10,718 bases of DNA from Methylophaga sp. Lineage in GTDB: Bacteria > Pseudomonadota > Gammaproteobacteria > Nitrosococcales > Methylophagaceae. Made by a program: the position numbers and the translations under genes. The stretch covers positions 1-10,718 of the forward strand of contig JABURN010000240.1 in assembly GCA_014762585.1 (NCBI GenBank), in the 5' to 3' direction. The notes beneath the pieces are model-generated. The model made no database searches, was not told the DNA's origin, and saw nothing but the letters and a program-made list of their open reading frames with translations. Positions within the stretch are counted from its first letter, which is position 1. Every line of letters starts with the position of its first letter. Of this stretch, positions 1 to 10,718 are shown piece by piece.

Positions 1-1
1 C

Positions 2-2509
2 CTGAACAGCCACAAAGTGACTATCTACGCTGATAACTGGCTGGAAGAGTCGGTATACCTGGAATCCCTGACCGGCCATATCAGTTGGCAGCATCAGCAG
101 AATAACTGGCATGTCTCGGCTGAACAGCTGAACCTGTGGAATGAAGACCTGAACCTCAGTCTCAACGGCCGCGTGAATCACCATAACGGCAAGACCGATA
201 CGGATCTGAGGCTGGCATTAGAGGATATACAGACCAATCGCTGGCGTGATTATGTGCCCAAATCAATCATCCCGGAAGATTTTGAGAAATGGTCCAGAGA
301 TGCTTTCAGGAAGGGCATTATTCGTTCCGGCTATGTCGAGTTTAAGGGAGACCCGAGCGCATTTCCTTTTGATGAAAACCCCGACCAGGGCAGTTTTGAC
401 ATGAAGCTGCAGGTGGAAGACACCCAGCTGCACTATGCTGAAGGCTGGCCTGATCTTATGGCGGTTGATGGTACAGTCAGCGGTCAGGGAAATAACCTTC
501 TGATTCAAAGTCAAAATGGCAGTATCGCCGGATTTGTATTTAGCGAGGTGACGACCACCATCTCCAATCTGGTCAGGCCAAACCCGATACTGCGAGTCGA
601 TGGTACCCTGACAGGCACGACGGCTGATGCGCTGTCGTTTCTGCAGAACAGTCCTTTGAGTAAACGCTTTGGTTCAGTGGCAGAATGGATTGAAGTCAGT
701 GGTAACAGCAATATCAAGCTGGATCTGATGGTGCCGCTGGTCGACCCCAACCAGACCGAAGCCTCCGGATACGTCACTTTCGCTGACAGTGGGCTTCAAT
801 CCAAGACACTGCCGGATTTGACTATCAGCCAGATTAACGGCCAGCTCAATTTCAGCAACGATGGTGTCGAGGCAGAGACCATTAACGCGGTGATGCTCAA
901 TCAGCCGATAGTAGTTGATGTTGTGCCGGATGCAGAACAAACCCGGGTGGAAATCAATGGCAGTGTGGCGATAAAAGACTTACGCGATCTCTGGCCACAC
1001 CAGATCCCGGATTTTGTCACTGGGGAAACCGATTATCTGGCCGAACTGATGGTTGAAGAGCCGCAGGAAGGTCAGTTTGAGGTCGCTGTGAACATCGAAA
1101 GTGATCTGTTTGGCGTCACGATTGACGCACCAGCGCCACTGGGCAAAACAGCCAGACAACGTCATGCTGCAGAACTACAGATTGACACCAGTGAGCAGAC
1201 GGCTTTTCGTTTCAGCCTGGATGAGTGGCTGAAGGCAGCGCTGACCCTGGAGAATGACAAGCCACGCGGTCAGATCATGTTGGGCGGTGATATGCCGACA
1301 TTGAACGCCAGCGGACTTGAATTAGGCGGTCGGCTGGAGAGTCTGGATCTCAATGCCTGGATGGACTGGCAGGCAGGACGCAGCAGGATCAACACCGAGA
1401 GTGCAGTGGTGGATGCAGTGGATCTCTTTATCGGTGAACTCAAAATTGCCGAGCAGACATTGAATCAGCTGCAGTTATCAGCCAGCCAGTCACGCGATCA
1501 GTGGCAAATCCAACTGGCTTCTTCGAAAGTCAGAGGCAGTATCAGTCTGCCGTCACCGATCAGCAATGAGCGGCCTTTAGTCGTCGCACTGGATCACCTG
1601 GACCTTAGCCTGCCTGAGAATGACACGACGCCGAGGACGCAGGTTAAAGCAGAGTTATGGCCGCCGATGAGGCTGGATATCAGGGAGCTCGTACTCAATG
1701 GGATGCAACTGGGCCAGTTCAATTTGCGGGCAAATCGTGTTGCAGATAGCTGGAAGGTGGAATCGGCTAGTCTCACTTCACCGGTGTTGCAGGCATCTCT
1801 GACAGGCAGTTGGATTCAGTCAGCGACAGGCAGTCGCAGTGAATTTGATATCGACGCCTCCAGCGATGATTTGCGGGCTTTACTGGCATATTACGGTTAT
1901 CAGGAAGTGATTGAAGCCAGGCAGGTGCAGCTGAACACCCAGCTCAGCTGGCCCGGAGACCCGACCGCTTTTTCTGTGGCGAGAATGCAGGGCGACATGG
2001 AACTCTCAGTGGGGCGCGGCAGCTTACTGGAAGTTGAGCCGGGAGCGGCAGGTCGTATTTTCGGTTTGTTGAGTATTGCCGCAATTCCGCGGCGCCTGGC
2101 GCTGGATTTCAGTGACCTGTTCGGCAAGGGCTTTGATTTCAGCGGGATTAACGGTCAGTTTCAATTCAGTAATGGCATTGCCCGCACTGATAATCTCACT
2201 ATGCAGGGTGATTCGGCACTGATTGAAGTGTCAGGGCCCACGGATATGGTGGCAAAAACCTACGACCAGATTGTTAAGATCACACCCAAGGTGTCTTCAG
2301 CTTTACCCCTGGCAGGGGCGGTCGCCGGTGGACCTGTGGGGCTGGGGGTCGGCACTGCGATTCTACTGTTCGATAAGATTGCCGGACAGGTGTTTGATCG
2401 TGAAATCGTCGATCTCATCAGCTACAGTTATAAGCTGACCGGTCCCTGGAATAACCCTCGACTCAATGTGGTGGGGCCGGAGCCGGAACAAGGTCAGGCT
2501 ACCCCTTAA
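2..2509 (+). CDS. yhdP: YhdP family AsmA-like envelope protein, C-terminal part (5' truncated by window edge)
   Basis: The reading frame is open from base 2 to the TAA at 2507-2509. The GTG at 17 has five open codons before it and is not a credible start, so the gene begins outside the window. About 835 residues are visible; E. coli YhdP is roughly 1260, so the N-terminal membrane anchor is missing here. The visible part is repetitive and beta-rich, with many alternating polar/hydrophobic segments, as in AsmA/TamB-type bridge proteins. The last 165 residues carry the most family-specific stretch ([20 protein letters not shown], then [16 protein letters not shown]). They also include a Gly/Ala-rich hydrophobic segment about 760-785 residues after position 17 and a final [11 protein letters not shown] motif. 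In E. coli, YhdP, TamB and YdbH have redundant roles in phospholipid transport to the outer membrane. The neighbour tldD is the same as in E. coli, which supports the call. The family assignment is firm; the function is by homology. Confidence 0.9.
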
Positions 2510-2553
2510 TCTGCTATCATATTGGCTTTATAGCTACAGCAATTCTTGAGTTG

Positions 2554-3996
2554 ATGAAAGCATCTATTTCCGAACAAGTTCAACAGCAACTACTGCTGCC
2601 TGCCGGCCTGACCGAGCAGGATCTGGAAAACGCACTGAGCGCCACCATGACCGGTGGTGTCGACTATGCCGATCTGTATTTTCAGCAGTCACGCCAGGAA
2701 AACTGGGTGCTGGAGGATGGCATCATTAAAGATGGTGGTTACCATCTGGAGCAGGGCGTCGGGGTTCGCGCCTGCAGTGGTGAGAAAACCGGCTTTGCCT
2801 ATTCTGATGACCTTGTTCTGCCAGCCCTTCAGCAGGCAGCCAGGGCCGCGCAGGCTATTTCCCGTCAGGGACAGGAACAGCAGGTCGCAGTCTGGAAACG
2901 TCAGACCTCACCGGTTTTGTATTCCAGCCAGGACCCGATTCTGGCGCTGAGCGTTGATGAAAAGCTCGCCTTATTACGTGAAGCCGATGCGGCTGCCCGT
3001 AAAGCTGACTCTCGCGTCAAGCAGGTCAATGTCAGCCTTGCCGGTGAACTCGACAGTGTGCTGATTGCTGCCAGTGATGGTACCTACAGCAGCGATATCC
3101 GGCCGCTGATTCGGATGAATGTCAGTGTGATTGTCGAGAGCAATGGCCGACGCGAGCGTGGCAGTGCCGGTGGTGGTCGTAGAATGGATTACCGTTATTT
3201 CCGGGATAACAATCTGGCCCAGGCCTACGCCCGCGAGGCGGTGCGTATCGCGCTGGTCAACCTGGAAGCCGTAGCCGCGCCCGCTGGTACCATGCCGGTG
3301 GTATTGGGTAGTGGCTGGCCAGGCGTGTTGCTGCATGAAGCGGTGGGTCACGGTCTGGAAGGTGATTTTAACCGTCGTGGCACCTCGACTTTCTCCGGCA
3401 AAATGGGGGAACAGGTGGCGTCGCCGCTGTGCACTGTGGTTGATGACGGCACTCTGGAATTCAGACGCGGTTCGCTGAATATTGATGACGAAGGTGAAGC
3501 CACCCAATACACGACCTTGATCGATAAAGGCCGCCTGGTTGGCTACATGCAGGATAAGCACAATGCCCGTCTGATGGGAACCAAAAGCACTGGTAACGGC
3601 CGCCGTGAATCCTATGCCCATCTGCCGATGCCACGAATGACCAATACCTACATGCTGCCCGGTGATCACAAGGCTGAAGAAATTATTGCTTCGGTCGACA
3701 GAGGCATTTATGCCGTCAATTTCGGTGGCGGTCAGGTCGATATCACCTCGGGTAAGTTCGTGTTTTCAACCAGCGAAGCCTATCTGATTGAGAACGGTAA
3801 AATTACGACCCCGGTGAAAGGGGCAACGCTGATCGGCAACGGACCGGAAGTGATGCAGCGTATTTCGCTGGTCGCTGATGATCTTGAACTCGACAGTGGT
3901 GTCGGTAACTGTGGCAAAGAAGGCCAGAGCGTCCCGGTCGGTGTCGGCCAACCTACACTAAAAGTTGATGCCTTAACCGTAGGCGGAACAGCTTAG
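2554..3996 (+). CDS. tldD: TldD, metalloprotease subunit of TldD/TldE (PmbA)
   Basis: The 480-residue product is close to full length for TldD and matches the E. coli protein along its whole length as I remember it. It contains the zinc-site motif [11 protein letters not shown] at residues 261-271. It also has the N-terminal segment [11 protein letters not shown], the block [20 protein letters not shown], and the C-terminal end [20 protein letters not shown]...TVGGTA. In enterobacteria TldD acts with TldE/PmbA as a cytoplasmic protease that unfolds and degrades peptides, matures microcin B17 precursor and degrades the antitoxin CcdA. TldE is not in this window. A TTG at 2551 directly precedes the ATG at 2554. 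I chose the ATG because it is the stronger codon, although the upstream GAG (2548-2550) is a poor and very close ribosome binding site for either. The gap to yhdP is 44 bp with no clear terminator, so co-transcription is plausible. Confidence 0.96.
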
Positions 3997-4008
3997 ATTT
4001 AAAACATT

Positions 4009-5061
4009 ATGACAAAGCAACACAAAGCGGTCGCCCTGATTTCCGGCGGCCTGGATTCCATGCTGGCAGTTCGTGTGCTGCAGGAGCAGGGCATTGAAGT
4101 TGAGGGCATTAACTTCTATACCGGTTTCTGCGTTGAAGGCCATACGCACGCGATTCGCAATCATGACAAAGAGAAACAGAAACGCAACAATGCGCTCTGG
4201 GTAGCCGAACAACTTGGCATCAAGCTGCATATTGTTGATGTGATTGAAGAGTACAAGGATGTGCTGCTCAACCCCAAACATGGCTACGGCGCCAACATGA
4301 ACCCTTGCCTGGACTGCAAGATTTTCATGGTGGGCAAAGCGGTCGAGTGGGTTAAAGAACATCACAAGGATGGTTTCGATTTTATCGTGACCGGCGAGGT
4401 TATCGGACAGCGACCGATGTCGCAGCGAAAATTCACCATGCCGATTATCTCTGAAGAGTCAGGCGCTGATGACTTGCTGTTGCGCCCACTGTGCGCGAAG
4501 AACCTGCCGGAAACCAAGCCCGAACGCGAGGGCTGGGTTGACCGCGAGAAGCTATATGACTTCCATGGTCGTAACCGGAAACCGCAAATTGCCCTCGCCA
4601 AACAGTTCGGTCTGCATGATTTTGCGTCTCCGGCGGGTGGCTGCTGTTTCCTCACCGACAAGAGCTACTCGGACAAACTGGTCGACTTATGGCAGGCCCG
4701 CAACAGTCGCGAATATGAGCTTGATGACATCATGCTGCTGAAAGTGGGCCGTCATATCCGCCCAAGTGACGAGTTTAAGCTGATCATCGCACGCGATGCC
4801 GGCGAGAGTAAGTTTCTGGAAGGTTATCGCAAGCAATACACCAGTCTTCATGCGCTTAGCCACAATGGCCCGATGGCACTGGTTGACGGCGAGCTCAAAC
4901 AGGAACAATATCCACTCGCTGCCGCTATTGTGGCGCGTTTCGGTAAAGGCCGCAGTGCTGAAGAAGTGGAAATCGATATCGCGACACCCGATCAGCAAAG
5001 GCAGCAGATTAAAACAGCGCCGCTCAGTGCTGATGAAGTGCTGCAGGAGTGGTACGTATGA
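4009..5061 (+). CDS. PP-loop (ThiI/MnmA-like) thiolase with C-terminal NFACT-R-like region, predicted RNA sulfur-modification enzyme
   Basis: The 350-residue protein starts with a PP-loop ATP-pyrophosphatase signature, SGGLDS at residues 12-17. This is the motif by which thiouridylases (MnmA, ThiI, TtcA) adenylate a substrate before adding sulfur. A CxxC pair (C100, C103, in NPCLDCKIFM) follows, then TGEVIGQRPMSQ (128-139), a conserved-looking second-half segment of the ATPase domain. A Cys-Cys pair lies in SPAGGCCFLTD (C212, C213). Residues about 240-325 (KVGRHIRPSDEFKLIIARDA, then HNGPMALVDGE and FGKGRSAEEVEI) resemble the NFACT-R RNA-binding region. I see no methyltransferase motif, so annotations of relatives as 2-thiouridylate methyltransferases are probably inherited errors. 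The gene begins 12 bp after tldD with no clear Shine-Dalgarno sequence. It overlaps the TusA-like gene by 4 bp, which suggests that this carrier supplies the sulfur. The PP-loop call is firm; the RNA target is unknown. Confidence 0.82.
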   Translation: MTKQHKAVALISGGLDSMLAVRVLQEQGIEVEGINFYTGFCVEGHTHAIRNHDKEKQKRNNALWVAEQLGIKLHIVDVIEEYKDVLLNPKHGYGANMNPCLDCKIFMVGKAVEWVKEHHKDGFDFIVTGEVIGQRPMSQRKFTMPIISEESGADDLLLRPLCAKNLPETKPEREGWVDREKLYDFHGRNRKPQIALAKQFGLHDFASPAGGCCFLTDKSYSDKLVDLWQARNSREYELDDIMLLKVGRHIRPSDEFKLIIARDAGESKFLEGYRKQYTSLHALSHNGPMALVDGELKQEQYPLAAAIVARFGKGRSAEEVEIDIATPDQQRQQIKTAPLSADEVLQEWYV

Positions 5062-5285
5062 GCCGTCAGCAACTGGATGCGCGACGCATGCTCTGCCCGA
5101 TGCCTGTGATCAAGACGCAGAACCAGGTGGCAGCCATGCAGGTTGGTGATGAAGTTGAGGTTATTTGCACTGACCCCGGTGCATTAAATGATATTCCGGC
5201 CTGGGCCCGAATCAACGGTCACAGTGTGATCGACACGGTTCAGGATGAGGATGAGATTCGAATTACGGTTCGTGTTGGTGCATAG
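5058..5285 (+). CDS. TusA/SirA-family sulfur-carrier protein
   Basis: The small protein has 75 residues. Its N-terminal LDARRMLCPMPVIKTQ matches the TusA-family CPxP motif, with the sulfur-carrying cysteine at C13. The rest fits the usual two-layer alpha/beta fold: a VGDEVEVICTDPGALNDIPAW segment, then a short acidic stretch and a final beta strand. Members accept persulfide sulfur from a cysteine desulfurase and hand it to thiolation or sulfur-oxidation enzymes. I chose the ATG at 5058 because an AGGAG at 5045-5049 lies 8 nt upstream. The in-frame GTG at 5049 would overlap that ribosome binding site. The ATG overlaps the TGA of the PP-loop gene (ATGA), which indicates translational coupling and a dedicated partnership. 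I give no gene symbol because this is probably a paralogue and not the canonical tusA that feeds MnmA. Confidence 0.88.
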   Translation: MSRQQLDARRMLCPMPVIKTQNQVAAMQVGDEVEVICTDPGALNDIPAWARINGHSVIDTVQDEDEIRITVRVGA

Positions 5286-5321
5286 CACCAAAATGATCCA
5301 TTGGTGTGTTTAAACGCACCA
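5275..5321 (+). repeat. Nested GGTGC/GCACC inverted repeats spanning the tusA-like stop codon
   Basis: Three overlapping inverted repeats share arms. TTGGTGCATAGCACCAA (5275-5291) is a perfect 7+3+7 palindrome that contains the TAG stop of the TusA-like gene. The arm GCACCAA (5285-5291) can instead pair with TTGGTGT (5301-5307). TGGTGTGTTTAAACGCACCA (5302-5321) is a near-perfect 20-bp palindrome whose right arm is part of the first NtrC-like site. In RNA these would be mutually exclusive hairpins. None is followed by a proper T-run, so a weak or Rho-dependent 3' end is the most that can be claimed. In DNA they are extra half-sites of the NtrC type in non-standard spacing. Confidence 0.6.
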
Positions 5322-5331
5322 GAATAGTGCT
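5315..5331 (+). promoter_or_regulatory. NtrC-like binding site 1 upstream of glnA
   Basis: CGCACCAGAATAGTGCT matches 11 of the 14 defined positions of the enterobacterial NtrC consensus TGCACCA-N3-TGGTGCA. Its centre (5323) lies about 87 bp upstream of the start predicted from the sigma54 element at 5383-5399. The centre of the second site is 32 bp further downstream, i.e. about three helical turns, which is the spacing I know from the E. coli glnA enhancer. Both the match and the position next to glnA support the call. Confidence 0.72.
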
Positions 5332-5346
5332 ATTGTTAGGTGCGCT

Positions 5347-5363
5347 TGCACCTAAATGGTTGA
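5347..5363 (+). promoter_or_regulatory. NtrC-like binding site 2 upstream of glnA
   Basis: TGCACCTAAATGGTTGA matches 11 of 14 defined positions of TGCACCA-N3-TGGTGCA, with a perfect left half and a weaker right half. It is centred at 5355, about 55 bp upstream of the predicted start. The left half is also the right arm of AGGTGC-GCTT-GCACCT (5338-5353), an inverted repeat in the opposite orientation, so the exact protein contact could be read either way. Confidence 0.65.
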
Positions 5364-5382
5364 TTTATCGTAACAGTTAAAG

Positions 5383-5399
5383 TTGGCGTGATTTCTGCT
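5383..5399 (+). promoter_or_regulatory. Sigma54 (-24/-12) promoter of glnA
   Basis: TTGGCGTGATTTCTGCT fits the sigma54 pattern TGGCAC-N5-TTGCW. The GG at 5385-5386 and the GC at 5397-5398 are exactly 12 bp apart, as required. TGGC is intact at -24 and TGCT at -12; the mismatches are in the less constrained positions. The predicted start is near 5410, giving a 53-nt leader. With the two NtrC-like sites upstream this makes glnA a nitrogen-limitation-activated gene. I saw no convincing sigma70 promoter in the same interval. Confidence 0.78.
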
Positions 5400-5420
5400 G
5401 TACTATGTCGCGAGTTTTTT

Positions 5421-5438
5421 TGCACAACGCAATGTGCA
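5421..5438 (+). other. Inverted repeat in the glnA leader
   Basis: TGCACA-N6-TGTGCA is a perfect 6-bp inverted repeat just downstream of the predicted start and directly after a run of seven T (5415-5421). In RNA it would be a small hairpin 14 nt ahead of the GGAG ribosome binding site (5452-5455). As DNA it resembles an NtrC site with one base too many in the centre. Neither role can be decided from sequence. Confidence 0.45.
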
Positions 5439-5462
5439 GTTTCTAAAAATTGGAGAAGTTAA

Positions 5463-6872
5463 ATGTCTGTCGAAAATGTGCTTCAAATGATCAAAGATGA
5501 GGACGTCAAGTTTGTTGACTTCCGTTTCACCGATACGCGTGGTAAAGAGCAACACGTTTCTTATCCTGCGCACTCTATTGATGAAGATACCTTCACAGAA
5601 GGCGCAATGTTCGACGGTTCTTCTGTTGCCGGTTGGAAAGGCATCAACGAATCAGACATGATTCTGATGCCCGATCCTGAAACTGCGGTCATGGACCCGT
5701 TCATGGATGACAACACGCTGATCATTCGTTGTGACATCGTTGAGCCTGCGACCATGCAAGGCTACGAACGTGACCCACGCAGCGTGGCCAAACGCGCTGA
5801 AGCATATCTGGAATCAACCGGTCTGGCTGATACCGCTTTCTTCGGTCCAGAACCAGAATTCTTTATTCTGGATGACGTTCGCTGGGGCAGCGATATTTCA
5901 GGTTCTTTCTACAAAGTGGATTCTGATGAATCTTCATGGAACACTGAAAAAGTCTTCCCCGATGGCAACATGGGTCACCGTCCTAAAGTTAAAGGTGGTT
6001 ACTTCCCGGTTCCTCCCGTTGACTCACTGCAAGATATCCGCTCTGCCATGTGTCTGACTATGGAAGAAATGGGTCTGGAGACTGAAGTTCATCACCACGA
6101 AGTTGCGACTGCAGGTCAGTGCGAAATCGGTGTTAAATTCAACACCCTGGTGAAAAAAGCCGACGAAGTGCAAATCCTGAAATACGTTGTTCATAACGTG
6201 GCTCATGCTTATGGCAAAACAGCGACTTTCATGCCGAAACCACTGGTTGGTGATAACGGTAGTGGTATGCACGTTCACCAATCTATTTCTAAAGGTAGTG
6301 AAAACCTGTTCTCCGGTAACAAATATGGCGGCCTGTCTGAAACTGCGCTGTACTACATCGGCGGTATCATCAAACATGCCCGCGCCCTGAACGCGTTCAC
6401 TAACTCTTCTACCAACAGCTACAAACGTCTGATTCCGGGTTTTGAAGCACCTGTTATGCTGGCCTACTCAGCCCGTAACCGCTCAGCTTCTATCCGTATT
6501 CCATACGTCAGCAACCCGAAAGCTCGTCGTATCGAAGTACGCTTCCCTGATCCGTCTGCTAACCCATACCTGGCATTCTCTGCCATGCTGATGGCTGGTC
6601 TGGACGGTATCCAGAACAAGATCCACCCTGGCGATGCCATGGATAAAGACTTGTACGACCTGCCAGCCGAAGAAGCAGCGGAAATCCCAACCGTATGCCA
6701 CTCTCTGGATATGGCGCTGGAAGCGCTTGATGCCGACCGTGCCTTCCTGACTGAAGGTGGTGTATTCACCGACGATATGATCGACGGTTACATCGCGTTG
6801 AAGATGGAAGAAGTGACTCGTCTGCGTATGGAAACTCACCCGGCTGAATACGACCTGTACTACAGCGTCTAA
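5463..6872 (+). CDS. glnA: Glutamine synthetase, type I (GlnA)
   Basis: The enzyme makes glutamine from glutamate, ammonia and ATP, and is the main ammonium-assimilation step. The product has 469 residues, the same length as the E. coli enzyme. Visible signatures include FDGSS at 50-54, the metal-site motif FFGPEPEFF (E130, E132), and the block [10 protein letters not shown] (265-274). NRSASIRIP (339-347) and [14 protein letters not shown] (357-370) are also present. Y398, in [10 protein letters not shown], corresponds to the adenylylated tyrosine (Y397 in E. coli), so this is the adenylylation-regulated beta form. GGAG at 5452-5455 lies 7 nt before the ATG. Expression is expected from the sigma54 promoter at 5383-5399 with NtrC sites upstream, and ends at a strong terminator at 6900-6926. 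No oddity is seen in the coding sequence. Confidence 0.99.
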
Positions 6873-6899
6873 TCCAGTCGAGTTTGATGTCGACAACAG

Positions 6900-6926
6900 A
6901 AAAAGCGCCCTTGCGGCGCTTTTTTT
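6900..6926 (+). terminator. Rho-independent terminator of glnA
   Basis: An A-run and GCGCC (6900-6909) pair with GGCGC followed by seven T (6915-6926) across a CTTGC loop. It lies 28 bp after the glnA stop. The A-run on the left makes the structure close to symmetrical, so it could also stop transcription from the other strand. It separates glnA from the downstream gene and suggests ntrBC needs its own promoter. Confidence 0.92.
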
Positions 6927-6961
6927 GTGTCTGACAGTTGCGCCGAGGGCTGCTTCGTCCT

Positions 6962-7567
6962 ATGCTTCAGATTATGAGATTCGCCGCTTTATTGATGTTG
7001 CTATTCCTGTTGCCGGTTCACGCGGAAATTTATCGCTGGGTCGATGACAGTGGTAACGTCGTGTTTTCCGACGAGCCTCAACCCGGTGCAGAAAGAGTTG
7101 ATCTGCCTCCGACCACCACATACACCCCGGTCGATGAAGAAGCTGCCACAAATGAGATTCTCAAGCTATCACCTGAGGATGAAGATGAGGCGCAGCAACA
7201 GGATGTGCCTGACTATCAAATCCGTATTGTTGCTCCTGCCAATGATGAGAGCATCTGGGTCAACAACGGTGATGTCACGGTAAGTATGATTGTGGAACCT
7301 AACCTGGATGCGGAGCGTGGTGATCAGGTCATACTGCGGTTAGACGGTGAACCTGTCTCTGAACCCCGAAACTCAACGACTTTTCAACTCAATAACCTCA
7401 GCCGCGGCACACATAGTCTTAATGCCACGGTTGTTGACAGTAACGGCGTGGCCCTGACCAGCACGGGGACTGTCACATTCCATCTTCATCGCGCTTCCAT
7501 TCAAAACAACACTGGTCTGACGCCGCCTGGCCCTACCGGTGGTGCCCCGACACCCAGCAATAATTGA
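6962..7567 (+). CDS. Secreted DUF4124 domain protein between glnA and ntrB
   Basis: The 201-residue product opens with a signal peptide: a hydrophobic core (FAALLMLLFLLP), then a likely cleavage site VHA|E after residue 21. The mature N-terminus, EIYRWVDDSGNVVFSDEP (22-39), is the typical DUF4124 motif. A Pro/Thr and acidic linker (about 45-82) follows. Next is a beta-rich Ig-like region (about 85-177, with LRLDGE and LSRGTHSLNATVVDSNG) and a Pro/Gly-rich tail. I infer a periplasmic location; the molecular function is unknown. A protein of this kind is commonly found between glnA and ntrBC in gammaproteobacteria, as I recall. I chose the ATG at 6962 because it gives a standard signal peptide; a GAGGG at 6945-6949 lies 12 nt upstream. 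The ATG at 6974 and the TTG at 6938 are alternatives. It starts 35 bp after the glnA terminator with no obvious promoter of its own. Confidence 0.85.
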   Translation: MLQIMRFAALLMLLFLLPVHAEIYRWVDDSGNVVFSDEPQPGAERVDLPPTTTYTPVDEEAATNEILKLSPEDEDEAQQQDVPDYQIRIVAPANDESIWVNNGDVTVSMIVEPNLDAERGDQVILRLDGEPVSEPRNSTTFQLNNLSRGTHSLNATVVDSNGVALTSTGTVTFHLHRASIQNNTGLTPPGPTGGAPTPSNN

Positions 7568-7584
7568 TGCACCTTATTGGTGCG
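7568..7584 (+). promoter_or_regulatory. NtrC-like binding site upstream of ntrBC
   Basis: TGCACCTTATTGGTGCG matches 12 of 14 defined positions of TGCACCA-N3-TGGTGCA, the best NtrC-like site in the window. It begins immediately after the stop codon of the DUF4124 gene. It covers or abuts the -35 position of the extended -10 promoter at 7602-7610, which would suit NtrC repression of ntrBC as known for E. coli glnLG. It could also be the 3' hairpin of the upstream gene, but no T-run follows. Confidence 0.75.
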
Positions 7585-7601
7585 TTAAAACCCTGTTTAA
7601 A

Positions 7602-7610
7602 TGCTATATT
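7602..7610 (+). promoter_or_regulatory. Probable extended -10 sigma70 promoter of ntrBC
   Basis: TGCTATATT is a TGn-TATAAT-type extended -10 with one mismatch in the hexamer. No good -35 is seen at 16-18 bp; the best match (TTGGTG, 7578-7583) is 21 bp away and lies inside the NtrC-like site. The predicted start is near 7617, giving a leader of about 125 nt before ntrB. Confidence 0.5.
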
Positions 7611-7627
7611 GCTTCTTTCATCAGCGG

Positions 7628-7665
7628 CAAACTTGCTAGTGCACGATAGGTTCTAAGCGAGTTTG
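7628..7665 (+). other. Leader hairpin upstream of ntrB
   Basis: CAAACTTGCT (7628-7637) can pair with AGCGAGTTTG (7656-7665) over 10 bp with one G-U pair and an 18-nt loop. It lies about 11 nt after the start predicted from the extended -10. No T-run follows, so it is not a terminator. Its role is unknown; a stabilising or regulatory leader element is possible. Confidence 0.4.
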
Positions 7666-7712
7666 ACCAACAATCAACAGCTTACCGGCCAGTTGGCAGA
7701 AAACACCATTAA

Positions 7713-7729
7713 GTGGAGCGTTTTTTGCT
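7713..7729 (+). promoter_or_regulatory. Possible sigma54 (-24/-12) element at the ntrB start
   Basis: GTGGAGCGTTTTTTGCT has GG (7715-7716) and GC (7727-7728) exactly 12 bp apart and a perfect TTGCT at -12. The -24 half (TGGAGC) is weaker. The predicted start would be near 7740, one base before the first ATG of ntrB, so the mRNA would be leaderless or translated from the ATG at 7762. The fit could be chance. Confidence 0.35.
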
Positions 7730-7740
7730 AACAGCTGACC

Positions 7741-8817
7741 ATGTATATGAGTGTCACCACAATGAGTCACGATGCCATTGCCAGTAATGATGTGCTGGAA
7801 AACCTGACAACTGCCGTTCTGGTTCTGGATACGTCCTTACGCGTTTGTTATATCAACACGGCCACTGAAATTTTATTTGAAATAAGCCAGCGTCAGGCTG
7901 AGCATATCCCATTGCAGACACTTCTCCCGGGAGAAAAGCGACTGCTGAACTCACTCAGAAGAGTCGTCTCGACCGGGCAAGCATTGATAGAGCGTGAGGT
8001 GCGCTTATTCTTACCTGCAAGTGGTGAGATCCTGGCTGACTGTTCGGTCAAAATGCTGGATGTCGACGAGCCTTATCTTATTCTTGAACTGGCACAGCTG
8101 GATTATCAGCAACGCATCAACCGTGATGAAAATCTGCATACTCAGCAACAGGTTGTTCGCGGTCTGGCGCATGAAATCAAGAATCCTCTGGGTGGCTTGC
8201 GTGGCGCTGCACAATTACTGGAACGACAGCTCGACTCAGAAGATCTCAAAGAATACACACGCATCATCATTGCCGAAGCGGATCGCCTGCAGAATCTGAT
8301 GAACCGGATGCTGGGTCCGAATCAGCATCCGGAAAAGCGCGATACCAATATTCACGAAGTTCTGCAGCATGTGAGACAACTGGTTGATATCGAAGTCGAT
8401 GAAAGGCTCAAGTTCAAAATTGACTATGATCCGAGCATTCCCGAACTCTATGCCGACTTTGATCAGCTGATTCAGATCTTTCTCAATATCGTGCGAAACG
8501 CGGTACAGGCGATGAATGGTGTCGGCCTGATTACATTACGTACCCGTATACAACGCAACATCACTATCGAAAAGCATTATCACCGCCTGGGCGTTCTGGT
8601 TGAAATTGAGGATAACGGCCCCGGCATACCCAAACCATTACAAGATAGTCTGTTCTATCCCCTGGTCACTGGACGTGCTGATGGCACCGGTCTGGGACTT
8701 TATCTGGTGCAGAACCTGGTCCAGAGAAATGGCGGTACAGTGTCGTGCAACAGCCATCCGGGACAGACAATTTTCTCAGTTACATTTCCCCTGGAGTTAA
8801 CACGTGAACGCCACTAA
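7741..8817 (+). CDS. glnL: NtrB (GlnL), nitrogen sensor histidine kinase/phosphatase
   Basis: The 358-residue protein has the NtrB layout. An N-terminal PAS domain (about 15-120, TAVLVLDTSLRVCYIN) comes first, then the dimerisation and phosphotransfer helix with H144 in GLAHEIKNPLGGLRGAAQLL. The ATP-binding domain follows, with N-box N253 (NIVRNAVQAM), G1 box DNGPGIP (291-297) and G2 box GTGLGL (315-320). It is cytoplasmic, with no membrane segment. In the known system it phosphorylates NtrC when nitrogen is low, and the PII protein turns it into a phosphatase when nitrogen is plentiful. The start is uncertain: an in-frame TAA at 7729 bounds it, and ATGs at 7741, 7747 and 7762 all lack a good ribosome binding site. 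I used the first. The end overlaps ntrC by 14 bp. Confidence 0.95.
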   Translation: MYMSVTTMSHDAIASNDVLENLTTAVLVLDTSLRVCYINTATEILFEISQRQAEHIPLQTLLPGEKRLLNSLRRVVSTGQALIEREVRLFLPASGEILADCSVKMLDVDEPYLILELAQLDYQQRINRDENLHTQQQVVRGLAHEIKNPLGGLRGAAQLLERQLDSEDLKEYTRIIIAEADRLQNLMNRMLGPNQHPEKRDTNIHEVLQHVRQLVDIEVDERLKFKIDYDPSIPELYADFDQLIQIFLNIVRNAVQAMNGVGLITLRTRIQRNITIEKHYHRLGVLVEIEDNGPGIPKPLQDSLFYPLVTGRADGTGLGLYLVQNLVQRNGGTVSCNSHPGQTIFSVTFPLELTRERH

Positions 8818-10210
8818 AGCGATAGCCTGGATAGTCGACGATGACCGATCCATTCGATGGGTCTTGCAGAAAGCATTGGAAGCGGTAGATATCACGGTTC
8901 GGGCCTTTGAAACAGCTGACGTTGTATTACATGAATTAAAGCAGGGTCGTGAACAGGCACCTGATGTACTGATCAGCGATATCAGAATGCCCGGCATAGA
9001 CGGCCTGCAGTTATTGTCCGAAATCAAACAACGGCATCCGGAGCTGCCGGTGATCATCATGACCGCCTATTCCGATTTGGACAGTGCGGTGTCTGTCTAT
9101 GAAGGTGGGGCCTTCGAGTACCTGCCCAAACCTTTTGATGTCGATGAGGCCGTCGAGCTTGTCCAGCGTGCAGTCGCACACAGCAGGGAACAGGAAAAAA
9201 GCCCGGCCGAGGACTTTAATCTCGGCGCCGAGATTGTCGGTGAAGCACCTGCCATGCAGGAAGTGTTCAGAGCGATAGGCCGTCTGGCACGCTCCAATAT
9301 CACGGTGCTGATTAATGGCGAATCCGGTACCGGTAAGGAACTGGTGGCTCAGGCCTTACATCGTCACAGTCCACGACGCCAGTCGCCGTTTATTGCTTTA
9401 AACATGGCAGCCATCCCCAAGGAGTTGCTGGAATCCGAGCTGTTTGGCCATGAAAAAGGCGCCTTTACCGGTGCCCACGTACAGCGTAAAGGCCGTTTCG
9501 AGCAAGCCAATGGCGGTACGCTGTTTCTGGATGAAATCGGTGACATGCCGATTGAGTTACAGACCCGTTTGCTGCGTGTGCTGTCTGACGGGGAATTCTT
9601 CCGGGTCGGCGGCCATAGTGGCGTCAAAGTCGATGTTCGCATTATCGCGGCAACGCACCAGAACCTGGAAAAACTGGTTGAGCGCGGTGACTTCAGGGAA
9701 GATTTGTTTCATCGCCTCAATGTTATCCGGATTCATATTCCATCCCTGCGTGAGCGACGCGAGGATATCCCGGCGCTGGTCGCTTATTTCCTGAATAAGG
9801 CAGCCAAGGAACTCAATATGGCGACCAAAAGCGTGTCGCCCGATGTGGAAAGCTACCTGTCACAGTTACCCTGGCCCGGTAATGTCAGGCAACTGGAAAA
9901 CACCTGCCGCTGGCTGACAGTGATGTCACCGGGGCAGGTAGTACAGATGGACGACCTGCCGGTGGAACTCTCTGCTGAGAGTGCTGAGGGGGGCAGCCGC
10001 CAGGGCAGTGACTGGCAGCAATTGTTCCGCCAATGGGCAGCGAATAAGGCCTTGAGTGGGCAAGAGGGGGCGCTAGCTGATGTTGTACCCCTGATCGAGC
10101 AGTTATTGATGGAAGTCGCATTGGAAAAAACTGCCGGCAAGAGACAGGAAGCAGCCAAGCTTCTAGGTTGGGGTAGAAATACGCTGACAAGAAAGTTAAA
10201 AGAAAATTAG
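8804..10210 (+). CDS. glnG: NtrC (GlnG), sigma54-dependent response regulator
   Basis: The 468-residue protein is nearly the length of E. coli NtrC (469). The receiver domain (about 5-125) has the acidic pocket DDD at 12-14, phosphoacceptor D59 in LISDIRMPGIDG, T87 and K109. The AAA+ domain (about 143-380) has Walker A GESGTGKE (172-179), the sigma54-contact loop GAFTGA (219-224) and Walker B GGTLFLDEIGD (237-247). The C-terminal Fis-type helix-turn-helix (about 445-466, KRQEAAKLLGWGRNTLTRKL) binds the enhancer. All residues needed for a working activator are present. The start is GTG at 8804, backed by GGAG at 8793-8796, 7 nt upstream. The NtrC-like sites at 5315, 5347 and 7568 are its likely local targets. 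No T-run terminator follows; the tRNA promoter begins 9 bp after the stop. Confidence 0.97.
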   Translation: MNATKAIAWIVDDDRSIRWVLQKALEAVDITVRAFETADVVLHELKQGREQAPDVLISDIRMPGIDGLQLLSEIKQRHPELPVIIMTAYSDLDSAVSVYEGGAFEYLPKPFDVDEAVELVQRAVAHSREQEKSPAEDFNLGAEIVGEAPAMQEVFRAIGRLARSNITVLINGESGTGKELVAQALHRHSPRRQSPFIALNMAAIPKELLESELFGHEKGAFTGAHVQRKGRFEQANGGTLFLDEIGDMPIELQTRLLRVLSDGEFFRVGGHSGVKVDVRIIAATHQNLEKLVERGDFREDLFHRLNVIRIHIPSLRERREDIPALVAYFLNKAAKELNMATKSVSPDVESYLSQLPWPGNVRQLENTCRWLTVMSPGQVVQMDDLPVELSAESAEGGSRQGSDWQQLFRQWAANKALSGQEGALADVVPLIEQLLMEVALEKTAGKRQEAAKLLGWGRNTLTRKLKEN

Positions 10211-10218
10211 AAATCGCC

Positions 10219-10247
10219 TTGCATGCCCCCAGGGGGCTATGTATAAT
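10219..10247 (+). promoter_or_regulatory. Sigma70 promoter of the initiator tRNA gene
   Basis: The -35 TTGCAT (10219-10224) and a perfect -10 TATAAT (10242-10247) are 17 bp apart. The predicted start is near 10254, about 10 nt before the mature tRNA. The stretch after the -10 is GC-rich (GCGCAG), as in stringently controlled stable-RNA promoters. Confidence 0.9.
10225..10237 (+). repeat. GC palindrome in the tRNA promoter spacer
   Basis: GCCCCCAGGGGGC is a perfect palindrome around one A and fills most of the spacer between -35 and -10. It may act as an operator, as the 3' hairpin of the ntrC transcript (no T-run follows), or simply as a rigid spacer. Confidence 0.55.
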
Positions 10248-10263
10248 GCGCAGTCTAATCAGG

Positions 10264-10340
<77 letters not shown>

Positions 10341-10353
10341 ACTCTGATTGCAG

Positions 10354-10392
10354 AAGGCTCAAAACAAATTAACGTTGTTTTGAGCCTTTTTT
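10354..10392 (+). terminator. Rho-independent terminator of the tRNA gene
   Basis: A perfect 14-bp stem (10354-10367 with 10375-10388; core GGCTCAAAACAA) has a 7-nt loop. Six T in all follow the stem core GAGCC (10387-10392), the first two of them paired. It begins 14 nt after the tRNA. On the other strand the stem is not followed by a T-run, so it is a poor terminator for the convergent minus-strand gene. Confidence 0.93.
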
Positions 10393-10400
10393 ATTGCCTG

Positions 10401-10718
10401 TCAGTAAATTGTGCCGTAGCGCTTAACAGCCTCGCTTTCAGTGATAAAGCTGGCGTTGAGCAGTTCCCAGCGCTGACCACTATCCATCACGATGTTGCAG
10501 CCCAATGCCAGTTTATGCCCATTTTTCAGGGCGAACATTGAGCGACCCGGTTGTCTGACTTCAGCAAAGTAGCGGTCCAGTTGCAGGTCAATAATTCTGT
10601 CCGGGTGCTTGTTGATAACCGATATCCTCAGGCCGCCCCTCTGATTACAGTCCGTGCTGCTATCAGCGTCAGGCTCCTCAATAAACTGGATATATGTCTC
10701 CGCATTACCCCTGTCTCT
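10401..10718 (-). CDS. Unidentified protein, C-terminal 105 residues (5' end beyond window)
   Basis: On the minus strand a frame runs open from the right window edge to a TGA at 10401-10403, giving 105 residues with no start inside except late internal ATGs. The visible part includes acidic EEPDADSSTDCN, then RISVINKHPDRIIDLQLDRY. It ends with SMFALKNGHKLALGCNIV and QRWELLNASFITESEAVKRY. I do not recognise a family. There are two cysteines and no membrane segment. Coding is likely because the frame is uninterrupted, the composition is protein-like, and the gene ends cleanly just past the tRNA terminator in convergent orientation. An uninterrupted frame of this length could still occur by chance. 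Confidence 0.6.
   Translation of the reverse strand, partial: RDRGNAETYIQFIEEPDADSSTDCNQRGGLRISVINKHPDRIIDLQLDRYFAEVRQPGRSMFALKNGHKLALGCNIVMDSGQRWELLNASFITESEAVKRYGTIY

Follow-up and report, generated by a model that had tools for sequence, protein, structure and literature searches.

The window, by which we mean the whole 10,718-nucleotide stretch of Methylophaga sp. DNA analysed here, carries a gene for a PP-loop protein ending in an NFACT-R_2 domain, followed directly by a gene for a TusA-type sulfur carrier (Table 1). As read from the sequence, the stop codon of the former and the ATG of the latter are joined in ATGA (5058-5061), and translational coupling of the two genes is plausible. 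A first-pass annotation of this DNA had pointed out the overlap and the AGGAG 8 nt upstream of the carrier ATG, together with SGGLDS, a CxxC (C100/C103), a CC pair (C212/C213) and a CPxP sulfur carrier, and inspection of the sequence found all of these in place; its term 'thiolase' is a misnomer, sulfurtransferase being what was meant. The pair lies between tldD upstream and a glutamine synthetase gene downstream. The latter is followed by a gene for a DUF4124 protein (6938-7567) and by genes for a histidine kinase (7741-8817) and a sigma-54 response regulator (8804-10210), which we take to be the usual glnA-ntrB-ntrC order. Scanning positions 2400-5600 for promoters and terminators, with shuffled sequence as the comparison, gave three promoter-like sites (2.8 in shuffles) and seven terminator-like sites (2.8 in shuffles). 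Six of the latter are on the minus strand, the sole plus-strand site falls inside the PP-loop gene, and no terminator-like site was found after the gene pair within the scanned interval.

Table 1 Features of the PP-loop/NFACT-R_2 and TusA-type gene pair, in window positions.
Feature	Position	Strand	Remarks
PP-loop/NFACT-R_2 protein, 350 aa	4009..5061	+	proposed tRNA 4-thiouridine synthase; Pfam PF03054, PF02568, PF18297
SGGLDS PP-loop motif, residues 12-17	4042..4059	+	invariant in 22/22 aligned sequences
C100-x-x-C103	4306..4317	+	both invariant, 22/22 and two Fusobacteriota proteins; C103 opposite MnmA cysteine
TGEVIGQRPMSQ, residues 128-139	4390..4425	+	resembles ThiI TGEALGQVSSQ (profile alignment, ThiI L038)
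C212-C213	4642..4647	+	C213 is the invariant third cysteine, opposite MnmA and ThiI cysteines
NFACT-R_2 domain, residues 247-349	4747..5055	+	E 3.9e-35, profile 1-104 of 104
AGGAG, ribosome-binding-site-like	5045..5049	+	8 nt before tusA ATG; read from sequence
TusA-type sulfur carrier, 75 aa	5058..5285	+	PF01206 82.4 bits; start overlaps previous stop
CPMP (CPxP) motif of TusA-type carrier	5094..5105	+	read from sequence

Scanned against Pfam, the 350-aa protein matched PF03054 (47.5 bits), PF02568 (33.2 bits) and PF18297 (NFACT-R_2, 120.6 bits). The last match covers the whole profile, bearing out the earlier description of a C-terminal region resembling NFACT-R, and NFACT-R_2 was likewise matched in all 22 aligned family sequences; the presence of PP-loop and NFACT-R_2 within one protein places it in the fusion family. 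A fold search with an AF2 model of the protein (pLDDT 86, pTM 0.80) returned MnmA, ThiI, TtuA and YcfA, as well as S. suis FBPS (5h3w, C-terminal part) and an RqcH complex (8s1u chain H), the last two of which we take to be NFACT proteins. With low whole-chain TM-scores to these two (by query, 0.23-0.40) and no aligned ranges given, the predicted fold backs the NFACT-R identity only indirectly, and the case for it is made chiefly by the Pfam match. As in RqcH/NEMF, this would be an RNA-binding domain, and the two share a superfamily name; unlike in RqcH/NEMF, it sits in a different fusion, and NFACT-N was unmatched in the Pfam scan of the window protein. The carrier belongs to the TusA superfamily (PF01206, against a cut-off of 28.6 bits; CPMP present), and its 42.9 bits fall below the 78-bit cut-off of the NCBIfam TusA equivalog.

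By sequence criteria, the window protein falls outside ThiI. A Pfam scan up to E 1 matched neither the THUMP nor the N-terminal ferredoxin-like domain, both of which ThiI L038 carries, and the protein scored 33 bits against NCBIfam TIGR00342 (ThiI), whose cut-off is 264.5. The family profile scored nearly equally against ThiI and MnmA in hhalign (67.9 vs 64.6). Its PP-loop core aligned with that of ThiI over 167 columns at 33% identity, and profile alignment revealed TGExxGQ-SQ and LRPL motifs common to both; in place of TGExxGQ-SQ, the MnmA used for comparison reads TGHYAR. As in ThiI, the PP-loop (SGGLDS) is accompanied by a candidate catalytic cysteine near its end, C213 lying opposite the PP-loop cysteine of ThiI. 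Unlike ThiI, the window protein has no THUMP, ferredoxin-like or rhodanese domain, and it has instead an NFACT-R domain, a separate TusA and an extra CxxC. It most likely works like ThiI.

C100, C103 and C213 were invariant across the 22 aligned sequences, the window's own included, and were also kept in two Fusobacteriota proteins that are about 35-38% identical, whilst C212 and C41 were not invariant. The CC pair noted at first is therefore present with its C213 invariant, but only one of its two cysteines looks essential. As a functional dithiol the pair was ruled out, since a second cysteine beside the conserved one is missing from three relatives (L135, L154 and L155). C100, C103 and C213 form a CxxC...C arrangement of the kind found in Fe-S sulfurtransferases, and this triad suggests an Fe-S centre. 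In PMC8584467, the CxxC-C set marks Fe-S dependent tRNA sulfurtransferases and is found in Thermus MnmA, and a Methanococcus Fe-S ThiI is described that performs s4U chemistry with a CxxC-bound cluster; the equivalent cluster would be a predicted one here, and the Methanococcus enzyme is a ThiI, unlike the window protein with its unmatched THUMP. MnmA of the CxxC-C type also resembles the window protein in its PP-loop core, in cysteines aligned opposite C103 and C213, and in its supply by TusA; where MnmA has its own C-terminal part, the window protein has NFACT-R.

The family goes well past chance resemblance, since at least 8000 candidates, all of those scored, match at E <= 1e-5, and NFACT-R_2 was present in all 120 among the matches listed; the closest named relatives of the window protein are from Methylophaga. 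Pairing with TusA had been put forward as a test of the original proposal, and the gene pair proved to be conserved across genomes. Of 110 loci, made up of 30 from the class sample (including that of the window) and 80 from named genomes, 97 have a TusA-type gene immediately downstream; the other 13 lack an adjacent one, three of these being contig ends. In the phylum sample it was found within about 0.8 kb at 23 of 28 readable loci, with five lacking it; 25 of these 28 loci are from outside the class, and their proteins, where aligned, share 51-57% identity with the window protein. Among the spacings seen in relatives, the four-base overlap is the most frequent (27 of 58 placed starts). More distant relatives occur in Fusobacteriota (L153, L154 and L155, from Fusobacterium vincentii, F. 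animalis and Haliovirga abyssi, 35.7-37.3% identity), and no TusA-type gene was found beside the two annotated Fusobacteriota family genes. The F. vincentii record, a large record from outside the phylum that carries the family, is filed as a plasmid; at 2.1 Mb it looks like a chromosome, and its only other ThiI-profile match is a protein that looks like MnmA. Carriage by phage amounted to one partial match of 31.6%.

Elsewhere in the window genome, which is 85.7% complete, we identified an MnmA (468.5 bits; 444.2 bits to the NCBIfam MnmA equivalog model), a TtcA (488.6 bits) and two further TusA-like genes. ThiI itself did not turn up at this completeness, the window protein being the sole match to the Pfam ThiI profile. 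The first-pass annotation had proposed checking for separate copies of all of these: MnmA, TtcA and additional TusA-like genes were there, ThiI was the exception, and the pair is not the sole mnmA/tusA equivalent of the genome. A TusA paralogue of this genome (56.3 bits) also scores under the 78-bit equivalog cut-off. The second TusA-like gene (L002:1026-1725) has an overlap with the gene of a DsrE2 sulfur carrier (254.4 bits), and the third (L003) adjoins apparent cysH and cysD genes. DUF1722, a domain of the tRNA-4-thiouridine desulfidase RudS that we used as a stand-in for RudS, had no match in the window genome at its 85.7% completeness. Two 99% complete relatives, one of the same genus (G143) and one of the same family (G002), both carry the PP-loop/NFACT-R_2 family and DUF1722, and full ThiI is absent from both.

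We then compared the distributions of the family, ThiI and DUF1722. Across the class sample of 276 genomes, 141 carry the family, 20 carry ThiI and none carries both; DUF1722 occurs in 77, comprising 67 with the family and 10 with ThiI, and in 0 of the 115 with neither. The phylum sample (249 genomes) gave the same picture, with the family in 34, ThiI in 82 and both in none, and DUF1722 in 69 (16 with the family, 53 with ThiI, none with neither). Pooled, with 16 shared genomes removed as inferred from genome labels and the genome sets entered by hand, 509 Pseudomonadota genomes include 172 with the family, 98 with ThiI and 0 with both, and DUF1722 is found in 143 (83 with the family, 60 with ThiI) and in 0 of 239 with neither. 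The pooled p-values of 1.2e-20 and 1.2e-50 are inflated by shared ancestry, because many genomes are related. When the class sample was collapsed to 157 taxonomic families, 79 had the family, 16 had ThiI and 0 had both, and all 58 taxonomic families with DUF1722 had either enzyme, as against 0 of the 62 without (p = 5.8e-6 and 1.2e-17). Within 11 mixed taxonomic families, 8 of the 12 members with either enzyme had DUF1722, and none of the 15 members without did. Of the 115 class genomes with neither enzyme, at least 59 are 2.5 Mb or larger, and none of those has DUF1722. DUF1722 is itself missing from 74 of 141 family-bearing and 10 of 20 ThiI-bearing class genomes.

These counts depend on several choices. 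The family was counted by NFACT-R_2 profile matches, including a degraded 60-aa frame in G028, and a PP-loop frame was present at 30 of 30 such loci read in the class sample (window's own included) and 28 of 29 in the phylum sample (none at L147). The class ThiI count takes in two genomes that fall slightly short of the cut-off (G239, 253.8 bits; G144, 246.5 bits); for the phylum count the cut-off had to be passed, which excludes G483 (85.8 bits, with stops). Seven class-sample DUF1722 matches are weak; without them the split is 60 plus 10, with none outside. In the phylum sample, G292, G304, G330, G371 and G375 have DUF1722 only under 50 bits, and all are ThiI genomes. Both of the DUF1722 matches checked for a TudS domain have it.

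As a control with a different target, TtcA-like genes (best E below 1e-50; the curated TtcA cut-off is passed by only 134 of 276) were found in 123 of 141 family, 17 of 20 ThiI and 83 of 115 neither genomes, and show no exclusion. This bears on whether the window protein could be an additional MnmA or TtcA that produces s2U34 or s2C32. Databases do call it MnmA/TrmU or an MnmA-type methyltransferase, and its PP-loop part matches the MnmA-type PF03054 better than PF02568; yet it misses the MnmA equivalog cut-off by far (48.7 vs 236.95 bits), a true MnmA and a TtcA are encoded elsewhere in the genome, and TtcA-like genes sit alongside the family. We therefore ruled out this reading, the least probable of those weighed. 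Full-length relatives in Legionella species (P0139, P0146 and P0230) are annotated as tRNA (5-methylaminomethyl-2-thiouridylate)-methyltransferase.

Because the family and ThiI overlap in 0 of 509 genomes and DUF1722 tracks both alike, the product is probably that of ThiI itself, s4U in tRNA. Taken together, this analysis suggests that the PP-loop/NFACT-R_2 protein is a tRNA s4U synthase, most likely acting on U8, that replaces ThiI; we infer activity, position and cluster alike, and give this reading a probability of about 0.8. Position 8 would follow by analogy with ThiI and RudS. The core of the original proposal, that a sulfurtransferase acting on RNA is served by a TusA of its own, is thus supported as a predicted function, whilst its suggestion of a site other than those of MnmA, ThiI and TtcA fared poorly, given that ThiI was found neither here nor in G143 and G002 and that the two enzymes share the same DUF1722 pattern without overlapping.

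The NFACT-R domain of RqcH sits near the A-site finger, and a site outside the MnmA, ThiI and TtcA positions, either elsewhere in tRNA or in rRNA near the A-site finger, would suit an enzyme that branches off separately and carries an RNA-binding domain of its own. We consider this improbable, since it predicts no relation to ThiI, yet co-occurrence with ThiI is nil and DUF1722 is confined to family or ThiI genomes. LarE and the PP-loop enzyme YcfA thiolate non-RNA substrates, and the family might similarly act on a cofactor or free base, with the exclusion and DUF1722 patterns arising from shared ancestry. YcfA is among the fold matches, and most LarE homologues also carry the CxxC-C set (PMC8584467); we nevertheless regard this as very unlikely, as NFACT-R_2 is constant among the aligned sequences and the patterns hold at the level of taxonomic families and within mixed families.

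If the protein is an s4U synthase replacing ThiI, a cysteine desulfurase would load sulfur onto the TusA-type carrier encoded by the overlapping next gene, and this dedicated TusA would stand in for the rhodanese relay of ThiI. The NFACT-R domain would bind tRNA in place of ThiI's NFLD-THUMP, and the PP-loop domain would adenylate O4 of the uridine. The carrier would then hand its sulfur to the C213 site, from which it would reach the uridine, with C213, C100 and C103 probably holding a labile Fe-S centre, and in many species RudS could later take the sulfur off again. Neither the DUF1722 absences nor the TusA-less loci contradict this account. With two DUF1722-bearing frames as queries, no RudS match was found near the pair in the 80 named neighbourhoods.

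According to PMC11417400, RudS strips sulfur from s4U in tRNA, 637 of 884 RudS genomes have ThiI, and two groups lack it, for which its authors propose another ThiI architecture or no s4U. They also give a PhyloCorrelate figure, by which ThiI is encoded by 94% of DUF1722 species (PMC11417400). We found ThiI in 60 of 143 DUF1722 genomes, far under that value; a looser definition of ThiI may explain the gap, because the Pfam ThiI profile also matches the PP-loop/NFACT-R_2 family. That all 143 of the DUF1722 genomes among the 509 have either ThiI or the family bears on the ThiI-less groups of the RudS study.

Beyond the single protein, we lean towards the view that a ThiI-independent s4U8 pathway is the commoner route in Gammaproteobacteria and supplies the substrate of RudS in at least some of the ThiI-less organisms for which the RudS study had no explanation. 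It would employ NFACT-R for THUMP, a dedicated TusA for rhodanese and an Fe-S centre for a bare persulfide; 'commoner' is counted by taxonomic family (79 vs 16 with ThiI, among 157 sampled). The s4U8 modification is widespread in tRNA and serves as a near-UV sensor, and ThiI, the enzyme to which it is ascribed, is absent from many bacteria. If our reading is true, it may explain s4U in ThiI-less bacteria, many of which also carry the enzyme that removes it, and the database names MnmA/TrmU for this protein would need correcting. Burroughs and Aravind, in RNA Biol in 2014, are said to have predicted a tRNA 4-thiouridylation pathway from the fusion and its TusA neighbour, reportedly the same two elements as here. 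To our knowledge, ThiI exclusion and a link to RudS are absent from that work. The pathway prediction itself would date from 2014, and what is new here is the evidence from ThiI exclusion and RudS (DUF1722). In the literature searched, which covered few subscription papers, we found no ThiI replacement of this kind, experimental test or RudS link.

Two further observations concern the gene neighbourhood and gene decay. A CDF (cation-efflux) transporter gene follows the pair at 41 of the 80 named loci (for example L052:5311-6492, L056:5462-6607 and L076:5348-6502), the two members scanned being PF01545 proteins with a ZT_dimer domain, and a PP-loop-TusA-metal efflux operon is possible. In the 1.4-Mb genome G028 all that remains of the family gene is a stop-containing 60-aa frame; G157 and G250 of the same genus keep the gene whole, and we read this as a recent loss.
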